A stretch of 64,000 bases of DNA from Haloarchaeobius iranensis (lineage in GTDB: Archaea; Halobacteriota; Halobacteria; Halobacteriales; Natrialbaceae). The DNA lies in the NCBI RefSeq assembly GCF_900103505.1, contig NZ_FNIA01000001.1:186001-250000 (forward strand), in the 5' to 3' direction. Shown one piece after another: positions 1 through 64,000 of this stretch. Position numbers and translations under genes: made by a program. The first letter of the stretch is position 1. The number at the start of each line of letters is the position of its first letter. A model generated the notes under the pieces. It saw only the letters and a program-made list of their open reading frames with translations, searched no databases and was not told where the DNA came from.

Positions 1-474
1 GTCGGGGGTGTCGTCGCCGAACCGTTCGTGGTAGAGCAGCACGAGCAGGATGGCGAGCAGCACCGTCTCGATGGTCTTCGTCGTCACGAGCCAGATGGAG
101 CCGAACAGATGCTCGACGAGCGTGCCGAGCGTCGAGCCGTGGGTGTGGCCGGTTGACTCCCAGGCGTAGGCGATGACCTCGTTGCCCTCGGGGTGGCCGC
201 CGAGCAGCAGCCAGCCGACGATGTACGTCAGCGCGATGACGATGCCGAGTCCGTAGACGTAGTCGCGGCGGAGGCCGTACGCGGCCAGCCCGATGCCGAC
301 GAGCACGGCGAGCGAGGAGAGCACGAACAGTGCCTGCCGCGGGTCGGTGAGCGGCTCGCCGACCTGCGCGTACAGGAGCAGCGGGCGCAGGCCGATCCAG
401 AGGTGGATGCCCGCGGTCGCGGCCGCGAGCTGCGCCGCGGTGAAGCGCAGGGCGACCTCGACGTTCTCGTCCAT
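1..474 (-). CDS. Hypothetical multi-pass membrane protein (partial)
   Basis: The ATG is at 474 and the reading frame runs off the left edge of the window, so only the first 158 residues are seen. They begin MDENVEVALRFTAAQLAAAT and contain about four hydrophobic segments, near residues 10-35, 48-66, 72-92 and 128-150, separated by short polar loops. A loop near residues 95-115 carries His and Glu residues (GGHPEGNE, GHTHGS). I recognise no enzyme motif. The gene reads leftward, in the same direction as the ACT-domain and hisB genes to its right, 44 bp from the former. The start is the first ATG after an in-frame stop region. The function is unknown. Confidence 0.75.
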   Translation of the reverse strand, partial: MDENVEVALRFTAAQLAAATAGIHLWIGLRPLLLYAQVGEPLTDPRQALFVLSSLAVLVGIGLAAYGLRRDYVYGLGIVIALTYIVGWLLLGGHPEGNEVIAYAWESTGHTHGSTLGTLVEHLFGSIWLVTTKTIETVLLAILLVLLYHERFGDDTPD

Positions 475-518
475 ACCAGAACTCCGGCCGCCGAGCCCAA
501 TAGCGCGTCGGTTCGGCG

Positions 519-1022
519 CTACTGGAGCTCTATCTTCCGGACGAACGCCAGCGCGCGGATCTCGTTGATGAGGTCGCCGGGGAGGGGTTGGTCGGTGACG
601 AGGTGGAGCTTCGGGTCGTCGGTGAACTCGGGGTCCTCGCTGATGGTCTGTCGGATGGAGATGTCGTGCTCGGCGAGCAGCCCGGTCACCTGCGAGACGA
701 TGCCCTGCTGCTCGGCGTCGGAGACCTCGACGGTGAGCACGGTCAGGTCGAGCACGGGCGCGAGGTCCATCAGGCTCGGCACCTGCGAGATGTTCTGGAA
801 GATGCGTCGCAGCTCCTCGTCGTCGAGGATGGCGTCGGTCGTGGAGTCGACCACGCGCCGGTCGACGCCGATCTCGCGGGCGATGCCCGTGTTGGGGATC
901 TCGATGCCGCCGGAGACCACGCGCCCCTCGTCGTTCACGGAGAAGCCGCGCTCGAGCAGCAGCCGGATGACCGCCTGCTGGCTCGGAGAGCCCTCGAACT
1001 TCTCCATGATCTCGTCGAACAT
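519..1022 (-). CDS. ACT-domain amino-acid-responsive regulator with N-terminal HTH
   Basis: The 167-residue protein has an N-terminal helix-turn-helix-like half (about 13-80, with IPNTGIAREIGVDRRVVDSTT as the recognition part) and a C-terminal ACT-type ligand-binding half (about 88-165, starting DLTVLTVEVSDAEQQGIVSQV). This matches the archaeal family annotated as ACT-domain predicted regulators of amino-acid metabolism. It lies about 50 bp downstream of hisB on the same strand, so co-transcription with a histidine biosynthesis gene is likely. The ligand is not visible from sequence; an amino acid is expected for ACT domains. The family is clear; the regulated genes are an inference from context. 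Confidence 0.85.
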   Translation of the reverse strand: MFDEIMEKFEGSPSQQAVIRLLLERGFSVNDEGRVVSGGIEIPNTGIAREIGVDRRVVDSTTDAILDDEELRRIFQNISQVPSLMDLAPVLDLTVLTVEVSDAEQQGIVSQVTGLLAEHDISIRQTISEDPEFTDDPKLHLVTDQPLPGDLINEIRALAFVRKIELQ

Positions 1023-1070
1023 GCCTGTCCGAACCGACGACAGGAACCGCGAAAGAACTGTCGACTCGGG

Positions 1071-1658
1071 CTACAGCTCGCCCTTCGTGCTCGGCGTGCC
1101 GCTCCGGCGCTCGTCGACCCGGGTCGCGTCGTCGAGTGCTCGCGCGAGCGCCTTGAACAGCGCCTCGACCTCGTGGTGGGCGTTGTCGCCGTCGACCTCG
1201 CAGTGCAGCGTCAGTCCGGCGTTCATCGCCAGCGACATGGCGAAGTGCTCGGCCATGTGGCTGGTGAACTCGCCGACGGACGGCTGGGAGAAATCGCCGT
1301 CGAACGCGAAGTAGGGGCGTCCCGAGATGTCGACGACGACGCCCGCGACCGCCTCGTCGAGCGGGACCTGCCGGTCCGCGTAGCGGACGATGCCGCGCTT
1401 GTCGCCGAGCGCCTCCGCGAACGCCTCGCCGAGGACGATGGCGACGTCCTCGACGGTGTGGTGGTCGTCTATCTCCAGGTCGCCGTCGCAGTGGACCGTC
1501 AGGTCGAACAGGCCGTGCTTGGCGAACGACGCGAGCATGTGGTCGAAGAAGCCGACGCCGGTGTCGACCTCGCTGTCGCCGTCGCCGTCGACGACGAGGG
1601 TCAGGTCGATGTCCGTCTCGGCGGTCTCGCGCGAGACGGCCGCGCTTCGGTCGCTCAT
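1071..1658 (-). CDS. hisB: Imidazoleglycerol-phosphate dehydratase
   Basis: HisB removes water from imidazole glycerol phosphate to give imidazole acetol phosphate in histidine synthesis. The 195-residue protein has the usual single-domain length and both metal-binding His-rich repeats: FFDHM (37-41) with DDHHTVED (64-71), and HMAEHFA (134-140) with [10 protein letters not shown] (161-170). It ends with the family's STKG tail. I chose the ATG at 1658 ([12 protein letters not shown]) because the frame extends 54 codons further upstream without any similarity to the family. The his genes in this window (hisB, hisA, hisI) are scattered rather than in one operon, as is normal in haloarchaea. Confidence 0.95.
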
Positions 1659-1993
1659 ACCGCAACCCAACCACCGGGTGGGCAAAGCCGTTGCGCTCGG
1701 CGCAGGCCACAGCGTCCGCCGGGCGTGTCCCGGTCCGTACGACGGATGGGACTGCATACTGCACCGGCTCCCACAGCCGCTGGGCGCTCGCAGCCCCCGT
1801 GAACGGTGACCATCGTGCACCGAGGCAGAACTCGGGTTACGGACTCAGAGCCGGTTGTAAAACATTAAAACGTCTCTCGCCGCTTCGAAAAAGGTCAGTA
1901 TTCGCGATAAAACGGGTCGAAATAGACGAAAGGCTCGCCCCGTTATATGGTGGTCCCCATTGTAGGAGTGGATGCGAACCAGGTGTCCCCGAT
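1659..1993. other. Intergenic region, A/T-richer, with a promoter for the small membrane gene
   Basis: This 335-bp stretch separates the leftward hisB from a rightward small gene. Its second half is clearly richer in A/T than the surroundings (TTGTAAAACATTAAAACG near 1855). A TATA-like GTTATATGG at 1941-1949 would place a transcription start near 1970, giving the 1994 gene a short leader. I see no convincing ORF or stable RNA in it. Confidence 0.5.
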
Positions 1994-2251
1994 ATGGCCC
2001 CCGCAACTCCAAACCAACTCCCTTCGATTCCGAGCCCCGTCAGCGAGCGACTGAGCGTGAGCGCGGTCGTCGCACAGCTCCAGATGGCGTGCTTCTGGCT
2101 CGCCGTCGTGTTACCGTTCGCGTACCTCTCGCTGCTCGCGTCGGGTATCGACTCGACTGCAGAAGTGCAGGCGTTCCTCGTACTGCTCGGGCTGAACCTC
2201 GGGACGCTCGTCGTCGGTCACGGTCACCGCAGCGACCGGGGCGACGACTGA
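1994..2251 (+). CDS. Small two-helix membrane protein
   Basis: The 85-residue product (MAPATPNQLPSIPSPVSERL...) has two strong hydrophobic helices, about residues 25-50 and 55-77, with an Arg/Asp-rich end (GHGHRSDRGDD). I chose the ATG at 1994 because the frame upstream is low-quality coding sequence and a TATA-like element sits about 50 bp upstream. I recognise no family or function. The neighbours are histidine-synthesis genes on the opposite strand, which say little about its job. Confidence 0.6.
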   Translation: MAPATPNQLPSIPSPVSERLSVSAVVAQLQMACFWLAVVLPFAYLSLLASGIDSTAEVQAFLVLLGLNLGTLVVGHGHRSDRGDD

Positions 2252-2355
2252 CCGCGCATCCGTCCCGGGGACCGCCCTGAACCACCTGCCCTCCTCCCAC
2301 ACCAACACCACACCACCTTCTCACTGCCCCACAGCGGCGGCGCCCGCCACACTGC

Positions 2356-3084
2356 CTACGGAGAGTCGACCGCGGCCATCGCCTCCCGGAGCGTGAATCG
2401 GCCCTCGTACAGCGCGCTGCCGACGACGACGGCTGCAGCGCCCGCGCCACGCAGCGCGCGAACGTCGTCGAGCGTCGCGACGCCGCCGCTGGCGACGACC
2501 GGGACGTCGACGGCCGCGACGAGCCGCCGCACTGGGTCGGTCTGGACGCCGTCGAGACGACCCTCGACGTCGACGTCGGTGAACAGGATGCCCGCCGCGC
2601 CGAGGTCCTCGTACCGGCCCGCGGCCTCGGCGGGGTCGAGTCCGGTTCCCTCGGTCCACCCCGAGACGACGACCTCGCCCTCTTTCGCGTCGAGGCTCAC
2701 GAGCACGCTGTCGGGGTACTCGTCGCTGATATCGGCGACGATGTCGGGGTTCTCGACGGCGGCGGTGCCGAGGATGACCCGGTCGACGCCGCGGTCGAGC
2801 AGGTCGGTGGCGTCCCGTGCGGTGCGGATGCCGCCGCCGAGCTGGACGGTCACGTCCACGGCGTCGAGGATGGCGTCGATGGCCGGCGCGTTCTCGCGCT
2901 CGCCCTCGAACGCGCCGTCGAGGTCGACCAGATGCAGGGTGCGCGCGCCCTGGTCAGCCCACCGTTCGGCCGCCGCGACGGGGTCGCCGTAGGTCTTCTC
3001 GGTGCCGCGCTCGCCCTGGACCAGCTGGACCACCTCGCCGTCCTGCACGTCGACCGCGGGGACGACCTCGAACTCGGGGAACAT
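2356..3084 (-). CDS. hisA: Phosphoribosylformimino-AICAR phosphate isomerase
   Basis: HisA is the (beta/alpha)8-barrel isomerase that opens the ribose ring of ProFAR in histidine synthesis. The 242-residue protein has the family's usual length. The two catalytic aspartates are visible: Asp12 in VVPAVDVQDG and Asp132 in VSLDAKEGEV. Phosphate-binding loops typical of half-barrel repeats are seen at QLGGGIRT (81-88) and VVASGGVAT (196-204), and the barrel ends with VVVGSALYEG. The gene is monocistronic here, between the small membrane gene and a divergently read phosphate permease. Confidence 0.95.
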   Translation of the reverse strand: MFPEFEVVPAVDVQDGEVVQLVQGERGTEKTYGDPVAAAERWADQGARTLHLVDLDGAFEGERENAPAIDAILDAVDVTVQLGGGIRTARDATDLLDRGVDRVILGTAAVENPDIVADISDEYPDSVLVSLDAKEGEVVVSGWTEGTGLDPAEAAGRYEDLGAAGILFTDVDVEGRLDGVQTDPVRRLVAAVDVPVVASGGVATLDDVRALRGAGAAAVVVGSALYEGRFTLREAMAAVDSP

Positions 3085-3327
3085 GGCCGAGGATGGGTGA
3101 CGGCGGGAGGTAAGTGCGACGGTCCCGGGACAGCGCCCGCTGCAGTGACGCAGTCAGTGACGGACTATCACCCCTCGGCAGGGGCCCCACGGGCAAGCCG
3201 TCGGGTGTCCCGCTCGCCGAGCGGTACCGGTGTCGCCGCACTCCTGCTGTTCCTGTTCGTCCCGTCGCGCTGGCCTGCTCCGGCGGCTACCGCCGGTCGC
3301 CGCGTCGGCTGTCGACGTGAGCCATTC

Positions 3328-3333
3328 TTTTAC
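3328..3333 (+). promoter_or_regulatory. TATA-like box of the phosphate permease gene
   Basis: TTTTAC within CATTCTTTTACCACG is centred about 30 bp before the ATG at 3361, the spacing expected for an archaeal TATA box and a very short leader. The call rests on spacing and local A/T richness only. Confidence 0.45.
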
Positions 3334-3360
3334 CACGGGTGGTCATACGGGGAAGTAGCA

Positions 3361-4506
3361 ATGGTCGAGCTGCTCTTCGTCGTCGGTATCGCGGTCGCGG
3401 TGTTCGTCGGCTTCAACATCGGTGGGTCGTCGACCGGCGTCGCGTTCGGTCCGGCCGTCGGCAGCGGGACGCTCTCGAAGCTGCTCGCGGCTGCCCTGAT
3501 GACCGGGTTCGCGCTGCTCGGCGGGTGGACCGTCGGCCGCGAGGTCGTCAACACGATGGGCGGGCAGATCGTCCCCCAGGCGCGGTTCACGCTCGCGGCG
3601 AGCGTCGCCGTGCTCTTCTTCGTGGGCTTCGCACTGCTCATCTCGAACCTCTCCGGCGTCCCCGCCTCGACGTCGATGACGGCGGTCGGTGCCATCGCCG
3701 GCCTCGGCGCTGCCAGCGGCAGTCTGAACATGGACAAGATGGGCGAGATCATCTCGTGGTGGCTCATCGCCCCCGTGATCGCGTTCTGGTTCTGTGCCGT
3801 CATCGGCCGGTACTTCTACCCGTACCTCGTCTCGAACATCGACCTCGAACCGGACGAAGACGGGAACGTGACGACGAAACAGCGTATCGGGCAGGTACTG
3901 GTCGTCGTCATCGGCTGTTACATGGCGTTCTCGGCGGGCGCGTCGAACGTCGCGAACGCGGTCGCGCCGCTCGTCGGGAGCGGCGAACTCGGCCTCGAAC
4001 CCGGCATCCTGCTCGCCGGCGGGGCCATCGGGCTGGGCGCGTTCACCATCGCACGCCGGACGCTGGACACGGTCGGGAACGACCTGACCGACCTGCCGCT
4101 CCTGGCGGCGCTCATCGTCGAGGCCGTCAGCGCGAGCATCATCACGTTCCTCTCCGCGCTCGGTATCCCCGCCTCGCTCGCCGTCTCCGCGACGATGGCC
4201 ATCGTCGGGCTCGGCTGGGGCCGGGCGACCCGCACGACGAAGATCAGCGAGGCCGCCGGGAAGGCAGTCAGCGGCGAGGCTCCCGAGCAGGTGGCGCCGG
4301 AGAAGAGCGTGAGTGCGGCGCTCAGCGCCGACCAGCCCGGGGGGGAGGTCGCGCGCATCGGCGAGGAGGAGCCGAACGAACTCAAGGCGAGTGACCTGTT
4401 CAACCCCGGAACGACCGCCCGCGTCATCTCGCTGTGGATACTCACCCCGAGCCTCTCGGCGGTGGCGTCGTTCCTGTTGTTCTCCGCGTTCCCCATCTAC
4501 GGGTGA
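3361..4506 (+). CDS. Inorganic phosphate (PiT/SLC20-type) permease
   Basis: This is a 381-residue PiT-family permease importing inorganic phosphate, probably by cation symport. The two PiT signature halves are visible: GFNIGGSSTGVAFGPAVGSG (about 19-38) near the N-terminus and GASNVANAVAPLVGSGEL (about 193-210) in the middle. About ten hydrophobic helices flank a hydrophilic loop (about 300-345, rich in Glu/Ala/Ser). The ATG at 3361 was chosen over upstream in-frame codons because a TATA-like box sits 28-33 bp before it. No phoU-like partner is adjacent. Confidence 0.9.
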   Translation: MVELLFVVGIAVAVFVGFNIGGSSTGVAFGPAVGSGTLSKLLAAALMTGFALLGGWTVGREVVNTMGGQIVPQARFTLAASVAVLFFVGFALLISNLSGVPASTSMTAVGAIAGLGAASGSLNMDKMGEIISWWLIAPVIAFWFCAVIGRYFYPYLVSNIDLEPDEDGNVTTKQRIGQVLVVVIGCYMAFSAGASNVANAVAPLVGSGELGLEPGILLAGGAIGLGAFTIARRTLDTVGNDLTDLPLLAALIVEAVSASIITFLSALGIPASLAVSATMAIVGLGWGRATRTTKISEAAGKAVSGEAPEQVAPEKSVSAALSADQPGGEVARIGEEEPNELKASDLFNPGTTARVISLWILTPSLSAVASFLLFSAFPIYG

Positions 4507-4602
4507 GGACTGACAGCCGGGGAAGTCCTTCAGGATTAATGCGTATGTTCGAGAGGGGCAGAACAGCAAGTTCTTAGGGTAGGGGGAACCAACCGTCGGG
4601 TG

Positions 4603-4992
4603 ATGCCCACGGTAGAATACCTCAACTACGAAGTGCTGGACGACCACGGCTGGGACATGGACGACGACGACCTCTTCGAGAACGCGGCCGACGCCGACCT
4701 CGGCGACGAGGACTACGGGACTCTCGAGGTCAACCAGGGCGAGTACATCCTGGAAGCGGCCGAGGCGCAGGGCTACGACTGGCCCTTCTCCTGCCGCGCT
4801 GGCGCGTGTGCGAACTGCGCAGCCATCGTCAAGGAGGGCGACATCGAGATGGACATGCAGCAGATCCTCTCCGACGAGGAGGTCGAGGACAAGAACGTCC
4901 GTCTGACCTGCATCGGCTCGCCGACCGCCGACGAGGTCAAGATCGTCTACAACGCGAAGCACCTCGACTACCTCCAGAACCGCGTCATCTGA
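4603..4992 (+). CDS. fdx: Halophilic plant-type [2Fe-2S] ferredoxin
   Basis: The 129-residue electron carrier is the haloarchaeal ferredoxin that serves 2-oxoacid oxidoreductases. The four cluster ligands are Cys64, Cys69, Cys72 ([10 protein letters not shown]) and Cys103 (RLTCIGSP). It carries the acidic N-terminal insertion (about 10-38, many Asp/Glu) that distinguishes halophilic from plant ferredoxins. The length matches known haloarchaeal ferredoxins. A GTG lies directly before the ATG at 4603; the ATG gives the conserved [10 protein letters not shown] start and is preferred. It stands alone between the permease and a regulator. Confidence 0.97.
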
Positions 4993-5115
4993 GGCTCCTT
5001 CGACGTTCGAGCGTCGATCTCCGTCCTTCGAGCGTCGCATCTCACTGGTTCTCTCTCCGCATCGCCCGCCGGACGGTAGCTATAGGGTCCGTGCTGTCGA
5101 CCCACCGGCAGGACA

Positions 5116-5814
5116 ATGAGCACCGAACCGCTCCGCGTGACGCTGTCCGTCCGGCATCCCGACTGCTGGACCATCGCGACCACCGAACGGACCGACGTCG
5201 GCGTCCTCGGACGCGTCGTCGCGACGACGACGGGGGACCGGACCACGTCGCTCGTCACGCTCTACGCCGACCGGCGGCGCGCGCTCGACGACGGCGAGGA
5301 GACGATTCGGTCGTTCTCGCAGGTCCACGCCGTGACGCCCGTCCCCGCGACGACGCTCGGGTCGGCGGCACGGACCGCGAAACCGGGGAACGCGACCCGC
5401 GACCTGCTCATCGACCACGACGCGGGCGCCCAGATCAGCGGTGCGTTCCTCTCGCGGGAGTTCGTCACCGCGCGTCCGGTCGACACGCACGACGGCCGGG
5501 AGCGGTGGACGCTCCTGACGACCCGGGGGCGCGACGCGGTCCACGACGCACTGGAGCAGGTCGCAGCCGAGGAGGACGCCGACATCTCCGTCGAGAGGCT
5601 CGCACGCACCAGCGACGCGGCCGGCGAGGCGCCGTTCTCGCTCACGTCGCTCTCGGCCCGCCAGCGCGAGGTCTTCGAGCTCGCTCGCGCCAGGGGCTAC
5701 TACGAGTGGCCGAAGGAGGTCACGGGCACCGAACTCGCCGAGGAGCTCGGCATCGCGACCGCGACGCTGCACGAGCACCTCCACAAGGCCGAGGCGAAGC
5801 TACTGGGGCGCTGA
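5116..5814 (+). CDS. Bat-type HTH-10 transcriptional regulator
   Basis: The 232-residue protein ends in the HTH domain of bacterio-opsin-activator-like regulators: LSARQREVFELARARGYYEW followed by GTELAEELGIATATLHEHLHKAEAKLL (about 178-230). The N-terminal about 160 residues form the mixed alpha/beta sensor-like domain found in this family; no PAS or GAF signature is obvious. Such proteins are abundant in haloarchaea and regulate varied targets. It converges on and overlaps by 15 bp the end of the small gene downstream of thrC. The target genes are unknown. Confidence 0.85.
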   Translation: MSTEPLRVTLSVRHPDCWTIATTERTDVGVLGRVVATTTGDRTTSLVTLYADRRRALDDGEETIRSFSQVHAVTPVPATTLGSAARTAKPGNATRDLLIDHDAGAQISGAFLSREFVTARPVDTHDGRERWTLLTTRGRDAVHDALEQVAAEEDADISVERLARTSDAAGEAPFSLTSLSARQREVFELARARGYYEWPKEVTGTELAEELGIATATLHEHLHKAEAKLLGR

Positions 5815-5928
5815 GCCGTCGTCGACGGCCAGCAGCTCCCGGGCCGCCGGGTCGAGCACCGCGAGCGCCGTCTCGGCCTCGTCGAGGTCGATCGGGTACT
5901 GGTCGGGGCCGTCGCGGAACGGGCTCAT
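5800..5928 (-). CDS. 42-residue acidic protein translationally coupled to threonine synthase
   Basis: A short ORF, MSPFRDGPDQYPIDLDEAET..., starts at 5928 with an ATG that overlaps the thrC stop (ATGA), the classic sign of termination-reinitiation. The product is acidic, predicted helical in its middle (LDEAETALAVLDPAARELLAV) and ends DDGSAPQ. No family is recognised. It overlaps the convergent HTH-10 gene by 15 bp. The coupling and clean codon use favour a real small protein in the thrC transcript; the alternative is a chance frame. Confidence 0.55.
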   Translation of the reverse strand: MSPFRDGPDQYPIDLDEAETALAVLDPAARELLAVDDGSAPQ

Positions 5929-7220
5929 GCGCCCCGCCCCGTCAACGAGGAGCCGTCCGAGCCGCCATCGCCACCCGCGGCGCCGTCGTCGCCCGTGCCG
6001 TAGAGCGCCGCCACGTCGTCCAGCGACGGTGCGACCTCGGTCACGTCGCCGACGGCCTGCTTCGCGCCCTGGGTGTCCTTCAGCCCGAAGCCGGTGACGA
6101 CCGCGACGACGGACTCGTCGGGGTCGATGATGCCCTGCGCGCGGGCCGCCTGGATGCCGGCGACGGGGGCCGCGCCCGACGGCTCGGCGTAGATGCCCTC
6201 GGTCCGGCCGAGGAGCGTCTCCGCGTCGAGGATGGCCTCGTCGGTGACGGTGACTGCGGTGCCGCCGCTCCCCGCCAGCGCGCGGCAGGCCTTCACCGTG
6301 TTCCGCGGTCGCCCGACCGCGACGGCGTCGGCGAGCGTCTCCGCGACCGTCTCGTGGTCCTCCGCGCCGTGGAAGGCGTCGTGGATGGCACTCGCGCCCT
6401 CGGGCTGGACGCCGAGCAGCTTCGGGGTGTCGTCGACGTAGCCCAGCTCGGCGAACTCCCGGAGGCCCTTCCAGCAGCCGGCGATGGTGCAGCCGTCGCC
6501 CATCGAGAACACGACCCAGTCGGGAATCTCGTCGCTGGTCTGCTCGGCGAGCTCGTGGCCGACGGTGCGCTTGCCCTCGATCTGGAACGGGTTGATGGCG
6601 GCGTTGCGGTTGTACCAGCCGTAGGCGTCGGTCACCTCCAGGCTCAGGTCGTACGCCTCGTCGTAGCTCCCGTCGACCGCGAGCACGTCTGCGCCGTACA
6701 CCCGGGGCTGGACGAGCTTCCCCTCCGGTGCGGCGGCCGGGACGAAGATGCGACAGTCCAGTCCGGCACGGGCCGCGTAGCCGGCGAGCGAGGCCGCGGC
6801 GTTGCCCGTCGACGCGCAGGTGACGACGTCCTGTCCCCCGAACCGGGCCTTCGTGGCGGCGATGCTCGTCGCCCGGTCCTTGAAACAGCCGGTCGGGTTC
6901 AGACCGTCGTTCTTCACCCGGAGGTCGACGCCGAGTTCGTCGCCGAGCCGCGGGGCATCGAGCAGGTCGGTGCCGCCCTCGTCGAGCGTCACCGGCTCCG
7001 CGTCCGTGTCGACCGGCAGGAACGCGCGGTACTTCCACTGGTTCGGGATGTCGCCGTCGAGGGCGGCGTCGAACCGGTCGTCGACGACGTCGTAGTCGTA
7101 GACGACCTCCAGGATGCCGGCCACCCCCTCGTGGTTCGGGCAGGTGTAGACGACTCGCTCGGGGTCGAAGGTCGCACCACAGCGCGTGCATTCGAGTGTC
7201 TCGACGTGGTCGAGGGTCAT
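5925..7220 (-). CDS. thrC: Threonine synthase with N-terminal zinc ribbon
   Basis: ThrC converts O-phosphohomoserine to threonine using pyridoxal phosphate. From the ATG at 7220 (MTLDHVETLECTRCG) the protein has 431 residues. The N-terminal CTRC (11-14) and CPNH (27-30) form the zinc-ribbon-like start seen in archaeal threonine synthases. The PLP lysine is Lys114 in TGCFKDRATS. The PLP phosphate loop is in the later SMGDGCTIAGCWKG region. An alternative ATG lies 15 bp upstream (MQRRR). The Ala/Gly/Asp-rich C-terminal tail after about residue 405 looks unstructured. The downstream 42-residue ORF is coupled to it. Confidence 0.93.
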   Translation of the reverse strand: MTLDHVETLECTRCGATFDPERVVYTCPNHEGVAGILEVVYDYDVVDDRFDAALDGDIPNQWKYRAFLPVDTDAEPVTLDEGGTDLLDAPRLGDELGVDLRVKNDGLNPTGCFKDRATSIAATKARFGGQDVVTCASTGNAAASLAGYAARAGLDCRIFVPAAAPEGKLVQPRVYGADVLAVDGSYDEAYDLSLEVTDAYGWYNRNAAINPFQIEGKRTVGHELAEQTSDEIPDWVVFSMGDGCTIAGCWKGLREFAELGYVDDTPKLLGVQPEGASAIHDAFHGAEDHETVAETLADAVAVGRPRNTVKACRALAGSGGTAVTVTDEAILDAETLLGRTEGIYAEPSGAAPVAGIQAARAQGIIDPDESVVAVVTGFGLKDTQGAKQAVGDVTEVAPSLDDVAALYGTGDDGAAGGDGGSDGSSLTGRGA

Positions 7221-7289
7221 GCGTCGACGTTGCACGCCGGATGGTATCAGCCCACCCCCGGCTACTGTTGGGGGTGCCGGCCCGGACGT

Positions 7290-8531
7290 TTACTCGTACC
7301 TGAGCGCGTCGATGGGGTCGGTTCTGGCACCGCGCCAGGCCGGGTAGAGGCCCGCGCCGACGCCGACGAGGATACCGACGGCGATGGCGATGGCGAACCA
7401 CTCGACCGGGTACGTCAGCGGGATGTCGATGTACTGGGCCCCGGCCCAGCCCCCGAGGATTCCGAGCAGCGTCCCGAGTATCGAGCCGATGATGCCGACG
7501 ATGACGGCCTCGGTGACGAACAGCGTCAGGATGTCCCGTCTCTGCGCGCCGACGGCCTTCATGATGCCGATCTCTCGGGTGCGCTCGGTGACGGAGACGA
7601 GCATGATGTTGGCGATGCCGATGCTCCCGACGAGCAGCGACAGCGCCGCGATGCCCACCACGAACGCCTGGAGCTGGTCGAGGACGGCCTGGAGCTGGCC
7701 GAGCAGCTCGGTGCTGGTCTGGAGCTCGTAGGTGAGGTTCGCGGCCTCGGCCTGCTCCTGTGCGTCGGAGTCGGTCTCCAGGTAGCTGCGGGTGGACTCC
7801 TTCGCGCGGTCGACTCCCTCGATGCTCTCGGCCTCGACCACGATGGCGGGGAACCGCGGGGTCTCCTGTGCCTCGGCGACCAGCTGGGTGTAGTAGGGGT
7901 CGAGCGGGAGGTACACCCGCGGGCCGGGGCCGAAGCCCTCGAACGGCGAGCGCGCCTCCGAGTCCGTCGTGATGCCGACGACCGTCGCGTTCACCGCGAA
8001 GCCGCCGACGACGGTGACCGTGATGGTGTCGCCGACGGTGACGTTCCGCTCGAAGGCGTTCGCCATCGCCGGGTTGAGCACGGCCTCGCGCTGGCCGTAC
8101 TCGAAGCGACGGCCGTCGGCGATCTCGTCCTCGTCGACGTACTCCACCCCCGTCGCGACCACCGCGTCCTGCCTGGGTATCCGCTCACCACCGAAGCCGA
8201 CGCTCTGTGTCGGGATCGACGTGTAGCCGTACGCCGCCCGCACGCCGGGCTGTTCGGAGAGCCCATCGACGTCGGCCTGCGTGAACACCGGCTGTGCGCC
8301 GGCGAGCGGGCCCTGGTTCGAGGACTCCTCGGGGGCGGCCCAGCCGTAGATGTTCTGCCGGTCGTCCGGGCTGATGTCGCCGATGATACCCGCCTGGAGG
8401 CTCGCGCCGAGCGTGACGAACGTGATGACGGCGGCGACGCCGATGACCACGCCGAGCGTCGTCAGCGTCGACCGGAGCTTGTGGCTGCGGATGGCCCGCC
8501 AGGACATCCGGAGGTTCGTCAGCGGCTTCAC
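7290..8531 (-). CDS. MacB/FtsX-type ABC transporter permease
   Basis: The 413-residue integral membrane protein has the MacB-PCD/FtsX layout: an N-terminal helix (about 17-40, [20 protein letters not shown] start), a large extracellular domain (about 45-275) and three C-terminal helices (about 285-310, 335-365, 375-400). The coupling segment with [17 protein letters not shown] is visible at about 318-334. It overlaps its ATPase partner by 4 bp, so the two genes are coupled. Such pairs export or act on lipoproteins and peptides; the substrate here is unknown. Confidence 0.9.
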
Positions 8532-9250
8532 GACTCCACCTCCGCCCCCACCGCGTCGAGTTCCTCGATGCGCTCGATCCGGCCGTCGAGCAGGTGGACG
8601 ACGCGCTCGGCGTGCTCGGCGACCGGCCGCTCGTGGGTGACCATCACGACGGTGTTGCCCTCGGCGTGCAGCTCCTCGAACAGTGACATGATGTTCTCGC
8701 CCGTCTCCGTGTCGAGGTTGCCGGTCGGCTCGTCGGCGAGGATGAGCGCCGGGTCGTTCACGAGCGCACGGGCGATGGCGACGCGCTGGCGCTGCCCGCC
8801 GGAGAGCTCGTTCGGGACGTGGTCGAGCCGGTCGCCGAGGCCGACACGCTCCAGGAGTTCCGTGGCGCGTTCACGGCGCTCGCCAACCGGAATTCCCCGG
8901 AAGACGAGCGGGAGCGCGACGTTCTCGACGGCGGTGAGCCGCGGCATGAGGTTGAACGTCTGGAAGACGAAGCCGACCTCCTCGCCGCGGATGCGGGTTC
9001 GCTCGCGGTCCGACATCGTGGTGACCTCCTCGCCGTCGAGGTACACCGTCCCCTTCGTCGGCGTGTCGAGGCAGCCGATGACGTTCATCAGCGTCGACTT
9101 GCCGGAGCCGCTCGGACCCATCACGGCGACGTAGGAGCCACGGGGAATCTCCAGGTCGACGCCGTCTAGCGCGTGGACCGGCTCGCCGACCATGTACGTC
9201 TTCGTGACCGTCTCGAGCGAGACGGCCGCACTGCCCCCTGTAGAATCCAT
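8528..9250 (-). CDS. ABC transporter ATP-binding protein (LolD/MacB type)
   Basis: The 240-residue ATPase carries Walker [10 protein letters not shown] (45-53), a Q-loop region ([11 protein letters not shown]), the signature [10 protein letters not shown] and Walker [14 protein letters not shown] with the NLD tail typical of the LolD/MacB/FtsE group. I chose the ATG at 9250 ([20 protein letters not shown]); the frame extends upstream but without family similarity. It is the first gene of a two-gene operon with the FtsX-type permease, whose start codon overlaps its stop. Confidence 0.93.
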
Positions 9251-9428
9251 ACACGTCCGAAAGGTCGTGACGGACAAAAAGATGCGTCCCAACGAGTGCA
9301 CCCGTCTCGAACTCCGAGGCGGCGACTCCTGGCGGTCTCGTCGCACCTCCGGGGCACGTAATCGGACCCGAACGTCGTGGCCGTCGGGCACGGGAACGCA
9401 TTAGAACCAGCCCGCCGCACGTCTCCGC

Positions 9429-10130
9429 ATGAAGAACACGGAGGGCAGTTCCGAGGCGAAGCGACGCGCGGGCGAGCACGCCGCCGACCTCGTCGACGAC
9501 GGCGACGTCGTGGGGCTGGGCACCGGCTCGACGGCCGCCCACGCCATCCGCGCGCTGGGCCGGGCGGTCGATTCGGGACTCGACGTGCGGGGCATCCCCA
9601 CGTCGTTCCAGTCCCGCCAGCTCGCGCTCGACGCCGGGATTCCGCTGACGAGTCTCGACGCGGTCGACGGCGTGGACATCGCAATCGACGGGGCGGACCA
9701 GGTGGCCGAGCGCAACGACGGGGGGTTCGACCTCGTCAAGGGCGGCGGCGCGGCCCACGCCAGGGAGAAGATCGTCGACGCGGCGGCGGAGCGGTTCGTC
9801 GTCGTCGCCGACCCCTCGAAGCTGGTCGACCCGCTCGACTACCCGGTGCCGGTGGAGGTGCTGCCCGACGCCCGCCCGACCGTCGCCGGGACCGTCCGTG
9901 CCCTGGGCGGCGAGCCGACGCTCCGGGCGGCCGCGCACAAGGACGGGCCGGTCGTCACCGACAACGGGAACGTCGTGCTCGACTGCGACTTCGGTCCCAT
10001 CGAGGACCCGGCGACGCTCGCGAGCGAGCTGGCGGCGCTGCCGGGCGTCGTCGAGCAGGGGCTGTTCGTCGGTCTCGCCGACGCGGTCCACGTCGGAAGC
10101 GCGGACGGCGTCGAGGTGCGCGGCGAGTGA
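9429..10130 (+). CDS. rpiA: Ribose-5-phosphate isomerase A
   Basis: RpiA interconverts ribose 5-phosphate and ribulose 5-phosphate, feeding PRPP and nucleotide synthesis (prs lies 10 kb away). The 233-residue protein has the family's length and motifs: phosphate loop GLGTGSTA (29-36), DGADQV (about 82-87) and KGGGAAHAREKIV with the catalytic-region Glu/Lys. The C-terminus (GLADAVHVGSADGVEV) is also typical. The gene is monocistronic, with about 180 bp of noncoding DNA separating it from the divergent ABC operon. Confidence 0.95.
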   Translation: MKNTEGSSEAKRRAGEHAADLVDDGDVVGLGTGSTAAHAIRALGRAVDSGLDVRGIPTSFQSRQLALDAGIPLTSLDAVDGVDIAIDGADQVAERNDGGFDLVKGGGAAHAREKIVDAAAERFVVVADPSKLVDPLDYPVPVEVLPDARPTVAGTVRALGGEPTLRAAAHKDGPVVTDNGNVVLDCDFGPIEDPATLASELAALPGVVEQGLFVGLADAVHVGSADGVEVRGE

Positions 10131-10221
10131 CGGCGCCGTCGCTGGGCGTCGAGTGGCTCCACCCGGGCGACACGGCCGCCGCTACCGGGCGAAGAAACGA
10201 TTAGAAGTGAAGGAGACGCGC

Positions 10222-10389
10222 TTACAGGTCGCGCGGCTGGACCGTCTTCCGGTCGTTAGCCTCCGCGCGTCGGGCGGCGTCCTCGAGGAGCTCCTCGACT
10301 TCCTCGTCGAGTGCGTCGTAGAAGTCCGATGCGACGTTCTTGTCCTGAAGCGCTTCCTTGACGGCTGCCTTGACGATGAGGTCTGCCAT
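10222..10389 (-). CDS. Minimal histone-fold protein, DUF1931 family
   Basis: The 55-residue product starts MADLIVKAAVKEALQDKNVA and ends RRAEANDRKTVQPRDL. The pattern of two helices followed by AN-x-RKTV-x-PRDL is the histone-fold C-terminal half known from archaeal histones and DUF1931 proteins, here reduced to one very short acidic unit. It is below the usual annotation length cut. A strong TATA box (10414-10420) sits 27 bp before the ATG, giving a leaderless transcript. It may bind DNA or dimerise with another histone-fold protein; that role is inferred. Confidence 0.85.
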   Translation of the reverse strand: MADLIVKAAVKEALQDKNVASDFYDALDEEVEELLEDAARRAEANDRKTVQPRDL

Positions 10390-10413
10390 ACGAGCGGTGA
10401 TTCCCACGCACCC

Positions 10414-10420
10414 TTTATAA
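10414..10420 (-). promoter_or_regulatory. TATA box of the DUF1931 gene
   Basis: On the minus strand AAGTATTATAAAGGG contains a near-consensus TTATAAA centred 28 bp before the ATG at 10389. This predicts transcription starting at the start codon. Confidence 0.7.
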
Positions 10421-10797
10421 TACTTGCCAAATAGTCCCGGCATAGGCCCTGAGACGGTCGTGTAGCACTGACACGCGCCGAGACGGACCGGCCGGTTCCC
10501 GGGCCCGATGACGTCGAAAACACCCGACTGCGCTACGAAGCCTCCGCTTGCTTGCGATTCTCCCCGGACTCGGGGGGTCAACGCTCCAGGCTCGGTACGG
10601 AGCGTTTCGCAGCCCGTTTTCCATCTGGCACAAGTTTTATTCCGTTCACCACAACCACCGATAGCGAGTACAAACCAGAGATTTCTATTCCACAATTTCG
10701 TTTGTCTTTGCACGAATTTGGGTGAGAATCTGGAACAGGTATTTGGTGGTCCGAATCTAAGCGAGGAGTACCGGAGGTACGTCCGACGGAACCCACC
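10421..10797. other. Intergenic region with a strong hairpin and an A/T-rich block
   Basis: No gene is seen in this roughly 380-bp stretch. A perfect 7-bp stem, ACGCTCC (10581-10587) pairing with GGAGCGT (10599-10605), lies near its middle. It is followed by a markedly A/T-rich block (about 10620-10760, with TTTTATTCC and GAGATTTCTATTCC). The block ends just before the small zinc-finger gene at 10798 and probably includes its promoter. A small RNA is possible but not demonstrated. Confidence 0.4.
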
Positions 10798-10947
10798 ATG
10801 CCATCGTGTGACAACTGCGGTTCCCATGTTTCGGAACAGTTCGCTCGCGTGTTCGCCGACGAACACGGAGAAATACTCGCGTGCGTGAACTGCTCGGCCA
10901 ACGCGGGAATCGCCGAAGAGGCAAAGCGCCGCGCACAGAAGCCCTGA
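10798..10947 (+). CDS. 49-residue zinc-finger protein (CDNCG...CVNCS)
   Basis: The ORF encodes [19 protein letters not shown]... with two Cys pairs, CDNC (4-7) and CVNC (29-32), spaced as in the single-zinc knuckle proteins common in haloarchaea. The rest is charged and ends [11 protein letters not shown] recall near-identical short proteins in many haloarchaeal genomes, where small CxxC zinc-finger proteins affect biofilm and swarming. A specific role here cannot be assigned. The ATG at 10798 is the only reasonable start. The next gene, GIY-YIG, begins 61 bp downstream on the same strand. Confidence 0.8.
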
Positions 10948-11008
10948 AAGGAGGCGTTCGTGCGGGACGCGAAGCCTTTCAGTACTCCCCCCCGTGAACC
11001 GGCCAGTC

Positions 11009-11257
11009 GTGAGTGACCACCACGTCTACGTGCTGCGCTGTGCCGACGGCACGCTCTACACCGGCTACACCACCGACGTGGAGCGCCGCGTCGCCGAACA
11101 CGACGCCGGCGAGGGCGCGAAGTACACCCGCGGCCGCACGCCGGTCGAACTCGTCCACGTCGAGTCCTACGACGACCGCGGCACCGCGATGTCCCGCGAG
11201 TACGAGATAAAGCAGCTCTCGCGCCGGGAGAAGGAACGACTCGTCGACGGCGACTGA
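11009..11257 (+). CDS. GIY-YIG nuclease-domain protein (UPF0213-like)
   Basis: The protein is a single GIY-YIG domain. With the GTG start at 11009 it has 82 residues and begins [21 protein letters not shown]. The VYVLRC...LYTGYT pair corresponds to the GIY...YIG strands, VERRVAEH gives the catalytic Arg and [12 protein letters not shown] the metal-binding Glu. An upstream GTG at 10994 would add five residues. Stand-alone proteins of this size belong to the UhbY/YhbQ-like group of small structure-specific nucleases. It ends exactly where the convergent flavin reductase gene ends. Confidence 0.85.
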
Positions 11258-11812
11258 CTACTCGAACCGGCGGGCCGCCGCGACGATATCCTCGCCGAGC
11301 GTCGCCAGCCGGTCCGCGATGTCGGCGTCGGTGACGGCACGGCCATCGGGGCCGTCCGGGTCCAGCGCGAACTTCGAGGCGGCGCTCCGGATACCGACCT
11401 GTCGAGGGATGACGTGGCCGTGGACGCCCCTGACCGTGCTCCGCAGGTGCTCGAGCGTGCTGCCGTAGGAGCCGCCGCCGGCCGTCGCGACCAGCGCGAC
11501 CGGCGTGTCCTCGTAGTCGTCGAAGCCACAGTAGTCGTGGAAGTTCTTCAGCACGCCCGAGTACGAGCCGTGGTACACCGGCGTCCCGAGCACGACCGCG
11601 TCGGCCGCCCGGACCATCCGGGTGTAGCGCTCGACGCCCTGGTCGTCCTCGTCGGGGTCGAACATCGGCACGTCGGCGGTCCGGAGGTCGAGCAGCTCGG
11701 TGTCTGCCCCCGCCGCTTCGGCCGCGCGCAGGACGTGCGCCAGTGCGCTGTGCGTGTAGCTCGTGTCGCGGAGACTCCCCGAGACCGCAAGGACCGTCGG
11801 CGAACTGGTCAT
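11258..11812 (-). CDS. NADPH-dependent FMN reductase family protein
   Basis: The 184-residue flavodoxin-like protein has the FMN phosphate loop GSLRDTSYT (12-20), the flavin-stacking segment GTPVYHGSYSGVLKNFHDYCG and an ATAGGGSYG loop. This is the NADPH-dependent FMN or quinone reductase family, which moves electrons from NADPH to flavin and soluble acceptors. I chose the ATG at 11812 (MTSSPTVLAVSGSL) since the frame upstream lacks similarity. It converges on the GIY-YIG gene with no gap. The acceptor is unknown. Confidence 0.88.
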   Translation of the reverse strand: MTSSPTVLAVSGSLRDTSYTHSALAHVLRAAEAAGADTELLDLRTADVPMFDPDEDDQGVERYTRMVRAADAVVLGTPVYHGSYSGVLKNFHDYCGFDDYEDTPVALVATAGGGSYGSTLEHLRSTVRGVHGHVIPRQVGIRSAASKFALDPDGPDGRAVTDADIADRLATLGEDIVAAARRFE

Positions 11813-11879
11813 TGCTCCGGACTCGGGCGTCGACGTACAAAAGCGCGTCAGTTGTCGTCGCGGGCCGGGACGGCAGTTC

Positions 11880-12026
11880 TCACTCGGACTGTTCCTCACG
11901 CCGGCCGGTTCTGGGCGCGAACACCGCGACGGCCAGCAGGAGCCAGCCGGACGCCATCCCCTGGGAGAGCAGGGTGACGCCGCCGGTCGCGAGTGCCACG
12001 CGGAGCTGTGTGCTGAGTGTCCTCAC
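11880..12026 (-). CDS. Possible 48-residue membrane protein
   Basis: A GTG at 12026 opens a 48-codon frame (VRTLSTQLRVALATGGVTLL...) with one long hydrophobic stretch and a charged end (RTGRREEQSE). The frame extends to a TTG at 12107. A TATA-like TTTTACC lies at 12122-12128. I recognise no family. Competing frames of similar length exist, so it may be spurious. Confidence 0.35.
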   Translation of the reverse strand: MRTLSTQLRVALATGGVTLLSQGMASGWLLLAVAVFAPRTGRREEQSE

Positions 12027-12277
12027 CTCCGCCGCTGTCGTTGTTTTGCGACGCAGTGCGGCGTGCGTCGGGAGCCGGGGACCGGAGTCTACCGACGCCA
12101 GTAGCAATCACGAACGGCAGGGTAAAAGCGGTGAGCGTAGCCCGGTGAAAGTGAAAGTGTTCGGGGGTGCGTACGGGGCGTCTCGACCACCCGAGGCGGC
12201 CGGAATCGATAGTTCCACCCGCCGGAGGGGGCGGGGAGGTCCCTCCCGCCGAGCGACCGCCGCCGCCGCCGAGACGG

Positions 12278-12672
12278 TCACGCGTCGGTGCCGGACCGAC
12301 GGATGAGGCCGCCGAACTCGAACCGGAGCACCACCCCGTCAGCCTCGTTCCGGCAGACCCCGTCGGCGGCGACGCGGTGTCCAGCGTCCGTCGACTCGAC
12401 GGTGTGGAACGTCACCGTGCAGGTGACGGTGTCGCCGGTGTGGACGGGCCGCGGGAACTCGAACGCCATGCGGTCCGCGAGCACGTCGTACTCGCCGCCG
12501 ACGGCCGTCGGGAGCGTGGCGGTCAGCAGCCCGTGGACGAGCAGCCGGCCGTCCGCGTCGGTTCCGGTGGTGGCTGCCGGTGTCACGCGACACGTCGGCG
12601 AACTGCCGCACGTCGTCGGCGGTGAACTCCCGGGGAGACTGTCTCGACCTGACTCTCGTCGGGAACTGGCAT
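12278..12672 (-). pseudogene. Frameshifted MaoC-like (hot-dog fold) acyl dehydratase
   Basis: Three pieces in different frames line up as one MaoC-like dehydratase. The frame from the ATG at 12672 gives MPVPDESQVETVSPG. Next comes EFTADDVRQFADVSRDTGSHH in a second frame (about 12565-12630). Finally DADGRLLVHGLLTATLP runs to GGLIRRSGTDA in a third frame (to 12278). Two shifts, near 12630 and near 12567, are needed. The SRDTGSHH segment is where the family carries its catalytic Asp/His. Real decay and sequencing error are both possible; two errors within about 70 bp favour a locus worth resequencing. Confidence 0.65.
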
Positions 12673-12740
12673 GGGCGTCGCTGCGAGGGCGGTGGACAAA
12701 AGTCACTCGACGAGCCGGTCGTCGGCGCGGGGGGACTGCG

Positions 12741-12968
12741 TCACTCCAGCAGCGGCATGGCGATGCCGAAGCCGAACACCGAGCAGAACGCGACGACGAT
12801 GCCGAGCGCCACTGAGTCGGTCAGCAGGGTCTCCTCCCACGCCGGGAGCGTGCCCCAGATGGCGAGGCCGACGAACTCGCCGCCGGCGCCGGCGACGAAC
12901 AGCCCGAGACCGAGCAGGAAGCCGACCCTCGTCAGACGGGAGTAGTCGAGCGAATTTCGCTGTTGCAT
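12741..12968 (-). CDS. Small two-helix membrane protein
   Basis: The 75-residue protein (MQQRNSLDYSRLTRVGFLLG...) has two hydrophobic helices, about 14-40 and 52-73, joined by GTLPAWEETLLTDS. The ATG at 12968 was chosen because upstream codons in the frame are unlike coding sequence. It is read divergently from another small membrane gene (13062), and the 93 bp between them is A/T-richer and likely holds both promoters. I recognise it as a typical haloarchaeal conserved small membrane protein but cannot give a function. Confidence 0.7.
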   Translation of the reverse strand: MQQRNSLDYSRLTRVGFLLGLGLFVAGAGGEFVGLAIWGTLPAWEETLLTDSVALGIVVAFCSVFGFGIAMPLLE

Positions 12969-13061
12969 GGAGCCGTGTCGTCGGTGATCGTTCAAAGCTT
13001 TTTCGTGCTCGATGGCGCCGCTCCCGAAAGATAGATGTGGTACAGACGACTCCGAACAGGC

Positions 13062-13310
13062 ATGTCGTGGACACTGCTCGAACTGCTGCCGGAACTGCTG
13101 CACATCGCCGGCTACTCGCTGGTCGCGAGCCTGTTGACGGTGCTCGGCGTCGGCGCCGAACTGGAGAGCTGGCACACCTTCGCCGTGGAGGGACTCTCGG
13201 TCATGACGCTCTGGTACGCGTTCATGGGTGCGGCCATCCTCTACGCCGCGGTCTACCTCGTCGGCTACGAGCAACTTCTGCCGCGCGTGCGCCGCGTCGT
13301 CGCCGACTGA
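13062..13310 (+). CDS. Small two-helix membrane protein
   Basis: From the ATG at 13062 (MSWTLLELLPELLHIAGYSL) the product has 82 residues, with hydrophobic segments at about 12-35 and 48-68 and a basic tail (LLPRVRRVVAD). An in-frame start nine codons upstream is less likely because it falls inside the probable promoter region. It is divergent from the other small membrane gene, which suggests shared regulation. The function is unknown. Confidence 0.7.
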   Translation: MSWTLLELLPELLHIAGYSLVASLLTVLGVGAELESWHTFAVEGLSVMTLWYAFMGAAILYAAVYLVGYEQLLPRVRRVVAD

Positions 13311-13373
13311 CCGGCCGGCGCTGCCCCGACCCTGACCACGAAAGGGAACCGCGAGATAGCAGCCACCACACTG

Positions 13374-13547
13374 ATGTCAACGTACTGCAAAGCCACGCGT
13401 ATGCGGGAAGGGGGACAGGAGAGCATCTTCGCCACCGACCGGGACGAACAGACACACGAGTATCCCGAGAGCATCTTCCGGGAGCCCGAGCGGGAGATGG
13501 TCGTCATCGACGGCGGCCGGTCGTACCGGCTCACCGACGACGGCTGA
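13374..13547 (+). CDS. 57-residue acidic protein with a short internal repeat
   Basis: The ORF encodes MSTYCKATRMREGGQ... with high third-position G/C from codon 9 on and an acidic composition typical of haloarchaeal proteins. The sequence contains a repeated unit, QESIFATDRDEQ and PESIFREPEREM, then VVIDGGRSYRLTDDG. I recognise no named family with confidence. It sits between a small membrane gene and ileS on the same strand. Good codon use and lack of a better competing frame support it as a real gene. Confidence 0.6.
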   Translation: MSTYCKATRMREGGQESIFATDRDEQTHEYPESIFREPEREMVVIDGGRSYRLTDDG

Positions 13548-13596
13548 TTCCCCTCGCTGCCGGGTGACGCGCCGCCGTCTGCAGGACCGATTGTCC

Positions 13597-13602
13597 TTTA
13601 AT
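13597..13602 (+). promoter_or_regulatory. TATA box that decides the ileS start
   Basis: TTTAAT in GTCCTTTAATGTC is centred about 25 bp before the ATG at 13625 and overlaps the more upstream ATG at 13601. Transcription from this box would begin at about 13625, leaving the upstream ATG out of the mRNA. Confidence 0.6.
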
Positions 13603-13624
13603 GTCGGAGCGAGACACCTCCGAC

Positions 13625-16600
13625 ATGGAACGATTCGGGGAGGTGTCGGACCAGTACGACCCGGACGCGGTCGAGGACGGGATGTTCTCGTACTGGGACG
13701 ACGTCGACGCCTACGAGCAGACGAAGGAGCACCGAGCCGACGGTGAACGGTTCTTCTTCGTGGACGGCCCGCCGTACACCTCCGGTGCGGCGCACATGGG
13801 GACGACGTGGAACAAGTCCCTGAAGGACGCCTTCATCCGCTTCTACCGGATGCAGGGCTACGACGTGACCGACCGCCCGGGCTACGACATGCACGGGCTG
13901 CCCATCGAGACGAAGGTCGAGGAGCGCCTCGGCTTCGAGAACAAGAAGGACATCGAGGAGTTCGGCGAGGACGCCTTCATCGAGGAGTGCAAGGAGTTCG
14001 CGGACGAGCAGCTCCAGGGGCTCCAGGAGGACTTCCAGTCGTTCGGCGTCTGGATGGACTGGGAGAACCCGTACAAGACGGTCACGCCCGAGTACATGGA
14101 GGCCGCCTGGTGGGGCTTCGACCAGGCCCACGACCGCGGCCTCGTCGAGCAGGGCCAGCGCTCCATCAACCAGTGTCCGCGCTGCGAGACCGCCATCGCC
14201 AACAACGAGGTCGAACGGCACGACGTGCACAAGCCGGCCATCTACGTGCGGTTCCCGCTCGTCGGCGAGGAGGGCTCGCTGGTCATCTGGACGACGACCC
14301 CGTGGACCATCCCCGCGAACACGTTCGTCGCCGTCGAGGACGGCGCCGAGTACGCGAAGGTCCGCGCCGAGCGCGACGGCGAGGCGGACGTGCTGTACGT
14401 CGCCGCGAGCCAGGTCGAGACCGTCCTGAAGGCCGGTCGCTACGACGACTACGAGGTCCTCGCGGAGCTCGACAGCGCCGACCTCGTCGGCAAGCAGTAC
14501 GAGCATCCGCTCGCCGACGCGGTGCCAGAACATCCGCAGGGCGAGGGCGCGGGGCAGGTGTACACCGCCGAGTACGCCGACGCCGGCGACAAGTCCGGGA
14601 TGGTGCACTCCGCCCCCGGCCACGGTGAGGAGGACTTCGAGCGCGGCAGCGAGCTCGGCCTGGAGATATTCTGCCCGGTCGAGAGCGACGGCCGCTACGG
14701 CGAGGCCGGCGGGACGTACGCCGGCCAGTTCGTCCGCGACGCCAACGAGAACGTCATCGCCGACCTCGACGAGAAGGGGCTGCTGCTCGCCCACGACGAG
14801 AACTACCTGGTCGAGGGCGAGGGGAAGTGCTGGCGCTGCGACACCGACATTGTCCGGCTCGTCACCGACCAGTGGTTCATCACGGTGAGCGACATCAAGG
14901 ACGAGCTGCTGGCGAACATCGAGGACAGCGAGTGGCACCCGCCCGACGCCCGGGACAACCGGTTCCGCGACTTCGTCGAGGGGTCGCCGGACTGGAACGT
15001 CTCCCGGCAGCGTTACTGGGGCATTCCCATCCCCATCTGGACCTGCGACGACGAGGGCTGCGACCATCTCAACGTCGTCGGGACCCGCGAGGAGCTCGCC
15101 GACCGCGTCCACCAGGACCTCGACCCCGAGACGGTCGACCTGCACAAGCCGACGGTCGACGACCTCACGATGGACTGTGGCGGCTGCGGTGCCGAGGCGA
15201 CCCGCGTCCCCGACGTGTTCGACGTGTGGCTCGACTCCTCCGTCGCGTCGTGGGGCACGCTCGACTACCCCAGCGAGACCGAGGATTTCGAGGAGCTCTG
15301 GCCCGCCGACCTCATCATGGAGGCCCACGACCAGACCCGCGGCTGGTTCTGGTCCCAGCTCGGCATGGGTAGCGCCGCCCTCGGCGAGGTTCCCTACGAG
15401 GAGGTGCTGATGCACGGCTGGGCGCTGATGCCCGACGGCCGGACGATGTCCAAATCCAAGGGCATCCTCGTCGACCCGAAGGAGGTCATCGACGACTACG
15501 GCGTCGACCCGATGCGCCTGTTCCTGCTCTCGCGCAACCCGCAGGAGGAGGACATGCGGTTCTCCTGGGACGAGATGGAGAACATGACCCGGGACCTGAA
15601 CATCCTCTGGAACGTGTTCCGGTTCCCGCTCCCGTACATGCGCATGGACGGGTTCGACCCCGAGGCCGTCGACCCCGTGGACGCCGACACCGAGCTCGTC
15701 GACGAGTGGGTGCTCGCGCGGCTCCAGTCCGTCAAGGCAGAGATGAGCGAGCAGTGGCTCGACGAACGCCGGCCCGACCGCGCGCTCGACGCGCTGCTTT
15801 CGTTCGTCGTCGAGGACGTCTCCCGGTTCTACATCCAGGTCGTCCGCGAGCGGATGTGGGAGGAGGAGGACAGCGCGTCGAAGGCGGCCGCCTACGCCAC
15901 CTTCTACGCCGTCCTCTCGGACGTGGTCAAACTGCTCGCGCCGTACGCACCGTTCGTCAGCGACCGCATCTACAACGCGCTGACCGGCGACGACGGCCAC
16001 GACACCGTCCACATGTGCGACTGGCCGGAGCCCGACGAGTTCTGGGCCGACGCACAGATGGAGACCGACGTGGAGCTGCTCCGTGCGGTCGAGGAAGCCG
16101 GCTCGAACGCCCGCCAGCAGGCCGACCGGAAGCTCCGCTGGCCCGTCCAGCGCGTCGTCGTCGTCCCCGACGACGAGCGTGCGTACGAGGCCGTCGAGCG
16201 CCACCGCGACCTGCTCGCCGACCGGCTGAACGCCCGCGAGGTCGAGCTCGTCTCGCCCGACACCGACTGGGGCGAACTCGCCTACGCCGCCCGCGCGGAC
16301 ATGGGCGAGCTCGGCCCCGCCTTCGGTGACCGCGCACCCGAGGTCATGAACGCGCTGAACGACGCCCGCATCGACGCGCCCGACCTCGACGCGCTACGGG
16401 AGGCCGTCGGCGAGCCCGACCTCACCGACGAGATGGTCGAGTTCGTCAGCGAGACGCCCGAGGACGTCACCGGCAGCCGGTTCGACGTGTCGGGCGACGA
16501 GCGCGGCGTCGTCTACGTCGACGCCACCCTCACCGAGGAGATAGAGAGCGAGGGGTACGCCCGCGAGGTCGTCCGCCGGGTCCAGGAGATGCGCAAGGAC

Positions 16601-16816
16601 CTCGACCTCGACATCGACGCCGAGATCCGCCTCGAGGTCGACGTCGAGGACGAGCGCGTCGCCGACCTCGTGCGCCGCCACGAGGACCTCATCACCGAGG
16701 AGACCCGCGCCGAGTTCGGGGCCGTCGAGGACGGCCACCGCAAGGCGTGGGAGGTCGAGGGCGTCACGATGACGCTCGCGGTCGAACCCGTCGCCGAGGC
16801 GACCGCGGACGACTGA
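13625..16816 (+). CDS. ileS: Isoleucyl-tRNA synthetase
   Basis: This class I synthetase charges tRNA-Ile. From the ATG at 13625 it has 1063 residues, normal for the archaeal/eukaryotic-type enzyme. The HIGH-equivalent HMGT is at 57-60 and the KMSKS loop MSKSKG begins at about 608. The CP1 editing domain with the WTTTPWTIPAN signature lies between them. CRxC-type Cys pairs (CPRCE, CGGCG) point to bound zinc. The C-terminal anticodon-binding region ends acidic. The longer frame begins at 13601, but a TATA box overlaps that ATG and MERFGEVSDQYDP fits the family start better. Confidence 0.96.
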   Translation: MERFGEVSDQYDPDAVEDGMFSYWDDVDAYEQTKEHRADGERFFFVDGPPYTSGAAHMGTTWNKSLKDAFIRFYRMQGYDVTDRPGYDMHGLPIETKVEERLGFENKKDIEEFGEDAFIEECKEFADEQLQGLQEDFQSFGVWMDWENPYKTVTPEYMEAAWWGFDQAHDRGLVEQGQRSINQCPRCETAIANNEVERHDVHKPAIYVRFPLVGEEGSLVIWTTTPWTIPANTFVAVEDGAEYAKVRAERDGEADVLYVAASQVETVLKAGRYDDYEVLAELDSADLVGKQYEHPLADAVPEHPQGEGAGQVYTAEYADAGDKSGMVHSAPGHGEEDFERGSELGLEIFCPVESDGRYGEAGGTYAGQFVRDANENVIADLDEKGLLLAHDENYLVEGEGKCWRCDTDIVRLVTDQWFITVSDIKDELLANIEDSEWHPPDARDNRFRDFVEGSPDWNVSRQRYWGIPIPIWTCDDEGCDHLNVVGTREELADRVHQDLDPETVDLHKPTVDDLTMDCGGCGAEATRVPDVFDVWLDSSVASWGTLDYPSETEDFEELWPADLIMEAHDQTRGWFWSQLGMGSAALGEVPYEEVLMHGWALMPDGRTMSKSKGILVDPKEVIDDYGVDPMRLFLLSRNPQEEDMRFSWDEMENMTRDLNILWNVFRFPLPYMRMDGFDPEAVDPVDADTELVDEWVLARLQSVKAEMSEQWLDERRPDRALDALLSFVVEDVSRFYIQVVRERMWEEEDSASKAAAYATFYAVLSDVVKLLAPYAPFVSDRIYNALTGDDGHDTVHMCDWPEPDEFWADAQMETDVELLRAVEEAGSNARQQADRKLRWPVQRVVVVPDDERAYEAVERHRDLLADRLNAREVELVSPDTDWGELAYAARADMGELGPAFGDRAPEVMNALNDARIDAPDLDALREAVGEPDLTDEMVEFVSETPEDVTGSRFDVSGDERGVVYVDATLTEEIESEGYAREVVRRVQEMRKDLDLDIDAEIRLEVDVEDERVADLVRRHEDLITEETRAEFGAVEDGHRKAWEVEGVTMTLAVEPVAEATADD

Positions 16817-16859
16817 CCCGGGCACAAGACACATCTTCTCGCCGTCCGTTCCTCGCGCC

Positions 16860-18968
16860 ATGTACCGACGGGTGACGCTCATCTCGATTCTTCTCATCTC
16901 GCTCGCCGCCGTCCCCGCCGCGACGCCGGTGTCGGACCCCTCGGACCGTGCGTCCATGCAGGCACCGGGGTCGGCGTCGGACGCCCTCTCGACGGCCGGA
17001 CCGGCCCACGCGGCGGGCCAGCAGTCCGTCCCGACGATCACGCGGACGCTCACGCTGCACCTGACGCCGGACACCGCCGGCGAGATACGGGCGGTGGTCA
17101 GCTTCGACATCCCCGACGAGGTGACCGAGCTGCGGCTGCAGCTCCAGTCCAACGCCGATGTCCAGTCGACCGAGCACTTCGAGCGCGACGGCGACGGGGA
17201 GTACGCCTGGACCGGCGAGGGTACCGGCGGCACGGTGACGTTCACCTACGACGCCAACGAGACGGACGACAGCGGTGGCCGGGCGGCGCTCGCCGACGGC
17301 CTGGGTGCCGGAATCGACACGCAGGCGGCCCAGTACGCCTTCGCGGACACCGGCGACTGGGCGATCACGCGTGTCCCCGGCCTGGGCAGCTCGTGGCGCT
17401 GGCGAGGTGCGGACGACGTGAACCTCGAGAAGCACGTCGCGGTCGCCGGCGAGGGGACGACGGGCGGCTACATGGCCTACCTCGGGCCGATGACGACCTA
17501 CAGCGAGACGGTCGACGGCCAGGAGATCACGCTCGCGGTGCCCGACGCGGCGGCGATGCGCGAGTCGCCCGAGGCCGTGCTGGCGAGCCTGGCGAACGCG
17601 AGCGAGCAGCTCCGCGTGGGCCAGCGCGACGAGACCGCGCTCGTCATCGCCGCGCCGCAGGCCCTCGACTGGTCGTCCGCCGGTCTCCAGTACGGCGACA
17701 CGGACGCGTGGGTCGTCGCCGACGCGCGGCTCGACCGGGCGAACAACGTCTGGCTGCACGAGTACGTCCACACGAGACAGGAGTTCCGCACGAACCGGTC
17801 GGGGCAGTGGCTGACCGAGGCGACGGCGGACTACTACGCCGCGCTGCTCGCGTACGAACAGGGCCACATCGGCTTCGATGCGTTCCGCGAGAAGCTCGAA
17901 CGCGGGAGCGAGGACCCGCAGTCGACGGCGGTGCTCGCCGAGCCGGCGACGTGGAGCAACAGCGCGAACTACCTCAAGGGCTCGCTCGTCACGGGGGCCA
18001 TCGACCGTCGGCTCCGGGCCGCGACCGACGGCGCGACGTTCCAGCGGGTGTTCCGGCGGCTCAACGGTCAGGAGGCGCCCGTCGACAACGCCGACATCCT
18101 GGCGGCCGTCGAGGCGGCAGCGGGCGCGGACACGCGGTCGTACGCCGACCGGTACACGTCGGGCTCGGAGGTTCCGGACGCCTGGTCCCGGGACACGCAC
18201 GCCGAGCTGTTCGGACCGGTGGCCGCCTCGTTCGCGTACATGCTCGCCGAGGGCTCACCCGCGGTCGCGGGGCCGTACCGGAACACGACCGTCGGCAACT
18301 CACCGACGCTGGCGGCCGGCGAGACGCTGTCCGTGGCGGCCACCGTCGAGAACGTCGGCGGTGGCGTCGGCACGTACGAGACCCGGTTCGTCGTCGACGG
18401 CACGGTCGAGGCGACGGAGTCGGACGAGCTCGACCCCGGCGAGACGGCGACGGTCACGTTCGAGCGGACGTTCGACGAGGCCGGCACCTACGACGTTCGC
18501 GTCGCCAACCGCGAGCTGACCGTCACCGTGCGCGAGCCGGCGACCCCGCGGGTGACGAGCATCGAGGCCCCCGAGTCGGTCACGGTCGGCGAGCCGTTCA
18601 CCGTCCGGGCGACCGTCGACAACGAGGCGGCCTGGCCGGCCGCGGGCGAGGTCTCGCTGTCGCTCGACGGCGAGGAGAGCCGCACGGAGACGGTCCGACT
18701 ACCGCCCACGAGCAGACTCACCTACACCGGGACGGTGACCGTCGGCGAGACCGGCGACCACGTCGTCCGCGTCGGCGGCGAACAGGTGAGCGTCACCGCT
18801 GTCGAGGCGGAGACGACGGCCGGCGGACCCGGCACCGAGGACGGGAGCGCGGCCGGCAGCGACGATGGCGGTGCGGGCGGCTCCCTGCCGACGCCGGGGT
18901 TCGGTGTCACCGGTGCAGTGGCGGCGCTGGTCGGTCTACTCGCAGGGCTCGGGCTGCAGCGGCAGTAA
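16860..18968 (+). CDS. Secreted gluzincin-like metalloprotease with CARDB-like repeats and PGF-CTERM-like tail
   Basis: The 702-residue protein starts with a Sec-type signal peptide (about 1-22). A zinc-peptidase core follows: HEYVH at 300-304 is the HExxH site and WLTEATADYY (318-327) supplies the third ligand Glu320 in a gluzincin-like WLxExxAxY context. Two immunoglobulin-like CARDB-type domains (about 465-540 and 545-640, around NVGGGVGTYETRFVVDG) precede a Gly/Asp/Ser linker. The C-terminus, PTPGFG plus a hydrophobic helix and GLQRQ, looks like a PGF-CTERM signal for archaeosortase-dependent anchoring. Substrates are unknown. Confidence 0.8.
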   Translation: MYRRVTLISILLISLAAVPAATPVSDPSDRASMQAPGSASDALSTAGPAHAAGQQSVPTITRTLTLHLTPDTAGEIRAVVSFDIPDEVTELRLQLQSNADVQSTEHFERDGDGEYAWTGEGTGGTVTFTYDANETDDSGGRAALADGLGAGIDTQAAQYAFADTGDWAITRVPGLGSSWRWRGADDVNLEKHVAVAGEGTTGGYMAYLGPMTTYSETVDGQEITLAVPDAAAMRESPEAVLASLANASEQLRVGQRDETALVIAAPQALDWSSAGLQYGDTDAWVVADARLDRANNVWLHEYVHTRQEFRTNRSGQWLTEATADYYAALLAYEQGHIGFDAFREKLERGSEDPQSTAVLAEPATWSNSANYLKGSLVTGAIDRRLRAATDGATFQRVFRRLNGQEAPVDNADILAAVEAAAGADTRSYADRYTSGSEVPDAWSRDTHAELFGPVAASFAYMLAEGSPAVAGPYRNTTVGNSPTLAAGETLSVAATVENVGGGVGTYETRFVVDGTVEATESDELDPGETATVTFERTFDEAGTYDVRVANRELTVTVREPATPRVTSIEAPESVTVGEPFTVRATVDNEAAWPAAGEVSLSLDGEESRTETVRLPPTSRLTYTGTVTVGETGDHVVRVGGEQVSVTAVEAETTAGGPGTEDGSAAGSDDGGAGGSLPTPGFGVTGAVAALVGLLAGLGLQRQ

Positions 18969-18991
18969 GTGGTGCATCGGTGTGGGCCGCC

Positions 18992-19528
18992 CTACGCGAA
19001 CTCGACGGTCAGCTCGCAGTGCCCGTCGCCGTCGTGCATACACGCGCTCTCGGAGATGGTGACCTCCTCGTCGAACTCGTCGGCGATGCCCTCGATGATG
19101 CCCTTCGCGAGGTGGCAGAGCCGGCGCTCGGACTGGTACTGGACGACGTACGTGTCCGCCGCGATGCGGTCCGTCGAGACGGTCGGGAACGCGGCGTCGT
19201 CGTCGCCGGTCTCGATCTGTCGGTAGATCTCTTCGAGGTTGGCGACGACCTCCTTCGTGCCCCAACCGCTCTTGACGTGTGCCTTGAACGTGTTGAGCAG
19301 CTCCGGCGCGAGGTACGTTCCGACGTTGCGCTGGACGACCGGCTCCGCGGTCCCCGTCTGTTCGGCGACGACCGCGATGGCGTCGGTGAACTCCTCGTCC
19401 GGATATCGCGACACCGGGAGGTAGAGTTTCGGCTCGATGCCCGCCGCTTCCAGTACCTCGTCCCAGGTCGTCCCCGGCACGTGCTCCCCGACGAACCCCT
19501 TGAGTGATTTGTGTAGTATCCCGTGCAT
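18992..19528 (-). CDS. H-NOX-like (heme NO-binding, HNOB) protein with Tyr at the proximal ligand position
   Basis: The 178-residue protein matches the H-NOX domain from its first residues (MHGILHKSLKGFV). It carries the heme-propionate motif YxSxR as Tyr131-Gln-Ser133-Glu-Arg135, at the same numbers as in characterised bacterial H-NOX. The proximal histidine (position 102 in those proteins) falls in LEEIYRQI and is Tyr102 here. Cys138, Cys163 and Cys171 with nearby His165/His170 resemble the zinc/redox site of some bacterial H-NOX proteins. A GTG two codons upstream is an alternative start. No cyclase or kinase gene is adjacent. Confidence 0.8.
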   Translation of the reverse strand: MHGILHKSLKGFVGEHVPGTTWDEVLEAAGIEPKLYLPVSRYPDEEFTDAIAVVAEQTGTAEPVVQRNVGTYLAPELLNTFKAHVKSGWGTKEVVANLEEIYRQIETGDDDAAFPTVSTDRIAADTYVVQYQSERRLCHLAKGIIEGIADEFDEEVTISESACMHDGDGHCELTVEFA

Positions 19529-19597
19529 GGCCACACCGCCGCCCCTTGCGAGGCTACGTACTGTAGGAACGCTACGAGGTATAAAGAATCCGTGTTT

Positions 19598-20452
19598 TTA
19601 TTCCGACAATTCTCTCGCGACAACCGGTGCCACGGAGACGGCGCTGACGGGGCGTTCGAGCGTGTCGGTGCCGTAGACGGCCTCGACGCCGGTGCGGGCG
19701 AGCTTCGTCGGCGCGTTCCGCGCGAGCAGCGGGTGGACCGTCGTGACGTACACGCGCGCCGCGTCGCGGTCGTTCAGCACGCCGATGGACTCGCTCATCG
19801 TCGAGCCGGTGGCGACGATGTCGTCGACGACGACGACGTCCCGGCCGGCCACGCCGGCGTCGCTCGGGCTGACCTCGACCTCGGAGCCCGAGTGGCGGAC
19901 CTTCTCGAAGTAGTCCGTCTCGCCGCGGCCGTAGGCGTCCCGAACGGCCTCGGCGAGGTCGCAGGCCCCCTCGTCCGGCGCGAGGAAGAGCGGCTCGGCC
20001 AGGTCCTCGGGGAGCGGTTCGGCGAGCCGTGGCGCGGCGTCGAGCGCGACCGCCGGCGGGTCGAAGAACTCGCAGACGCCCGCCTCGTGCGGGTTGACCG
20101 TGAGCACGCGGTCCGCGCCGGTCGAGATGGCCCGCGCGACGGCCCGCGAGGAGACCGGCTCGCCGGGGTTGAACGCCTCGTCCTGGCGCGCGTAGCCCAT
20201 GTACGGCAGGACGGTGACGACCTCGCCTGCACCGGCCTCGCGGGCGGCGTCCTGGAGCTGGAGCAGTTCGACGAACGCGTCGCTCGTGACCGTCGAGGCG
20301 ACCACGATGGCGCGCTCCGGCGCGGTGTCGCCGATGCGGACGAGCAGCTCCCCGTCGGGGAACCGCTCGTACTCGACGGGCGCGAGGGGCTCGCCGAGTT
20401 CGGCCGCAAGTTCGGCCGCCAGGGACTGGGAGGCCGAGCCTGGGAGTATCAT
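19598..20452 (-). CDS. prs: Ribose-phosphate pyrophosphokinase
   Basis: Prs makes PRPP from ribose 5-phosphate and ATP, supplying histidine, purine and pyrimidine synthesis. The 284-residue protein, from ATG 20452 (MILPGSASQSLAAELAAELG), matches archaeal class III-like enzymes in length. It has the flexible loop/ATP region YMGYARQDEAFNPGEP, the ribose-binding NPHEAGVCEFFD and the PRPP loop VVVVDDIVATGSTM. The frame extends 24 codons upstream but without similarity. A weak TATA-like TAATT lies about 25 bp before the start. Confidence 0.94.
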   Translation of the reverse strand: MILPGSASQSLAAELAAELGEPLAPVEYERFPDGELLVRIGDTAPERAIVVASTVTSDAFVELLQLQDAAREAGAGEVVTVLPYMGYARQDEAFNPGEPVSSRAVARAISTGADRVLTVNPHEAGVCEFFDPPAVALDAAPRLAEPLPEDLAEPLFLAPDEGACDLAEAVRDAYGRGETDYFEKVRHSGSEVEVSPSDAGVAGRDVVVVDDIVATGSTMSESIGVLNDRDAARVYVTTVHPLLARNAPTKLARTGVEAVYGTDTLERPVSAVSVAPVVARELSE

Positions 20453-20569
20453 GTGGGAGTGCTCGCCGGCCTGCCTAATTCCACTTTCGTTACGGCGGGG
20501 ATTCTGGGGAGACGGTCCGGGCAAGGTTTCGGTTGAAGAGAGAGCGGTTTCGAACGGCCAGAAAGCCCC

Positions 20570-20646
20570 GGCTGTCTCGACTCGGGGGCTTCGCTGCGCT
20601 CCTCGTACCTGCGGTGCTTGCGTCAGCCGCTGTCGTCGAGACAGCC
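20570..20646. repeat. Perfect 12-bp inverted repeat bounding a hairpin element
   Basis: GGCTGTCTCGAC at 20570-20581 is exactly complementary to GTCGAGACAGCC at 20635-20646, with 53 bp between. It forms the left arm of the mosaic element in the prs upstream region and encloses block A of that element. Confidence 0.75.
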
Positions 20647-20799
20647 GCCCCTTTCAGTCCCGCCCCGCGACCGCACCGTACCTCACGCCTCCCCAGCCTC
20701 TTCGCTCGGTCGCAGTGCTCCACGGCTCGCTTCGCTCGCCGTTCCGCGTGGAGACGCTCGCTGGCGCTCGCGTCTCCCACTCCCTCGCTCATCCCTCGC
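20598..20799. repeat. Mosaic hairpin repeat, copy 1
   Basis: Three blocks occur here in the same order as in copy 2 at 62770-63145. Block A (20598-20620, 22 of 23 bases shared) is followed by block B CGCCCCTTTCAGTCCC (20646-20661, identical) and block C (20680-20799, 119 of 120 bases shared). Sequence between blocks differs. Block C is rich in TCGCTTCGCTCG-like stems, for example TCCACG pairing with CGTGGA. Overall 20453-20914 (462 bp) holds no gene. Confidence 0.85.
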
Positions 20800-20862
20800 A
20801 CGAGAGAGGCGAACGGCCTCGCAGGCTCGGCACGTTCGCCAGCCGCGCGCCGGTGGTAAAAA

Positions 20863-20881
20863 GTTTACAATTATTGTAAAC
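20863..20881. promoter_or_regulatory. Palindrome GTTTAC-N7-GTAAAC, possible terminator or operator
   Basis: GTTTACAATTATTGTAAAC is a perfect 8-bp inverted repeat around TTA. Read leftward it is followed by TTTTTACC, so it could terminate the minus-strand gene ending at 20915. The same half-sites with the same 7-bp gap recur at 43733 and 63233, which suggests a protein-binding site instead. Confidence 0.5.
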
Positions 20882-20914
20882 TCTGAGGCTCGCGGCCCGA
20901 ATCAATCCTCACCC

Positions 20915-21814
20915 TCAACGCGGCCCGACAGCCGCAACACCCGCCACGTCGGGGACCCCGAGCGACTGCCCGCGCCAGCCGTCGTCGGCCGCCGCGAACA
21001 CCCGTCCCTCGGCGGTCACGAGGTACGTCGTCCGGTCGTGGGCGACCCCGACGACCGTGCCGTCGGGCTGGTCCGGGTAGGCCACCCACCCGTCCCCGGA
21101 GAGCGCGACGAACTCGCCGTCGACGACGGCGTGGGCGCGCTCGGGTTCGTCGGCGTCCGCGGCACCCGTCTCGCCGCCGTCGCTCTCGACCACGGTCGCG
21201 AGGCCCGAGAGTTCGTCCAGCCAGCCGTTGCCGAGCCGGTAGAGCCCGTCGCCGGTCGCAGCGCGTGGCGCTCCGACCGCACTCACGTCGCGGGCGTCGT
21301 CCAGGCCGACGTGCGTGAGCTCGCTGCCGACGCGGTAGACGCCGTCGACGGCGGCACAGAGGTCGCCCGAGAGCGCCCGGACCTCGCTCTCGACGCTGCC
21401 GCAGTCCGTCCAGTCGTCCTCGTCGACATCGCCGCCACCGACCCCGAGCCGGGAGACGCCGTCGTCCGGAGCCGCCGCGAGAACCGCTGGCCCGTCCGCG
21501 CCGGTGTCGGCCACGGAGACGGCGACCGCCTCGCCGTGGCCCGTCGTCGCGAACTCGCCGACGTGCGTCTCCTCCTCGTGGGTGCCGACCCGGCCGACGA
21601 GCACGTCGTCGTCGGTCGCCACCGCTACCACGCCACCGCCGGCTGCCACGTCCCGGGCCGTCCCGCGCGCCACGAGCTCGAACCCGCCGACACGCTCGTC
21701 GACCACGTCGACCGCGACGCAGCCGACGCCCGAGGCCACGTACAGCGTCGCCTTCCGCTCGTCGCCGTCGTAGACCCGCTTCTCGTCGAGACTGATGTCC
21801 TTCTCGGCGCTCAT
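20915..21814 (-). CDS. Haloarchaeal beta-propeller protein (HVO_0234-like family)
   Basis: The 299-residue acidic protein consists of repeated short beta-strand units ending in Gly/Asp turns (for example YVASGVGCVAVDVV, LYRLGNGWLDEL, VFAADDGWRGQSLG), which suggests a beta-propeller. I recognise it as the haloarchaeal family named after HVO_0234; no biochemical function is known to me. Its starting segment MSAEKDISLDEKRVY is soluble with no signal peptide, so it is probably cytoplasmic. The gene is leftward, between a PRC-barrel gene and prs. Confidence 0.75.
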   Translation of the reverse strand: MSAEKDISLDEKRVYDGDERKATLYVASGVGCVAVDVVDERVGGFELVARGTARDVAAGGGVVAVATDDDVLVGRVGTHEEETHVGEFATTGHGEAVAVSVADTGADGPAVLAAAPDDGVSRLGVGGGDVDEDDWTDCGSVESEVRALSGDLCAAVDGVYRVGSELTHVGLDDARDVSAVGAPRAATGDGLYRLGNGWLDELSGLATVVESDGGETGAADADEPERAHAVVDGEFVALSGDGWVAYPDQPDGTVVGVAHDRTTYLVTAEGRVFAAADDGWRGQSLGVPDVAGVAAVGPR

Positions 21815-21878
21815 GCCCGGACGTGGGTGGGCCGGGGTCGAAAACGATGCGGTCGGCGTGTGAGCGGGGACCCCCGAC

Positions 21879-22124
21879 TCAGAGGTCGGTCGCGACGCGC
21901 AGTTCGGTGTCGGTAACGGTCTCGACGGCGTCCGCGTGGACCTCGATGTCGTCCTCGTCGGCGTCGCCGAAGCCGAAGCTCTGGACGAGCGCCTCGGAGA
22001 TGCCCGCCTCGGGCTCGACGTAGGCGACCTGGGCCTCGGCGTCGACCTCGGTCACGATGCCGATCTGCTCGCCTTCGATGTCCATGAGGTACTTCCCTTC
22101 GTCTTCGGTGGAGAGCACTGTCAT
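21879..22124 (-). CDS. PRC-barrel domain protein
   Basis: The 81-residue protein (MTVLSTEDEGKYLMDIEGEQ...) carries a PRC-barrel-like core, GKYLMDIEGEQIGIVTEVD, and then an acidic helix-rich tail. PRC barrels in archaea are small beta-barrels that bind proteins or RNA; recent work links some haloarchaeal PRC-barrel proteins to cell division (CdpB). Whether this one is CdpB-like cannot be told from the sequence alone. I chose the ATG at 22124 because the much longer frame upstream is antisense to glmM. Confidence 0.75.
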   Translation of the reverse strand: MTVLSTEDEGKYLMDIEGEQIGIVTEVDAEAQVAYVEPEAGISEALVQSFGFGDADEDDIEVHADAVETVTDTELRVATDL

Positions 22125-22244
22125 TCCAATCGAACGATGGTTCCCGATACGAAATAAAAGTGCGGTTCGAGCCAGGGGTCTGGAGACGACTCCCCGCCAC
22201 AGCTTCGGAATCCATTTGACGCCGCCACACCCACACCTACCCGA

Positions 22245-23609
22245 ATGAAGGTATTCGGTTCCAGCGGGACACGCGGCGTCGCCAACGAGGCGCTGACGCC
22301 GACGTTCGTCCTCCGCGTAGCCAAGGCGGCCGGCACGGCGTGGGGTGCCGACCGGGTCGCCATCGCGCGGGACACACGGGCAACGGGCGAGATGCTCGCC
22401 GACGCGGCCGCGGCCGGGCTCACGAGCGTCGGGGTCGACGTGGAGCGTCTCGGCCGTGTGCCGACACCGGGCACACAGGCATACGCCGAGCGCGAGGGCG
22501 TACCGGCGATGATGATCACGGCCAGCCACAACCCGGCGGAGTACAACGGCGTCAAACTCGTCGGCGACGACGGCGTCGAGCTCGCCGTCTCCGACCTCGA
22601 GCGCGTCGAGGACATCTTCCTCGGCGAGCGGTTCGAGCCGGCGACGTGGGACGAGGTCGGCCGGAGCACGCGCGTCGAGGACGCCGCGGACCGCTACGTC
22701 GACCGCCTGCTCGCTACGGTCGACCGGGAGAGCATCGCCGAGGCGGAGCTGACGGTCGCGCTCGACCCCGGCCACGGCGCCGGCGCGCTCACCTCGCCCG
22801 AGTTCTTCCGGCGGCTGGGCTGCCGCGTCGTCACGGTCAACGCACAGCCGGACGGCCACTTCCCCGGGCGCGACCCCGAACCCGTCCCGGAGAACCTCGG
22901 CGACCTGGGCGACCTCGTCCGCGCGACCGACGCCGACGTGGGCATCGCACACGACGGCGACGCCGACCGCGCCATCTTCTACGACGAGACCGGCGAGTAC
23001 GTCGAGGGCGACGCCACGCTCGCCGCGCTCGCCGCCGCCGAACTCGGGCCCGAAGACGTCACCGTCTCCGCGGTGAACGTCTCCCAGCGTCTCGTCGACG
23101 TGGTCGAGGAGACCGGTGCGAGACTCGAGCTGACGCCCATCGGCTCGACGAACATCATCACCCGCGTCCGCGAACTGCTCGCCGCAGGGGAGCACGTCCC
23201 GCTCGCCGGCGAGGGCAACGGGGGTATCTTCTTCCCCGACTACCACATCGCCCGCGACGGGGCCTACACCGCCGCGCGCTTCCTCGAACTGCTCGCCGAG
23301 GCGCCCGTCAGCGAGGTCGTCGCGCCCTACGGCGGCTACCACAACGTCCGCCGGAACGTCGAGTACGACCGCGAGGCGGAACGCACCGCGATGCTCGCCG
23401 CCGCCGAGGAGCGCGCCGCGACCGCCGACGCCGACCTCGACACGAAGGACGGCTTCCGGCTCGACTACGGCGACGCGTGGGTGCTCGCCCGTCCCTCGGG
23501 CACGGAGCCGCTGGTGCGCGTCTACGCCGAGGCGCACGACGCCACCCGCGCGGACGAGCTCGTCGACGGGATGTACGAGGCGCTCATCGACGCCAGGGAG
23601 TCCGCCTAG
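22245..23609 (+). CDS. glmM: Phosphoglucosamine/phosphohexose mutase (alpha-D-phosphohexomutase family)
   Basis: The 454-residue enzyme moves phosphate between C6 and C1 of a hexose or pentose phosphate. The phosphoserine site is Ser94 in ITASHNPAEYNG. The metal loop DGDADR lies at about 239-244, the sugar-binding loop is GEGNGGI and the phosphate-binding loop RPSGTEPLVRVY is near the C-terminus. Archaeal members accept glucosamine-, mannose-, glucose- or pentose-phosphates, so substrate assignment is uncertain. It converges with the coiled-coil gene, sharing the last 4 bp. A second family member lies at 43856. Confidence 0.92.
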   Translation: MKVFGSSGTRGVANEALTPTFVLRVAKAAGTAWGADRVAIARDTRATGEMLADAAAAGLTSVGVDVERLGRVPTPGTQAYAEREGVPAMMITASHNPAEYNGVKLVGDDGVELAVSDLERVEDIFLGERFEPATWDEVGRSTRVEDAADRYVDRLLATVDRESIAEAELTVALDPGHGAGALTSPEFFRRLGCRVVTVNAQPDGHFPGRDPEPVPENLGDLGDLVRATDADVGIAHDGDADRAIFYDETGEYVEGDATLAALAAAELGPEDVTVSAVNVSQRLVDVVEETGARLELTPIGSTNIITRVRELLAAGEHVPLAGEGNGGIFFPDYHIARDGAYTAARFLELLAEAPVSEVVAPYGGYHNVRRNVEYDREAERTAMLAAAEERAATADADLDTKDGFRLDYGDAWVLARPSGTEPLVRVYAEAHDATRADELVDGMYEALIDARESA

Positions 23610-24700
23610 AGCGCCGCCTGCAACGTCTCTCGTTCCTCCCGCAGGTCCGCCAGCTCGTCCGCGACGGAGCCGGAGGCCAGCCGCTCGCGCCCCTCGTCGT
23701 CGAGCTCGTCCAGCGCGACCGCCGCCGTCCGTAGTCGCTCGTACTCGTCGTCCCAGGTCAGCTCGCGCACCGTCCGCAGCATCGCGACCACCTCCTCGTC
23801 GGCGACCCGCGAGACCAGGGGAATGCGCTCCTCGCAGCGCCGGCGCAGCGCCGCCGCGGGCCCGGGCGGCCAGTCGAGCTGGAGCGACGACCCGTCGAGC
23901 CGGTCGAGGTAGGTCTGGCGGGTCGCCACCGCCCGCTTCAGCGCGGTGGCGTCGTCGACGTAGTGGTCCAGCTTCGACGGCGAGTAGTCAGCCAGTTCGA
24001 GCAGCCGCGGCACCGTCTCCGTGCCCGCCTCGTGGGACTCGACGTACTCGACGAGGTCCGCGGGCGGTTGCTGGACGTCCACGAGCGGGTAGTGCGCCGC
24101 GCTCGCCGCGAACTCCAGCAGCTCGCGCGCGCTCACCTCGGTCCGGTAGTCGGCGAACGCGGCGACGACCGCCTCGTTGAACGCCGCGATGGGGTCCCTG
24201 AGCCGCTCGACCGGTGCGTCCAGGTCCGCCTCGCCGAGCTCGACCAGCCGCTCGCGCTCCGCGATGGCATCCTCGATGTCCTGTAGCCGCCGCTTCGCCT
24301 CGCGCTCGGCCTCCCGGAGCTCCGCACGGGCCTCACGTTCCTCGTCGAGCAGGCCCACCAGCTCCGACGCGGGCTGGAGTGCCGCCCGGGCCGCCGCGAA
24401 GTCGGACTCGGAGAGCCGGCGCTGGTCCACCGCGTCGAGCGCCTCCTCGAAGGCGTCCCGGCGCGGCAGGTCGTCGTCCAGGCCCTCGACCGTCGTCGTG
24501 AACTCGTCCTGGAACGTGACGAACGACTGGAAGTCACCCGTCCCGGTCGCCGTGTCCTCGTAGCGGTCCAGCAGCTCCATCGCCGTGCGGTGTGCCGACT
24601 CGACGGCCTCGAGCTGATCCCGGGCGTGGCGCTCGACTGCCGCCTCGGCCGCCTCGACCCGCTCGCGCGCCGTCCGCAGGCGCTCGATGGCGTCACTCAT
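23606..24700 (-). CDS. Haloarchaeal coiled-coil protein (DUF7118-like)
   Basis: The 364-residue acidic protein is almost entirely helical, with heptad-rich segments at the N-terminus (about 1-70) and near 115-160 ([20 protein letters not shown]). A more globular middle contains [23 protein letters not shown] recognise it only as a conserved haloarchaeal family. It begins within the end of hisI (8-bp overlap), so translation is probably coupled, but a role in histidine synthesis is not evident. The function is unknown. Confidence 0.75.
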
Positions 24701-25064
24701 ACACGTCGTCGGGGTCGAACACCTGTTCGCCGACCGTCTCGCCCTCGACGGTCCGGTGGAAGCACGACCGGAACCCCGTGTGGCACGCGCCACCGTCCTG
24801 GTGGACGCGGTAGAGGAGGGCGTCGCCGTCGCAGTCCAGCCGGACCGACTCGACGGCCTGCGTGTGCCCGCTCGTCGCGCCCTTCTCCCACAGCTCGTCG
24901 CGCGACCGGGAGTAGTAGTGTGCTCGCCCGGTCTCGACGGTCCGTTCGACCGCCTCCTCGTTCGCGTAGGCGAGCATCAACACCGCCTCGGTATCGACGT
25001 CCTGCGCGACGACCGGGACCAGGCCGTCGTCGCCGAAGTCGAGTTCGGACAGCGCGTCTGTCAT
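24693..25064 (-). CDS. hisI: Phosphoribosyl-AMP cyclohydrolase
   Basis: HisI hydrolyses phosphoribosyl-AMP to ProFAR, two steps before IGP formation. The 123-residue protein has the single-domain archaeal length. It carries the magnesium site DCDGD (77-81) and the zinc cysteines Cys78, Cys94 and Cys101 in VRLDCDGD and CHTGFRSCF. The preferred start is the ATG at 25064 ([14 protein letters not shown]), although the frame runs upstream. The next gene starts 8 bp inside its end. The product of HisI is the HisA substrate. Confidence 0.95.
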
Positions 25065-25258
25065 TGTCGAAGCCTCGGCCGTGGCGGATATGGGTCTTTT
25101 CCTGTGGGTAGTTCGTGGCAGAGTCGTGCGGAGGGGGCGTGTCCAGTCGGCAGCTGGACTTACAGGGCCCACGGCGAGGGCCTCGCAGAGTTCGTATCTG
25201 TATACGGTGAAACGATATCCCCCACACTGATTTCCCGTCGATAGCTGGTGAGAATCAG

Positions 25259-25738
25259 ATGGACTCCGACCGATCGCTCCACTCCACTCCGTCTTCAGCA
25301 TCGAAGCGGGCGAGTCGAAACCCGCCTACGAAGCGAGCAGCACTCGTTGGTGGGAGTGTCGGGATATGTATCGGCCTGACCTCTCATCTTCTGTTACTGG
25401 AGTATTCTGTGGTATCCATCACCGTCTGTCTCCTGTACGCCGTCGGAGTGACGCTCATGATCGACTATTTCAGGATCCTCCGACGGACCCCCTACGATGG
25501 CGGGAGTTGGTGGACGATCGCGTTCGGTGCCACCACCGGACTCGTTCTGATGGTTATTCAACTGGTCTACCGCCCAATCGTTCCAGATCAGATCGCAGTT
25601 CGGCGCCTCCCCCCGGAGGAGGTCATAACGGTTCCGTTCGACCTCATCCTTGTACTGTGGCTCCTCGTATTCGGTGTCGCGTTAGTCTCACTGACCTACG
25701 GAATCGGAATGGCAGTAACGGACATGTCCGAAGGCTAG
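25259..25738 (+). CDS. Hypothetical four-helix membrane protein of lower GC
   Basis: The 159-residue protein has a Ser/Arg/Lys-rich soluble N-terminus (about 1-27) and then hydrophobic helices at about 29-48, 50-68, 85-103 and 126-150. The codons are visibly less G/C-biased than neighbours (for example ATA TGT, TCT CAT CTT, TTA, TAT TCT), which suggests recent acquisition. No family is recognised. The preceding 194 bp and the following 336 bp are noncoding, so it stands alone. Confidence 0.65.
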
Positions 25739-26074
25739 TCCTCTCTCGGCCTCCCGCTGGCTGGTTCCGACCTGCGCCACCCTTCCAACCAACCTCCGCC
25801 GCCGTGGTGACCAGCTACCGAGTGCCGACGGTGTGATGGGACGATTAGCACACGAAAAAGCAGGGTGAACGGTGAGTTGGACGGGTTCGGAACCGTAGAA
25901 GACTGGCTCCGTGACTCTCCAGCTGGTACCGACTGGGTACGACCAGTTGCAGACCAGTAGCACACCAGGTAATATGCCGCCCCACCCGAAACGAAGGGGT
26001 TTGGGGCATACAGACACCCCGACAGAGCAGCTACGCGGGAAACCTTCTTGACGAATCCAGCAGACTCCACACGT
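25739..26074. other. Intergenic region without a recognisable gene
   Basis: This 336-bp stretch shares the moderate GC content of the preceding membrane gene. It contains an imperfect hairpin (ATGCCGCCCCA near 25975 with TGGGGCAT near 26005) but no ORF with haloarchaeal codon use. ACCTTCTTGAC near 26042-26052 is placed about 27 bp before the HIT start and may serve as its promoter. Confidence 0.4.
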
Positions 26075-26500
26075 ATGGAGGACTGCATCTTCTGTCAGAT
26101 CGTCGCGGGCGACATCCCGAGCCGCACCGTCTACGAGGACGAGCACGCGTTCGCGTTCCTGGACGTGAACCCGCTCGCACCGGGGCACACGCTGGTCATC
26201 CCGAAAAACCACCACGAGACGCTCGGCGACCTCCCGGCCGAGGAGAGCGCGGCGCTCGCGGCGGCAGTCCACGAGGTCGCGCCCGCGGTGGAGTCAGGGA
26301 TGGACGCCGACGCGACGACGGTGGCGTGCAACAACGGCGAGGCGGCCGGCCAGGAGGTGCCCCACGTGCACTACCACGTCGTACCGCGCTACGAGGGCGA
26401 CGGCTACGGCCCGATCCACGCGCTGTTCGACGGGCCGACCGACGTGAGCGACGACGAGCTCGACGACATCGCCGACGCTATCGGGACCGCACTCGAATGA
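26075..26500 (+). CDS. HIT-family nucleotide hydrolase
   Basis: The 141-residue protein has the histidine triad HVHYHVV (His97, His99, His101) and the N-terminal CIFC pair (Cys4, Cys7) that helps bind zinc in many HINT-type proteins. HIT proteins hydrolyse nucleoside phosphoramidates or dinucleotides. The frame extends nine codons further upstream; MEDCIFCQIVAGDIPS is the conserved family start, so the ATG at 26075 is used. The exact substrate is unknown. Confidence 0.93.
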   Translation: MEDCIFCQIVAGDIPSRTVYEDEHAFAFLDVNPLAPGHTLVIPKNHHETLGDLPAEESAALAAAVHEVAPAVESGMDADATTVACNNGEAAGQEVPHVHYHVVPRYEGDGYGPIHALFDGPTDVSDDELDDIADAIGTALE

Positions 26501-26513
26501 CCGGGGCGATTCG

Positions 26514-26525
26514 GATATTTTTTAC
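26514..26525 (+). promoter_or_regulatory. TATA-like box of the ParA-like gene
   Basis: GATATTTTTTAC is centred about 28 bp before the ATG at 26549, predicting a leaderless transcript. The A/T run stands out from the GC-rich surroundings. Confidence 0.6.
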
Positions 26526-26548
26526 GGGAAACCGAGAGAGTAATTTGT

Positions 26549-27313
26549 ATGTTCGAACAGGACCGGTCGGCGGCCGTGATGGGCGTCACCGGCGGCGCGG
26601 GTGCGACCAGGCTGACGGTCGAGCTGGCGACGACGCTGGCGCGCGACGGCCGGGACGTGGCGGTGTTCGACGCGGCGTTCGCCACGCAGGGGCTCAGCCA
26701 GTACGTCCACGGACGTATCGACGCGGACCTGACGCGGCTGCTCACCGACGAGGCGGTGACGCCGGAGGGCGCGATGGTGGACCTGCAGGTTGACACGTCC
26801 GGCGACGTGAGCGTCTGTCCCACCCACGCGCCGTTCGAGCGCCTCGCCCGGGCGAAGTCGGGCGAGGAAGCCGAACGCTTCGGTCAGGAACTCCGCGACG
26901 CGACCGTCGCCTACGACCACGTCCTCGTGGACACGCCACCGGTGGCAGACAACCCCTCCATCGCGGCGGTCAGCGCGACCGACACCGTCGCCTGCGTCGT
27001 CCCGTCTTCGAAGCGCGGCGTGGACACGCTCGCCCGAACCCGGGACCGGCTCGCCGACCTCGGCGTCGAGCCACACCGCGTCGTCGCGAACCGGGCTGCG
27101 GCACCGGCGACGCGGGACTCGACCCCGGTCGAATCGGCGGACGTCACCGTCCCGGAGAGCGACGTCCGCGGGGTCACCGACGCCCCGGTCTGTGTCGAGG
27201 ATGCGACGGGACCGTTCGCCCGCAGCGTCGCGACCGCCGCCGAGGCCGTCTTCGAGACCGAACTCGACGTGGAGTTCCCGCGGGAGGGGCTCCGAACCCG
27301 CCTCTCGTTCTGA
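26549..27313 (+). CDS. ParA/MinD-like protein with a degenerate P-loop
   Basis: The 254-residue protein follows the deviant-Walker ATPase fold: a first strand AAVMGVTGGAGATRLTVELA (9-28), a switch-like VFDAAFATQGLSQYVHG and DHVLVDTPPVADNP in place of the Walker B region. The P-loop reads GGAGAT, so both lysines of the KGGxGKT motif are missing and ATP hydrolysis is doubtful. Later parts (VVPSSKRGVDTLARTRDRLAD, VVANRAA) still match the family. It may act as a non-catalytic partner or scaffold. A canonical MinD lies 2.4 kb downstream. Confidence 0.75.
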   Translation: MFEQDRSAAVMGVTGGAGATRLTVELATTLARDGRDVAVFDAAFATQGLSQYVHGRIDADLTRLLTDEAVTPEGAMVDLQVDTSGDVSVCPTHAPFERLARAKSGEEAERFGQELRDATVAYDHVLVDTPPVADNPSIAAVSATDTVACVVPSSKRGVDTLARTRDRLADLGVEPHRVVANRAAAPATRDSTPVESADVTVPESDVRGVTDAPVCVEDATGPFARSVATAAEAVFETELDVEFPREGLRTRLSF

Positions 27314-27325
27314 GAGACGAAAAAA

Positions 27326-27332
27326 CTTTACA
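27326..27332 (+). promoter_or_regulatory. TATA-like box of the 27356 membrane gene
   Basis: ACTTTACAGTAAGT (CTTTACA at 27326-27332) is centred 27 bp before the ATG at 27356. The sequence is also palindromic (AACTT-TACAGT-AAGTT), so it could be bound by a regulator. Confidence 0.5.
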
Positions 27333-27355
27333 GTAAGTTACATATCTGTTCCCGT

Positions 27356-28204
27356 ATGGCAGTAGAACCCGCTCGCACGTCCGACGTCGGGACCGTCGGC
27401 GTGCTCTCGCGTGCGGCCGACGCCCTCTCGGCCGACCCACGCATCCTCCTCGCCGGCGTCGCGGTGGTGGCACTGGGGTTCGTCCCCTACGTCTCGAACG
27501 TCGCCTCCACGGTCGTCGGCGGCCTCGCAGTCGTACTGACCCATCAGGCGCTCGTTGGAACGCCCGCAACCGACCGCAGCTATCTCCGACGCACCCTCTC
27601 GGCCATCGGCGCGACGGTCATCGTCGCCATCATCGTCGTCTCGGCCGTCCTCGCCGGCGTCATGGCCCTCGCCATCGTTGCGCTCGCGGGCTTCGTCTTC
27701 CCGCCGTTGCTGGTGCTCGCCGTCGTCGTCGGCATCGTCGGTATCCTGCTTCCGGTGCTGTACCTGGTGCTGCGCCTCCACCTCGCGCTCCCCGCCGCGT
27801 TCATCGACGGCGAGACCGCCACCGACGCGGTGCGCCGGAGCTGGGACCGCGCCGGGGGCAACGTCGTGACCGTGTTGGGCGTCCAGCTCGTCACCGGGCT
27901 GCTCTCGGTGCTCGCCGCGCTCCTCATCGCGTACGCCTTCGGCATCCCGTTCCCGGGCGTCGTCGAGTCCGGTGGGGCCTTCTCGTTCTCCGCGGAGAAC
28001 CAGGAGCTGGTCTCCCAGTCCGCGATGGTGCTCCGGTACACCGCGGTCGGCTCCTCGACCGTCTCGGCGACCGTCCCCGGCCCCGAGTTCCTGCTCGGCT
28101 ACTCGGTCGTCGGCGGGCTGTTCACCGCGCTCAACTACAGCTCACAGGCCGTGATGTACCAGGTGTTCGACGACGCTGGTGTCGAGACGCCCGCCGGCGT
28201 CTGA
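27356..28204 (+). CDS. Hypothetical multi-pass membrane protein
   Basis: The 282-residue protein has about six hydrophobic segments (about 32-48, 50-66, 82-105, 107-142, 168-198, 240-258), with the charged signature FIDGETATDAVRRSWDRAGGN between the fourth and fifth. That segment (AxxxExxxxxxAxxRSW) is characteristic of DUF4013- or glycerophosphoryl-diester-phosphodiesterase-membrane-domain-like families. I recognise no enzymatic motif. Its own TATA box suggests an independent transcript. Confidence 0.65.
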   Translation: MAVEPARTSDVGTVGVLSRAADALSADPRILLAGVAVVALGFVPYVSNVASTVVGGLAVVLTHQALVGTPATDRSYLRRTLSAIGATVIVAIIVVSAVLAGVMALAIVALAGFVFPPLLVLAVVVGIVGILLPVLYLVLRLHLALPAAFIDGETATDAVRRSWDRAGGNVVTVLGVQLVTGLLSVLAALLIAYAFGIPFPGVVESGGAFSFSAENQELVSQSAMVLRYTAVGSSTVSATVPGPEFLLGYSVVGGLFTALNYSSQAVMYQVFDDAGVETPAGV

Positions 28205-28209
28205 ACCGC

Positions 28210-28725
28210 TCAGAGGAAGTCGTCCGCACCGCTCATCGTCTCCGCGAGGGCGTCTCGCTTCGCGACCGACGCGTCGTCCGACCGCGAGAAGGCGTCCGCG
28301 ACCACGTCCTCCGCACCGGGCAGTGGCTCGTGACTCTCGACGAACGCCGCCAGCGCGAACTCGCGTTCGCTCGCGCCGCTGAGCGCCCGCGCGTCGGCTC
28401 GCGACAGTTCGCCGGCGAGCCAGTCACGCACCAGCTCGCGGCCCTGCGGCGAGACCGGAGAGACGCCCTCGAGTCCGAGTAGGTGGAGCACCTTCGCGGC
28501 CGTCGTCGGCGCGACCCCGGCCTCGTGTCCGGCCGCGTCGACCGCGCTCCCACCGACGTAGGCGTCCACGACTGCCGCCGCGGTCTCAACCGGACACGGC
28601 AGGTCGTCGGCGTAGCCGGCCAGCCGGTCGGGCAGGTCGCCCGCGGTCTCGTCGGCGAGGGCGACGCCGCGGTCGCGCTGCTCCGTCGTCACACACAGTC
28701 CCTCGGCGATGTCCGCCAGCCCCAT
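28210..28725 (-). CDS. Conserved haloarchaeal hypothetical protein
   Basis: The 171-residue acidic, mostly helical protein begins MGLADIAEGLCVTTEQRDRG. A middle segment (SAVDAAGHEAGVAPTTAAKVLHLLG) could form a helix-turn-helix. The C-terminal half carries DARALSGASEREFALAAFVE. No named family is recognised. It converges on the membrane gene to its left and is divergent from tfb, so it has its own promoter in the 169 bp upstream. A regulatory role is possible because of the HTH-like part but not shown. Confidence 0.65.
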   Translation of the reverse strand: MGLADIAEGLCVTTEQRDRGVALADETAGDLPDRLAGYADDLPCPVETAAAVVDAYVGGSAVDAAGHEAGVAPTTAAKVLHLLGLEGVSPVSPQGRELVRDWLAGELSRADARALSGASEREFALAAFVESHEPLPGAEDVVADAFSRSDDASVAKRDALAETMSGADDFL

Positions 28726-28862
28726 AGCTATCGCTTCGGCCGTGACTGAATAAAAGGCACGGGTCGAGCGCCGACGCCGCCAGACGACGACGGCCCGAAC
28801 CTACCGGTCACCGTTAGGTTCGAGCCCCCGTTCCACCCGCTTCCATCCGCCGACCAGCCCCG

Positions 28863-28870
28863 TTTAAATA
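28863..28870 (+). promoter_or_regulatory. TATA box of the tfb gene
   Basis: TTTAAATA in CCCGTTTAAATAACCCG is a near-consensus haloarchaeal TATA element centred about 28 bp before the ATG at 28895. A leaderless mRNA is expected. Confidence 0.7.
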
Positions 28871-28894
28871 ACCCGTCGGGACGAACCTTCAGGT

Positions 28895-29776
28895 ATGAGC
28901 AAGGCTCAGACGAGCTGTCCCGAATGTAGCGGCCACCTCCAGCGCGAGCGCGACGAGACGGTCTGCAGCGAGTGCGGTCTGGTCGTGGGGGCCGACCGAA
29001 TCGACCGCGGTCCGGAGTGGCGGTCGAGCACCGACGGCGAGGCGTCGGGGAAACGCACCGGTGCGCCGCTCACGCGCTCCCGGCACGACCGCGGGCTCTC
29101 GACCGAAATCGGCTACGGGCGCGGCGAGACGACACGGCTGACCGGTCGCAAGCGTCGCTCGGTCGCCCGGATGCGCCGCCAGCACAACCGCGCCCGAACC
29201 GGTTCCAAGCGCGACCGCAACAAGGTGTACGCCTTCACCGAGGTTCGCCGCGTCGTCGGCGCGCTGTCGCTCCCGACGCACGTCCGCGACCAGGCCTGTG
29301 CACTGTTCGAGTCCGCCCAGAACGAGGACCTCCTCCAGGGCCGCTCGCTGGAAGGGTTCGCCGCCGCGACGGTGTACGCCGTCTGCCGCGTGCAGAACAT
29401 CTCGCGCACCATCGACGAGGTGACGGACCCAGCCCGCGCGACCGCCGCCGAGCTGAAGGCCGCCTACGACGCCCTCAATCGCGAGCTCGGCCTGCCGACC
29501 GGGCCGATCGACCCCCGCGAGTACCTCGCACGCTACGCCACCGAGCTCGACCTCCCGCCAGCCGTCGAGTCCCGCGCCCGCGACCTCGCCGGCGACGCGG
29601 TCGAGGACGGCACCGCGGCGGGCCGGAACCCCGGGGGCTTCGCCGCGGCGTGTCTCTACCTCGCCGCACGGGAGCAGGAGCGCGACCTCACGCAGGCCCA
29701 GGCCGCCGACGTGGCCGACGTGTCCTCGGTCACCGTCCGCGCCGGGTTCTACGCGCTCCGCGACGGGGAGGAGTGA
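28895..29776 (+). CDS. tfb: Transcription initiation factor B (TFB)
   Basis: TFB recruits RNA polymerase to TBP-bound TATA boxes. The 293-residue protein has the N-terminal zinc ribbon (Cys8, Cys11, Cys24, Cys27: CPEC...CSEC), a B-reader-like basic segment (about 55-100, GYGRGETTRLTGRKRRSVARM) and two cyclin-fold repeats (about 110-190 and 205-290). It is slightly shorter than the usual 315-330 residues. Haloarchaea carry several TFBs, and I cannot say which paralog this is. Its last 47 bp overlap the end of the convergent minD gene. Confidence 0.93.
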   Translation: MSKAQTSCPECSGHLQRERDETVCSECGLVVGADRIDRGPEWRSSTDGEASGKRTGAPLTRSRHDRGLSTEIGYGRGETTRLTGRKRRSVARMRRQHNRARTGSKRDRNKVYAFTEVRRVVGALSLPTHVRDQACALFESAQNEDLLQGRSLEGFAAATVYAVCRVQNISRTIDEVTDPARATAAELKAAYDALNRELGLPTGPIDPREYLARYATELDLPPAVESRARDLAGDAVEDGTAAGRNPGGFAAACLYLAAREQERDLTQAQAADVADVSSVTVRAGFYALRDGEE

Positions 29777-30419
29777 TCGCCGCCGCGAGCGCGTGGAACG
29801 CCTCGGCGGCCGCCGAATCGGGGGCCGTCGCCGTCACCGGTTGCCCCGTCGCGGTCGCCCGGGCGAGCGGGTCGGACTCGGGGACTGTCGTCACCGGTGC
29901 GCCGAGCGCGCGTTCGACGGCCGCCCGCGGCGGGTTCGTCCCCGTCCGGTTCAGCACGACCTGTGCCAGCCCGGCGTCGAGTTCCCGGGCCAGCGCTCGC
30001 GTCCGCAGGGCGTCGGGGAGCGCGAACGCGTCCGGCAGCGCGACCAGCACCGTCCGGTCTGCCGCGAGCAGCGGCATCCCGGCGTCGGCCGCGAGCCCGG
30101 CCGGGCAGTCCACGACCACGTCGCCGTAGGCGCGCTCGACGGACCGCACGGCGTCGACCAGCCCACGGACGTTCGCGGCCCGCGCGCCGGCGAGCGACCG
30201 CCCACACGGCAGCATGTCGACGGGACCGCCCTCCCGGACGGCCTCGACCGGGTCGGCCCGGTCCGCGAGCACGTCGTGGAGGTCCGGGCCCGCGCTACCG
30301 GGCAGGTCGGCCATCCCGAGGTCGCCGTCGACGACGACCGCGTCCGTCACCGCGCCGAGGTTGTACGCGACCGTCGACTTGCCGACCCCGCCCTTCCCGC
30401 CCGTCACGGCGACCCTCAT
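29730..30419 (-). CDS. minD: MinD-like P-loop ATPase
   Basis: The 229-residue protein opens with the deviant Walker A MRVAVTGGKGGVGKST (signature lysine Lys9 and P-loop lysine Lys14). It continues with the switch-like VVDGDLGMADLPG and Walker-B-like GDVVVDCPAGLAAD. It lacks the clear C-terminal amphipathic membrane-targeting helix of bacterial MinD and ends in a basic Arg-rich tail (PPRRGARRTRRGR). It is the last gene of the mcm operon and overlaps the preceding gene by 4 bp (ATGA). Haloarchaeal MinD homologues position archaella and chemosensory arrays; the role of this one is not established here. Confidence 0.88.
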   Translation of the reverse strand: MRVAVTGGKGGVGKSTVAYNLGAVTDAVVVDGDLGMADLPGSAGPDLHDVLADRADPVEAVREGGPVDMLPCGRSLAGARAANVRGLVDAVRSVERAYGDVVVDCPAGLAADAGMPLLAADRTVLVALPDAFALPDALRTRALARELDAGLAQVVLNRTGTNPPRAAVERALGAPVTTVPESDPLARATATGQPVTATAPDSAAAEAFHALAAAITPPRRGARRTRRGR

Positions 30420-30820
30420 CGCGGCTCCTCCTCCGTCGTCGCTGCATCCGTCCCCAGGACCGGCACCGCATCCGCCGGCGGCGTCGGGTCGCCGAGCGCG
30501 CGGACCACGTGCTCGGGCGTCGGCTCCCTGCACTCCTCGTCGCCGGCCACCGCGACCGCCTCCACGACGGTCAGCACCGGCTCGTCGGGAGCCGCAGGCG
30601 TCGCGAAGCCGACCCCGCGTTCCCGGCCCGCCGCCACGGTCAGCGTGACCCTATCCCCGCTCCAGCCCGCCGCCGGCACGCCCTGTCGACGCGGCGGCCA
30701 CACCGGGTCGAGTCCCGTCCGCAGCGTCACCCGTCGCCCAGTCCGCCCGTCGTTGCGGACCGTCGCCGCCACGAACGTCACGCAGTCGCGTCGTTCCGTC
30801 TGCACGTCGAGTTCGACCAT
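30416..30820 (-). CDS. Conserved haloarchaeal protein of the mcm-minD operon
   Basis: The 134-residue protein begins MVELDVQTERRDCVTFVAAT. Its first part is beta-rich and CARDB-like (VRNDGRTGRRVTLRTGLDPVW), and the C-terminal part (PEHVVRALGDPTPPADAVPVLG) looks disordered. The first half resembles an immunoglobulin-like fold. Its stop overlaps the minD start (ATGA), so the two are translated together and may work together. The precise function is unknown. Confidence 0.7.
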   Translation of the reverse strand: MVELDVQTERRDCVTFVAATVRNDGRTGRRVTLRTGLDPVWPPRRQGVPAAGWSGDRVTLTVAAGRERGVGFATPAAPDEPVLTVVEAVAVAGDEECREPTPEHVVRALGDPTPPADAVPVLGTDAATTEEEPR

Positions 30821-30845
30821 ACCCCGTCTGGCTCCGTGTTCGGGC

Positions 30846-31718
30846 TTAAACCGTGAGAACCGGCGCGTCGAGTGCCGCCGCGGCCGCCCCCGCCGACGGG
30901 AACCGCTCGCACGACAGCACGACCGGTGCGGCCACGTCGGCGACCCCGACGACCGCCAGCGCCGCAGTCACGGCGTCACCCTCGTACGTGCCCGGCGTCT
31001 CGCCCGGTACCGCCGGGCCCGGCATCGCCGCCAGCGCCTCCACGAACTCGTCTTCGACCCGCGTCACGAGCCACGCCCGCGCCGCCCGCCGGGCGTTCGC
31101 CAGGTCGTCCTCGATGGCGAGCCGTCGCTCCCGCGCGTCCCTGGCGTCCCGGGCCGCACGCCGGGCCGCCGCCAGCGCCTCCTCGGCGGCGATGCGGTCG
31201 GTCTCCACCTCGGTCAGCTCGCGTGCCGCCTCGCGCAACTCCCGTTCCAGCGCCCCGGTCGGCTCGCCGAGTTCGCGTCGCTCGCGTAGCGCGCCCCGCA
31301 GCGACGCGACGCGCTCGCGGAGCGCTGCCTCTCTGGTGCCGACCTCCGACACGCGCTTGCGTGCCCGCTGGCGCTCGTCCGCGGCACCGTCGTCCGTGCC
31401 GACCGCCGCCAGCTCCCGTTCCAGCGCCTCGATACGGTCGGCCTGCGGTGGTGTCAGCCCCCGCTGCCGTGCCACCGTGGCCAGCGCCGACCGCGTACAC
31501 ACCGCCCCACCGCTTCCGACGACACCCAGGGATTCGTGGACCGGCCCGGGCGCCGGACACTCGATGCGGAGCGTCGGCCCGCGGTCCTGCGTGCTGGTCC
31601 CGGTGCCGACCGCGCCGTCGGCCCGGACCGCCCGCAGCACCGTCTCGGCGGTGAGCCCACGCTTCCGGAGGTCGACCGCCGTCCCCGTCGCGGACCACGC
31701 GCCGTAGCGGACCTTCAC
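30846..31718 (-). CDS. Coiled-coil haloarchaeal protein of the mcm-minD operon
   Basis: The 290-residue protein has an N-terminal globular part (about 1-85, with ECPAPGPVHESLGVVGSGGAV), a long charged coiled coil (about 90-215, ERELREAARELTEVETDRIA) and a C-terminal alpha/beta part (VLSCERFPSAGAAAAALDAPVL). Its ATG overlaps the stop of the upstream gene by 4 bp. I recall such proteins lying beside minD and mcm in haloarchaea, but no function is known to me. A filament-forming or DNA-associated role is only a guess from the coiled coil. Confidence 0.7.
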   Translation of the reverse strand: MKVRYGAWSATGTAVDLRKRGLTAETVLRAVRADGAVGTGTSTQDRGPTLRIECPAPGPVHESLGVVGSGGAVCTRSALATVARQRGLTPPQADRIEALERELAAVGTDDGAADERQRARKRVSEVGTREAALRERVASLRGALRERRELGEPTGALERELREAARELTEVETDRIAAEEALAAARRAARDARDARERRLAIEDDLANARRAARAWLVTRVEDEFVEALAAMPGPAVPGETPGTYEGDAVTAALAVVGVADVAAPVVLSCERFPSAGAAAAALDAPVLTV

Positions 31719-32053
31719 AGCTCCCGTGCCCGCATCTCGCCCGGTGATGGGTGGTCGGTGCCGGTCGCGAACCGCTCGTACGGCGTGTACGGCGAGTCCC
31801 GCTCCTCGTACGCCTCGGCCGCCGCACGGACGCGCTCGTAGGTCGCCTCGAACTCGTTCAGCGGGCGGGTCCGCTCGACCTGGACCTCCCCGCCGTGTTT
31901 CGCCCGGAGCCGCAGCGCACAGAACGCGCCGAACTCGGTCCGGTCGAACAGCGCCGCGCGCCCGAACTGTCGCACGACCGCGTCCTCGTGCGCCCGACAG
32001 ACGTTCCGGAGCGTCGTCCGCGCCGCGGTCGAGTACGTGATGACGAGGAACAC
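31715..32053 (-). CDS. Conserved haloarchaeal protein of the mcm-minD operon
   Basis: The 112-residue protein begins MFLVITYSTAARTTLRNVCR and contains GRAALFDRTEFGAFCALRLRAKHGGEVQVERT. The core is alpha/beta and the tail has PYTPYERFATGTDHPSPGEM. No motif of a known enzyme is seen. It is coupled to the coiled-coil gene by a 4-bp overlap and lies 38 bp after the previous gene. Conservation next to mcm and minD suggests a shared process; its nature is unknown. Confidence 0.7.
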   Translation of the reverse strand: MFLVITYSTAARTTLRNVCRAHEDAVVRQFGRAALFDRTEFGAFCALRLRAKHGGEVQVERTRPLNEFEATYERVRAAAEAYEERDSPYTPYERFATGTDHPSPGEMRAREL

Positions 32054-32091
32054 GTGGTTTCGTGCGAAACCATGTGTAAAAAAGTCATCGG

Positions 32092-32400
32092 TCAGTCCGA
32101 GACGCGCTCGACCGACAGCGACTCGGGGAGGCCGTCGGCGAGCTCGCGGGCCTGCGCCCGGGCCTCGTTCGGCCCCGCGGCGACGAGGACGAGACCACCG
32201 GCTTCGTCGTCCGGGGGCTCGTCACCGCCGTCCGCCGGCGCGACCCGGTACACCGCCAGCGACTCCCCCACGTCGAACTCGCTGACGTACGTCCGCAGGA
32301 TGGTCTGTACGCGTCGTTCGAGGTCGGCAAGATCGCAGTCGCCGTCCTCGAACGCCGCCAGCGCGTCCTCGACGTTCCGCAGCGCGGAGATTCGGTCCAT
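32092..32400 (-). CDS. Conserved haloarchaeal protein coupled to mcm
   Basis: The 102-residue acidic protein (MDRISALRNVEDALAAFEDG...) has an N-terminal helical part with LADLERRVQTILRTYVSEF and a C-terminal strand/helix part (GLVLVAAGPNEARAQARELADGL). Its start codon shares one base with the mcm stop (TGATG), a coupling arrangement. No family function is known to me. Tight linkage to the replicative helicase suggests a role connected with replication or cell-cycle proteins, which is an inference. Confidence 0.7.
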   Translation of the reverse strand: MDRISALRNVEDALAAFEDGDCDLADLERRVQTILRTYVSEFDVGESLAVYRVAPADGGDEPPDDEAGGLVLVAAGPNEARAQARELADGLPESLSVERVSD

Positions 32401-35400
32401 CAGGTCGTCCGGATGTGGTCTGTGCGGGGCTCGTACACCTCGCCCTTCTGTTTGAGCTTCTCGATCTCGTGTTCGGCCTTCGAGGTGTCCATCCCGATCT
32501 CGTCGGCCCGGTCGAGCACCACGTCGACCGGCGCGCCCTCGTCGTAGTCCTCCTCGATGTCGCCGATGAGCTGCTTGAGGTTCTTGATGCGGTCGCGCTG
32601 GGTCTTCGACGTGCCCGTCTCGACGACGTCCGCGTCGAACTCGCCCGTCTCCGGGTCCACGCCGATGTCCTTCAGGCAGTCACGCACGATGGTGATTGCC
32701 CGGTCCGCGTCGGACTCCTCGACCGTGTCGGAGAGTCGGACCCGCGCCGACGCCTCCGCCAGCCGCACCAGCGCCTCCAGCTGGCGCGCCGTCACCGGCA
32801 CCGGTGCGTCCTCCTCCATCCCCTTCGAACGGAGGTCCACGTAGAACTGCTCGATGGCGTCCCGTGCCTCCTGGGTCATCCGGGGATAGCAGCTCTGCTT
32901 CGAGTACGCGATGTACTTCCGCATCAGCTCCGGGTCGATGACCGGGTCGACCGTCTCGGTCATCTCGTCGATCTCCGACTGGTCCACGTCGACGTTCGTC
33001 AGCTCCGTCTTCTGCGTGTTCAGCTCCCCCGCGTAGTTCGTCGTCAGGATGTGCTGGGCGAGGTCGCGGTCGTGTTCCTCGTCCGGCTTGTCCGTCACCG
33101 TGAAGATGAGGTCGAAGCGCGAGATGAGCGCCGGCTCCAGGTCGATCTGCTCGCTGATGGGCTCGTACTGGTCGAACCGGCCGTACTTCGGGTTCGCCGC
33201 GCCGAGCAGGGAACAGCGCGACTTCAGCGTCGCGTTGATGCCCGCCTTCGACACCGAGATCTCCTGCTGTTCGAGCGCCTGGTGCATCGCACTGCGGTCC
33301 TCGGAGTTGTGCACGACCATCCCGTTGGCCACGTAGTTGTGTGTCCCCTCGACGGTCAGGTCGTACACCTTCGCCCCCTGTCGGTCCCGAACCTCCGAGA
33401 GCGTGGCTCGGACCTCGTCGCGGACCGAGTCGATACGGGAGAGCGCGACGTCCCGAACCTCGTCGAACTGGTCTGTCTCGACGACCCGCCCGAACCATCG
33501 TGAGACCGTCGAGCCATCGACAGCGAGGTCGTCTGCGAGTGTCCGGAACGAGACGCCGTGGTGCGCCAGTTCGGTTCTGAGAGTCCCCCAGTCGTCAGCC
33601 TCGGCTGGCTGTCGGGCGAGGAGCGCCTCCGCCGTCGCTACCGACTCCTCCCGCGCGCAGTTCAGCGTGTTCGCGAGTTTCGAGCGGAGAATCTCGACCC
33701 TGTCGTCGGTCCGCTCGGCGGGGACCGGCTCCACCGACTCGACCCGTCGCCACTTCACGTCACCCTGAACCAGCGACCGCAGGCGCGACAGGTCCGTCTC
33801 CGAGACCGAACGGACGATTCGCTCCAGCCGTGAGCGAACCACCGACCGGACCTCGTCCGAACGACCCCACTCTCGGGCTATCTGCTGTTGGGTGTACTCG
33901 GTCCTCTCGGCCAGTTCCGACTGTGAGACGTGGTAGGTCTGTTTCAACGAGTCGAGCGTCTCCCAGTCGGCGTCCGAGAGTTCGTCCAGGTCGTCCATAG
34001 CCTGCGAGCGCCGAGTTTCGAAGGCTCGAAGGACGATTCGTGCCGCTCGGATCGAGATGTTCGCGTCGCCGTTCTCGAAGTTGCAGTACGTCGCGTCGTC
34101 GAGCCCGCACTCGGACTGGTACAACCTGAGCGATGACCGCGCCGTGTTCAGGAGGTGGCCACACTCGGGAACGACGTCCAGAATCGTCCGGTCGCCGGTG
34201 ACGGTCTCGACGGCGTCCGCCAGCGCGGACTCTTTCCGTTCGAGCGTGAACCCGACCCGTCTGTGGTACCGTTCGAGGGAGTCCGCGTCGGTGATCGTCA
34301 GCGCGTACACGTCCCGCTTCGATTCGTGGGTCGTCCGCTGGATCTGCGTCGAGATTCCGAACTCCATCAGGAGGTGCTTCGTCCCCATCAGCAGTTCGTA
34401 GCTCGCGGAGTGAATCTGCACACGCCGCTCTCCGACGCTCCCTTCGCTATCGGCGAGTGCACGGACGAAGGCGGCTTTCGTCTCCCGTGACGCCTCCGTA
34501 ACTGCCTCCGGCAGCCGCTTTCCGTCGTACGTTTCGAGGTTCATCCCCGCGTCGATGACGGCGTCGGCGTGGGCCTTCCCGGCCAGTCGAACCGTCTCGA
34601 CTCCGTCCGACCGCCGTTCGCTCGGGGGTCGGACTGTCTCGGCATCGAACGCCTGCTCGCACGCGGTCTCGAAATCCGAGCGGAGTTCCTCCTCCGCGTT
34701 GATGAAGCGAACACCGTACGTTCCCTCGCTCTGATCGTAGTAGAGGTTCCCGTCACCGGCCAGGTACCCAAGTACTGCTCCCATGGCCGGGGGAATCGAC
34801 TCTTTCACCGGAGCTTCGTCGGCCGGCGATGGCACTGTAACGCCGCCATCCGTGACCCCCGCCGGTATCTCTCTGGGGACGTACGTCCAGTCGCCGGGGC
34901 TGAGCTCCGCTGCTCCCCGTTCGACCCGTTCCCCATCTTCGAGGACGAAGAACGGGTGGTCCGCCGTTCCAGTCACCTGTTCGCCGGACTGCAACCGGAC
35001 GCGGTACAGGGTGTCGGGCGCATCGTACTCGTGAATGGCCGTGACGGGCCGACGGACCAGGCCCCCGTTCGAAGCCATCGTCCAGGCCTCGAGGTCGACA
35101 TCGCGAATCGTCCGGCCGTTGTCCAGTCGCTCGACCGACCCATCCGACGCTGCTTCGTGTGCGAGGTCGCGGACTCTCGATACTCGACCGTCCCCGAGGT
35201 GAACCAGCGTGTCTCCCGTCACACACCGCATCTTGTCGAGCTCGTCGACCGCCGCGATGCCCTGGTCCGCCAAGACGAGCGCGCCGGCCTCCAGGGTCCA
35301 CTGCTGGCCGTCGCCGAAGTCGTCGCGGACAGCTGCCGCGGTCAGACCGGCCGAACTGGACCCCTTGCCGGAGGTGTAGACGGAACGGGGTGCGATGTGG

Positions 35401-36980
35401 CGGATGTAGCTGAGCATCTGGGAGTTGTGCGAGACCAGCTTGTTCGAGAGGTAGTTGTGGGTACCCGCGACTTCGAGGTCGTACACCCAGTCGTAGTCGG
35501 GCGTGACGGACTCGATGGATTCGATGCGTTCCCACTGCAGGTCGTCGCAACAACGCTGTCCGGTTCCGACCGACTTCGCTCCACCGTCGGCGAGTAGTTC
35601 ACGGGAGGTCGGTGGATTCTCCGTGGTTCGGTCATCAGCGCTCGCGGATGCTGCAACGGAGTCGCCCTCGGCCAGTTTCCGCGACTCGACCGCACGGAAC
35701 CCTGTGCCAGCGGGGACGAACAGCGGGTGCGACGGCGTCACCTCGATCTCCGTCCCGGTATCCGTCTGAATCCGATACATCGTCTCTGGTGCCTCCCGCT
35801 TCCAGACCTTCGTGGCCTGCTCCGTCGCTATCGTCCCGCCGGGCTGGAGCGACGGCAGTTCGATGTTGACCTCGTCCCACCAGCCATCGTCTATCTCGTT
35901 CGGGTCGTCGAGATTCGACTCGACGAGTTCGCGAATCTCCACTTCCGTGCCGTCGGCCAGCGTGACTTTCGTGTCCCCCTTGACGCACTTCCCCGTCCCG
36001 GGGTCCCCTATCAGCAGCATATGCAGGTCGCCCCGAATCCGCGACTCGTCGGGGAGGAACTTCGTGACGCCGGAGAACAGCTGGAGGATCATCGCGAGCT
36101 TCTCCTGGTCGTAGCCGAAGATGGAGGGCGCGATGGAGCCGACCATCTGCTCGTAGATGTCGGGCTCGTTCGAGAGCGCGACGATCTCCTCCTTGTCCGC
36201 CTCGGAGATCTCCATGTCCTCGAACTGCTCCTCGTCGATGCGCACTGACACCCCTTCGAGGTAGTGGTCGAACAGGGGCGACTTCTCCTGCTGGTTCCCC
36301 TGCTGTTCGAGCCGGAGGATGCCGGTTGCGGCGACGTGGTCGCCCGGCGTCACTTCGCCGGTGATGTCGTCCTCGATGTGGATGTCGATGGCCTGTGGCG
36401 TCTCGCCGCCGCGCAGGCCCTCGGGCGACTCCTGCACGCGGATCTTCTGTGCGTCCACGAACTCGCTCTGGTCGTGGTTCAGCACGAAGGGACCCTGTCG
36501 CTCACAGCCCTGGCACTCGTGGGGTTCCTGGAAGGTGCCGGTGGACTGCGGGATGCGGGTGAGGGTGCCACAGCGCTGGCACTCGAAGGCGGCGACCTGC
36601 ATCTTCGACTTGACGTCGGTCGCCTTGCGGACGATGCCCCGGACGGTCACGAGCGTGTTGACGTGCCGGGAGCGGATCGCGCGGATCTCGGTCGCGTCGG
36701 GCAGGGGCTCGATGCGGACGTGTGCCTGTCCGAGGCTGACGTCGACGGGCAGGTCGTACAGCCGGAGCGCCTCCTCGGCGTACTCCTGGAGCTGCTCGGG
36801 CTGGTTGCGGTAGTCGTCGGCCAGGTCACGGTCGAACGTGAACAGGTCGTCCCAGTCGACGTACAGCGACTTGCGTTCGCTGGGGTACTCCTGTGCGAGC
36901 CTCCCGATCTCGTCGCGGTAGTAGTTCCTGTAGAACTCCAGAAAGGCGTCGACGAGCTCGGCGTTGTCCCCTGCGTCCAT
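32400..36980 (-). CDS. mcm: MCM replicative DNA helicase containing two inteins
   Basis: MCM is the replicative helicase that unwinds DNA at forks. The precursor has 1526 residues from the ATG at 36980; a GTG two codons earlier is possible. Removing the inteins (188 and 640 residues) leaves 698, the normal archaeal MCM length. Visible parts are an N-terminal zinc site (Cys134, Cys137, Cys156, Cys159), Walker A GDPGTGK ending at Lys331, the Walker B region AAVDELDKM and Arg-finger region SRFDLIF. A C-terminal winged helix follows. Inteins interrupt Walker A and the segment after Walker B. It leads the operon ending with minD. Confidence 0.96.
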   Translation of the reverse strand: MDAGDNAELVDAFLEFYRNYYRDEIGRLAQEYPSERKSLYVDWDDLFTFDRDLADDYRNQPEQLQEYAEEALRLYDLPVDVSLGQAHVRIEPLPDATEIRAIRSRHVNTLVTVRGIVRKATDVKSKMQVAAFECQRCGTLTRIPQSTGTFQEPHECQGCERQGPFVLNHDQSEFVDAQKIRVQESPEGLRGGETPQAIDIHIEDDITGEVTPGDHVAATGILRLEQQGNQQEKSPLFDHYLEGVSVRIDEEQFEDMEISEADKEEIVALSNEPDIYEQMVGSIAPSIFGYDQEKLAMILQLFSGVTKFLPDESRIRGDLHMLLIGDPGTGKCVKGDTKVTLADGTEVEIRELVESNLDDPNEIDDGWWDEVNIELPSLQPGGTIATEQATKVWKREAPETMYRIQTDTGTEIEVTPSHPLFVPAGTGFRAVESRKLAEGDSVAASASADDRTTENPPTSRELLADGGAKSVGTGQRCCDDLQWERIESIESVTPDYDWVYDLEVAGTHNYLSNKLVSHNSQMLSYIRHIAPRSVYTSGKGSSSAGLTAAAVRDDFGDGQQWTLEAGALVLADQGIAAVDELDKMRCVTGDTLVHLGDGRVSRVRDLAHEAASDGSVERLDNGRTIRDVDLEAWTMASNGGLVRRPVTAIHEYDAPDTLYRVRLQSGEQVTGTADHPFFVLEDGERVERGAAELSPGDWTYVPREIPAGVTDGGVTVPSPADEAPVKESIPPAMGAVLGYLAGDGNLYYDQSEGTYGVRFINAEEELRSDFETACEQAFDAETVRPPSERRSDGVETVRLAGKAHADAVIDAGMNLETYDGKRLPEAVTEASRETKAAFVRALADSEGSVGERRVQIHSASYELLMGTKHLLMEFGISTQIQRTTHESKRDVYALTITDADSLERYHRRVGFTLERKESALADAVETVTGDRTILDVVPECGHLLNTARSSLRLYQSECGLDDATYCNFENGDANISIRAARIVLRAFETRRSQAMDDLDELSDADWETLDSLKQTYHVSQSELAERTEYTQQQIAREWGRSDEVRSVVRSRLERIVRSVSETDLSRLRSLVQGDVKWRRVESVEPVPAERTDDRVEILRSKLANTLNCAREESVATAEALLARQPAEADDWGTLRTELAHHGVSFRTLADDLAVDGSTVSRWFGRVVETDQFDEVRDVALSRIDSVRDEVRATLSEVRDRQGAKVYDLTVEGTHNYVANGMVVHNSEDRSAMHQALEQQEISVSKAGINATLKSRCSLLGAANPKYGRFDQYEPISEQIDLEPALISRFDLIFTVTDKPDEEHDRDLAQHILTTNYAGELNTQKTELTNVDVDQSEIDEMTETVDPVIDPELMRKYIAYSKQSCYPRMTQEARDAIEQFYVDLRSKGMEEDAPVPVTARQLEALVRLAEASARVRLSDTVEESDADRAITIVRDCLKDIGVDPETGEFDADVVETGTSKTQRDRIKNLKQLIGDIEEDYDEGAPVDVVLDRADEIGMDTSKAEHEIEKLKQKGEVYEPRTDHIRTT
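33306..35225 (-). other. Large MCM intein with LAGLIDADG endonuclease and extra HTH-like modules
   Basis: This 640-residue intein sits after Walker B (DELDKMR before Cys, HN before Ser). It starts CVTGDTLVHLGDG, has the block-B histidine in TADHPFF and ends YDLTVEGTHNYVANGMVVHN. The two LAGLIDADG motifs are GAVLGYLAGDGN and AAFVRALADSEGSV. Beyond them are about 320 further residues with two HTH-like segments, SQSELAERTEYTQQQIAREWGR and FRTLADDLAVDGSTVSRWFGR. The latter is inserted between VKWRRVESVEPV and AKVYDLTV, i.e. inside the usual C-terminal splicing region. Most LAGLIDADG inteins are 350-550 residues. Confidence 0.93.
35424..35987 (-). other. Mini-intein in the MCM Walker A motif
   Basis: This 188-residue intein lies directly after GDPGTGK. 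It begins CVKGDTKVTLADGTEVEIRE, has block B in VTPSHPLFVPAG and ends VYDLEVAGTHNYLSNKLVSHN before Ser. No LAGLIDADG motifs are present, so it is a splicing-only mini-intein that has probably lost its endonuclease. A short Ser/Thr/Asp-rich linker (ASADDRTTENPPTSRELLAD) replaces the nuclease domain. Splicing is required for a functional P-loop. Confidence 0.93.
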
Positions 36981-37064
36981 CGGCACGGACTAAGGCCACC
37001 ATCGGGTAAGTAGCTTGGCAAAGCGAGGCGAAAGTGTTACTCGCCCGCCGCCGGAGGTGACGGT

Positions 37065-37919
37065 ATGCGCGACCGCCTCGGGTGGCTCAGGCCGGCCGAC
37101 GACGAGCGATACCGGGACTGGGCGCGCCGGCTCGCACCCTACGCCGCGGTGGTGGTCGTCCTCGCCGTCCTCCTCGCCGGTGTCGGCGCGTGGGTCTACT
37201 TCGACTACCTCGCCTACGGGCCGACGGAGCCCCCGTCCGCGGTCGAATCCGAGTACGCCGTGACCGTCGAGTCGGGCTACGGCGGCTACGTCATCCGCCC
37301 GGACGACCAGCCCCCAGCCGGCGACCGCGTCGGCCTCGTCTTCTACCCCGGCGGCCGCGTCGAGCCCGGGTCGTACGTGCACACGCTCGCGCCGCTGGCC
37401 GAGCGCGGCGTCACCATCGTCGTCCCCGGCATGCCGCTCAACCTGGCCGTCCTGGACAGCGACGCCGCACACGCACCTATCGCCAGTGAGGACGGCGTCG
37501 ACGCCTGGTACGTCGGCGGCCACTCGCTGGGCGGCGCGATGGCCTGCCGGTACGCGAACGGGAACACGGACCGGGTCGACGGGCTGGTGCTCGCGGCGTC
37601 GTACTGCGACGTGAACGTCAGCGACTCGGGCCTGGCGACCGTCGCCATCACCGGCAGCCGCGACGGCGTGCTGAACCGGGAGCGCTTCGAGTCGAACCGG
37701 CGATTCCTCCCCACTGACGCGACGTTCGTCTCCGTGCAGGGGATGAACCACGGGCAGTTCGGGAGCTACGGCCGGCAGGAGGGCGACGGCGAGGCGACCA
37801 TCTCGACGGCGACCGCACACGAACGGGTGGTCGCCGCGTTGGTCGACTGGCTCTGTGCCGAAGGCGAGTCGGTGGGCTGTGCGAACCAGACCGGCGGCCG
37901 GTTCGCGGGCAGCTCGTAG
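37065..37919 (+). CDS. Membrane-anchored alpha/beta hydrolase
   Basis: The 284-residue protein has one N-terminal membrane helix (about 26-50, APYAAVVVVLAVLLAGVGAWV) and an extracytoplasmic alpha/beta-hydrolase domain. The triad is visible: Ser154 in VGGHSLGGAMA, Asp200 in TGSRDGVLN and His229 in GMNHGQFG. The sequence resembles the alpha/beta-hydrolase group represented by bacterial YheT-independent small lipases (PF12695-like). The substrate is not evident. It is divergent from the mcm operon with about 85 bp between the starts; TTACTC centred about 28 bp before its ATG may be its TATA element. Confidence 0.85.
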   Translation: MRDRLGWLRPADDERYRDWARRLAPYAAVVVVLAVLLAGVGAWVYFDYLAYGPTEPPSAVESEYAVTVESGYGGYVIRPDDQPPAGDRVGLVFYPGGRVEPGSYVHTLAPLAERGVTIVVPGMPLNLAVLDSDAAHAPIASEDGVDAWYVGGHSLGGAMACRYANGNTDRVDGLVLAASYCDVNVSDSGLATVAITGSRDGVLNRERFESNRRFLPTDATFVSVQGMNHGQFGSYGRQEGDGEATISTATAHERVVAALVDWLCAEGESVGCANQTGGRFAGSS

Positions 37920-37961
37920 CTCCCGGCGAGTCTGGTGTCCGACCGTCTCGCTCGGGTTCGC

Positions 37962-38222
37962 TCACTCGGCGTGAGAACGAGTCCGGGACTTCGTTTGCAG
38001 CATCGCAAAGACGGTATCGAGGTCGTCACAGTAGACCAGATAGCAGTCGGTCTCTGTCTCGTCGGGATTGACCTTTATCCGTCCGTTCCGTGGAAATCCG
38101 GTTTCGGCTCGGACACGGTACAGTCTCCCCTCTATCTCGGCGACGGTGTTGCGCTCGCTCTGACCCTGGCCCTGCCGCCACACCGGCACGCCGACCGCTT
38201 CGAGTACATCGACACACGCCAC
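37962..38222 (-). pseudogene. Degenerate PD-(D/E)XK endonuclease-like fragment beside tRNA-Pro
   Basis: An 86-codon frame opens with GTG at 38222. Its part IEGRLYRVRAETGFPRNGRIKV followed by DCYLVYCDDLDTVFAML resembles the core of group-I-intron-type PD-(D/E)XK nucleases. In those the strand usually reads like YRVQVKTG, with a catalytic Lys; here that Lys is Glu. A stop codon blocks an upstream extension that should hold the N-terminal half, so I read this as a decayed remnant. The location 200 bp from a tRNA gene fits a former integration site. An intact small protein of unknown function is the alternative. Confidence 0.4.
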
Positions 38223-38426
38223 CGTCGTCGGATCGGTTGTTCCGAGCGAGTGTTCGGTTGCGCCCGTATCCAGCGGCCACCTTCCGCTGGCTCGCGATAC
38301 GGTTTAGACTCGCACATCTCCCGTCGACGGTATCCGCAGGACACTGTCGAGAGTGGTGGGACGCACGGCTCGCCGAAACTGGAAAATCAACCCAGGAGTG
38401 CGTTCAACTTTCGAATACGAGGAAAG

Positions 38427-38499
38427 TGGGCCGGCCCGGATTTGAACCGGGGGTACAGCGTCCCAAACGCTGAAGGTTACCAAGCTACCCCACCGGCCC
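38427..38499 (-). tRNA. tRNA-Pro (anticodon TGG)
   Basis: On the minus strand a 73-nt cloverleaf is seen. The acceptor GGGCCGG (5' end at 38499) pairs with CCGGCCC plus discriminator A at 38427. The anticodon stem CAGCG/CGCTG encloses loop TTTGGGA with anticodon TGG. The T arm contains GGTTCAAATCC. The D arm is GGGTAGCTTGGTAACCTT. CCA is not encoded and no intron is present. It stands alone between a degenerate nuclease fragment and an ion-transporter gene. Confidence 0.95.
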
Positions 38500-38554
38500 G
38501 CGCATATAAATCAGTCCCATTACGGGTAAAACGTTTCGTTCCGCCCCGCCGGAC

Positions 38555-40450
38555 TCACAGTGGCCACAGCACCGCGATCCCCAGCGTTGTCACCACCGCG
38601 AATACCAGCTGGAGCGGCGTCCCGACGACGGTGTAGTCCGTGAACTTGTAGCCGCCGGGGCCGTAGACGAACAGGTTGGTCTGGTAGCCGACGGGCGTCA
38701 TGAACGCGGTCGAGGCGGCGAACGTGACCGCGAGGACGAACGCGTAGGGCGAGGCGTCGAGCTTGGCGGCGGTGTCGAACGCGACCGGGATCATGAGCAC
38801 GACACTGGCGTTGTTGGAGACGACGTTCGTCAGCGCCGCGGTGAGCACGTAGAACAGCCCCAGCACGGCGATGGCGGGCAGGTACGGCTCGGTGGCGACG
38901 AGCAGGTCGGCGAGGTAGAGCGCCGCGCCGGTGTGTTGCATGGCGGTGCCGAGCGGGATGACGCCGGCGAGCAGGACGATGACGTCCCACTGGACGGCGT
39001 CGTACACCTCGCCGGGCTTGAGACAGCCGGTGAGCACCATGGCGACGGCGCCGCCGAGGGCGGAGACGACGATGGGGAGGAGGTCGACCGCGGCGAGGCC
39101 GACGACGGCGAGGATGACGCCGATGGCGACGGGGATCTTCTCCTCGCGGTAGTCGTGGCGCTCGATCTCCTGGGCGACGATGAAGTCGCGGTTGTCGTCG
39201 AGGCGCTGGATGCTGTCGGCGGTGCCCTGGACGAGCAGCGTGTCGCCGACCTGGAGCACGATGTGGTCCATCCGCTTCCGGATGAGCTCGCCGCCGCGGC
39301 GGAGCGCGAGCACGGTGGCGTCGTAGCGCTGCCTGAAGTTCACGGAGGCAATCGACTCGCCGACGACGTGCGAGCCGGGCGCGACGACGATCTCGACGAG
39401 GTTCTCGGCGGCGGGGTCGGCGCGCTCGAGCTCGTCCTCGGTGACCTCGAACTCGGGGACGACGTCCATCCCCTCCACGTCGAGGAGCTCGACGAGCGTC
39501 TCCCGGTCGGTCCGGACGGTGAAGAGGTCGCCGGCCTGGATGGTCTTCGGGCCGAGCGGTTCGAGGAACACCTCGTCGTCGCGGATGAGCTGGACGAGGT
39601 CGACGTCGAACTCCGTCTCGGCGAGGGCGTCGCGGACGGTCTGGCCGACGAGGGGGGAGTCCTCGCGGACGACGACCTCGGTGAGGTACTCGGAGAGGCG
39701 GAACTCCGCGGCGAGGTCGTCCTCGGGTTCGATGCGGGACGGCAGCAGGTAGCGCCCGACGACGAGGAAGTAGACGAAGCCGACGACGGTGACGATGAGG
39801 CCGAGGCTGGTGAACTCGAACATCGAGAAGCCGTCCTGGAGCGCGACGACGGCGGGGCTGGGGTCGGCCACGTCGTTGGCGACGTCTGCGGCGACCTCGC
39901 TGGCGAGGATGTTCGTCGACGTGCCGATGAGGGTGAGCGTGCCGCCGAACATCGAGGCGTACGACAGCGGGATGAGCAGCTTCGACGGCGAGGTGTTGCC
40001 CTCGTGGGCGATGTCGGTGACCATCGGGAGGAGGATGGCGACGGCCGCGGTGTTGTTGATGAAGCCCGAGAGCGGGGCGACGACGCCCATCGTCGCCCCG
40101 AGCTGGCGCGTCTCCGAGTCGCCGGTGAGCGCGGCGAGCTTGCGCCCGAGTATCTGGACGATGCCCGTGCGCTGGACGCCGTCGGAGAGGATGAACATCG
40201 CCAGCACGGTGATGGTCGCCGTCGACGCGAACCCCGCGAGCCCGTCGGCCGGACTGTCGGGCAGGAGTTCGACCGGCCCTCCGAGGAGCCCGACCGCCGA
40301 GAGCTGCTGGGAGAGCGGCCCGGCGACCATGAGCGCGACCATCAGGCCGAGTGCGGTGATGTCGACGGGCACCGGCTCCGTCGCGAACAGGACGAGGACG
40401 ACGGTGACGAGCGCGAAGACGAGCAGTACCTCGGGTGTGAGCGCGGCCAC
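38555..40450 (-). CDS. SLC13-family permease with two RCK_C (TrkA-C) domains
   Basis: The 631-residue protein has the SLC13 (sodium-coupled anion permease) layout. An N-terminal half of about six helices holds the conserved hairpin SGFINNTAAVAILLPM and TLIGTSTNILAS. Two cytoplasmic TrkA-C-like domains follow (about 235-300 and 325-395, with EVVVREDSPLVGQTV and EIVVAPGSHVVGESI). The C-terminal helices contain VVSNNASVVLMIPVAF and MTPVGYQTNLFVYGPG. Family members carry sulfate, phosphate, dicarboxylates or similar anions; the substrate here is undetermined. Confidence 0.9.
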   Translation of the reverse strand: MAALTPEVLLVFALVTVVLVLFATEPVPVDITALGLMVALMVAGPLSQQLSAVGLLGGPVELLPDSPADGLAGFASTATITVLAMFILSDGVQRTGIVQILGRKLAALTGDSETRQLGATMGVVAPLSGFINNTAAVAILLPMVTDIAHEGNTSPSKLLIPLSYASMFGGTLTLIGTSTNILASEVAADVANDVADPSPAVVALQDGFSMFEFTSLGLIVTVVGFVYFLVVGRYLLPSRIEPEDDLAAEFRLSEYLTEVVVREDSPLVGQTVRDALAETEFDVDLVQLIRDDEVFLEPLGPKTIQAGDLFTVRTDRETLVELLDVEGMDVVPEFEVTEDELERADPAAENLVEIVVAPGSHVVGESIASVNFRQRYDATVLALRRGGELIRKRMDHIVLQVGDTLLVQGTADSIQRLDDNRDFIVAQEIERHDYREEKIPVAIGVILAVVGLAAVDLLPIVVSALGGAVAMVLTGCLKPGEVYDAVQWDVIVLLAGVIPLGTAMQHTGAALYLADLLVATEPYLPAIAVLGLFYVLTAALTNVVSNNASVVLMIPVAFDTAAKLDASPYAFVLAVTFAASTAFMTPVGYQTNLFVYGPGGYKFTDYTVVGTPLQLVFAVVTTLGIAVLWPL

Positions 40451-40525
40451 AGGCTCCGAAGATGGGTGCCCGGAAGAAAAGACTACGGACTGCGGCTGGC
40501 GCTCCGCGCGCCGCGTCGGCCCGCC

Positions 40526-41293
40526 TCAGTCGGGTAGCGCGTCGGCGATGTCGTCGTCGGAGGCCTCGCCCGACTGGCGGGCCGCTGGCGCGGAGTCGCC
40601 CGCGGCGTCGTCGTTCGCGGCCGGAGTCTCGTCCGGGTCGTCGAGCTCGACGGTCTCGGTCTCGCGGGCCACGTCGGCGTCGCTGGCCCGGCTGCTCCCG
40701 CCGGGGACGAGGTGCTCGACGTCGATCTCCTCGACGAGCGTCTCGTCGAACATCTGCTCGAAGGTGAGCTGTAGTTGCTGGCTGTGTGCGTTCGGGTCGA
40801 GGTGGAAATGCGCCACCGCGCCCACCGATTCGAGCCGCCCCGACAGCACGTGGCAGAACTGGAAGACGACCGCCGGGTCGTTCGCCGCGAGCAGGTCGGT
40901 CAGCGAGTCGAAGCAGACGACGATATCGTAGCCGGCGTCGTCCCAGACGCTGCAGAACTGGCTGACGACCTCGCCGAGTTGCTGGAGGTCCGTCGGGTCG
41001 GCGACCGTCTGCTCGACGAGCGGGTCGGTGAAGTCCGGTCGGCCGGCGCCGGCGGCCTGCATCGTCTCGCCGACGGTGACGATGCCCCGTTTCGTCGGCT
41101 GTCGCCCGCCGGAGAGCGAGCTGAAGTCGAGCCTGTCGGTCACGTCCTCCGGAAACGAGACGACGAGCTCGGCGCGCTGGTCCGCGGCCGGTACGCCCAT
41201 CAACCCGTCGCAGTGCTCGCCGGCTTCGTCTTCGGCCATCTCGTCGAGGAGAAGGACTGTTCTCGGGCCACTGTCCGTGCCGTGTTCACTCAT
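40526..41293 (-). CDS. RecA/KaiC-like degenerate protein (DUF7504-like), paralog 1
   Basis: The 255-residue protein starts MSEHGTDSGPRTVLLLDEMA. Its core resembles the Walker-B part of KaiC/RecA-like domains: YDIVVCFDSLTDLLAANDPA followed by QFCHVLSGRLESVGAVAHFHLDPNAH. No P-loop GxxxxGK[ST] is seen, so ATP binding is doubtful. The acidic C-terminal tail (about 195-255) ends GEASDDDIADALPD, almost the same as the ending of the adjacent paralog. Such proteins in haloarchaea often accompany signal-transduction genes; the role here is unknown. Confidence 0.65.
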   Translation of the reverse strand: MSEHGTDSGPRTVLLLDEMAEDEAGEHCDGLMGVPAADQRAELVVSFPEDVTDRLDFSSLSGGRQPTKRGIVTVGETMQAAGAGRPDFTDPLVEQTVADPTDLQQLGEVVSQFCSVWDDAGYDIVVCFDSLTDLLAANDPAVVFQFCHVLSGRLESVGAVAHFHLDPNAHSQQLQLTFEQMFDETLVEEIDVEHLVPGGSSRASDADVARETETVELDDPDETPAANDDAAGDSAPAARQSGEASDDDIADALPD

Positions 41294-41358
41294 GTGTATC
41301 CACCCCGCCCCCCGGGATTGCTAACATGTTATTTGACCACCACGTAAATCACTTTGGG

Positions 41359-42093
41359 TTACTCGACGGGCAGCGAGTCCGCGATGTCGTCGTCGGATGC
41401 CTCGCTGACCTCGTCGGGGCGGGCGTAGTCGTCGTCGCCGACGATGGAGTAGTTCGCCTCGGCGCTCCAGCTCTCGGTGAGGGCGGCGATGTCGTCGTCG
41501 GTGGCTTCTGCGAACGCCTCGATGGCGTCGGCCTCGGTCGTCTGGCCGACGGTCCCGTCGAAGATGGACTGGAACGTGGCGACGGTCTCGTCGCTGTGCG
41601 CGTCGGGGTCGAGGTGGAAGTGCGCGAGCGCGTCGACCGAGTCGAGGCGGCTGGTGAGCACGTGGCAGAACTGGAAGACGACTTCGGGGCTGGCGTGGTC
41701 GAGCAGCTCGGTCAGCGAGTCGAAGCAGACGACGATGTCGTAGTCTTCCTCGTCCCAGCGCTGGCAGTAGCGGCTGACCGCGGTGCCGATACCCTGCAGG
41801 TCGTCGGGCTCCTCGACGGCGTCCATCACGACGGCCGCGCCGAAGTCCGGGTCGCCCTCGGCGGCCGACCGGAGCACGTGGCCGACGGAGATGAGCCCCT
41901 TGCGTGCCGGCTGTGCGTTCACGGTACTGCCGAACCCGGTCTGTTCGGCCTGTGCCTCCGGCAGCGAGACGGTCAGTTCTGCTCGCGTGTTCGGGTCACC
42001 CGTCTCGAGCAGGTCGCTACAGTGGTCCTGGTTCGTCGATTCGGTGGTCACGAGGACGTTCCGACTGTCCTCGACTGCATCTAGGTCGGTCAT
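41359..42093 (-). CDS. RecA/KaiC-like degenerate protein (DUF7504-like), paralog 2
   Basis: The 244-residue protein, from ATG 42093 (MTDLDAVEDSRNVLVTTEST), is a tandem paralog of the gene 65 bp downstream. Shared parts include YDIVVCFDSLTELL, QFCHVLTSRLDSVDALAHFHLDPDAHS and the terminal EASDDDIADSLPVE. A second copy of the tail motif occurs inside, as ATDDDIAALTESW. It also lacks a P-loop. The two genes read in the same direction and probably arose by local duplication. The function is unknown; the repeated DDDIA motif may be a docking peptide. Confidence 0.65.
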   Translation of the reverse strand: MTDLDAVEDSRNVLVTTESTNQDHCSDLLETGDPNTRAELTVSLPEAQAEQTGFGSTVNAQPARKGLISVGHVLRSAAEGDPDFGAAVVMDAVEEPDDLQGIGTAVSRYCQRWDEEDYDIVVCFDSLTELLDHASPEVVFQFCHVLTSRLDSVDALAHFHLDPDAHSDETVATFQSIFDGTVGQTTEADAIEAFAEATDDDIAALTESWSAEANYSIVGDDDYARPDEVSEASDDDIADSLPVE

Positions 42094-42276
42094 GGTGGCG
42101 GGCGAGGGGTCCCCATCCCCGGTCGTTGTCTGTCGAACGACTCGTCGCGTAAAGGTAGTTTCGGCCGGTTGAAAGGTCGGTGATGAACGTTGTGGCCCCC
42201 TGCGATTTGCCGGGAAGCCCCCCGTGCCGCGACCCACCGGCGACACGGTTATGTCGGCGGGGACGGACCACCGCAC

Positions 42277-42501
42277 ATGGCCAGTCTCGGCGACCAGTTC
42301 AGGGAGGCGCCCGTACTCGTCTCGGTCTCGCTCGGCAGCCTCCTCGCCTGCGTCGGCCTCTTCTTCGGCACGATGGCGCTGCTCGCGCTCGGCTACACCG
42401 ACGGCACGCGGCCGCTGTGGCTCGCCGTCGTCGTCGTCGGCATCGCGGTCACCGTCCTCTGGAACGTGCTCTACCCGGTGTACGACGAGTACGTCGCCTA
42501 G
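42277..42501 (+). CDS. Small two-helix membrane protein
   Basis: From the ATG at 42277 (MASLGDQFREAPVLVSVSLG) the 74-residue product has helices at about 13-38 and 45-66 and ends VLYPVYDEYVA. The frame extends 29 codons upstream but those codons are unlike coding sequence. It converges on the prepilin peptidase gene, overlapping its end by 4 bp. I recognise it as a typical haloarchaeal small membrane protein without known function. Confidence 0.65.
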   Translation: MASLGDQFREAPVLVSVSLGSLLACVGLFFGTMALLALGYTDGTRPLWLAVVVVGIAVTVLWNVLYPVYDEYVA

Positions 42502-43580
42502 ACGAGGCCGAGCGCCCGGAGCAGCCCGACGAGCAGGTCGCCGTAGGCGAACGCGGCGACCAGGCCGAGGAACACCGGCACGAGGAACGGGATGCCCGGG
42601 GTGATCCACAGCTCCTCCTCGGTCGTCAGCCGGTCGAGGCCGTCGCGCAGACGCTCGGGCGACGTGCCGTAGGCGTCGCCCTCGATGGCGTCGAGGAACG
42701 CCCCCGCGCCCCAGGGGTCGTCGGCGGGCTCATCGTCGCCGTCCACCGGGTCCGCGGCGGATTCGTCGCCGTCCACCGGTTCCCCGCCGTCGGTCGCCAC
42801 GTCGAGGTCGACCGCACCGTCTGTGGGGTCGTTCGGCTCATCGGGGAGCGAGTCGGGGTCCCGGAACCGCTCGGGGTCGGCCCGGACCTCGGCGAGCGTC
42901 GCCCCGCGCCAGCGCAGGTACATCCGGACGGCGTCGAGGTCGAGGCCCGCACCACGCGGATACGCGAGCGCACGCAGTCGTTCCCCGAGACCCTTGCTCC
43001 CCGAGTCGAGGAGCTTGCCGTGGGTCTCCGGCACCGCGTCCCAGCGCACCGGGATGCCGACGAACATCCGCTTCGAGACGTGCCCCATCGCCCCGTTGCG
43101 CGCCGCGAGCAGCAGCGGGTACGCGATGCCCCAGGCCACGGCGTTGGTCAGGATGGTGAAGGAGAGCACCGCGACCGGTGCCGGCTCGGACACCGGGAGC
43201 GCGACGCCGGCGACGGAGAGCGCCTCGCCGCCGACGTAGCCCGGATAGCTCGGGTACAGCACCGCGATGGTCATCAGCGCCCGGGCGTCCGCCCCGCCGA
43301 ACGCGCCGAGGAAGTGGAACACGTACGCCATCGAGACGACGAAACCGACGCTGATGGCGGTCGTGAGGACGAACACGCGCATGTCGGTCCCGCCGGCGGC
43401 GGCCGCCCGCTGCCACTCGACGCCGAGCAGGACCACGCCGAGGAGGGTGAGCGGGACCCAGGTGATGCTGTCGATGCGCCGCGTCTGGATGTCGCGGTAC
43501 GCGAGCACGCCGAAGACGGGCACGGTCGCCAGTCGCAACAGGTCGGGCAGCGTCCCGGAGAGTGGACCAACGTCTACCAC
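42498..43580 (-). CDS. pibD: Archaeal prepilin/prearchaellin peptidase (A24, PibD-type)
   Basis: PibD cleaves the class III signal peptides of archaellins and pilins at the inner face of the membrane. The 360-residue protein has the two catalytic aspartates of A24 proteases: Asp30 in AYRDIQTRRI and Asp98 in the GGAD motif of HFLGAFGGADARALM. About six hydrophobic helices are seen. A long acidic insertion (about 225-320, rich in Asp, Pro and Gly) precedes the last helix; this makes it longer than typical 230-260-residue archaeal peptidases. No pilin genes are adjacent. Confidence 0.88.
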   Translation of the reverse strand: MVDVGPLSGTLPDLLRLATVPVFGVLAYRDIQTRRIDSITWVPLTLLGVVLLGVEWQRAAAAGGTDMRVFVLTTAISVGFVVSMAYVFHFLGAFGGADARALMTIAVLYPSYPGYVGGEALSVAGVALPVSEPAPVAVLSFTILTNAVAWGIAYPLLLAARNGAMGHVSKRMFVGIPVRWDAVPETHGKLLDSGSKGLGERLRALAYPRGAGLDLDAVRMYLRWRGATLAEVRADPERFRDPDSLPDEPNDPTDGAVDLDVATDGGEPVDGDESAADPVDGDDEPADDPWGAGAFLDAIEGDAYGTSPERLRDGLDRLTTEEELWITPGIPFLVPVFLGLVAAFAYGDLLVGLLRALGLV

Positions 43581-43731
43581 AACTCCCTACCCCGCGGCGA
43601 AGCAATTAGAGGTTCCGGTGGGGAGCGCGCGGCGTCGGAGTCCCGTGACGCCGTGGGTGCCAGTCTCCCGCAAACGCCGCTGTGTGCCGTCGGCGCTGGC
43701 CGGGACACCGGTGCGGGAGGCAGCCAGAGGC

Positions 43732-43752
43732 GGTTTACAACCGACGTAAACC
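43732..43752. promoter_or_regulatory. Palindrome GGTTTAC-N7-GTAAACC
   Basis: GGTTTAC (43732-43738) and GTAAACC (43746-43752) are perfect inverted half-sites with a 7-bp gap, about 85-90 bp upstream of the mutase TATA box. The same motif occurs at 20863 and, with one changed base, at 63233. It may be an operator for a dimeric regulator. The 43581-43855 region otherwise holds no gene. Confidence 0.5.
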
Positions 43753-43824
43753 CCGCGCGGGGAGGCCCCGCGTCGGTTCGGACGTCCCGACCCCGACCAC
43801 CCGAACACAGTGCAGTCGGCGGGG

Positions 43825-43830
43825 TTTTAT
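43825..43830 (+). promoter_or_regulatory. TATA-like box of the 43856 mutase gene
   Basis: TTTTAT in GCGGGGTTTTATCGC is centred 28 bp before the ATG at 43856 and supports that start and a leaderless transcript. Confidence 0.6.
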
Positions 43831-43855
43831 CGCACCGGCGGTGGATGGGTGGCGT

Positions 43856-45235
43856 ATGGACGCGATTTCGTTCGGTACCGACGGCTGGCGTGCGACACTC
43901 GACGAGTTCACCGCTCCCCGGGTCCGGATAGTCGGGCAGGGGGTCGCGACCTACCTGCGCGACGAGGGCCACGCGGGCGGAACTGTCGCCGTCGGCTACG
44001 ACGCACGGGCGTCCTCGCCGGAGTTCGCCGAGGAGCTGGCGCGCGTGCTCTGTGCCAACGGCTTCGACGTGGTGATGCCCGAGGGCCGCGACCGCCCGAC
44101 GCCACTGACGGCGTGGCAGTCCCGGGAGCGGGACCTCGCCGGCGCGCTGATGATCACCGCGAGCCACAACCCGCCCGAGTACAACGGCGTGAAGTTCATC
44201 ATGGGCGACGGCTCGCCGGCGCTGCCCGAGGCGACCGACGCCATCGCGGAGCGGTTGGCGGAGCCGGCCCCGCTGCCGGAGGACCAGCACGGGACGGTGT
44301 CAGAGGTCGACGAGGTGACCCCGCACGCCGAGCACGCGATGGACCTCGTCGGCGCGGACCTCGACGGCCTGCACGTCGTCTACGACGCGATGCACGGCTC
44401 CGGCCGCGACACGACCGACGCGCTGCTGGAGTCCGCCGGCGCGACCGTCGACCGCATCCGCTGCGAGCGCGACCCCGAGTTCGGCGGGTCGTCACCGGAG
44501 CCCAGCGAGGAGAACCTGCAGGAACTCATCGAGACTGTCCGCGAACGCGACGCCGACCTCGGCATCGCCAACGACGGGGACGCGGACCGACTCGCCATCG
44601 TCACGCCGGAACGGGGCTTCCTCGACGAGAACCTCTTCTTCGCGGCGACGTACGACTACCTGCTCGAATCCGACTCCGGCCCGGTCGTCCGCACGGTCTC
44701 GACGACGTTCCTGCTCGACCGGGTCGCCGAGGCCCACGGCGAGGAGGTCATCGAGACGCCCGTCGGCTTCAAGTGGGTCGCACAGGCGATGGGCGAGCAC
44801 GACGCGCTGATGGTCGGCGAGGAGTCCGGCGGCTTCGCGGTCCGGGGTCACATCCGCGAGAAGGACGGCGTCCTGATGGCGCTGCTCGCTGCGGCGGTCG
44901 AGGCGGAGCGCGCCTACGACGACCGCGTCGACGCCCTGCTCGACGAGTTCGGCGAGATCCACCAGTCAAAGCTGAGTGTCGACTGCCCGGATTCGGAGAA
45001 GGCGCGGGTCGTGGACGCACTCGGCGACGACATCCCCGACGAGGTCGCCGGTGAGTCCGTCGCCGACGTGGTGACGAAGGACGGGTTCAAACTCCTCTGC
45101 GAGGACGGCTCCTGGCTGCTCGTCCGCCCGAGCGGCACCGAGCCGAAGATGCGGGTCTACGCGGAGGCGGGGAGTCCGGAGCGCGTCGACGCGATTCTGG
45201 CGGACGGGAAAGCGCTGGTCGAGGCGCACGTCTGA
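43856..45235 (+). CDS. Phosphoglucomutase/phosphomannomutase family protein
   Basis: The 459-residue alpha-D-phosphohexomutase begins MDAISFGTDGWRATLDEF. The phosphoserine is Ser103 in ITASHNPPEYNG, the metal loop is NDGDADRLAIV, the sugar loop is GEESGGFAV and the phosphate-binding loop is RPSGTEPKMRVY. The N-terminal FGTDGWR is typical of glucose-1-phosphate-using members. It is a distant paralog of the mutase at 22245. The start is supported by the TATA-like box 26-31 bp upstream. A palindromic operator-like site lies further upstream. Confidence 0.92.
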   Translation: MDAISFGTDGWRATLDEFTAPRVRIVGQGVATYLRDEGHAGGTVAVGYDARASSPEFAEELARVLCANGFDVVMPEGRDRPTPLTAWQSRERDLAGALMITASHNPPEYNGVKFIMGDGSPALPEATDAIAERLAEPAPLPEDQHGTVSEVDEVTPHAEHAMDLVGADLDGLHVVYDAMHGSGRDTTDALLESAGATVDRIRCERDPEFGGSSPEPSEENLQELIETVRERDADLGIANDGDADRLAIVTPERGFLDENLFFAATYDYLLESDSGPVVRTVSTTFLLDRVAEAHGEEVIETPVGFKWVAQAMGEHDALMVGEESGGFAVRGHIREKDGVLMALLAAAVEAERAYDDRVDALLDEFGEIHQSKLSVDCPDSEKARVVDALGDDIPDEVAGESVADVVTKDGFKLLCEDGSWLLVRPSGTEPKMRVYAEAGSPERVDAILADGKALVEAHV

Positions 45236-45296
45236 GCCGCCGGCGAATGCTAACCCTCTCGACAGGATTTTACGACCCGGGCGGTGATACGCCGGC

Positions 45297-45611
45297 ATGG
45301 ACGAGAACACCCTGAACGCCGTCCTGCTCTCCATCGGTGCCGTCGCTGTCGTCTGGTCGTTCGTCACCGCATCGCTCCTGTTCGGCGTCCTGATCGTCCT
45401 GTTCCTGCTCGCGATGTCGCTCCTCCACCGGCTCGTCACCGCCGTCGAGCGCATCGCGGACAACACCGAACAGCTGGCGGCGAGGCCGACCGACGGCGGC
45501 CGAACCGGTTCGCGTCGCCAGAGCAACGACGACCGCGCCGGCGAGGCCGACTGGGACGACGCTGAGCGGCCTCCGGTCGAGGAACGGAGCACGGACGAGC
45601 TGTTCGAGTAG
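45297..45611 (+). CDS. Small membrane protein with charged cytoplasmic tail
   Basis: The 104-residue protein has hydrophobic segments at about 6-24 and 26-44, a helical part (HRLVTAVERIADNTEQLA) and a polar acidic tail (RTGSRRQSNDDRAGEADWDD). The family is not recognised. It follows the mutase gene by about 60 bp on the same strand and could be co-transcribed. It converges with the GNAT gene 7 bp away. Confidence 0.65.
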   Translation: MDENTLNAVLLSIGAVAVVWSFVTASLLFGVLIVLFLLAMSLLHRLVTAVERIADNTEQLAARPTDGGRTGSRRQSNDDRAGEADWDDAERPPVEERSTDELFE

Positions 45612-45618
45612 CGTCAAC

Positions 45619-46026
45619 TCAGCTGACGCCGAACAGCCGGCCGTCTCGCACCTCGATATCGAAGCCGAGCGACTCGTAGAACGGGCGCACGTCGGCGTCG
45701 AACGCCGCGGTCAGGCGCTCGTCCGGCCCGCACCGTGCCAGCGCGGACTCGACCAGCGCGCTCCCGATGCCCTGGCCGCGCCGGTTCGGGCGGACCGCGA
45801 CGGCGTCGACGTGGCGGTGCTCTCCGCCTGCATCTTCCTCCTGCACGAGCACCAGCGCGCCGAGCAGCCGGTCCTCCGCGATGGCGACCAGCACGTCACC
45901 ACGGTCGAGCGAATCGTCGAGCGCGTCGGTCCTGAGCATCGCGGCGTCGAGGACGGCCGCAACCGCGTCGTGCTGGTCCGGCCGTGCCTCGCGGACACGG
46001 ACGTCGGCGGGCGTTCGGTCAGGCAT
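45619..46026 (-). CDS. GNAT-family N-acetyltransferase
   Basis: The 135-residue protein has the GNAT fold. VRPNRRGQGIGSALVESALA (about 80-99) is the acetyl-CoA-binding RxxGxG/A segment, and FYESLGFDIEVRDGRLFGVS the C-terminal strand pair. The substrate is unknown. It is the last gene of a coupled operon: its start lies inside the end of the peroxiredoxin gene (8-bp overlap), which in turn overlaps the SAMP gene. This linkage may be functional, but no acetylation target is evident. Confidence 0.88.
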   Translation of the reverse strand: MPDRTPADVRVREARPDQHDAVAAVLDAAMLRTDALDDSLDRGDVLVAIAEDRLLGALVLVQEEDAGGEHRHVDAVAVRPNRRGQGIGSALVESALARCGPDERLTAAFDADVRPFYESLGFDIEVRDGRLFGVS

Positions 46027-46537
46027 CGTCGGTCGCGGTCGTCCCCGCCTCGCGCAGCCGCTCGAGCTCGGCGAGGAGGTCGTCTATCGCGGGCCGGTCG
46101 AACGTCGAACTGCCCGCGTAGGACCACGCGACCGTCGGCTCGTTGCCGCGGGTGTCGACCACGACCGCCTCGGGCATCCGGCCGAGGAAGTCGCTGAACT
46201 TCCCGAGGATGCCGAACCTCACCGGCTGGTCGTAGGCGTCGCTGGCGATGGCATCGGGGTCCGCGAGCAGGGGGTACGGCAGGTCGTAGCGCTCCTGCCA
46301 CTCCGCGGCGCGGTCGCGTTCCTCCGGCAGCACCGAGGCGACGACCGCGTCGCGCGCCTCGAACTCGTCGTAGCGCTCTTTCACCGCCTGCACCTGCTTG
46401 CGGCAGTTCGTGCAGTAGAAGTCGCGCTGGAACAGCAGCACGACGAACTCGTTGTCGGCGGCCAGGGCCCCAAGCGAGCACGGGTCCGGGCCGGGTCCGA
46501 CGTTCGCCAGCTCGAAGTCGGGTGCCAGCTCGGTCAT
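46019..46537 (-). CDS. Peroxiredoxin-like AhpC/TSA-family protein
   Basis: The 172-residue thioredoxin-fold protein starts MTELAPDFELANVG. Its active-site region reads FQRDFYCTNCRKQVQAV, with Cys42 and Cys45 as a CxxC pair, as in the AhpC/TSA-like group related to bacterioferritin-comigratory or Prx-like2 proteins. It lacks an evident C-terminal resolving cysteine. It probably reduces peroxides or acts as a thiol-disulfide reductase in the cytosol. Its ATG overlaps the stop of samp2 by 4 bp. Confidence 0.85.
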   Translation of the reverse strand: MTELAPDFELANVGPGPDPCSLGALAADNEFVVLLFQRDFYCTNCRKQVQAVKERYDEFEARDAVVASVLPEERDRAAEWQERYDLPYPLLADPDAIASDAYDQPVRFGILGKFSDFLGRMPEAVVVDTRGNEPTVAWSYAGSSTFDRPAIDDLLAELERLREAGTTATDDA

Positions 46538-46731
46538 CCGCCCTTGATGAGCCGCAGGACGGTCACCTCGCTCGACTCCACCGGCTGGTCCTCGGGCACG
46601 GGGCGACCGTCGACGAGCACGCTCACCTCGTGCGGGCTCAGGTCGACCGCTCTGAGCACGTCGGCGTACGTCGGCTTCGGGAGGTCGACCTCGTGGGTGG
46701 TCTCGCCTTTCACGTCGACCGTGACCTGCAT
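46534..46731 (-). CDS. samp2: Ubiquitin-like small archaeal modifier protein (SAMP2-like)
   Basis: The 65-residue beta-grasp protein ends in the diglycine needed for activation (VLRLIKGG). It contains PHEVSVLVDGRPVPEDQPVE, closely resembling Haloferax SAMP2, which is both a protein modifier and a sulfur carrier for tRNA thiolation. The E1-like activator UbaA is not in this window. It is the first gene of an operon with a peroxiredoxin-like protein and a GNAT protein, coupled by ATGA. A TATA-like TTACGC sits about 27 bp upstream. Confidence 0.93.
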   Translation of the reverse strand: MQVTVDVKGETTHEVDLPKPTYADVLRAVDLSPHEVSVLVDGRPVPEDQPVESSEVTVLRLIKGG

Positions 46732-46809
46732 GCCCCGAAGTAGTGGGTGTGTGTGCGTAAGGGTGTCGTCGCACGACGCTCTCCGGTCGGTTCGAGAGGG
46801 GGTGGCCGC

Positions 46810-47904
46810 TCAGGCCGCGGACGGTGCGCCCTCGGCTTCGCCGCCGGCCTCGGGCGCGGGCTCCTCGCGCGAGCCGCGGCCGTACCGGGCGTACAGCACC
46901 AGCACGAGCGCCCCGAGCCCGACCAGCGAGACGACGACGTCGACGACGCCGCCGACGAGGGGGAGCATGCCGAACAGCGTTCCGAGCAGCAGGCCGACGG
47001 TCAGGGAGATCCAGCGGTTGTCGCCGCCGGCGCGGGCGACGAGCCACGAGCCGAGCGCGAACCGGCCGTAGACGAGTGCGACCCACCCGAACAGCCCGAA
47101 CAGCACCGCGCCGGCCACGGCGAACGGGATGCCGACGAGCGTGAGCACGAGCAGCACGAGCAGCACCGGCACGCCGACGACGGTCAGCAGGCCGACGCCG
47201 CCGCTGCGGAGCGGGTCGGAGACGGCCCGGTCCGCGACGGCCCGGGAGAAGCCGGGCAGGACGAGCAGGAGCGCCGCCCCGAGCAGGAGGTTGGTGACGA
47301 AGCCGTAGACGGCGAGCGCGCCGTCGATGACCCAGGGCGCGACGTCGACACCGGCGCCCCCGATGGACTCGTCGCGAACGACGCTGCCGGCGACGGCGGC
47401 GTCCTCGACGCCGCTGATGTCGCCGTCGTACCGGAGGTCGCCCCCGATGACGGCCGTCTCGGTGAGGCGGATGGTGTCCGCGCCGACCACGACGTTCCCG
47501 GCGACGTTGCCGGCGATGGTCACGTCGCTCGCACCGACACGGAACTCGCCGCCCACGACGGCGGTCTCGGCGAGCGCGATGGACGCCCCACCGGAGGACA
47601 CGTCGCCGTCGACGCGGCCCGCGATGTCGATGTTCGCGGCGGCCACGTTCACGTCCCCCGTGACCACGCCGGTCTCCGCGACGGTGACGTCGGCGGCGGC
47701 CCCGCTCAGGTCACCGTCGACCGTCCCCCTGACGACGACGGTCGCGCCGACGACCTCCAGCCCGTCGACCGTCTCACCCTCCTCGACGACGTAGGAGTCC
47801 GCGCTGGCTGTCTCCGCCGCGACGAGGCCGGGCATCGAGCCGAGGACGAGCACGATAATCATAAGCAGTACGAGCAGTCTATTGCGTGGGACAGAAGCCC
47901 TCAT
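46810..47904 (-). CDS. Bactofilin-like (polymer-forming) beta-helix membrane protein
   Basis: The 364-residue protein has a signal peptide or first helix (about 8-30, [21 protein letters not shown]). A region of regular repeats follows (about 38-190, for example [40 protein letters not shown]), typical of right-handed beta-helix bactofilin-like domains. About four membrane helices come next (205-330) and the tail is Glu/Ala-rich. The helix domain would lie outside the cell. It could form extracellular filaments or scaffolds; that is inferred. It is divergent from the clamp-loader gene. Confidence 0.8.
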
Positions 47905-47928
47905 GGTTGGAGATACGGCGCATTGGTG

Positions 47929-47936
47929 TTTATATT
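47929..47936 (-). promoter_or_regulatory. TATA box of the bactofilin-like gene
   Basis: TTATATTAATA on the plus strand gives AATATAAA on the minus strand, centred about 28 bp before the ATG at 47904. It stands out as strongly A/T-rich in this GC-rich region. Confidence 0.65.
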
Positions 47937-47994
47937 AATATGGGATTTTATGTTTCTGAGAATCGCGGGCCGCGGGCTGGTCCGTCTCGGGGGC

Positions 47995-48000
47995 TTTATG
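47995..48000 (+). promoter_or_regulatory. TATA-like box of the clamp-loader gene
   Basis: TTTATG in GGGGGCTTTATGCACG is centred about 27 bp before the ATG at 48025. It overlaps an in-frame upstream ATG at 47998, which would therefore not be transcribed; this supports the 48025 start. Confidence 0.6.
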
Positions 48001-48024
48001 CACGGACGACTCCTCGATTGCTAC

Positions 48025-49014
48025 ATGAGCGAGGCCGAGGCGACCGGCGACGACGCAGGGGGTCGCAAGCAGGTCTGGATCGAGAAGTACCGGCCCGACG
48101 GGCTCGACGAGGTGGTAGGCCACGAGGACATAATTAACCGTATAAAAAGCTATGTCAATAAGCAAGACTTACCGCATCTTATGTTTGCAGGACCGGCCGG
48201 TACCGGCAAGACGGCAACCGCCGTGTCCATCGCCAAGGAGGTCTACGGCGACGACTGGCAGGAGAACTTCCTCGAACTGAACGCTTCGGACCAGCGCGGC
48301 ATCGACGTGGTCCGTCAACAAATCAAGAATTTCGCGAGTACCGATTGGAGTGGGAGGAAAGGAAACAATCCCAGTATCATCTTCCTCGACGAGGCCGACG
48401 CGCTGACCCCGGACGCGCAGTCCGCGCTGCGCCGGACGATGGAGCAGTTCTCGAACAACACGCGGTTCATCCTCTCGTGTAACTACTCCAGCCAGATCAT
48501 CGACCCCATCCAGTCCCGCTGTGCGGTGTTCCGGTTCTCGCCGCTGGCCGACGAGGCGGTCACCGAGCAGGTGCGGTTCATCGCGGCCGAGGAGGGCATC
48601 GAGTACACCGAGGACGGCGTCGACGCGCTCGTCTACGCGGCCGACGGCGACATGCGCAAGGCCATCAACGCGCTGCAGGCGGCGTCGGTGATGGGCGACG
48701 CCGTGGACGAGGAGACGGTGTACGCCATCACGTCGACGGCCCGTCCGGAGGAGGTCGAGGCGATGGTGACCGACGCGCTGAACGGCGACTTCGTGGCGGC
48801 GCGGGCGAAGCTCGACGAGCTCATCACCGAGCGCGGGCTGGCGGGCGGCGACATCATCGACCAGATCCACCGGTCCGCGTGGGAGTTCGAACTGGAGGAG
48901 CAGGCGGCGGTTCGGCTGCTCGACCGCCTCGGCGAGGCCGACTACCGCATCACGACCGGCGCGAACGAGCGGATACAGCTGGAGGCGCTGCTCGCCTCGC
49001 TCGCCCTGGAGTAG
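48025..49014 (+). CDS. rfcS: Replication factor C small subunit (clamp loader)
   Basis: RfcS loads the PCNA sliding clamp at primer ends. The 329-residue AAA+ protein has Walker A GPAGTGKT (56-63), Walker [11 protein letters not shown] (118-127) and the clamp-loader SRC motif [10 protein letters not shown]. It has the C-terminal collar helices. Length and features fit RFC small subunits. Two stretches use A/T-ending codons quite unlike the rest of the gene: codons 36-56 (48130-48192, 14 of 21 end in A/T) and codons 97-117 (48313-48375, 11 of 21). They lie directly before Walker A and Walker B. The gene contains no intein. Confidence 0.95.
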
Positions 49015-49142
49015 CTGGTTTTCGAACCCGAATATCGATAATTCGAGGCCTGAGGGCGCAAATATCAACCGATGGGACATTTTCGCGGCCGAGACATTTA
49101 TGTCGACTAACACCATGGTCGGTACACGAACTACGGGGTAGC

Positions 49143-49730
49143 ATGTCAGAAGGTACCAACGTCCTCGTCGTCGAGGACAACACGGAGTTGGCGAGCCTCT
49201 ACTCGTCATGGCTGGGTGCTGAGTGGGCCGTCACGTCCGTCAGCGACGGCGACGAGGCTGTCGAGGCCGTGACGTCGGAGACGGAGATCATCGTCCTCGA
49301 CCGTCGGTTGCCGGGTCGCTCCGGCGACGAGGTACTCGAACGGGTTCGCGCCGACGGCTACGACTGCCAGGTGGTCATCGTCACGGCCGTCGAACCCGAC
49401 TTCGACATCATCGAGATGGGCTTCGACGACTACCTCGTCAAGCCGGTCGACCGCGAGACGCTGAACCGCTGTCTCGAACGGCTCCAGCGCCGGAGCGAGT
49501 ACGACGCCGAACTCCGGGAGTACTACGCACAGGTCTCGAAGAAGGCGGTCCTGGAGGCCCGAAAGCCCGAGCCCGAGCTCCGCAACTCCGAGGAGTACCG
49601 CCAACTCGAGGAGCGGGTGGCGGCCCAGGCCGACCGCGCCGACAGTCTCCTCGACGAGCTCTTCGAGAGCGGCAGCGACGTCCAGCTGTTCCACGGCCTG
49701 CTCGGTGGGCACGCCGGCACCGCGAACTGA
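49143..49730 (+). CDS. Response regulator with receiver and HalX domains
   Basis: The 195-residue protein has a receiver domain (about 5-120). The acidic pocket is Glu11/Asp12, the phospho-acceptor Asp53 in IIVLDRRLPG, Thr81 and Lys100 in DDYLVKPVD. A helical HalX domain follows (about 125-185, ELREYYAQVSKKAVLEARKP), the usual haloarchaeal output/partner domain. It converges with the histidine kinase gene 26 bp away, so the two may form a signalling pair. A short upstream frame (49100-49141, ending TAG one base before the ATG) is noted under findings. Confidence 0.9.
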   Translation: MSEGTNVLVVEDNTELASLYSSWLGAEWAVTSVSDGDEAVEAVTSETEIIVLDRRLPGRSGDEVLERVRADGYDCQVVIVTAVEPDFDIIEMGFDDYLVKPVDRETLNRCLERLQRRSEYDAELREYYAQVSKKAVLEARKPEPELRNSEEYRQLEERVAAQADRADSLLDELFESGSDVQLFHGLLGGHAGTAN

Positions 49731-49756
49731 CGCTCGCTCTCCCGTCCCGTTTCGTT

Positions 49757-51676
49757 CTACTCGACGACGAACTCGAAGCGGAGCCCGTCGTCGTCGACGA
49801 CGTCGACCGACCAGCCGTGCGCTTCGGCTATCTCCCGGACGATGGTCAGCCCGAAGCCGGTGCCGACCTCGCTCGTCGTGAAGCCGGATTCGAGGATTCG
49901 ACTGGGGTCGTCGCCGTCGTAGCCGATGCCGTCGTCGTCGACGGAGAAGCCGTGGCGGTCCGCGAGCGGGCCGACGGTGACCCGGAGCGGCTCGCCGTCC
50001 GGGCGACGACCGGACGGCCCCTCCGTGTCTGCGGGGTCGTCCTCCTCGCCGGTGCCGTGGGTCACCGCGTTCCGGAACAGGTTCTCGAGGAGTTCGACCA
50101 GTCGGTCGCGGTCGGCGTCGACGGTCGCGCTGTCGACGACGGACAGCGTCGCGTCGCCGGTCCGGACGCTGGACCAGGCCTGTGTCGCGACGGGGCCGAG
50201 GTCGACGGGCTCGGTGTCCCCGACGACGTTCCCCTGTCTGGCGAGCGCGAGCAGGTCGTCGATGAGCGTGTTCATCCGACCGTGTGCGCGGCGTATCTCG
50301 TCGAAGTGCTCGGGGTCGCCCGTCTCCTCGGCGAGGCCGACGTAGCCCTGGGCGATGGAGAGCGGGTTGCGGAGGTCGTGGCTGACGATGCTCGCGAACG
50401 CGTCGAGGCGCTCGTTCTGGCGCTCCAGCTCGCGCTGGCGCTGTTTCTCCTCGGTGATGTCGGTGTAGATGGCGAAGCCCTGGAGGCTGCGCTCGCCGCG
50501 CTCGAACGGGACGACGTGCAGCAGGAAGTCGCGGACCTCGTCCTCGGTCTTGCGTCGGGAGACGACCTGGAGGCTCTCGCCGGCGAGGAGCTTCTGGTTC
50601 AGCGACCTGGCCTCGTCCTCGAACCCCTCGGGGACGATGTACTCGTCGATGTCCTCGTCGATCACCTCCGCGGTCGACCAGCCGAACGTCGACTCGAACG
50701 CCGGGTTGACCTCCTGCACCCGGAGTTCGCCGTCGACGAGCGCGAACCGGACGACCGGGTCGGGGACGTTCTCGAACAGCGCGGAGAGGCGGTCCCGCTG
50801 GCGGCGGAGGTGGCCCTCGGCACGGAGCCGTTCGACCGTCTCGGCGACGTGGGTCACGAGCAGTTCGACCAGCTCCCTGTCCCGGTCGTCGAACGCGTCC
50901 GGCTCCGGCGAGCCGGCCTGCAGGATGCCGAAGTCGCCGACGGGGACCGAGAGGACGGAGCGGTACCCCGGGTCTGACTTGTCGACGGCCTCGTTCTCGC
51001 GCTCGCGCACGTCGTCGACGACGATGGACGCCCCCGACTGGTACGTCTCGCCAGCGATACCCTCGTCGACCGCGATCTCGCCCGCCCCCGCGTAGCCCGT
51101 CTTTTCCATGCCGCCGGACACCGCGACGGGCACGAAGTAGCCGTCCTCGACGACGTCGATGCCGACGAGGTCGAGGTCGAGGATCTCCTCGGCGGCGCGG
51201 ACGGCCGACTCGTACACCGCGGTCTCGCTCTCGCAGCCGACGAGCTCCGTCGCGACGCGGTGGAGACGTGTCACTTTGGCCGTGCGTTCTCTGAGCGCCG
51301 TCGGGTAGTCGTCGCCGCTGGCGACGTGCCAGGCGACTTCGTCCGCGAGCCGGGTCGCCGCACCGTCGGTGCCGTCGTCGCGGACGAAGCCGTCGAAGGC
51401 CGCGAGCTCCCCGATGGCCGTCGGGTCGCCGTCGGCGAACACGACCGCCGGGGCGTCGACCGCGACGGCTGCTGCGCGGAGGTCGTCGGCCGTCGTCGGG
51501 TCCGTCGCGACCACGAGACAGGTGGGGTCGTGTTCGAGTTCCTCGGCGGCGGTACGGGCGTCGACCGTCCACTCGCCGCCGATGGCGGTCGCGACCGCCA
51601 GCGCGTGCTCCTCGTCGGTGGCGAGCACGGCGACCCGAACGCCGGCCATCTCGCGCCCCGTCTCGGAGCTTTTCAC
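49757..51676 (-). CDS. GAF-PAS histidine kinase with degenerate receiver-like N-terminus
   Basis: The 639-residue kinase has a receiver-like N-terminal part (about 11-118), a GAF domain (about 135-285) and a PAS domain (about 295-410). The HisKA box is FASIVSHDLRNPLS with His433, and the C-terminal HATPase has NLFRNAVTHG, DDGIGYDGDD and GTGFGLTIV motifs. No membrane segment is seen, so it should be cytoplasmic. The start is a GTG at 51676, supported by a TATA-like AGTTAAAC about 27 bp upstream; an ATG nine codons later is possible. It likely signals to the HalX regulator facing it. Confidence 0.9.
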   Translation of the reverse strand: MKSSETGREMAGVRVAVLATDEEHALAVATAIGGEWTVDARTAAEELEHDPTCLVVATDPTTADDLRAAAVAVDAPAVVFADGDPTAIGELAAFDGFVRDDGTDGAATRLADEVAWHVASGDDYPTALRERTAKVTRLHRVATELVGCESETAVYESAVRAAEEILDLDLVGIDVVEDGYFVPVAVSGGMEKTGYAGAGEIAVDEGIAGETYQSGASIVVDDVRERENEAVDKSDPGYRSVLSVPVGDFGILQAGSPEPDAFDDRDRELVELLVTHVAETVERLRAEGHLRRQRDRLSALFENVPDPVVRFALVDGELRVQEVNPAFESTFGWSTAEVIDEDIDEYIVPEGFEDEARSLNQKLLAGESLQVVSRRKTEDEVRDFLLHVVPFERGERSLQGFAIYTDITEEKQRQRELERQNERLDAFASIVSHDLRNPLSIAQGYVGLAEETGDPEHFDEIRRAHGRMNTLIDDLLALARQGNVVGDTEPVDLGPVATQAWSSVRTGDATLSVVDSATVDADRDRLVELLENLFRNAVTHGTGEEDDPADTEGPSGRRPDGEPLRVTVGPLADRHGFSVDDDGIGYDGDDPSRILESGFTTSEVGTGFGLTIVREIAEAHGWSVDVVDDDGLRFEFVVE

Positions 51677-51728
51677 TGGTGAACCGATACTGCCGCGTGG
51701 GGTTTAACTCTGCGGCCGCCGGGGGCGG

Positions 51729-52244
51729 TCAGTTCAACGACCAGATTGCGTAGTTCAGGAGCGCCGCGAAGCCGACCCACGCGAGATACGGCACGAGCAG
51801 CGCGGCGGCGGGCCGGTCGACGCGGTCGAACGCGGCGACGGTGCCGGCGACGAGCACCCAGAGGACGGCGATGATGCCGAGCGCGAGACCGGGTCGCTGG
51901 AGCGTGAAGAACACGGGCGTCCACGCCACGTTGAACGCCATCTGGAGGGCGAACGCGCCGAGTGCGACCCGGACCGTGGCGTGCTCCGTCCCCTCGTGCC
52001 AGACCCGGTAGAGGGCGACGCCCAGCAGCGAGAAGAGAACGGTCCAGGCGACGCCGAACGCCCAGCCGGGCGGGTAGAACCACGGCTTCTCGAGCGCCTG
52101 GAACCACGCGCTGTCGGGGCCGCCCAGGGCCGCCGGCGTCGCGCCGACGACGTTCACCAGCACGACGAAGCCGAGGGCGCGGAGCAGTTCGTCGCCGTCG
52201 GGGAACCGCGAGCCGCCGGTCGCGCCGTCGTTCGCCGAGGACAT
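51729..52244 (-). CDS. tspO: TspO/MBR-family membrane protein
   Basis: TspO proteins are five-helix membrane proteins that bind tetrapyrroles and affect stress responses. The 171-residue protein has helices near 20-40, 58-80, 92-110, 115-135 and 145-168. It has the family's Trp/Pro-rich segments WFQALEKPWFYPPGWAFGVAW and FNVAWTPVFF. I chose the ATG at 52244 (MSSANDGATGGSRFPDGDEL), since the longer frame upstream is not family-like. It is divergent from alaS. The ligand here is untested. Confidence 0.9.
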   Translation of the reverse strand: MSSANDGATGGSRFPDGDELLRALGFVVLVNVVGATPAALGGPDSAWFQALEKPWFYPPGWAFGVAWTVLFSLLGVALYRVWHEGTEHATVRVALGAFALQMAFNVAWTPVFFTLQRPGLALGIIAVLWVLVAGTVAAFDRVDRPAAALLVPYLAWVGFAALLNYAIWSLN

Positions 52245-52414
52245 GCCGTTGACTGGGACGGCCGTCCACTTAACCGGAGGCGGTACCCCCGTCGGACCGC
52301 CGGTGGAGCCCTCGAACTCGGGGGGCCGCGGCCACCGCCCCCAGCGTCGCGAATTTTGCAGGAAGGGCGGTTGCGGAACTGTTTTACCGACCGAAGGGCC
52401 ACTGTGGGACAACG

Positions 52415-55192
52415 ATGAGCGAACTTGAGGAGGAGTACCGTCTCGACTATTTCGAGACGGAGGGGTTCGTACGCCGGGAGTGCACCGGCTGCGGTGCCCA
52501 CTTCTGGACACGCGACCACGACCGGGAGCTGTGCGGTGAGCCACCCTGCGAGGATTACAGCTTCATCGACAACCCCGGCTTCGACGAGGAGTACACGCTG
52601 GAGGAGATGCGCGAGGCGTTCCTCTCCTTCTTCGAGGAACACGACCACGAACGGATCGAGCCGTACCCCGTGGCGGCGAACCGCTGGCGGGACGACGTGC
52701 TGCTGACCCAGGCTTCTATCTACGACTTCCAGCCGCTCGTCACCTCCGGGCAGACGCCGCCGCCGGCGAACCCGCTGACCATCAGCCAGCCCTGCATCCG
52801 GATGCAGGACATCGACAACGTGGGCAAGACGGGCCGGCACACGATGGCGTTCGAGATGATGGCCCACCACGCGTTCAACACGCAGGAGGAGGTCGACGAG
52901 GACGCCTACGCCTACCACGGCGAGGTGTACTGGAAGGACGAGACGGTGCAGTACTGCGACGAACTCTTCGAGTCGCTGGGGGCCAACCTCGACGAGATAA
53001 CCTACATCGAGGACCCGTGGGTCGGCGGCGGGAACGCCGGGCCGGCCATCGAGGTCATCTACCGCGGTGCCGAGCTCGCCACGCTCGTCTTCATGTGCAT
53101 GGAGCAGGACCCCGACGGCGAGTACGAGATGAAGGACGGCAACCGGTACTCCTTCATGGACACGTACATCGTCGACACCGGCTACGGGCTGGAGCGCTGG
53201 ACCTGGATGTCCCAGGGGACGCCGACGGTGTACGAGGCGGTCTACCCCGACATGATCGCGTTCCTCAAGGAGAACGCCGGCATCGACCTCGCCGAGGACG
53301 AGGCCGAACTCGTCAACCGCGCCGCGAAGCTCGCCGGCCGGATGGACATCGACGAGGCCGAGGACATGGAGACGGCCCGGGGCGACATCGCCGCGAAGCT
53401 CGACGTCGAGACCGACCGGCTGGAGTCGCTGATGGAGCCGCTGGAGGACATCTACGCCATCGCCGACCACTGCCGGACGCTCGCGTACATGTTCGGCGAC
53501 GGCATCGTCCCGTCGAACGTCTCGACGGGCTACCTCGCCCGGATGGTGCTCCGGCGCACGAAGCGCCTCTGTGACAACGTCGGCGTCGACGCGCCGCTCG
53601 ACGAGCTGGTCGACATGCAGGCCGACCGCCTGGGCTACGAGAACCGCGACACGGTCCGCGACATCGTCCGCACCGAGGTCGAGAAGTACCGCGAGACGCT
53701 CGACCGCGGCAGCCGTCGCGTCGAACAGCTCGCCGAGGAGTACGCCCGCAAGTCGGAGCCCATCCCGACGAGCGAGCTCATCGAGCTGTACGACAGCCAC
53801 GGCATCCAGCCGGACATGGTCGAGGCCATCGCCGAGGAGGCCGGGGCGCGCGTCGACGTCCCCGACGACTTCTACTCGCTCGTCGCCGAGCGCCACGACA
53901 GCGCCGAGGCGTTCGACGAGGCGGACGAGAGCGAGGCCGAGCGCCTCGACGACCTGCCCGAGACCGAGCGGCTCTACTACGAGGACCAGCAGCGCACCGA
54001 GTTCGAGGCGGTCGTCCTCGACGTGTTCGAACGCGATGACGGCTACGATGTCGTGCTCGACCAGACGATGTTCTACCCGGAGGGCGGTGGCCAGCCCGCC
54101 GACACCGGGAGCCTCTCGACGGACGACGTCACCGTCGAGGTGACCGACGTGCAGCGCCGCGACGGCGTCGTCCTCCACCGGACCGACGAGAGCCCGGGCA
54201 AGGGCGAGTTCGTCCGCGGCCAGATCGACACGTACCGCCGCAAGCAGCTGATGCGCAACCACACGGCGACCCACGTCGTCATCCACGCCGCCCGGCAGGT
54301 GCTCGGCGAGCACATCCGGCAGGCCGGTGCCCAGAAGGGCGTCGACGCCTCCCGCATCGACGTCCACCACTACGAGCGCATCACCCGCGAGGAGGCGAAG
54401 GAGATCGAGCGCTACGCCAACGAGCTGGTGATGGAGAACACGCCAGTCAAGCAGGAGTGGCCCCACCGGAACGAGGCCGAGGAGAAGCACGGCTTCGACC
54501 TCTACCAGGGTGGCATCCCGCCGGGCACGAACATCCGGCTCATCCACGTCGCCGAGGACGTCCAGGCCTGCGGTGGCACCCACGTCGCCCGCACCGGCGA
54601 CATCGGGGCCATCAAGCTCCACACCACCGAGCGCGTCCAGGACGGCGTCGAACGCATCAGCTTCGCAGCCGGTGACGCCGCCATCCAGGCGACCCAGGAG
54701 ACCGAGGACGCGCTATACGACGCCGCGGACGTCCTCGACGTGACCCCGGAGGAGGTGCCCGAGACGGCGGCGCGCTTCTTCGAGGAGTGGAAGGCGCGGG
54801 GCAAGACCATCGAGGACCTCAAGGAGCAGCTCGCCGAGGTCCGTGCCTCCGGCGCGGACGGCGCGGAGGAGGTCGACGTCGGCGGCACACCCGCTGTCGT
54901 CCAGCGCGTCGACGCCGACATGGACGAGCTCCGCGCGACCGCCAACGCGCTCGTCGACGAGGGCAAGATCGCCGTGCTGGGCTCCGGGCTCGACGGCGCG
55001 CAGTTCGTCGTCGCCGTCCCCGGCGAGAGCGAGGTCAACGCCGGCGCGGTCGTGAGCGAGCTCGCGTCGAAGGTCGGCGGCGGCGGCGGCGGCCCGCCGG
55101 ACTTCGCACAGGGCGGCGGCCCCGACACCGACGCGCTCGACGACGCGCTCGACGACGCGCCCGACGTGCTCCGGGCCGTCCTCGACCACTGA
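52415..55192 (+). CDS. alaS: Alanyl-tRNA synthetase (archaeal type)
   Basis: This class II synthetase charges tRNA-Ala and edits mischarged Ser/Gly. The 925-residue protein has the archaeal N-terminal extension with a Cys-rich CTGCGAHFW region. The catalytic core holds motif 2 and [10 protein letters not shown]. The editing domain has the HxxxH site HTATH (616-620) and Cys719-xxx-His723. The C-terminal C-Ala domain ends with the Gly-rich linker [15 protein letters not shown] and a short helix. TTTTACC about 30 bp upstream is a likely TATA element. The gene is monocistronic. Confidence 0.96.
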
Positions 55193-55204
55193 GGCCGACC
55201 GAAC

Positions 55205-55210
55205 GTTTTT
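55205..55210 (+). promoter_or_regulatory. TATA-like box before the first DUF4013 gene
   Basis: GTTTTT (55205-55210) in GAACGTTTTTCCTG is centred 28 bp before the ATG of a 14-codon mini-ORF at 55236, not before the GTG of the main gene at 55277. This placement suggests the mini-ORF is the first translated frame. Confidence 0.5.
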
Positions 55211-55235
55211 CCTGCCGACACGTCTGGTTCGAAGT

Positions 55236-55280
55236 ATGTGCCGACAGCGGTGCTGCCGGCCGCACGAGGTGGGGCCGTGA
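55236..55280 (+). CDS. Mini-ORF (14 residues, Cys/Arg-rich) coupled to the first DUF4013 gene
   Basis: The frame reads MCRQRCCRPHEVGP and ends with TGA at 55278-55280. Its stop overlaps the GTG start of the main gene (GTGA). It starts at the position expected for a leaderless transcript from the TATA-like box at 55205. A similar arrangement precedes the second DUF4013 gene. I interpret it as a possible upstream leader peptide; it may be chance. Confidence 0.4.
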   Translation: MCRQRCCRPHEVGP

Positions 55281-56131
55281 GCCGCGACGACGAGCCAGAG
55301 CCGACGTGGGACGACACCGCGGCCAGCCCCCGCGATGCCGAGGGGCGGCCGTGGGACGACGAGGCTCGCTCGCCGCCGGGCCGCGGGCAGCCGGCCGCCC
55401 ACGGCGGCGGTGGACCGGGGGACGCCGGCCCGGACCGATGGGTCGACCGGCTCGGCGACCCCCGGTACGAGCGACAGCCCGCGGACCCACGGTCCGACGA
55501 GGCGATGGACCCGGGTATCTTCGACGCCGGCGTGGTGACGTTCAGCCTCAGGTACCCGTTCGGGGAGGGTGGGTCGGCGGCCCTGCTCACCGGCGTCCTC
55601 GGCATCCTCTCCTTCCTCGTCGTGCCCGGCGTGCTGGCGGTCGGCTACCTCACCCGGCTCGCCGGCGCGGCCGCACGGGCCGAGGAGCCGCCCGGCTACG
55701 ACGACATCTGGGGGATCGCGAAGTGCGGCGTCGTCGTCACCGTGCTCTGGTGGGGTGCCGTCGGCGGGCTGGGGACGCTGGTGTATCTGAGCGCGGGCGA
55801 GAGCACCCTGCTCGCCAGCGTGCTCGCACTCGGCGGGTCGTACCTCCTGCCCGGACTGTTCACGACGTACGCGGCGACCGAGGACCTCCGCGAGGCCGCC
55901 GTCCGCACGCCGGAGTTCGCGTTCACCCGGCGGTACGCCCTCCACTTCTTCGCCGACGCCGTGCTCCTGGTCGGACTGCTGGTCGTGGGCTTTCTCGTGT
56001 TGCTGCTCGTCACCTTCGCCGCCTTCCTCCTGCCGCTCGCGGCGCTGGTGCCGGCTGCGTACTGGGGCTACCTCTACGGCGAGGCCCTCGAGGACGGACG
56101 GGTCGAACCGCTGCCGCCCACGGACGGGTAG
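55277..56131 (+). CDS. DUF4013-type membrane protein, paralog 1
   Basis: The 284-residue protein starts at a GTG (MSRDDEPEPTWDDTAASPRD) and has a disordered, charged N-terminus (about 1-80). The body contains FSLRYPFGEGGSAALLTGVLG and helices at about 95-125, 140-165, 170-190 and 225-260. The pattern DAGVVTFSLRYPF followed by several helices with RLAGAAARAEEPPGYDDI is that of DUF4013 proteins. The function is unknown. The downstream gene encodes a paralog with the same layout, so the pair probably arose by tandem duplication. Confidence 0.7.
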   Translation: MSRDDEPEPTWDDTAASPRDAEGRPWDDEARSPPGRGQPAAHGGGGPGDAGPDRWVDRLGDPRYERQPADPRSDEAMDPGIFDAGVVTFSLRYPFGEGGSAALLTGVLGILSFLVVPGVLAVGYLTRLAGAAARAEEPPGYDDIWGIAKCGVVVTVLWWGAVGGLGTLVYLSAGESTLLASVLALGGSYLLPGLFTTYAATEDLREAAVRTPEFAFTRRYALHFFADAVLLVGLLVVGFLVLLLVTFAAFLLPLAALVPAAYWGYLYGEALEDGRVEPLPPTDG

Positions 56132-56154
56132 TGCGTGTCCTCGGCTGCCGGAAG

Positions 56155-56161
56155 GTTTTTT
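56155..56161 (+). promoter_or_regulatory. TATA-like T-tract before the second DUF4013 gene
   Basis: GAAGGTTTTTTCCG contains an uninterrupted T run at 56156-56161, centred about 30 bp before the mini-ORF ATG at 56189 and 66 bp before the main ATG at 56224. The spacing fits the mini-ORF better. Confidence 0.5.
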
Positions 56162-56188
56162 CCGACCACCCACCATCGTGTCAAATAG

Positions 56189-56227
56189 ATGGCGTTCCAC
56201 AGCGTTCGGCAGGTGACGGCTGTATGA
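56189..56227 (+). CDS. Mini-ORF (12 residues) coupled to the second DUF4013 gene
   Basis: The frame reads MAFHSVRQVTAV and its TGA (56225-56227) overlaps the ATG of the main gene at 56224 (ATGA). The layout mirrors that upstream of paralog 1, although the peptide sequences differ. Translation would begin on a near-leaderless mRNA and pass to the main frame by reinitiation. Chance cannot be excluded. Confidence 0.4.
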   Translation: MAFHSVRQVTAV

Positions 56228-57408
56228 GCCGGGACGAGGACGACCCGGACGACGGCCGCACTACCGACCATCCGCCCGGCGAGGAGGGTGGCGACCCGGC
56301 CGACGGCGACCCGGCCGACGACGAGTCCGCGTACCCGAGCTACTCGTGGGACGGCGACGAGGACGAGTGGCGTGCAGACACCGAGCCGACCACACCGCCG
56401 GAGCGCTCGACCGACGACCGTCCCGCCGCCGGAGGTGGCCCCCCGGCCGACGACAGCCACGGGCCGCGCCGGGCCGAACGGTCACCGGACGACGGGCGGC
56501 GACCGACCGACCCACCCGACGACCGACGGCGTGGCCGCCAGCGTCGTCGCCGGCCCGACGCGCAGCGCGCTCCCGGCGGCGATGCGCGGCGCGCCGGCGA
56601 CCGGACGGCCGGCGAGCCAGCGTCGACAGCCGACCGTACCGGCTGGAACTTCGACAGTCCGCACCCGGACCACGGTGCACGCCGCGACGAACACGAGCGT
56701 CGCAGGGAGACCACCCGCGCCCCGCCGAACCGACCCGACGGCGACGACGGCGTGAAACACATCGACTGGCGACAGAAGGGCGCGTTCGACTTCGCGTTCT
56801 CCTACCCTACCCAGCGTGGCTGGGGGCCGCTCCTGAAGGCCGGGGCGGTCGTGCTGGTCAGCCCGCTGCTCGTGTTCCTCCCGCTCGTGTTCCTGTTCGG
56901 CTACGTGTTCCGCCTCACCCGCTACGCCGCACAGGGCCGCACGCAGCCCGAGTTCGCCGACTACGGCGACATGCTCACCGACGGGGTCGGCTACGTCGTT
57001 GCGTTCACCCTCGCATGTGCCGTCTGGGTCGGTGCGGTCGTCGCCGGCGCGATGCTCCACGATGCGGTCGCCGTAATCTTCGGCCTCGCCGGGTTCTACC
57101 TGTTCCCCGCCGCACTGACCGTCTACCCCGTCACGGGAAGCATCACGAAGACGTTCTCGTCCAGCCTCACGTTCGATTTCGCGTTCAGCACGCACTACCT
57201 CAAGTACAGCCTGCTGTACATCCTGCTGCTCGTCGTCCTCCGCATCGTCGCCTCGTTCAGCGTGCTCCTGTTCCTCGTCGGCGTCGCCTGGGGCTCGGCG
57301 TTCACCTACCTCGCCAACGGCGCCTACTGGGGGTTCGTCTACTACAGGGGCGCGGAGGAGGGCGTGCTGCCGACTGCGGAGGAGGTCGACCAGCGGAACG
57401 GCTACTGA
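56224..57408 (+). CDS. DUF4013-type membrane protein, paralog 2
   Basis: The 394-residue protein has a long disordered N-terminus (about 1-180, rich in Asp, Arg, Pro and Gly, with RRRGRQRRRRPDAQRAPGGD). The membrane part begins FDFAFSYPTQRGWGPLLKAG, then FGYVFRLTRYAAQGRTQPEFADYGDMLTDG and three to four helices, and ends YYRGAEEGVLPTAEEVD. The core matches DUF4013 proteins. The N-terminal tail is much longer than that of the neighbour. The ATG at 56224 overlaps the stop of a mini-ORF. The function is unknown. Confidence 0.72.
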   Translation: MSRDEDDPDDGRTTDHPPGEEGGDPADGDPADDESAYPSYSWDGDEDEWRADTEPTTPPERSTDDRPAAGGGPPADDSHGPRRAERSPDDGRRPTDPPDDRRRGRQRRRRPDAQRAPGGDARRAGDRTAGEPASTADRTGWNFDSPHPDHGARRDEHERRRETTRAPPNRPDGDDGVKHIDWRQKGAFDFAFSYPTQRGWGPLLKAGAVVLVSPLLVFLPLVFLFGYVFRLTRYAAQGRTQPEFADYGDMLTDGVGYVVAFTLACAVWVGAVVAGAMLHDAVAVIFGLAGFYLFPAALTVYPVTGSITKTFSSSLTFDFAFSTHYLKYSLLYILLLVVLRIVASFSVLLFLVGVAWGSAFTYLANGAYWGFVYYRGAEEGVLPTAEEVDQRNGY

Positions 57409-57632
57409 ACGGTCCGGCGCGCGTCTTCTCGACCCGGCACGTCACGGCCGAGCAGCCACAGCGGCGGCTCCGAACCGTGGTTCGCGCCACCAAAAGGATA
57501 TGATAGTGGCGTATCCCAGTCCCCACTCGGTCCCGGCCGAGCAGGGCATCGATCAGGAGGCAACGACTGATCCGATCTGGGGGGTCGTAACCCCGTATAC
57601 GATTCCGGGAGCCACCACTGTAAACGTATTGG

Positions 57633-58835
57633 CTAAACGAAGGCTTCGCGGTCGCCGGAGGGTCGGGTGCCGGACGACGGGAGGTCGAGCGTGTCGAGGG
57701 CGGCCTCGCGGACGGGCTCGACGTGCTCCTCGGGGGCGTAGACGCCGAGCCGCCACTGGACCGTGCTGGCTGCCTGGAGGCCCTGCACCAGCGGCGAGGC
57801 GTCCCGCAGCCGGCGGACCTCGCCGTTGACGACGACGCGGGTCGAGGACTCGGGCATGGCGGGGCGGCCGGGGACGTCGAGGAGGACGGCCCGCTCGGGA
57901 ACGCCGGCGGCCTCGGCGACGGCGCGCTCGGCTTCGCGTTCGTCCGCGTGGCCCGCGTCCACGATTCCGTCGGGCACGTCGTCGAGTTCGGCCCAGACCG
58001 CGCGCTTGTAGAGGTCGCGCTCGGCGAGGCGGGCGGCGTCCTCGGCGGTGGGCTCGTGGTCACGCAGCGCGGCAACCAGCTCGTCGTCGGTCATCCGTGC
58101 GAAGCGCTCGGCGTCCAGGTCGGTGCCGTCGAGCAGCCGTTCGCAGGCGCTCTCCAGCATCTCGCCGGCGATGCGGGGGACGTGATGACGGTAGACGGTG
58201 GCGTTCATCAGCGCCCGGGCGACGAGCATCGACTCGGCGGTCGCGAGGTTCCCCTCGGCGAGCGCGAGGTCGCCGTCGATGAAGGTGAGCGCACGGAGGA
58301 GGCGGGCCTGGTCGATGGTGCCGTAGGGCACCCCGGAGTGGTGGGCGTCGCGCACCAGGTAGTCCATCCGGTCCGCGTCGAGCTCGCCGGAGACGAGCTG
58401 GCCGAGCTTCCCCTGGCCGTCGATGAGGTCGGCGACGACCGTCGTCGAGATGCCGTGCGATTCGAGCACGTCGGCGAGTGCCGTCTCCTCGAGCAGGTCG
58501 TGCACCTCGTCGTGGTGTCGGCCGAGGCGGCGCTCGATGATGCCCTCGGTCTGGTGGCCGTACGGCCCGTGGCCCACGTCGTGGAGGACGGCGGCGGCCT
58601 GCACCGCCTCGGCGCGGCTGCCCTCGATGTCGAGGTGGCGACAGGCCCGGCGGGCGAGATGGTAGACGCCCAGCGAGTGCTCGAAGCGCGTGTGGTTCGC
58701 GGAGGGGTAGACGAGTCGCACCGTCGAGAGCTGCTTGATGTGGCGGAGCCGCTGCATCGCCGCCGTGTCGAGCAGGTCCGCGACGACGCCCGACACCTCG
58801 ATGTAGTCGTGGACGCTGTCCTTGATCGCGTGCAT
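57633..58835 (-). CDS. HD-domain phosphohydrolase (dNTPase-like)
   Basis: The 400-residue protein has the HD metal site: His53 in TRFEHSLGVYHL, His85-Asp86 in VLHDVGHGPYGH and the last Asp in ELDADRMDYLVRD (about 153-158). The layout (KDSVHDYIEVSG start, HIKQLSTVRLVYPSA) fits the SAMHD1/dGTPase-like group. Such enzymes remove triphosphate from deoxynucleotides or act on nucleotide signals. I chose the ATG at 58835 (MHAIKDSVHDYIEV), since the longer frame upstream is not similar. The substrate is unproven. Confidence 0.85.
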   Translation of the reverse strand: MHAIKDSVHDYIEVSGVVADLLDTAAMQRLRHIKQLSTVRLVYPSANHTRFEHSLGVYHLARRACRHLDIEGSRAEAVQAAAVLHDVGHGPYGHQTEGIIERRLGRHHDEVHDLLEETALADVLESHGISTTVVADLIDGQGKLGQLVSGELDADRMDYLVRDAHHSGVPYGTIDQARLLRALTFIDGDLALAEGNLATAESMLVARALMNATVYRHHVPRIAGEMLESACERLLDGTDLDAERFARMTDDELVAALRDHEPTAEDAARLAERDLYKRAVWAELDDVPDGIVDAGHADEREAERAVAEAAGVPERAVLLDVPGRPAMPESSTRVVVNGEVRRLRDASPLVQGLQAASTVQWRLGVYAPEEHVEPVREAALDTLDLPSSGTRPSGDREAFV

Positions 58836-58906
58836 TGTCGATACCTCGCAGTGGCGTGGCAAAAGAAGCCCGGAACGGTCGGGGACGACGGCAGTGAGGG
58901 GAGCGG

Positions 58907-59905
58907 TCAGCGAGCGGTGGTCGTCGCGGTGCCCTCGCCGGTCTCGTCGTCCTCCTCGTCGGTCGTCCGGTACGGCCGGTCCGTGGTGCGGTCCGGGCGG
59001 TCGTTGTCGTCCACGGTGGCGTAGTACGTGGTGCCGTCGTAGCGGAGGACGTACCACCGGTTCGAGTGTGACCGGTCGACCGGCTCGTGGGCGCTGATGC
59101 GCTCGACGAGAGCGGCGAACGCCTCGGAGAGCTCCTTCTCCTCACTGTAGCCCTCCTCGATGGCGGTGTCGACCATCCCGCGCTGCTCCTCGGAGAGGTC
59201 GTTCCGGGCGAGGGTGAACACGTGCTCGTCGACGACGCGCTCGACGTACGTCGCCACGTCCGGCGCGAGCGGTTCGAGTTCGTACCGGAACCGACCGTTC
59301 TCGACGGTTCGCGGCCCCTGGTACTCGACGAGGAAGGTGTGGCCATCGTACCTGACCGCGTCGTACTCCTGCTCGGGGACGAACACGGAGTCGGCGTCGT
59401 CGGGGTAGTCGTCCCGGACGAACGCCGACATCGCGCTGCCGTCTCGGGCCAGCGAGCCGGGGTCTGCGGAGTCGAACATCTCCCGGTCGATGGCTGGGAG
59501 GTCGCCGTGGTCGACGATGCGGGCATCGGAGTCGACCTCGACGGTCGTGTTGTCGCCGCGGCCGGTGTAGGTCACGTCGAACGTGTCCAGTGTTCGGCGT
59601 TCGACACCGACGCGGGTAGTGCGGACGGCGAAGACGCGGTCCTCGAAGCTCACGACCCGCCCGTCGTGGACGTACGGGCCGTTCCAATCGGTGCTCGTCC
59701 GGACGTACGACCCGTTCTCGTGTGCGCGACGGACGACGGTCTGCCCCTCGGGCGAGAGGTCGCGGGCGGGCCGTACCAGCTGCTCCCCGATGTCGGCGTC
59801 GGGGAGGGCGACCAGTCGGAGGTCGACGCGGGGAGGGCGGCTGCAGCCGGCGAGGGCGACGGTGAGGGCACCGCCGGCCGCCGCGAGGAACTGACGGCGT
59901 TGCAT
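58907..59905 (-). CDS. Predicted Tat-exported lipoprotein
   Basis: The 332-residue protein begins MQRRQFLAAAGGALTVALAGC, a twin-arginine signal (RRQFLA) ending in a lipobox (LAGC). It should therefore be exported folded and lipid-anchored, as is usual in haloarchaea. The mature part has two similar beta-rich segments (around YDAVRYDGHTFLVEY and WYVLRYDGTTYYATVDD) that suggest an internal repeat. The C-terminus is Thr/Asp-rich. No enzymatic motif is recognised. The ATG at 59905 is preferred over the GTG one codon upstream. Confidence 0.8.
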   Translation of the reverse strand: MQRRQFLAAAGGALTVALAGCSRPPRVDLRLVALPDADIGEQLVRPARDLSPEGQTVVRRAHENGSYVRTSTDWNGPYVHDGRVVSFEDRVFAVRTTRVGVERRTLDTFDVTYTGRGDNTTVEVDSDARIVDHGDLPAIDREMFDSADPGSLARDGSAMSAFVRDDYPDDADSVFVPEQEYDAVRYDGHTFLVEYQGPRTVENGRFRYELEPLAPDVATYVERVVDEHVFTLARNDLSEEQRGMVDTAIEEGYSEEKELSEAFAALVERISAHEPVDRSHSNRWYVLRYDGTTYYATVDDNDRPDRTTDRPYRTTDEEDDETGEGTATTTAR

Positions 59906-59965
59906 CACGTCGTATCGTCGTCACCATCCGTGAATACTTTCCGGTGGCGACTGCTCCCCACAGCC

Positions 59966-60736
59966 ATGCCGACCACGACGCGCGACGGGACGACGCTGCA
60001 GTACCGGACCGACGGCGACGGCGCGACGGTTGCGTTCGTGCCGGACATCGGCGTCGGCCCGTGGTTCTGGGGCTGGCAGCACGCCGGCCTCGCCGGCCCG
60101 TTCGAGACGCTGACCTGGGCGATGCGCGGCACCGACGGCTCGGACCCGCCGGCCGGACCGTGCTCGGTGGCGACGCTGGCGAACGACCTCGACGTCGTGC
60201 TTCGGGACCACGGCACCGACTCGGTCCACCTCGTCGGGAGCGGCCTCGGCGCGATGGTCGCGCTGCACTACGCCCGCAACTCGGGCCGCGTCCGGAAGCT
60301 CGCGCTGCTCGCCGGCGCGGCGACCGGCGACGCCTACGACCCGGAGCCGCTGTTCGCCGACCCCGCAGACGCCGGTGCCTGCAGGGAGACGCTCTCGCCG
60401 GCGCTCTCCGCCGATTTCCGGGCCGAACAGCCCGACGTGCTCGACGGTATCGCGGACTGGCGCGGCGACGAGGACGCGGACCGCGAGTCGTGGGAGAACC
60501 AGCGCGCGGCGCTCGACGGCTTCGACGCGGAGCCGCTGTACGAGGTCGACCACCCGACGCTGGTCGTCGTTCCCGGCGCGGACGAACTTCTCGACCCGGA
60601 AGCCGGGCGTCGACTCGCCGACGAACTCCCCCGTGGCGAGGTGGTCACGTACCCCGACGCGAGCCACTTCGTCGGTATCGAGCGGTCACGTCCGGTGAAC
60701 GACGCGCTCCTGGGATTCTTCGAGAGCGAGGACTGA
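59966..60736 (+). CDS. Alpha/beta-hydrolase-fold protein lacking the nucleophile serine
   Basis: The 256-residue protein starts MPTTTRDGTTLQYRTDGDGA and has a complete alpha/beta-hydrolase fold. The nucleophile elbow, normally GxSxG, reads Gly91-Ser-Gly93-Leu-Gly95 in HLVGSGLGAMVAL, so the catalytic serine position is glycine. The acidic residue (VPGADELLDP) and the histidine (YPDASHFVGIE) are retained. It may have lost hydrolase activity, or Ser92 may substitute. The gene is divergent from the lipoprotein gene. Confidence 0.8.
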   Translation: MPTTTRDGTTLQYRTDGDGATVAFVPDIGVGPWFWGWQHAGLAGPFETLTWAMRGTDGSDPPAGPCSVATLANDLDVVLRDHGTDSVHLVGSGLGAMVALHYARNSGRVRKLALLAGAATGDAYDPEPLFADPADAGACRETLSPALSADFRAEQPDVLDGIADWRGDEDADRESWENQRAALDGFDAEPLYEVDHPTLVVVPGADELLDPEAGRRLADELPRGEVVTYPDASHFVGIERSRPVNDALLGFFESED

Positions 60737-61153
60737 CTCCGCTGGTCGTGGACGAGTGCTCGGAGGGAGGGATGGCAGGAGGGCCTGGGATGGCACGGCC
60801 GGGCTGTCCGGCGCGAGCGGGGGCAGACGGCGGCGGGAGCGGCTGTCGCGGTGTCGCAGTAGGTGGGGTGCGGTGTCGTGGAGTCCGATCGGTGGACTGT
60901 CGGTGGGTGCGGTGGTGGTTGGGGTCGGTTTGCGAGCGGTGCGGTCGTGGGGTCCGACGCGTCGTGGCCGATGGCACGGTCCGTCAGTCGGCCTCTCGTG
61001 GGGTGCTCCGACACGTCGACCGCAGTCTTCTGTTTGGCGCGGTCGACAGTAGAGGTGCGTCCTACAGAGTTAGGCGTGCCCGGCGTGCCCCCGTCCTCGG
61101 CAGGATTCGCCGGGGCGCAACGCCCATTAGGGGCCATGCCGTGGGTTCCGACC
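60737..61153. other. G-rich, strand-asymmetric noncoding region
   Basis: This 417-bp stretch has no gene with haloarchaeal codon use. Its plus strand from about 60770 to 61050 is unusually rich in G and poor in A, with many GGTGGG, GCGGTGG and GGGGTC runs. The minus strand would accordingly be C-rich. An A/T-richer end (TCTGTTTGGCGCGG, ACAGAGTTAGG) precedes the amidotransferase gene. Possible explanations are quadruplex-prone DNA, an untranslated RNA or decayed repeat sequence. Confidence 0.4.
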
Positions 61154-61861
61154 ATGAGCCGACTCCGAATCGCGCTGTTGAACGCCGCTCACGACGGGGC
61201 GGACACCCGACGGAACTTCCGTCGGGAGCTGGACGCAGACGTGGCGGAGTTCTCCGTCACCGAGGGCGAGCTGCCCGAGACCTTCGAGTACGACGCCGTG
61301 GTCGTCACGGGGTCGCGCTCGTCGGTGTACTGGGACGAGCCGTGGATTCGTGCCGCACGCGAGTACGCCCGCGAGGCCGCCGGACGCGGCCTCCCCTGCC
61401 TGGGTGTCTGCTGGGGACACCAGCTGCTCGCCGAGGCGCTCGGCGGCGAGGTCGACGCCATGGGCGAGTACGAGATCGGCTACCGCGAGGTCGAGCGCAA
61501 CGGTGATGACCCGCTGCTCGACGGGCTCTCGGACCGCTTCACCGTCTTCACCACGCACTCCGACGCGGTCGTCGAGCTCCCCGAGGGAGCCCGGGAGATC
61601 GCCACCAACGAGTACGGCAACCACGGCTTCCGGAAGGGACACGTCTTCGGCGTGCAGTTCCACCCCGAGTACGACCCCGAGACTGCCCGCACCGTCACCG
61701 AGGGCAAGGACGAACTGAGCGAGGAGCGCAAGGCGCGCGTCGTCGCCGGCATCACCGACGAGAACTACGCGAAGGCCTGCGAGGCGAAGGCGCTGTTCGA
61801 CAACTTCCTGCAGTACGCCGCCGCGGTCCGCGACGAGCGACCGACCGCCGCGAGCGACTGA
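61154..61861 (+). CDS. Class I glutamine amidotransferase (GMP synthase-like)
   Basis: The 235-residue protein is a stand-alone class I GATase domain. Cys86 in PCLGVCWGHQLL is the nucleophile, and FGVQFHPEYD supplies the histidine with Glu of the triad. An oxyanion region VVTGSRSSVYW is also present. The context of single-domain GATases in haloarchaea is often a partner synthetase, but none is adjacent. I used the ATG at 61154 (MSRLRIALLNAAHDG) although the frame extends upstream. The amide acceptor is unknown. Confidence 0.85.
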   Translation: MSRLRIALLNAAHDGADTRRNFRRELDADVAEFSVTEGELPETFEYDAVVVTGSRSSVYWDEPWIRAAREYAREAAGRGLPCLGVCWGHQLLAEALGGEVDAMGEYEIGYREVERNGDDPLLDGLSDRFTVFTTHSDAVVELPEGAREIATNEYGNHGFRKGHVFGVQFHPEYDPETARTVTEGKDELSEERKARVVAGITDENYAKACEAKALFDNFLQYAAAVRDERPTAASD

Positions 61862-61913
61862 CGTTCGGCCGGCGCGCGTTCGACCGCCTGCCGGCGGATA
61901 CCCGGGAAACGAA

Positions 61914-61920
61914 TATAACA
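61914..61920 (+). promoter_or_regulatory. TATA box of the 61946 membrane gene
   Basis: TATAACA (61914-61920) within AACGAATATAACAATCG is centred 29 bp before the ATG at 61946 and supports a leaderless or near-leaderless transcript. Confidence 0.6.
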
Positions 61921-61945
61921 ATCGGCACCGTTCCTGTAAACAACC

Positions 61946-62767
61946 ATGACAGCGCTGTCTCGCGTCCGAGAGCCGGAGTACACGGGGGAGAACCGTTGCT
62001 GGCCCTGTACGACCGTGAACGTACTCATCGCACTGGTGCTGGCGGGCGTCGTCGACGTCGCTCTCCTGACGCTCGCGAACGCGAGTACCACGGTCGCTGG
62101 GGGTGCCGCTCTCCTCGTCCTCGTCGTCTCCGCGGCGAGCATCTGGCTCCGGGGCTACCTGGTCCCCGGCACGCCGACGCTCACCAAGCGCTACATGCCC
62201 GAGTCCGTCCTCCGACTGTTCGGCAAGGAGCCCGAACATCCGATGCCGGCGGCCGGCGACACCCGGGAGGTCGACCCCGAGACGTACCTCTCCGACGCCG
62301 GCGCGATCGAGCCCTGCGAGGACATCGACGACGTCTGCCTCACCGAGTCCTTCGCCGAGCGCTGGGACGAGGAACTCGCCGCCGTCGAGGACCCCGGTCC
62401 GGAGGACGTCCGCACGGTCTTCGGCCTCGGCGACGGCGACTACGACCTCGACTTCCGCGCGGAGGCCGTCATCCTCGAACGCGACGGCCAGCGCGCCGGC
62501 GAGTGGCCCTCCCGCACCGCGCTGCGGGTCGACATCGCCGGCGGGCACGCACTCGCCGCCTTCGACCGCGACGCCTGGGCCGCCCTCGACCCCGTCGCCC
62601 GCGGCCGCGTGCTCAACGGGCTCCGCGTGTTCCTCGAAGAGTGCCCCGACGGCGGTGCCGTCGAGATGAAGGAGGAGACCGTCGAGTCCTGCTGTAACGC
62701 CTACGACGTCGTGGCGCTGACGTGTGCCGAGAGCGGCGACCGCGTGCTCGAACAGCGCGTCTCGTGA
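61946..62767 (+). CDS. Haloarchaeal membrane protein with Cys pair and C-terminal soluble domain
   Basis: The 273-residue protein starts MTALSRVREPEYTGENRCWP, with CWPC (18-21), then helices at about 24-46 and 49-68. A soluble acidic C-terminal domain (about 100-273) holds Cys residues in EPCEDIDDVC and ESCCNAYDVVALTC. The start MTAL.RVREPEYTGENRC..C is one I associate with a widespread haloarchaeal family without known function. The paired cysteines could bind metal or form disulfides. The TATA box is visible 26-32 bp upstream. Confidence 0.75.
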   Translation: MTALSRVREPEYTGENRCWPCTTVNVLIALVLAGVVDVALLTLANASTTVAGGAALLVLVVSAASIWLRGYLVPGTPTLTKRYMPESVLRLFGKEPEHPMPAAGDTREVDPETYLSDAGAIEPCEDIDDVCLTESFAERWDEELAAVEDPGPEDVRTVFGLGDGDYDLDFRAEAVILERDGQRAGEWPSRTALRVDIAGGHALAAFDRDAWAALDPVARGRVLNGLRVFLEECPDGGAVEMKEETVESCCNAYDVVALTCAESGDRVLEQRVS

Positions 62768-62769
62768 CC

Positions 62770-63145
62770 GCTCCTCGTTCCTGCGGTGCTTGGCTGGCGA
62801 GACTCACTGTGTTCGTCTCGCTGCTTCCCGTTCGTTCGCTAGCGCTCACTCACGGGAACGTCGCCGGGGTTCGCCGGAAGACTCCGTCTTCCGAGCCTCC
62901 ACTCGCTTCGCTCGTGGAGACGCCGAGAACCTCGCCCCTTTCAGTCCCACCGTCGGAGCAAGCTCCGACGAGCCCCCGTTCGCTCGCAGGCTCGCTCACG
63001 GGCACACCCGACCGCACAGCCCCGCACCTCACGCCTCCCCAGCCTCTTCGCTCGGTCGCAGTGCTCCACGGCTCGCTTCGCTCGCCGTTCCGCGTGGAGA
63101 CGCTCGCTAGCGCTCGCGTCTCCCACTCCCTCGCTCATCCCTCGC
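62770..63145. repeat. Mosaic hairpin repeat, copy 2
   Basis: Blocks A (62770-62792), B (62933-62948) and C (63026-63145) match those of copy 1 at 20598-20799 in the same order and orientation. The spacers are longer here and filled with further hairpins, such as GGAAGAC-TCC-GTCTTCC and GTCGGAGC-AA-GCTCCGAC. The whole 586-bp gap (62768-63353) contains no gene with haloarchaeal codon use. It includes the palindrome at 63233 and the promoter of the acyl-CoA dehydrogenase. Confidence 0.85.
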
Positions 63146-63232
63146 GCGAGCGGGTGCTGCGCGTCTCGCTGTCGCTCGACACGCAGCACGGCCGCGCGCC
63201 ACCCGGCTGGTCGGACGGTGCCGCCCCCCGAA

Positions 63233-63251
63233 GTTTACAATTCACGTGAAC
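63233..63251. promoter_or_regulatory. Palindrome GTTTAC-N7-GTGAAC upstream of the acyl-CoA dehydrogenase
   Basis: GTTTAC (63233-63238) and GTGAAC (63246-63251) are inverted half-sites with a 7-bp gap, one base different from the sites at 20863 and 43733. Flanking GAA and TTC extend the symmetry to a 9-bp stem with a G-T wobble. It lies about 70-90 bp upstream of the TATA element of the dehydrogenase, a possible operator position. Confidence 0.5.
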
Positions 63252-63322
63252 TTCGGTCGGGCGCGCCGTCGTCTCCCAGTCCTGAACGGAAGGACAGACA
63301 GGGTCGAGGCAACATTTAGGAG

Positions 63323-63329
63323 TATTTTT
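63323..63329 (+). promoter_or_regulatory. TATA-like box of the acyl-CoA dehydrogenase gene
   Basis: TATTTTT in AGGAGTATTTTTCAGC is centred 28 bp before the ATG at 63354, indicating leaderless transcription. Confidence 0.6.
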
Positions 63330-63353
63330 CAGCGTGTGGTCCGGACCAACAGT

Positions 63354-64000
63354 ATGCTCGACTTCGTCGGCCTCGAATCCGACCTCGGCGACGAGGAGCG
63401 GCTCATCCGTGACACCGCCCGCGAGTTCGTCGAGGAGCGCGTCAGACCCGATATCGCCGACCACTACGAGGCGGGGACGTTCCCCACCGAGCTCATCACC
63501 GAGATGGGCGAGATGGGCTTCTACGCCCCGAACCTGGACGGCTACGACCTGCCGAACGTCTCCGAGACGGCGTACGGCCTGCTGATGCAGGAGCTGGAGG
63601 CGTGTGACTCCGGCCTCCGGTCGATGGCCAGCGTGCAGGGCGCGCTCGTCATGTACCCCATCCACGCCTTCGGCAGCGAGGCACAGAAGGAGCAGTGGCT
63701 GCCCGACATGGGTCGCGGCGAGAAGATCGGCTGCTTCGGCCTCACCGAGCCCGAGCACGGCTCCAACCCCTCCGCGATGGAGACGCGCGCGGAGGCCGCC
63801 GACGGCGGCTACGTCCTCAACGGCTCGAAGACGTGGATCACGAACGCGCCCATCGCCGACGTGGCGGTCGTCTGGGCGCGGGACAAGTCCAGCGACGGGA
63901 ACCCGGTGCGTGGCTTCCTCGTGGAGACCGACCGCGACGGCTTCGTCGTCAACAAGATAACGGAGAAGCTCTCGCTCCGGGCCTCCATCACGGGCGAGTT
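63354..64000 (+). CDS. Acyl-CoA dehydrogenase, glutaryl-CoA dehydrogenase-like (partial)
   Basis: The gene runs off the right edge; 215 residues are seen. They include an N-terminal helical domain (MLDFVGLESDLGDEERLIRD) and the FAD-binding middle domain with GCFGLTEPEHGSNPSAMETRA, YVLNGSKTWITNAPIAD and KLSLRAS. The FGLTEPEHGSNPSAMETRA form is typical of the glutaryl-CoA dehydrogenase subfamily. The protein oxidises acyl-CoA thioesters with FAD. The substrate-determining C-terminal part is outside the window. The start is supported by the TATA box. Confidence 0.9.
   Translation, partial: MLDFVGLESDLGDEERLIRDTAREFVEERVRPDIADHYEAGTFPTELITEMGEMGFYAPNLDGYDLPNVSETAYGLLMQELEACDSGLRSMASVQGALVMYPIHAFGSEAQKEQWLPDMGRGEKIGCFGLTEPEHGSNPSAMETRAEAADGGYVLNGSKTWITNAPIADVAVVWARDKSSDGNPVRGFLVETDRDGFVVNKITEKLSLRASITGE

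Follow-up and report, generated by a model that had tools for sequence, protein, structure and literature searches.

A haloarchaeal H-NOX-fold protein without the proximal histidine and the conserved His-less clade to which it belongs

An HNOB gene downstream of prs and the fold of its product

The window analysed here, a 64,000-nucleotide stretch of the Haloarchaeobius iranensis genome (contig NZ_FNIA01000001.1, positions 186,001 to 250,000), carries an HNOB gene that lies between prs and a convergent peptidase-like gene. The features of the locus are:

18992..19528, minus strand: HNOB/H-NOX gene lacking the proximal His, 178 aa (translation, Pfam HNOB and V4R, PDB phmmer search, AlphaFold, Foldseek)
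19598..20452, minus strand: prs, which encodes ribose-phosphate pyrophosphokinase and immediately precedes the HNOB gene in the same orientation (Pfam Pribosyltran_N, 3.6e-25); context gene
16860..18968, plus strand: metallopeptidase-like gene whose product has the zinc-peptidase motif HEYVH and a CARDB domain and is probably secreted; convergent with the HNOB gene; conserved context
19580..19585, minus strand: TTTATA, which probably serves the HNOB gene as an archaeal TATA box, recognised from its sequence and found in a similar place in five members of the genus

The reading frame of the HNOB gene starts with the ATG at 19528 (MHGILH) and is uninterrupted in translation; a GTG in the same frame precedes this ATG by 6 nt. 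The protein matched HNOB (PF07700) at 91.5 bits (cut-off 25.5, E 7e-26) over profile positions 1-162 of 163, and V4R (PF02830) at 42.8 bits (cut-off 31) over residues 121-176, overlapping the C-terminal half of the HNOB match; a weak match of residues 132-174 to MetOD1 fell below the cut-off. The best PDB match in a phmmer search was Shewanella H-NOX (6e-14, and 5e-31 with a family profile). An AlphaFold model computed with 98 relatives reached a pLDDT of 95.1 and a pTM of 0.91, and its top Foldseek matches were the H-NOX proteins of Shewanella, Thermoanaerobacter and Nostoc (TM 0.85-0.92), the best solved match being S. oneidensis H-NOX (4u9b, TM 0.91 over 179 columns); PDB 4iae was also among the matches. 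The window protein is a true H-NOX-fold relative of the nitric-oxide-sensing H-NOX proteins, without their proximal histidine, and the domain match, conservation and dN/dS exclude an antisense or spurious reading frame. It is encoded by the only HNOB gene of the 3.77-Mb source genome, and a close relative, from Haloarchaeobius sp. FL176, is 97% identical.

No HnoK, other partner kinase or cyclase was found beside the window gene, whose neighbours are prs and the peptidase-like gene. The latter encodes 702 residues, matched no Pfam peptidase model and keeps its place beside prs throughout the family. Since TTTATA occurs in the gap between prs and the HNOB gene here and in close relatives, the HNOB gene may have its own promoter. 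Inverted repeats lie between the TATA-like box and the ATG both in the window (gap 19529-19597) and in five relatives, with GTGGC..GCCAC in several of these and CGCTGC..GCAGCG in one, and form a candidate operator or leader hairpin; a search of the gap gave no Rfam match.

A His-less clade within the haloarchaeal HNOB family

Relatives were gathered by a PF07700 search of whole genomes; a single-protein contig scan gave only one close relative. HNOB genes were present in 85 of 394 sampled genomes of the class and in 81 of 125 genomes of the family, and the final set comprised 115 distinct near-full-length haloarchaeal sequences. The proximal position holds His in 44 of these and another residue in 71. 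Two codons of the window gene bear on this position:

19223..19225, minus strand: Tyr102, which occupies the place of the proximal heme His (pairwise and profile alignments)
19277..19279, minus strand: His84, present in 94% of the His-less clade and 73% of the His-type proteins (column table)

Translation confirmed every residue placed by the first-pass annotation, namely Y102 in LEEIYRQI, Y131-x-S133-x-R135, C138, C163, H165, H170, C171 and H84. The substitution that it had proposed, a Tyr in place of the proximal His, is borne out: Tyr102 aligns with His103 of S. oneidensis H-NOX in pairwise and profile alignments, with one gap nearby. A check of its conservation among haloarchaeal homologues found Tyr in 40 of the 71 His-less proteins, which indicates neither a sequencing error nor chance, and Ala, Thr, Val, Arg, Leu, Ser or Ile in the other 31. 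The same column is His in every non-haloarchaeal sequence that we fetched, comprising plasmid-borne bacterial H-NOX proteins and the other archaeal H-NOX proteins of the phylum that cover it, and the proximal His has been described as absolutely conserved in 598 H-NOX homologues (PMC7108781). This hallmark of a heme gas sensor is found in none of the 71 clade members. His84, which had been named as a histidine that might occupy the proximal position instead, fails in that role at the level of sequence, because it coexists with the proximal His in the His-type proteins and so is unlikely to be that ligand relocated; with residue 102 placed on Shewanella His103 by the profile alignments, we rejected a misalignment on the same grounds. 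Literature searches found no described Tyr-substituted H-NOX, and within the library of papers searched none mentioned both H-NOX and haloarchaea.

In a tree built with the proximal column removed, the 71 His-less proteins formed one side of a branch with an SH-aLRT support of 100; the tree was built quickly and includes two long outgroups, so that the split between His and His-less forms is robust but the inner order is less secure. The clade spans 21 genera in two families. Its basal branches, including that of the window protein, all carry Tyr, so the clade probably began with Tyr, which has since given way to other residues several times. The His-less gene is the sole HNOB gene in 45 of 71 genomes, and 45 of the 82 genomes with intact genes have no other form, so we rejected an obligate sGC-like heterodimer with a His-type paralogue as a general rule. 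The H-NOX proteins of non-haloarchaeal members of the same phylum (L121-L127) have the proximal His, lack the three-cysteine (Cys3) site described below and score higher against PF07700 than any haloarchaeal protein.

The His-type haloarchaeal proteins form the sister group of the clade; they share 28-40% identity, the Cys3 site and His2 with the window protein, but they differ in that the proximal His is invariant, helix alpha-F is conserved and 34 of the 44 genes adjoin an MCP-type (chemotaxis) transducer cluster. Of six cluster members scanned, five had Pfam matches to MCPsignal, with one of these scoring just under the curated cut-off. At three loci, His-type genes occur in tandem pairs followed by an MCP-like transducer gene. 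The His-less genes have a different setting: for 68 of the 71, prs is found upstream in the same orientation at a distance of 66-536 bp, an arrangement seen for no His-type gene, whereas prs is not near the His-less gene at two loci. In six genomes of the same family without an HNOB gene, prs still adjoins the convergent peptidase-like gene, and the block of an HVO_0234-like gene, prs and the peptidase is syntenic even in several HNOB-less genomes. The prs block is a stable site from which the HNOB gene can be absent, and adjacency by itself therefore argues only weakly that the gene is functionally connected with PRPP synthesis. Three further loci hold truncated, split or damaged HNOB remnants; one remnant still lies next to prs, suggesting that the gene was lost recently.

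Constraint on the pocket and the cysteine site

The residues of the clamp, of the putative zinc site and of the His pair on helix alpha-A map to the following codons:

19511..19525, minus strand: H2-x3-H6, helix alpha-A (column table, entropy)
19124..19138, minus strand: Y131-x-S133-x-R135, heme-propionate or carboxylate clamp
19115..19117, minus strand: Cys138, predicted zinc ligand, with the same number as Cys138 of Caulobacter H-NOX (PMC12329717); conserved
19049..19051, minus strand: Glu160, predicted fourth zinc ligand, aligned with Caulobacter His160 and S. oneidensis His161 and, by spacing, with DmpR Glu172
19040..19042, minus strand: Cys163, predicted zinc ligand (conservation, Caulobacter comparison)
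19016..19018, minus strand: Cys171, predicted zinc ligand (conservation, Caulobacter comparison)

The YxSxR motif reported earlier at residues 131-135 stands, and [YF]x[ST]x[RK] occurs in 67 of the 71 His-less proteins. Within the clade, Y131 is conserved at 97%, S or T133 at 99%, R135 at 93%, D44 at 97% and P115, the heme-distorting proximal Pro of H-NOX sensors, at 97%, and the hinge glycines G70 and G143 are at 100%, being invariant in the His-type proteins too. His2 is invariant in the haloarchaeal HNOB family (100% in the His-less clade), His6 reaches 96% where the His-type has Leu or Phe, and Arg67 reaches 93% versus 13%; H2-x3-H6 together with His84 is a possible candidate for a new metal or ligand site. 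Relative to the His-type, weighted column entropy rose by 0.93 bits in the proximal helix alpha-F, against a mean of +0.04 over the protein, a rise reached by about 1% of windows of the same length, and it changed by -0.21 in alpha-A and -0.50 in alpha-E, indicating tighter constraint there in the His-less clade. Clear loss of constraint is confined to alpha-F. Among close His-less pairs dN/dS was 0.14-0.37, well under 1 in each pair tested, and the pattern of kept, lost and gained residues with this low dN/dS is that of a changed function, not plain decay. The clade is old, widespread and still under selection, and this suggests that a sensor domain has been re-purposed away from classical iron-based gas sensing.

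All three cysteines, Cys138, Cys163 and Cys171, are kept in the window protein and in 59 of the 71 His-less members. In Caulobacter H-NOX the zinc ligands are Cys138, His160, Cys163 and Cys171, and the protein is activated by oxidation of its zinc cysteines, not by NO (PMC12329717); the fourth ligand of Shewanella H-NOX is His161 (PMC7108781). The phenol sensor DmpR, a V4R protein, binds zinc through Cys-Glu-Cys-Cys, the Glu being Glu172 (PMC7264223), with a spacing close to that of C138, E160, C163 and C171. From this Glu ligand and the shared Caulobacter numbering, we predict C138, E160, C163 and C171 as the zinc ligands of the window protein. The zinc or redox site of the first-pass annotation is thus upheld in its cysteines, which match a known site of this kind, and revised in its histidine: His165 and His170, conserved in only 23% and 15% of the clade, find no support as ligands, and position 160 is preferred. 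That position is Glu in the window protein and in 41 of the 44 Cys3-bearing His-type proteins, and Lys in 25 of the 59 Cys3-bearing His-less members, where the zinc site may differ and it is doubtful that the same one forms. Seven His-less proteins have lost most of the zinc cysteines and carry Pro at position 138, with YxSxR kept. The Cys-poor sub-branch, drawn mostly from one genus, is still selected (dN/dS 0.19 in the pair L062 and L078).

The H-NOX proteins of Vibrio cholerae, Caulobacter and Shewanella share the fold, YxSxR, Pro115 and the hinge glycines with the window protein, and the numbering of Cys138, Cys163 and Cys171 is identical in Caulobacter. In contrast to the window clade, with its Tyr, aliphatic or other residue, they bind heme through the proximal His; their fourth zinc-ligand position is His or Gln, as opposed to Glu or Lys, and an HnoK gene is not adjacent here. 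Oxidation-driven, heme-independent activation has been demonstrated in vitro for the Vibrio and Caulobacter proteins (PMC7108781, PMC12329717), and in the Vibrio model the hinge glycines are proposed to transmit cysteine oxidation (PMC7108781). The H-NOX domain of the sGC alpha subunit is likewise non-heme-binding alongside heme-binding homologues (PMC6839917), but it is eukaryotic and fused to PAS, coiled-coil and cyclase parts, whereas the window protein is archaeal and single-domain. The V4R domains of the phenol sensors DmpR, MopR and PoxR and of MsvR, in which the cysteines form a redox switch in archaea, namely methanogens (PMC3729527), resemble the C-terminal half of the window protein but occur in fusions with DNA-binding or AAA+ parts. 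MetOD1, the methanogen output domain, has an HNOB-like fold with three cysteines (PMC5847659), but it is a module of two-component proteins.

A proposed heme-iron-independent sensor and its alternatives

With a probability of about one half, we read the window protein as a heme-iron-independent H-NOX, probably a sensor of zinc/thiol redox state or of a ligand, comparable to heme-free Vibrio or Caulobacter H-NOX. On this reading, a His-to-Tyr change at the base of the haloarchaeal clade would have removed the proximal His, and Tyr would then have been swapped several times for residues unable to bind iron, leaving no axial heme ligation, while the two-lobed fold, the hinge glycines and the V4R-type Cys3 site were retained. 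Zinc would be held by the three cysteines and Glu160, and disulfide formation upon oxidation of the cysteines, or a different ligand bound in the pocket that was kept, would rotate the distal against the proximal lobe and so alter binding to a partner. The earlier suggestion that the domain senses something other than NO gains from the missing proximal His and the match of the cysteines to a known zinc/redox site, which make non-iron sensing possible. The main weakness of the reading is the sub-branch that is selected without cysteines, so that zinc/redox sensing does not extend to the whole clade. In addition, the retained carboxylate clamp and Pro115 suggest a binder of carboxylate-bearing molecules, possibly of heme.

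That last observation leads to an alternative that we regard as possible but unlikely, in which the pocket would receive some carboxylate ligand that is not iron-ligated heme, be it a tetrapyrrole without a proximal ligand, heme held on the distal His6 or His2, or a non-tetrapyrrole carboxylate. Retention of Y131, S/T133, R135, Pro115 and His2 despite the lost iron ligand favours it, as do the new and nearly fixed His6, the high conservation of His84 and Arg67 and the tighter alpha-A and alpha-E. R135, however, may owe its retention to a structural salt bridge with the conserved D44, as known from H-NOX structures, and not to a ligand; the facing of position 6 into the pocket is putative, and no ligand candidate has genomic support. 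In heme-free H-NOX, position 2, the Y-S-R residues and R116 hold the two carboxylates of heme mimics (PMC6225106); PDB 4iae is among the structural matches. In its fullest form, which we consider doubtful, an ancient haloarchaeal lineage would have kept the clamp (His2, Tyr131, Ser/Thr133, Arg135) and Pro115, dropped the iron ligand and gained His6, which is specific to the clade, along with His84 and Arg67; the pocket would thereby bind a tetrapyrrole or other carboxylate in a novel manner, possibly with distal His ligation or metal-free.

It is improbable, in our view, that Tyr102 ligates ferric heme in the Tyr members, giving a heme sensor of altered chemistry with little or no ferrous-NO-type response, although Tyr is fixed in all basal branches and YxSxR, Pro115 and position 2 are retained. 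In yeast Sfh5 the heme is ligated by Tyr. Sfh5 offers precedent for an unusually ligated heme protein derived from a non-heme paralogue (PMC7462610). Of the pair once offered for this protein, tyrosinate ligation or lack of heme, it is the former that is weakened by close relatives with Ala, Thr, Val or Arg at position 102. Because the residues of the 31 non-Tyr relatives are unfit as the usual iron ligand, a function shared by the clade cannot rest on tyrosinate-heme; no compensating residue appears in the helix (His occurs at 90-112 in only 7), the flanks of Tyr102 are variable, and the helix offers no conserved His or Arg as hydrogen-bond partner. Moreover, human sGC beta1 loses heme binding when its proximal His is replaced, in H105A (PMC5322342). 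A role as regulator or partner of PRPP synthase, binding Prs and tuning it to redox state, is very unlikely: the linkage to prs is nearly constant and exclusive to His-less genes, but with the block syntenic in HNOB-less genomes it may reflect nothing more than vertical inheritance, a separate TATA-like box is often present in the gap, and the two unlinked loci also count against it. Decay to a pseudo-sensor that keeps some residual role in structure is highly improbable, since the loss of His and then, in some branches, of Cys, the three damaged remnants and the clean absence from other genomes are set against low dN/dS in all pairs tested, persistence over 21 genera and the gain of clade-specific conserved residues.

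Taken together, a large clade under selection now stands without the proximal His that had been reported as absolutely conserved among H-NOX proteins (PMC7108781). It constitutes a natural experiment that sets apart two roles proposed for the domain, heme-gas sensing and zinc/thiol (or ligand) sensing, and in which the phenotype of a His-less gene cannot stem from Fe-His chemistry. The clade is therefore clean material for asking whether heme-independent signalling, which the Vibrio and Caulobacter proteins have so far shown in vitro, is a genuine biological function.

Follow-up and report, generated by a model that had tools for sequence, protein, structure and literature searches.

Two tandem genes in a 64,000-nucleotide stretch of the Haloarchaeobius iranensis genome (the window) are each preceded by a promoter-placed mini-ORF of 12 or 14 codons whose stop codon shares bases with the start of the real gene. 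Judged by comparison across genomes, the frame and the position of such mini-ORFs are shown to be under selection while the encoded peptides are not kept, and this holds for the leaders of DUF4013-type genes, of pyruvate dehydrogenase and, with a longer overlap, of aspartate kinase. We consider it likely that these mini-ORFs are disposable fore-cistrons on which ribosomes would initiate in leaderless fashion before termination and reinitiation at the real gene, assisted by a Shine-Dalgarno-like (SD-like) motif.

The two genes of the window lie after alaS (Table 1). Gene 2 matches DUF4013 (PF13197) with 42.6 bits at a Pfam cut-off of 26.9, and gene 1 remained below threshold in Pfam and NCBIfam, with no family model matched; the two share 30% identity, and their paralogy is based on BLAST only. 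The original prediction had described a 12-codon frame whose TGA overlaps the ATG of gene 2, and the sequence reads exactly so. It had also placed a T-tract promoter for this frame; the T6 box lies at -33 to -28, and the AT-rich box of leaderless starts in this genus was found at -29 to -26 in a sample of 1.50 Mb. Given this spacing, the 5' end of the transcript is predicted to fall within a few bases of the mini-ORF 2 ATG. That gene 1 might really begin at a leaderless GTG at 55238 was ruled out, because this codon reads GTC in G004. RNA folding of both leaders was unremarkable (z from -0.38 to -1.49), and Rfam and tRNA scans of 48500-58500 and 48000-60000 gave no matches. Separately, about 100 nt located 3' of gene 2 (57490-57600; ATATGATAGTGGCGTATCCCAGT...GTCGTAACCCCGTATAC) look near-identical in two relatives (L007 and L009), and the beginning of this stretch also occurs 3' of alaS in another genus (L029). 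It has no Rfam match and may represent a small RNA that has escaped recognition or encode a short protein under conservation.

Table 1. Features of the tandem DUF4013-type locus and of the stretch before the HalX regulator, in window coordinates.
Feature	Position	Strand	Details
ACATTTATR element before HalX regulator	49094..49102	+	contains the supposed mini-ORF ATG; outside the device
T-tract (TATA-like) promoter box of mini-ORF 1	55206..55210	+	T5, -30 to -26 relative to ATG
Mini-ORF 1	55236..55280	+	14 codons MCRQRCCRPHEVGP plus TGA; GTGA overlap onto gene 1 GTG at 55277
Mini-ORF 1, conservation			retained in G002, G003 and G004 with altered peptides
SD-like GAGGTG within mini-ORF 1	55266..55271	+	gene 1 start 5 nt downstream
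Gene 1	55277..56131	+	284 aa, membrane-type protein; paralogue of gene 2
T6 promoter box of mini-ORF 2	56156..56161	+	-33 to -28 relative to ATG; same in four genomes
Mini-ORF 2	56189..56227	+	12 codons MAFHSVRQVTAV, TGA at 56225-56227; ATGA overlap, gene 2 ATG at 56224
Mini-ORF 2, conservation			retained in G002, G003 (main start now GTG, overlap intact) and G004
SD-like AGGTGA within mini-ORF 2	56211..56216	+	gene 2 start 7 nt downstream
Gene 2	56224..57408	+	394 aa; DUF4013 (PF13197) at residues 214-349, preceded by a long charged N-terminal stretch

Six genomes of the genus were available for comparison, four with the tandem pair and two with a single DUF4013 gene after alaS. All ten alaS-linked DUF4013-type leaders in these genomes combine a promoter box, an ATG at the predicted 5' end, a mini-ORF of 12-20 codons and an NTGA overlap with the main start, and their mini-peptides (12, 14, 19 or 20 codons) fall into three unrelated groups. 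In the genomes with the tandem pair, mini-ORF 2 reads MAFHSVRQVTAV, MAFHSVRQVTVV, MASHSVRQVTAA or MAGYSVRQVTVP, the last of these with a main start switched to GTG and the overlap retained as GTGA, while the versions of mini-ORF 1 are MCRQRCCRPHEVGP, MSRQRCCRPHEVWP, MCRQRRRLPGEVGP and MCRQRCDRQREVAP. The single-copy genomes carry the unrelated mini-ORFs MLLTDDTTMAVSDRRVVVGA (20 codons) and MLRTDDTTAMAPTRAGGDT (19 codons). Among 29 DUF4013 loci of other genera, for which the start was chosen mechanically and some frames extend far upstream, the full layout was seen in none, and one had an NTGA mini-ORF that lacked a promoter box.

The same architecture is found far more widely before the gene for pyruvate dehydrogenase E1-alpha (TIGR03181), where a seven-codon mini-ORF (MSRWVLP) is present in all four genomes sampled from the genus. 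We surveyed 117 genomes of the order, obtained a match in 102 and read 98 of the 102 best hits. All 90 of the best loci carry a mini-ORF with NTGA overlap, 87 of them by the plain rule (mini start ATG; main start ATG, GTG or TTG) and the other three recognised on reading, one with a GTG mini start and two with a CTG main start. The mini-ORFs span six (n = 7), seven (n = 66), eight (n = 14) or nine codons (n = 3) and start with ATG in 89 cases and with GTG in one. Main starts are more varied (68 GTG, 18 ATG, two TTG and two CTG), so that the overlaps include two CTGA and two TTGA. The G residues of the SD-like motif at -13 and -10 are present in all 90 leaders, while conservation is much weaker in the columns between box and ATG and at the second codon of the mini-ORF. 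Eight weaker matches were also read: three have the mini-ORF, four lack it, and in one it is probable (four or seven codons, with a closer box).

Aspartate kinase shows a variant of this arrangement. In a survey of 59 genomes with a match in 57, all 57 loci were read, and a promoter-placed mini-ORF of 12-59 codons precedes the gene at 50 of them; it is absent at the other seven (families f9, f11 and f15). The distance from the mini-ORF ATG to the main start takes 13 different lengths between 29 and 170 nt, all of which equal 2 modulo 3. When the ATG was located by the box alone with no condition on frame, which was possible at 42 loci (of the remaining eight, four were located via this box at a greater upstream distance and another four through their frame), it was in this frame in 42 of 42 cases over ten distinct lengths. 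The overlap is not of the NTGA type, as the stop codon lies 10-16 nt inside the gene in 46 of the 50 cases (10 nt in 26, 13 nt in 19 and 16 nt in one) and overlaps by 1 nt in the other four. In one genus (f5 g33), these mini-ORFs have expanded to 35-59 codons with the frame intact. The AT-rich genomes of ca. 1 Mb of family f2 (L295, L296, L298 and L299) have a 12-codon mini-ORF before aspartate kinase, the TAG of which overlaps the GTG of the gene by 1 nt (TAGTG).

How far such arrangements exceed chance was assessed on the 1.50 Mb drawn from four genomes of the genus, comprising 1315 genes found by a simple codon-usage caller with approximate starts. A count of coupled mini-ORFs, of the kind that had been suggested together with the original prediction, shows ATG above control triplets: of 101 promoter-placed, out-of-frame ATGs, 24 end in an NTGA on a gene start, compared to 81 of 1082 for seven control triplets, in rows that include orthologues and are hence not independent. 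Counted by gene clusters in which three or more genomes share an overlapping mini-ORF placed behind a promoter, ATG scores 8 of 230 and the controls score a mean of 1.2 (19 triplets, 22 in total, range 0-4 each), where the eight include one real 29-aa protein (MSEATKIVLATVG...) and one 25-codon match (MCHRRRPHASS...). The 29-codon match MSEATKIVLATVG... was rejected as a mini-ORF and represents a conserved small protein instead. A match at the thermosome gene was likewise set aside because its TATA-like box abuts the ATG of the mini-ORF. SD-like motifs lie upstream of 14 of the 24 mini-ORF-coupled starts (10 of 24 are without). Among leading genes, they precede 16 of the 402 that have a box at their start and 54 of the 589 others; for downstream genes that are close or overlapping and have no box, the figure is 88 of 240. 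On the sampled contig, 6 of 261 called genes (ca. 2%) are conserved cases, comprising the two DUF4013-type genes and those for pyruvate dehydrogenase, a sensor kinase, an 871-aa protein and aspartate kinase; this contig was picked for holding the finding, and any figure for how common such cases are genome-wide would be a guess.

Some further frames were noticed along the way. Outside the window, at L083:13468 (G000:C53:153468, minus strand), lies the frame of a conserved hydrophobic small protein of 29-32 aa (MSEATKIVLATVGIAGALSVALV...), which in four genomes shares a TGATG or NTGA with the start of a 261-aa gene. Another cluster of G000:C53 outside the window, with the main start VTLIAGAEDP, shows a 25-codon frame (MCHRRRPHASSANSRAVATTPSERR) with NTGA on the gene start in four genomes, which could represent a mini-ORF or reflect a neighbouring gene. 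Within the window, a promoter-placed frame of 29 codons (MPVPDESQVETVSPGVHRRRR...) at 12672 on the minus strand (G000:C53:198672) runs with GTGA onto a 103-codon ORF; no conservation of this frame was found in the four-genome sample.

A third mini-ORF had been proposed before the HalX regulator (49100-49141). Its letters are present in the window, but it does not survive comparison with relatives, since of three relatives G004 alone has an ATG at the start; G001 and G003 read ATA there, and G003 has also lost the stop. Start and stop are thus not jointly retained, and from its sequence the supposed mini-ORF looks like a TATA-like box.

The order of events that we propose for the conserved cases begins with transcription starting a few bases from the mini-ORF ATG, as expected from the promoter box, which would make the mRNA leaderless for the mini-ORF. 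A ribosome would initiate there and terminate after 6-20 codons (longer for aspartate kinase in some genera) at a stop codon that overlaps the real start, by NTGA in the DUF4013 and pyruvate dehydrogenase leaders. The SD-like sequence within the mini-ORF, 5-8 nt upstream of the real start, would then retain the terminating ribosome for reinitiation at the NTG. In such a process the mini-peptide would be immaterial, and the parts expected to be retained are an ATG at the 5' end, an uninterrupted frame, the SD and the stop-start overlap. This is the pattern to be expected if translation of the mini-ORF is needed to reach the gene, as ATG, open frame, overlapping stop and SD-like motif are all kept. 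The original prediction had already argued from two loci with unrelated peptides that translation itself rather than the peptide matters, and the comparisons fit this idea: DUF4013-type orthologues have unrelated peptides in the same layout, and the architecture is conserved beyond the peptide in 90 of 90 pyruvate dehydrogenase leaders and, with the longer overlap, in 50 of 57 aspartate kinase leaders. That position and frame are kept and the peptide is not suggests that the mini-ORF serves as a loading ramp for ribosomes. A delivered ribosome would likewise be consistent with the drift of main starts to GTG, TTG and CTG. Counting against the proposal are the longer overlaps at aspartate kinase, the aspartate kinase and weaker pyruvate dehydrogenase loci that lack a mini-ORF, the DUF4013 genes of other genera and the 10 NTGA cases with no SD-like motif. 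We infer from sequence the transcription start, the translation of the mini-ORF, the reinitiation and the feeding rather than limiting of the downstream gene.

The last of these steps is where a regulatory uORF would differ, i.e., a translated mini-ORF that restrains or tunes the main gene through inefficient reinitiation or codon-specific stalling. A translated out-of-frame ORF at the 5' end can in general limit the next gene, and aspartate kinase is an amino-acid biosynthesis gene whose mini-ORFs are slightly rich in threonine (47 residues observed compared to 33.4 expected from shuffling). However, this excess is small and shared by Asp, Ser and Val, and threonine attenuation before aspartate kinase was therefore rejected. 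Furthermore, the peptides are not conserved in any of the three gene families, which makes specific stalling unlikely; plain down-tuning is compatible with the sequences, and we regard regulation of this kind as an unlikely account overall. It is still less probable that the mini-ORFs encode functional micropeptides, a reading to which we attach next to no weight: SVRQVT does not vary among the four closest genomes, but its RQVT part is dictated by the SD (CGGCAGGTGACG), and the peptides of G001, G005 and genomes across the order are unrelated.

Two other explanations do without translation of the mini-ORF altogether. The leaders could be ordinary ones with an SD, in which the 5' ATG and the frame are accidental; SD-like sequences do lie at a suitable distance in mini-ORFs 1 and 2, and 35-41 nt with an SD would be unremarkable for other prokaryotes. 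We find this very hard to reconcile with the ATG that begins 89 of 90 pyruvate dehydrogenase mini-ORFs despite poorly conserved surroundings, with lengths that change only in threes in two gene families, and with the excess of ATG over control triplets in both tests. In addition, SD motifs have been reported to be inactive in a 5'-UTR of Haloferax volcanii, where de novo initiation on the leadered sod mRNA is not driven by them (PMC3986360). Alternatively, the conserved block at the gene 2 mini-ORF ATG (CGTGTCAAATAGATGG) could be a DNA element that acts as an additional promoter or as an operator; the supposed mini-ORF at HalX is an example of just this. CGTGTCAAATAGATGGCG is the same in four genomes, with an AT-rich run at -6, but the block is missing in G001 and G005, which nevertheless retain the mini-ORF and its NTGA; the leaders of gene 1 and of pyruvate dehydrogenase have no such block, and the T6 box is already there, all of which leaves this explanation highly improbable. 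We favor the fore-cistron with leaderless initiation and SD-assisted reinitiation.

On a broader proposal our opinion is evenly balanced: haloarchaea may have a conserved third route of initiation, in which a leaderless, disposable fore-cistron hands its ribosome, by SD-assisted termination-reinitiation, to genes whose own SD would be of no use on a plain 5'-UTR. If true, this would give a role to, and explain part of, the SD motifs before haloarchaeal leading genes, where the SD is reportedly inactive in 5'-UTRs, and it may serve a few percent of genes, some of them order-wide. For expression work, promoters copied together with such a leader carry a hidden out-of-frame ATG, and annotation has to reckon with coupled starts that are frequently GTG, TTG or even CTG.

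Among known systems, upstream ORFs in haloarchaeal transcripts have been described for H. volcanii (Babski et al. 2016, PMC4983044), but the accessible part of that study deals with 5'-UTRs of 150-250 nt only and reports no overlap, whereas the leaders described here measure 17-56 nt apart from five of 98-170 nt at aspartate kinase and one of 74 nt. A short uORF that delivers a ribosome is named as a proposed role in a review (PMC12548453). The termination-reinitiation pairs of H. volcanii (Huber et al. 2019, PMC6728339; 2023, PMC10666635) share the NTGA overlap, the SD-like upstream motif and the haloarchaeal host with our cases, and the combination of a short overlap with an intragenic SD-like motif is also seen here, with the motif in 14 of the 24 NTGA cases. 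However, their upstream partner is a real gene rather than a frame of 6-20 codons with no conserved product, and the accessible parts of both papers make no mention of such mini-ORFs. In line with our proposal, the downstream gene of these overlapping pairs was found to depend strictly on upstream translation with a varying contribution of the SD (PMC6728339). A distance of 22 nt from stop to start abolished reinitiation in one H. volcanii pair, 15 nt of the upstream gene were sufficient in E. coli, and long overlaps are described as rare, which speaks against the aspartate kinase mini-ORFs as cases of this kind (all PMC10666635).

A leaderless fore-cistron with an SD has been built as a synthetic bicistronic design in Corynebacterium, where both its translation and its SD are reportedly required (Liu et al. 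2023, PMC10367133); that device is man-made, whereas the one described here is natural and conserved and is best read as a natural form of it. In the open-licence literature we found no description of such mini-ORFs in archaea, which does not prove that there is none. The closest described system comes from mycobacteria (Shell et al. 2015, PMC4633059) and consists of leaderless "coupled" small ORFs, whose TGA overlaps the next RTG start (RTGA) in an over-represented arrangement and whose architecture but not peptide is kept in the example given there. The same kind of overlap is present as NTGA in ten of ten DUF4013-type and 90 of 90 pyruvate dehydrogenase leaders but not in the form found at aspartate kinase. 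The mycobacterial system is bacterial and its transcripts and ribosome footprints were measured, whereas ours is archaeal, predicted to be leaderless from the spacing of the promoter box, distributed order-wide, situated before central metabolic genes and equipped with an SD-like motif in the mini-ORF. On the best reading, the mini-ORFs described here are the archaeal counterpart of these coupled small ORFs; if so, a mycobacterial trick that synthetic biologists have rebuilt would also be archaeal and old enough to have been retained across an order.
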